Below, one piece after another: positions 1-6,490 of a DNA stretch of 6,490 nt. The translations under genes were made by a program, and so were the position numbers. The notes beneath the pieces are model-generated. The model searched no databases and was not told where the DNA came from. It saw only the letters and a program-made list of their open reading frames with translations. Numbering within the stretch: position 1 is the first letter of the stretch; each line of letters starts with the position of its first letter. The stretch lies in assembly GCA_030698575.1 (NCBI GenBank), contig JAUYMQ010000224.1:1-6490 (forward strand), given 5' to 3'. The stretch comes from Deltaproteobacteria bacterium (GTDB taxonomy: Bacteria; JAUYMQ01).

Positions 1-1315
1 CGGTCACGCTCCGGCGGAAGTCGAGGTCGTTCGCGACGGCCTCAATGCGGTCGTACATCGTGAGGAGATTGCCGGCGATCGTGATCTCCTCGACAGGATA
101 GGCCAGCTCGCCGTTCTCGATCCAGAAGCCGGCCACCCCGCGCGAATAGTCGCCCGTCACCGGGTTCACGCCGAAGCCGATCAGCTCGGTGACGTAAAGC
201 CCCGCCTTGACCGACCGGATCAGATCCTCCGGAGTTTCGGTTCCGGGCTCGAGGAAGAGGTTGTGCGAACCGACGCTCGGCGAGCTCGAGATGCCCCGCT
301 GCGCGTTTCCGGTCGAGCGGAGGCCGAGCTTGCGGGCGCTGTAGGTGTCCATCAGCCAGGTCCGGAGCACGCCTTTGTCGACGACGACGTTGCGCCGCAC
401 GGGCAGCCCCTCCGCGTCGAAGGGGCTCGAGCCGAGCGCGCCCGGAAGAGTGCCGTCGTCGACGACCGTCAGGCGTTCGGGGCCGATCTTCTTACCCACC
501 TTGTCGATGAGGAAGCTGACGCCCTTGTACACGCTCGTTCCCGAGACGGCCTCTCCCAGGTGATCGATGAGCGAAGAGGCGGTGTCGGCGTCGAATATCA
601 CGGGAAGCTTTGCGGTTCGGATCTTCCGCGCCCCCAGGCGGCGGAGCGCCCGCTCGCCGGCAATGCGTCCGAGCTTCTCGGAATCCTCGAGCCGGGAGAC
701 CTTTCGCGCTGCCGTGAAGTTGTCGGCGCGTTGCATGGCGCCGTTCTCCTCGGCAATCGGCGCCACGTAAAGGAAGAACTCGGTGCCCGCGACCTCGCCC
801 ACGAAGCCGTGGGAGTTGGCGAGCACCCTGCGCGACTCGCGCCCCTCCCAGTCGGCGGCGTCCATGTTCGTGACGCGGGGATCCACGGCCCGTGCCGCAC
901 CTTCGGCCCGGCGGGCGCGCTCGATCTGATCCTCGACCGAGAGCGATGCGCCTTCGGGATCGTGCAGATCGAGATCCGGCAGCGCTCCGTGGGCAAGCTC
1001 GGCGGGGTCGGGAAGGGATGCGTGGGGATCCTCGGCGGTCACGCGCGCCAGCGAGCAGGTGTCCTCGACGAGCTGATCCAGCGAGGCCTTCGAGAAGTCG
1101 CTGGTGCTCGTGTTCGCGGAGCGGTGCCCGAAGAACACCCGCAGGCCCAGCGCCCGCTCGCTCGCGGTCTTCAGCTTGTCGACCGAGCCCAGGTAGATGG
1201 ACGCGCTCAGCGCCCGCTCCACCACCGCCATGACGTCGGCGGCGGTGGCGCCCCGCTTGCCCGCCGCCTCGATCACCCGGGTGGCGGCTTCTTGAAGATC
1301 GAGTTCGCTCTTCAT
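1..1315 (-). CDS. pmbA: TldE/PmbA metalloprotease-family subunit, C-terminus cut by window edge
   Basis: This is the non-catalytic partner of the TldD/TldE cytoplasmic peptidase. In E. coli the complex removes the microcin B17 leader and degrades unfolded or modified peptides. My translation gives 438 residues from MKSELDLQEA. Family hallmarks include RVFFGHRSANTSTSDFS (59-75), VVDDGTLPGALGSSPFDAEG (284-303), STGNAQRG (334-341), GFGVNPVTGDYSRGVAGFW (380-398) and PVEEITIAGNL (407-417). No HExxxH motif is present: the matching stretch reads SLIDHLGEAVSG (248-259), as expected for TldE. The E. coli protein has about 450 residues, so only the last ten or so are missing here. The start ATG overlaps the tldD stop as TGATG and is preceded by GGGAGG, indicating translational coupling and roughly equal subunit output. 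Identification is confident. The specific substrate in this organism is unknown. Confidence 0.95.
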   Translation of the reverse strand, partial: MKSELDLQEAATRVIEAAGKRGATAADVMAVVERALSASIYLGSVDKLKTASERALGLRVFFGHRSANTSTSDFSKASLDQLVEDTCSLARVTAEDPHASLPDPAELAHGALPDLDLHDPEGASLSVEDQIERARRAEGAARAVDPRVTNMDAADWEGRESRRVLANSHGFVGEVAGTEFFLYVAPIAEENGAMQRADNFTAARKVSRLEDSEKLGRIAGERALRRLGARKIRTAKLPVIFDADTASSLIDHLGEAVSGTSVYKGVSFLIDKVGKKIGPERLTVVDDGTLPGALGSSPFDAEGLPVRRNVVVDKGVLRTWLMDTYSARKLGLRSTGNAQRGISSSPSVGSHNLFLEPGTETPEDLIRSVKAGLYVTELIGFGVNPVTGDYSRGVAGFWIENGELAYPVEEITIAGNLLTMYDRIEAVANDLDFRRSVT

Positions 1316-2772
1316 CACTGGGTGCCTCCCACGGTAATGCCGTCGATGCGTATCGTGGGCAGGCCCACGCCCACCGGCACGCTCTGGCCGTCCTTGCCGC
1401 AGGTGCCGACCCCCTCGTCGAGCCCGAGATCGTTCCCCACGCGCGATACCCGCGTGAGCACGTCGGGGCCGTTGCCGATGAGAGTCGCGTCCTTCACCGG
1501 GCGAGTCACCTTGCCGTCTTCGATGAGATAAGCCTCGCTCGCGCTGAAGACGAACTTCCCGTTCGTGATGTCCACCTGGCCGCCGCCGAAGTTCACGGCG
1601 TAAAGCCCGCGCTTGACGCTCCGGATGATGTCGGCCGGGTCGTCCTCCCCGGCGAGCATGAAGGTGTTGGTCATGCGCGGCATGGGAATGTGCGCGTAGC
1701 TTTCGCGGCGGCCGTTGCCGGTGGGCTCCATTCCCATGAGCCGGGCGTTGAGCTTGTCCTGCATGAAGTTGCGGAGGATTCCCTTCTCGATGAGCACCGA
1801 TCGCTGGGTGGGCGTGCCCTCGTCGTCGACATTGAGCGAGCCGCGCCGATCGGCGATGGTGCCGTCGTCGACGACCGTGCAGATGTCGCTTGCCACCCGC
1901 TGGCCCAGCTTGCCGGCGAAGGCGCTGGTCTTTTTCCGATTGAAGTCCCCCTCGAGACCGTGGCCGATGGCCTCGTGGAGCAGAATGCCCGGCCAGCCCG
2001 GCCCCAGCACGACGTCCATCAGACCGGCCGGCGCATCGACGGCGTCGAGGCCGAGGATCGCCTGCCGCGCTGCCTCGCGCACGAAGTGCTCCCAGCGCGG
2101 CCGACCGTCACGATCGGCGCCGAGCCACTCGAAACCGAGGCGCCCGCCGCCCCCGTACACCCCGTAGCGCCGCTTCTCTCCGTCCTCCGCGATGCAGACC
2201 ACGTTGAGGCGCAGAAGCGGCTGCACATCGGCCACGTAGGTTCCGTCGGAGCCGACCATCATGACGAGCTTCTGCTCGCTTCCCACTGTCGCGATGACGT
2301 TCTTGATCCGCGGGTCGCAGGCCCGCGCCAGCTTGTCGATGCGATCGAGCAGTTCGACCTTCTCGGTAACCGGGACGTCGGTGGCGGGCTTTGGCACCTG
2401 ATAGAGATTCCGGGCCGGAGCGTTGGGCGTGCCGACGGAAACGGCCGCGCTCTCGGAGGCGCCCTCGGCGATCGCGCGCGCGGTCTTCGCGGCAATCTGG
2501 AGGTTCTGCACCGTGATTTCGTCGGAGAAGCCGTACCCTGTCTTCTCGCCCGCCTGCGCGCGCACACCCGCTCCCTGATTGATGGCGCGGGTGGCTTTCT
2601 TCACCAGCCCTTCCTCGAGCTGGATCGATTCGTTCACCCGGTACTCGAAGTACACGTCGGCATAGTCGATGGAGCGCCCCAGCGCGCCGCCGAGGCCTTT
2701 CTGGAGGGCTCCGTCGTCGAGTCCGAACTTGTCGAAGAAGAACTTTTCCGGCCTGGCGGGCGAATCTGCCAT
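1315..2772 (-). CDS. tldD: Zinc metalloprotease TldD
   Basis: This is the catalytic subunit of the TldD/TldE heterodimeric peptidase. The 485-residue length is close to the 481 of E. coli TldD. The zinc-protease motif HEAIGHGLEGD begins at residue 266, so His266, Glu267 and His271 form the HExxxH signature. Cys458 in GTCGKDGQ near the C-terminus matches the family's additional metal-ligand cysteine. Other conserved stretches are DYADVYFEYR (36-45), VDDGTIADRRGSLNVDDEGT (301-320), NGRRESYAHIPMPRMTNTF (353-371) and GGGQVDITNGKFVFSASEAY (396-415). The start chosen, ATG at 2772, has AGAAAGGA (2780-2787) 7 nt upstream. It sits 29 nt after the LLM oxidoreductase stop and overlaps pmbA by one base, so the three genes probably share a transcript. 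All catalytic residues are present and there is no sign of decay. Confidence 0.97.
   Translation of the reverse strand: MADSPARPEKFFFDKFGLDDGALQKGLGGALGRSIDYADVYFEYRVNESIQLEEGLVKKATRAINQGAGVRAQAGEKTGYGFSDEITVQNLQIAAKTARAIAEGASESAAVSVGTPNAPARNLYQVPKPATDVPVTEKVELLDRIDKLARACDPRIKNVIATVGSEQKLVMMVGSDGTYVADVQPLLRLNVVCIAEDGEKRRYGVYGGGGRLGFEWLGADRDGRPRWEHFVREAARQAILGLDAVDAPAGLMDVVLGPGWPGILLHEAIGHGLEGDFNRKKTSAFAGKLGQRVASDICTVVDDGTIADRRGSLNVDDEGTPTQRSVLIEKGILRNFMQDKLNARLMGMEPTGNGRRESYAHIPMPRMTNTFMLAGEDDPADIIRSVKRGLYAVNFGGGQVDITNGKFVFSASEAYLIEDGKVTRPVKDATLIGNGPDVLTRVSRVGNDLGLDEGVGTCGKDGQSVPVGVGLPTIRIDGITVGGTQ
1325..1330 (-). promoter_or_regulatory. Ribosome binding site of pmbA inside tldD
   Basis: On the minus strand GGGAGG lies 9 nt upstream of the pmbA ATG, inside the last codons of tldD. 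It supports the start at 1315 and re-initiation by ribosomes finishing tldD at the TGATG junction. Confidence 0.6.
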
Positions 2773-2801
2773 TCAAAAATCCTTTCTGTTCCCGTGACCC
2801 A

Positions 2802-3806
2802 TCAGTTCGCGAGGTCGCTCATGTACTTCTCGAGCAGCTTCTGCTCCATGCCTGCCGGATAGCTCACGATCGGGTTCGTCACACCGGCTGCGCGGAAGAC
2901 GTCAAGCTTGGCTTTCACGACCTCCATCGGGCCGACGGCCGATGTCGCCTCGACCAGTTTATCGTCGACGGCCATGTTCGCCTCGTCGCGCTTTCCCTCG
3001 TCGTAAAGCTGCTTCACGCGATTCACCTCTGCACCGTAGCCGGCGCGCGTGAGCATCTGCGAGTAGAACTTCCCCATGCCTCCGATGTAGAAGCCCATCG
3101 GCTGCTTGGCGATCACCTTGGCCATCTCGACGTCGTCCATGGCAATGGTCGTGATGTAGGGGGCCACGTCCACCTCTTTCGGATCACGGCCTGAGCGCGC
3201 GACGCCGGCCTCGATCCACTCGATCCCCTCCTTGTACATCTGGATCGGCCAGAAGGTGGGGATCCACCCATCGGCGATCTCGCCCACCATCTCGACGCTC
3301 TTCCTTGCCAGGCTCGCGATGTAAATGGGGACGTTCTTCCGGACGGGCGTGAAGGCGAGTTTGAAGTGCCGCATGTCCTTGTAGATCTCCCCCTTGTGAC
3401 TTGTCAGCCGTTCGCCCGCGAGGAGAAGGCGGACGATCTCCACGTACTCGCGGAGCCGGGTGAGCGGCTTCGAGAAGGGGATGCCGTGGAACCCCTCGAT
3501 GACGTTCTGCCCGCTGGTGCCGAGACCGAGGACGAACCGCCCTTCGCCTATCTCGTCCAGGGTCGCCGTCGTCATCGCCACGAGGGCGGGGCTCCGGCTG
3601 AAGCAGTTCATGATCCCCGTGCCGACCTTGATGCGCTTGGTGTTGAGCAGGATCTCCGTGATGATCGGCACCAGATCGTAGGACCAGGCCTCGGGGATCC
3701 AGAGCGTATCGATGCCTGAATCATCGGCAACCCGGGCGGCGCGGACCATCTCCTTGCGGTCGACCCCCATCCAGAAAATCACCATCGATGTCTTCCTGTC
3801 CGCCAT
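2802..3806 (-). CDS. Luciferase-like (LLM class) F420/FMN-dependent oxidoreductase
   Basis: This is a 334-residue TIM-barrel flavin oxidoreductase of the bacterial luciferase-like family (LLM class). Visible family features are the N-terminal ARVADDSGIDTLWIPEAW (24-41), the barrel-strand loop KVGTGIMNCFSRSP (60-73), where the family has a non-prolyl cis peptide near the cofactor, DEIGEGRFVLGLGTSG (84-99), and YIASLARKSVEMVGEIADG (162-180). The family includes F420-dependent reductases/dehydrogenases and FMN-dependent monooxygenases. The ATDEIGEGRF/GLGTSG pattern resembles members annotated as F420-dependent, but cofactor and substrate cannot be settled from sequence alone. The open frame extends 96 codons further upstream to 4094, but I choose MADRKTS because GAGGAGGA sits 4 nt before it and the upstream part has no family resemblance. 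tldD follows after 29 nt, suggesting cotranscription. Confidence 0.9.
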   Translation of the reverse strand: MADRKTSMVIFWMGVDRKEMVRAARVADDSGIDTLWIPEAWSYDLVPIITEILLNTKRIKVGTGIMNCFSRSPALVAMTTATLDEIGEGRFVLGLGTSGQNVIEGFHGIPFSKPLTRLREYVEIVRLLLAGERLTSHKGEIYKDMRHFKLAFTPVRKNVPIYIASLARKSVEMVGEIADGWIPTFWPIQMYKEGIEWIEAGVARSGRDPKEVDVAPYITTIAMDDVEMAKVIAKQPMGFYIGGMGKFYSQMLTRAGYGAEVNRVKQLYDEGKRDEANMAVDDKLVEATSAVGPMEVVKAKLDVFRAAGVTNPIVSYPAGMEQKLLEKYMSDLAN

Positions 3807-3810
3807 GAAA

Positions 3811-3818
3811 TCCTCCTC
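3811..3818 (-). promoter_or_regulatory. Strong ribosome binding site fixing the LLM oxidoreductase start
   Basis: GAGGAGGA on the minus strand is followed by TTTC and then ATG at 3806. This near-ideal Shine-Dalgarno sequence rejects the longer in-frame reading that would begin near 4094. Confidence 0.8.
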
Positions 3819-3860
3819 AGAATCTCGAAAATTGCTGTCGCGCCTCTCCAAGGCCCGGGC

Positions 3861-3888
3861 AGTATACCCACCCGCGTCTCGGTGCGAA
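3861..3888 (-). promoter_or_regulatory. Candidate sigma70-type promoter for the LLM-tldD-pmbA transcript
   Basis: On the minus strand TTCGCA (3883-3888, 4 of 6 to consensus) is separated by 16 nt from TATACT (3861-3866, 5 of 6). Transcription would start near 3854, leaving a leader of about 50 nt that contains the GAGGAGGA ribosome site. AT-rich hexamers are rare in this GC-rich stretch, which helps the call, but no experimental support is possible here. Confidence 0.4.
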
Positions 3889-3913
3889 AGCATGCGAGCA
3901 ACCCGGAGGGTGC

Positions 3914-3959
3914 CCCGTCGCTTCCGCGCTGTGCCCCGGCATCCCGTCGCTTCCGTGCT
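3914..3959. repeat. Direct repeat pair, 17 nt, 16 of 17 identical
   Basis: CCCGTCGCTTCCGCGCT at 3914-3930 recurs as CCCGTCGCTTCCGTGCT at 3943-3959, a 29-nt period. An inverted third copy lies at 4122-4137 (16 nt, exact to the first copy). The second copy is also the left arm of the long palindrome described separately. Role unknown. Confidence 0.75.
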
Positions 3960-4143
3960 CGGCGGGCCCTGTCCCCGCGCGGCGCGACGGCGGCGCACCC
4001 CCTCGCGCGCCAGCGAAGGTCGCGCGGGTGACGTCTGGAAGCGGACCCCTGCACGGCGACTGGTCGCTGGCGCGCTTCGGGCGCCGCCTTTCACGCCAAG
4101 CGCGCGGGGACTTCCACCTGCGCGCGGAAGCGACGGGATGCCG
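3937..4143. repeat. Long imperfect palindrome (about 207 nt) able to form an extended hairpin
   Basis: Five inverted-repeat stems nest around one centre near 4040. They are 3937-3955 with 4125-4143 (19 bp perfect, CGGCATCCCGTCGCTTCCG), 3971-3981 with 4101-4111 (11 bp), 3989-3996 with 4081-4088 (8 bp), 4005-4016 with 4064-4075 (12 bp) and 4019-4023 with 4056-4060 (5 bp). The coordinate sums of the pairs all fall within 8077-8082, so the stems are colinear rather than scattered. The 32-nt apical region is 4024-4055. High GC makes short stems easy by chance, but not this ordered series. It could be a fold-back/MITE-like element, a structured RNA at the 3' end of the def transcript, or a DNA cruciform. 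No flanking target-site duplication is visible. The 3807-4226 interval has no credible gene; this palindrome and its neighbouring repeats are what it holds. Confidence 0.75.
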
Positions 4144-4158
4144 TGACGTTACGCAGCC

Positions 4159-4200
4159 GGGGGATTGCTTCGTCGGGCCTGCGGCCCTCCTCGCAATGAC
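4159..4200. repeat. REP-like dispersed repeat, copy 1 (long-tip form)
   Basis: This copy has a 16-nt left arm GGGGGATTGCTTCGTC, a self-complementary tip GGGCCTGCGGCCC and a 13-nt right arm TCCTCGCAATGAC. The ends ATTGC/GCAAT are complementary. A second copy with identical arms lies at 5617-5652. This is the widespread bacterial intergenic palindromic repeat that, when mis-translated, yields peptides such as CEERSDEAI or VIARSEATKQS. It lies directly after the def terminator-like hairpin. Confidence 0.85.
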
Positions 4201-4229
4201 ATGCGGCGCGCCGAGCGCGCCGCATGTCA
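4197..4229 (-). terminator. Perfect 15-bp hairpin overlapping the def stop codon, terminator-like
   Basis: Arms 4197-4211 and 4215-4229 are perfect reverse complements (TGACATGCGGCGCGC and its complement) with a 3-nt loop. On the minus strand the first three bases of the stem are the def stop codon TGA. There is no following T tract: the stem runs straight into TTGCGAGG, the edge of the REP-like repeat. It may therefore act as a Rho-linked terminator end or as a 3' stability hairpin rather than a classical intrinsic terminator. Confidence 0.5.
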
Positions 4230-4760
4230 GTCGCCGAGCCAGTAGCGGGCGAATTCCTGAAGATGGGTCAGAGTGCGGAAATCGTGCATGCGATCGAGGT
4301 AAACCTTGCCGTCGAGGTGATCCACCTCGTGCTGAATGACCCGCGCGAAGAAATGCTCTGCCTGGAGAGAGATCGGATTCCCTTCACGATCGAGCGCGCG
4401 CAGATCGAGCGCCGCGTGCCGGGGCGTCTTGCCGCGAAGCCCCGGAACGGAGAGGCATCCTTCCCAGTCCTCCTCCATCTCGCTCCCGACGGGCGTGATT
4501 TCGGGGTTGATGATGACGAGGAGCGGAACCTCGGGGGCGTCGGGGTACCGCGGGTTTTCGCCGACCTCGATGGTTGCCACGCGCCAGGGCACGTGCACCT
4601 GGGGGGCGGCGAGGCCCACGCCGTCGTACTCCCGCATCGTCTCGATCATGTCGTCGATGAACCGCTGGAAATCGGGCGTGCAGATCTGCTTCTCGGGAAC
4701 ACTCTGGGAGGGTTCACGGAGGACGGGATGCCCCAGCTGCGACACCTTGAGGATGGCCAT
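4227..4760 (-). CDS. def: Peptide deformylase
   Basis: The enzyme removes the N-terminal formyl group from nascent proteins at the ribosome using a bound metal, usually Fe2+. The protein has 177 residues, a normal length for the family. All three signature motifs are intact: GVGLAAPQ (47-54), EGCLSVPG (100-107, metal ligand Cys102) and HEVDHLDG (144-151, ligands His144 and His148, catalytic Glu145). I choose ATG at 4760 (MAILKVSQLGHPVLR), which matches the family N-terminus. An in-frame extension to 4862 only adds sequence overlapping the upstream lipoprotein gene. A GAAGGGGA ribosome site (4771-4778) overlaps the upstream gene's stop, and the gap between genes is 16 nt. The usual neighbour fmt (methionyl-tRNA formyltransferase) is not next to it, so this may be a second deformylase copy or a rearranged locus. 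Confidence 0.96.
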   Translation of the reverse strand: MAILKVSQLGHPVLREPSQSVPEKQICTPDFQRFIDDMIETMREYDGVGLAAPQVHVPWRVATIEVGENPRYPDAPEVPLLVIINPEITPVGSEMEEDWEGCLSVPGLRGKTPRHAALDLRALDREGNPISLQAEHFFARVIQHEVDHLDGKVYLDRMHDFRTLTHLQEFARYWLGD

Positions 4761-4776
4761 CGAAAGGTGTTCCCCT

Positions 4777-5358
4777 TCAGGGCTGAGGTGGGGCGAGCTG
4801 GATGTCGACGCCCGATTGTCCGGCCTCCGCGGGGTTGGCGCCGAACGCGCCGACGAGATCACCCGCCTCTCGCGTGCTCGCGTTTCCGTCGGTGTCGAGT
4901 CGAACGGTTACATTGACACGTCCCTGGAGGGGCTGTCCGGGCGCCATCGAGTCGGCGGCCGTGAGCGCGTACGTGAGCGGAAATTCGGGTGCGGCGATTC
5001 GTTTTACGGCGACGGGTGGCCCGCCGGGGCCTCCCGCCGGCCGGGCGATGATGAAGAGGACGGCGCCCGGCTGCGCCTTCGCATCGGGCGCGAGCCCGAT
5101 CACGCCGCGGATGGAAGCACCGGGATCTTCGGTGGTTTGCGGAGCGCGGGCCAGCGGCTGGGGCTTGGCCACCGGCGCATTCGCGCGTGGCGCCCACGCG
5201 GGGGCCTCCGGGCCGTCTCCCGGAAGGTACTCGGAGACGTCGCGCCGGGAAGCCGGCTCATCCGGGGCGGGCTCGGTGCGTTGCTCCGTGCAGGCGGGGA
5301 GCGCAATCAGGACGAGCAGCACCGGAACGAGCAGGAAGCGGAAGTCGGGGGCGGTCAT
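4777..5358 (-). CDS. Putative lipoprotein with a CcmH/CycH C-terminal-like domain
   Basis: The protein has 193 residues. A lipoprotein signal with hydrophobic core FLLVPVLLVLIAL (8-20) and lipobox LPAC places the lipidated cysteine at residue 23. A Pro/Ala/Glu-rich linker (about 24-80) leads to a domain at about 83-188: IRGVIGLAPDAKAQPGAVLF, then IARPAGGPGGPPVAVKR, then PLTYALTAADSMAPGQPLQG, then VNVTVRLDTDGNA and AGDLVG. This order (G-x-I/V-x-LAP, PG-x-x-LF-I-x-AR, GPP-AV, PL-x-x-x-L, SM-x-PG, V-x-x-R-x-D-x-x-GNA, GDL-x-G) matches from memory the C-terminal beta-sandwich domain of the cytochrome c maturation protein CcmH/CycH. Here it stands alone without the TPR part. Residue 170 onwards lacks further known motifs. 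AGGAGT (5366-5371) precedes the ATG by 7 nt. Cytochrome c maturation or another envelope role is inference. Confidence 0.8.
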   Translation of the reverse strand: MTAPDFRFLLVPVLLVLIALPACTEQRTEPAPDEPASRRDVSEYLPGDGPEAPAWAPRANAPVAKPQPLARAPQTTEDPGASIRGVIGLAPDAKAQPGAVLFIIARPAGGPGGPPVAVKRIAAPEFPLTYALTAADSMAPGQPLQGRVNVTVRLDTDGNASTREAGDLVGAFGANPAEAGQSGVDIQLAPPQP

Positions 5359-5377
5359 ATTGATTACTCCTGTCGCG

Positions 5378-5548
5378 TCAGACGGGGTTCACCCTCTTGA
5401 TCTCGCCGGGCAGCAGCACATCCTTCACGGCGAACTTCAGCCGCTTGCGGTTCAGCAGTCTGTGAGCCTTCAGGCAGAAGGGGGAGATCGATTCGAGCGT
5501 GTCAGTCCCGGGGAACTGGTAGAGGACGACTTCCGGGGTTTTGGCCAT
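5378..5548 (-). CDS. Truncated glutathione S-transferase N-terminal domain, 56 residues
   Basis: The product begins MAKTPEVVLYQFPGTDTLES and continues SISPFCLKAHRLLNRKRLKF, then AVKDVLLPGEIKRVNPV and stops. It resembles the first beta-alpha-beta part of the thioredoxin-like N-terminal domain of glutathione S-transferases. SPFC (22-25) sits where the family has its catalytic Ser/Cys, and RVNPV matches the usual NP-x-G-K-x-P junction. A complete domain would continue with the cis-proline strand and a helical C-terminal half, but the frame stops right there. Neither other frame downstream resumes the similarity, because the lipoprotein gene starts 19 nt later. The start at 5548 has a very good GGAGGT site 4 nt upstream. 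In-frame upstream sequence to 5758 is the REP-like repeat and is rejected as coding. It is either a deletion remnant or a retained mini-protein, and function is unknown. Confidence 0.6.
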   Translation of the reverse strand: MAKTPEVVLYQFPGTDTLESISPFCLKAHRLLNRKRLKFAVKDVLLPGEIKRVNPV

Positions 5549-5552
5549 GAAT

Positions 5553-5558
5553 ACCTCC
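5553..5558 (-). promoter_or_regulatory. Ribosome binding site of the truncated GST gene
   Basis: GGAGGT on the minus strand lies 4 nt before the ATG at 5548. The site is as strong as that of the intact genes around it. It sets the start and argues that the fragment may still be translated. Confidence 0.7.
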
Positions 5559-5578
5559 GCGGGCACGGGAAGGCGGCT

Positions 5579-5587
5579 ACCATAGCA
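5579..5587 (-). promoter_or_regulatory. Possible extended -10 element for the gst-lipoprotein-def transcript
   Basis: On the minus strand TGCTATGGT fits an extended -10 (TGnTATNNT) with TATGGT at 5579-5584. No good -35 is visible 16-18 nt upstream. Transcription would start near 5572, leaving a short leader with the GGAGGT site. This is a weak call based on position and the TG extension. Confidence 0.25.
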
Positions 5588-5605
5588 CCGGGGCCGTAAA
5601 ATGGG

Positions 5606-5615
5606 GAGGCGCCTC
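5606..5615. repeat. 10-nt perfect palindrome beside the REP-like repeat
   Basis: GAGGCGCCTC reads the same on both strands and lies in the divergent promoter region, one base from REP-like copy 2. It could be an operator half-site pair or simply part of the repeat's flank. Nothing beyond symmetry supports a role. Confidence 0.35.
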
Positions 5616-5616
5616 G

Positions 5617-5652
5617 GGGGGATTGCTTCGTCGCTTCGCTCCTCGCAATGAC
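5617..5652. repeat. REP-like dispersed repeat, copy 2 (short-tip form)
   Basis: This copy has the same 16-nt left arm GGGGGATTGCTTCGTC and the same 13-nt right arm TCCTCGCAATGAC as copy 1. Only 7 nt (GCTTCGC) lie between them, instead of the 13-nt tip of copy 1. It lies in the 208-nt divergent region 5549-5756, which otherwise holds only promoter-like elements. Its minus-strand translation contains CHCEERSDEAI, a known artefact of this repeat class. Confidence 0.85.
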
Positions 5653-5667
5653 AGTGGCGGTCGGCAC

Positions 5668-5697
5668 TTGACCCCCCCTTCGAGCCCCGCTTATCAT
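5668..5697 (+). promoter_or_regulatory. Candidate sigma70-type promoter for the dehydrogenase genes
   Basis: TTGACC (5668-5673, 5 of 6 to consensus) and TATCAT (5692-5697, 5 of 6) are separated by 18 nt. The start of transcription would be near 5704, giving a leader of about 53 nt before the ATG at 5757. This is the best promoter-like sequence in the window and it sits just downstream of REP-like copy 2. Confidence 0.55.
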
Positions 5698-5756
5698 GGC
5701 GCAGCTTTTTCTCCGGGCGCCGCACTGCCCGCCTAACTCCATCCAACGGAGCGATC

Positions 5757-6389
5757 ATGGCTCACGACACGGCCTCGAAAACCGGGCGCGCCGCCGACGC
5801 GCGGCGTCCCGGCGCTGAGGAAATTTTCGGACCGGCGATGACGCGGCGGGGATTCCTCAAGGGAACAGCGGGTGGAACGCTCGTACTGGGCGCAGCGAGC
5901 CTGCTACCGGCGGGATGCGCTGACTATCCGGCCGCACCGCCGGATCTGAAGGTCTTCAACGCCAAGGAGTACGCGATCATCAACGCCGCCGCCCCGGCTT
6001 ACCTCGGTGTCGACCCTGCCACCGAGGGGGTTGACGTTGCGAAGTTCTTCGACGGTCTCGCCGAGAACTTTCCGCCTCAAATCCTCGATCTGATCAAGCA
6101 GGGCCTGGCCGTATTCGAGCACGCGACGCTGCTCTTCTGCTTCTCGCTGAAGAGCTTCACGCAGATGGACCTTGAGGCGCGAACCTCCTACGCGGAGAGC
6201 TGGGCGACCAGCGGCCTCGGCTTCCGGCGCGCGCTCAACATAGCCGTCCGGAGCATTTGCCTGGCGGGGTACTACCTGCAGCCGGCCACCTGGAAGGAAA
6301 TTCACTACGACGGGCCGTGGCTCGGCAGGGTCGAGGTTCCGCAAGTCGTACAGAGGTTCCCGCTCGACGAAGGGAGTGTGAAGACATGA
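5757..6389 (+). CDS. Gluconate 2-dehydrogenase subunit 3-like protein with Tat signal (small dehydrogenase subunit)
   Basis: This 210-residue protein is the small subunit of a membrane or periplasmic GMC-type dehydrogenase. A twin-arginine signal TRRGFLKG (29-36) is followed by the hydrophobic stretch TLVLGAASLLPAG and Cys54. Cys54 could be a lipidation or processing site, but its context PAGC is a poor lipobox. The mature region shows the family pattern VFNAKEYAIINAAAPAYLG (66-84), SWATSGLGFRRAL (148-160) and AGYYLQPATWKEIHYDGPW (170-188), with the typical YDGPW close. Start 5757 is chosen because GGAG (5748-5751) lies 5 nt upstream. Met28 at 5838 would also keep the Tat signal but has no good ribosome site. 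Its stop overlaps the next gene in ATGA. In characterised FAD glucose and related dehydrogenases this subunit carries the signal for the catalytic partner. Substrate here is unknown. Confidence 0.88.
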   Translation: MAHDTASKTGRAADARRPGAEEIFGPAMTRRGFLKGTAGGTLVLGAASLLPAGCADYPAAPPDLKVFNAKEYAIINAAAPAYLGVDPATEGVDVAKFFDGLAENFPPQILDLIKQGLAVFEHATLLFCFSLKSFTQMDLEARTSYAESWATSGLGFRRALNIAVRSICLAGYYLQPATWKEIHYDGPWLGRVEVPQVVQRFPLDEGSVKT

Positions 6390-6490
6390 TTTACGCGCAG
6401 AGCGCCACCCCCAAGGATCTCGATCTGCGCGTGGACGTTTGCATCGTCGGCAGCGGCGCAGGCGGGAGCGTCATTGCCAAGGAGATGGCC
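6386..6490 (+). CDS. GMC-family FAD-dependent oxidoreductase, N-terminal part only
   Basis: Only the first 35 codons lie in the window, starting MIYAQSATPKDLDLR. The segment VDVCIVGSGAGGSVIAKEMA (16-35) is a Rossmann FAD/ADP-binding strand-turn-helix with GxGxxG at Gly22, Gly24 and Gly27. The GSGAGG form followed by a helix ending in K-E-x-A is typical of bacterial GMC dehydrogenases paired with subunit 3 proteins. The ATG overlaps the upstream stop (ATGA), and AGGGAG (6371-6376) lies 9 nt before it, indicating translational coupling. No export signal is visible at this N-terminus, consistent with co-export with the Tat-bearing upstream protein. Family assignment rests on this short piece plus the neighbour. 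Confidence 0.8.
   Translation, partial: MIYAQSATPKDLDLRVDVCIVGSGAGGSVIAKEMA

Follow-up and report, generated by a model that had tools for sequence, protein, structure and literature searches.

The palindrome downstream of the peptide deformylase gene (def) is probably one copy of a lineage-specific, non-coding and non-autonomous palindromic interspersed repeat, REPIN-, BIME- or bcr-like in kind, that resides together with REP units in mosaic intergenic regions. The general features of palindromic interspersed intergenic repeats, i.e. several copies, intergenic placement, a common and conserved hairpin fold and unrelated flanks, were all observed, as were shortened derivatives and a neighbourhood with REPs; from these we infer the mobility and the function of the element. 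It is new as a sequence family, previously unlisted, and is not a new kind of system.

The window, i.e. the whole 6,490-nt stretch of DNA analyzed, is contig C432 of a 4.13-Mb genome assembled in 653 contigs. No further member of its phylum was present in the searched set, the phylum search returning this genome only. The gene order on the minus strand is def (stop at 4227), the palindrome, a gene encoding a luciferase-like monooxygenase (2802-3806) and one encoding TldD (1315-2772). A promoter-like match (3888-3861, minus strand) was identified between the palindrome and the monooxygenase gene, and no intrinsic terminator was found. This places the palindrome on the 3′ side of def, ahead of a possible promoter of the next gene, and its original assignment to the 3′ region of a read-through def transcript is correct for the minus strand. 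At 4197-4229 there is also a perfect 15-bp hairpin with a 3-nt loop (TGACATGCGGCGCGC/GCGCGCCGCATGTCA), which contains the stop codon of def and extends into a REP unit.

The whole palindromic unit spans 3937-4146 (covariance-model match of 199.5 bits); being a near-palindrome, it was assigned to the plus strand by alignment. As first described, it is composed of nested inverted pairs with a common centre near 4038-4041. The outermost stem comprises 19 exact bp (3937-3955/4125-4143), or 22 bp with one G-U (3937-3958/4122-4143), and is followed inwards by stems of 11 bp (3971-3981/4101-4111), 8 bp (3989-3996/4081-4088) and 12 bp (4005-4016/4064-4075). The fifth, innermost stem (5 bp with one G-U; 4033-4037/4042-4046) was also found, but it does not belong to the conserved part of the structure, since it sits within the variable 32-nt apical loop (4024-4055). 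The predicted RNA fold of 3937-4143 is, on either strand, one long multi-stem hairpin of 82 pairs. Its free energy is -158.6 kcal/mol for the plus strand, compared with -111.8 ± 4.7 kcal/mol for shuffled sequences (z = -10.0), and -155.2 kcal/mol for the minus strand (z = -10.05), while the DNA fold yielded z = -8.2; none of 200 shuffles was as stable. An extra copy of the 5′ outer arm (3914-3930, plus strand; 17 nt, one mismatch) is located 29 nt upstream and is perfectly complementary over its first 16 nt to 4122-4137 of the 3′ arm.

Six near-full copies of the palindrome, about 185-215 nt in length, were identified in the genome by blastn (E value of 2e-42 or better): that of the window and those of contigs C214, C228, C245, C483 and C502. 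The five others are 82-91% identical to the window core (3945-4129). A covariance model built from the six full copies recovers them at 169-207 bits by construction; independent support for the copies comes from the blastn search, not from the model, whose matches on the reverse strand represent the palindrome itself. At least five truncated copies were also found, on C339 (95 nt) and C434 (72 nt) by the covariance model and on C168, C540 and C273 by blastn. The 72- and 95-nt derivatives retain the outer arms without the centre; the copy of C434 is essentially the two outer arms joined through a short loop, and in C339 a second left arm is placed 53 nt upstream of the copy. The short forms may be deletions or may be ancestral. 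Contig C273 starts inside a palindrome copy (L098, 1-165), in which the left arm forms three tandem repeats of 52 nt.

All copies are intergenic or located at a contig end. Sequences outside the hairpin do not align among the copies, and the flanking genes are unrelated (polyA-polymerase-type protein/M50 protease, AHSA1 region, MscS, ABC1 kinase/periplasmic binding protein, PriA, SRP54 and RecN-like). By our reading of the gene neighbourhoods, four of the nine copies with readable neighbours are oriented along the flanking genes, three are opposite to them, and two, both of them short copies, lie between divergent genes. This mixed orientation argues against a directional terminator or a riboswitch-like element. 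A transcription terminator was dropped as a candidate (no T-run, mixed orientation), and so was a CRISPR-like spacer in the loop, the loops being homologous and about 56% identical. Nearly all copies are on the plus strand of their contigs, though contig orientation should be arbitrary; this may be a chance or an assembler effect.

The proposed search for further copies thus revealed at least 11 places in the same genome, but none in the other genomes searched. With blastn, 97 other genomes gave no copy, the sole matches being 31-37 nt long and regarded as chance, and the covariance model with strict filters found no copy in 385 other genomes, a set overlapping the 97. No match to one gapped core pattern was present in GTDB contigs, although this pattern, with its requirement for 22 exact bases, would overlook diverged copies. 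No copy was detected in viral contigs with three patterns, nor in phages and plasmids with blastn, and comparison with Rfam 15 at gathering and permissive thresholds gave no credible family match. Within the genomes, viral contigs, phages and plasmids searched, the family is, as far as could be seen, restricted to this lineage.

Three Y1_Tnp (Y1/RAYT-type) genes are encoded in the genome. The DNA examined around them contains no copy of the palindrome, although a partner could be missed in an assembly of 653 contigs, and no transposase gene, searched for as Y1_Tnp, was found beside any copy. A RAYT was rejected as a partner because no copies were found beside the three genes. A palindrome with the sequence CTTAAATAATGGGGTCAGACCCCTTTATTTAAG was noted beside a Y1_Tnp (RAYT-like) gene on C110 (L100, 907-940). 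No target-site duplications were recognized by eye in the six copies, the ends of which are not sharply defined, and their ends do not share an unpaired GTAG/CGTC (TGTC, CCTC) tag of the kind that flanks the base of 20-40 nt REP hairpins. As regards a MITE of a DDE insertion sequence, long inverted arms are present but the outer stem is variable (the transposase search covering Y1_Tnp only).

A TGTC-headed REP unit of the CGTC-REP type (4159-4201, minus strand) is placed 13 nt from the palindrome and is not part of it. CGTC REPs have a CGTC or TGTC head, A-T first pairs and a CC-type tail (PMC3733652). Compared by description, the repeat TGTCATTGCGAGGAGCGAAGCGACGAAGCAATCCCCC, whose translation gives the peptide HCEERSDEAI, fits this type (TGTC head, A-T first pairs, CC tail). 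Its part CGACGAAGCAATC has 148 matches in the genome (at most one mismatch) versus 2 for the reversed pattern. A REP unit was distinguished near 10 of the 11 palindrome copies, at distances of 0-36 nt in nine cases and of 125 nt in the tenth; the gap of C228 was scored 0 as the padded unit touches the element, the 13-nt match itself being 23 nt away. Assuming that such proximity to a REP unit holds for 3-15% of intergenic DNA, the chance of this result is 6e-15 to 5e-8. Permissive intergenic DNA may simply accumulate both repeats, or one of them may be a preferred landing site for the other; in three species, REPs located inside other palindromes have been reported (PMC3733652).

The window contains a second TGTC-headed REP unit (about 5617-5659, minus strand), which is read into a long ORF (5378-5758) as HCEERSDEAI and is located upstream of a start that reads, by eye and with no Pfam match, like a GST/thioredoxin-fold N-terminus. 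A further common hairpin, CCCGAGGTYCCGCGCGNAGCGCGGGCCGAGA, occurs near a REP unit on C540 (L012, 1351-1382) and C273 (L007, about 223-260), and is possibly another dispersed repeat.

Alignment of the six full copies (A1) revealed mean pairwise distances of 0.04-0.12 in the inner stems (3971-4023 and 4056-4111), 0.33 in the outer stem and 0.44 in the apical loop, which shows no length change in the six copies while its sequence varies. The outer stem is altered on both sides among the copies and still pairs. Covariation in the stems, a search for which was suggested with the original prediction, was detected: in the consensus structure 94.4% of cells are paired and 11 pairs carry two-sided changes, which was reached by none of 500 shuffles. 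The window copy accounts for half of the 12 two-sided cells, each of these lying in its outer stem; when this copy was left out, 5 such pairs remained (2 of 500 shuffles), while slid structures, used as a control, gave up to 2, the consensus being favoured in this control as it was derived from the same six sequences. Pairing is maintained, but with six related copies of one genome the evidence for covariation is modest. The outer stem of the window copy (3937-3958 and 4122-4143) is unlike that of the other copies and carries six two-sided Watson-Crick changes with no uncompensated change in that stretch; it looks like one block event. Pairing kept by selection on RNA or DNA structure and pairing kept by template switching between the arms both fit these data. 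In template switching during replication, a single event rewrites one arm with the other as template; compensatory changes in hairpins are documented to arise in this way (PMC8794818). Several internal mismatches are identical in all six copies, which argues against frequent arm-to-arm copying.

If the hairpin acted as a multi-copy structured RNA, either a small RNA or part of a UTR, its stems would be kept paired by selection; a basal stem and an apical loop that vary are found in many structured RNAs. The two-sided changes, with or without the window copy, are consistent with this explanation, and so are the conserved inner stem sequence, some conserved internal mismatches and the loop fixed at 32 nt despite its divergence. 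We nevertheless consider it unlikely. No Rfam family matches, nothing outside the hairpin is conserved among the copies as a promoter or terminator, orientation to genes is not fixed (two short copies even lie between divergent genes), half of the compensated cells originate from one copy, and one-sided changes on the plus strand show no G-U preference (4 G-U versus 11 A-C). The compensatory changes leave some room for the structured RNA proposed at the outset, for which neither a conserved promoter nor a fixed orientation to genes was seen.

The element could instead act at the DNA level, as a cruciform or a binding site for a nucleoid or topology protein, its compensatory changes resulting from template-switch repair of a quasi-palindrome. 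Gyrase at BIMEs is a precedent for a topology protein on such palindromes. The near-symmetric design without orientation preference would suit such a site, as would the window copy, in which the outer stem is fully compensated in a block-like manner, and the extra arm complementary to the 3′ arm, a pattern that template switching is known to yield (PMC8794818). However, about six full copies in 4.1 Mb are few for a genome-wide organising site, and frequent arm-to-arm copying would erase the mismatches common to all copies, which makes this explanation improbable.

A previously undescribed two-part REP-plus-palindrome mobile unit, in which a structured module (RNA or single-stranded DNA) is inserted specifically next to REPs, appears improbable; the module would be formed by the conserved inner stems, the covarying basal stem and the fixed-length, variable 32-nt loop, and could serve e.g. 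as a substrate of a hairpin-handling enzyme. Chance pairing, to which the high local GC content lends a raised background, can practically be dismissed, since it is refuted by the shuffles (z of about -10 on both strands, none of 200 as stable) and by homologous folded copies elsewhere in the genome; the original prediction was to be refuted by a folding energy no better than that of shuffles together with a lack of homologous or covarying copies, and neither was the case.

As a palindromic interspersed repeat, the element would be non-autonomous and would most likely be multiplied by a transposase that acts in trans on its single-stranded hairpin form; three Y1/RAYT-type genes are present, to which no link was found. 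It would land in or beside REP-bearing intergenic DNA. Once inserted, it would become part of read-through transcripts, e.g. that of def, in which a hairpin of this stability could stop 3′ exonucleases, a role generally ascribed to REP/BIME hairpins. Template switching, with one outer arm serving as template for the other, probably restores the pairing of these arms, at least in the window copy. Among the three options offered originally, the fold-back mobile element comes closest, given the dispersed places, unrelated flanks and short derivatives, its mobility being deduced from these. Against a mobile repeat, no target-site duplication was recognized, no empty site was found, and no copy was seen next to a transposase gene, searched for as Y1_Tnp. 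Conservation is much lower in the outer stem than in the inner ones, in contrast to the ends of a usual DDE-type MITE. The conserved inner stems in combination with the diverged loop point to long-term constraint, which is not required of a purely selfish repeat.

With this palindrome, an interspersed repeat family is added for a lineage of which the searched collections contain almost no relatives. Its tight neighbourhood with CGTC-type REPs, which are reported to lack a dedicated transposase (PMC3733652), offers a concrete starting point for understanding the accumulation of such repeats in mosaic intergenic regions, and the window copy is a good natural case of fully compensated stem replacement for testing the template-switch model.

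REPINs are REP doublets mobilised by RAYTs, and the palindrome resembles them (PMC3116915) in being a non-autonomous, intergenic element of inverted repeats with a less conserved spacer and one predicted hairpin, and in the occurrence of tandem arm repeats. Unlike REPINs, it has multi-stemmed arms of about 85 nt rather than short REPs, and is present in about 6-11 copies, with no common GTAG/CGTC end tag and no RAYT found beside a copy. The neighbouring repeat fits the type of CGTC-tagged REPs (PMC3733652), whereas the five-stem palindrome is a separate sequence and not a REP unit. The bcr1-bcr18 elements of Bacillus cereus (PMC6542083) are similarly interspersed elements of one lineage (100-400 bp) with mobile-element features, but their host is unrelated and, in a comparison by description only, no TTTAT-like motif or duplication was seen here. 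Compared likewise by description, the palindrome is similar to the stem-loop families distinguished by Cozzuto et al. 2008 in 40 genomes, this lineage not being known among them, which are repeated, mostly intergenic and share a common predicted secondary structure (PMC2267715).
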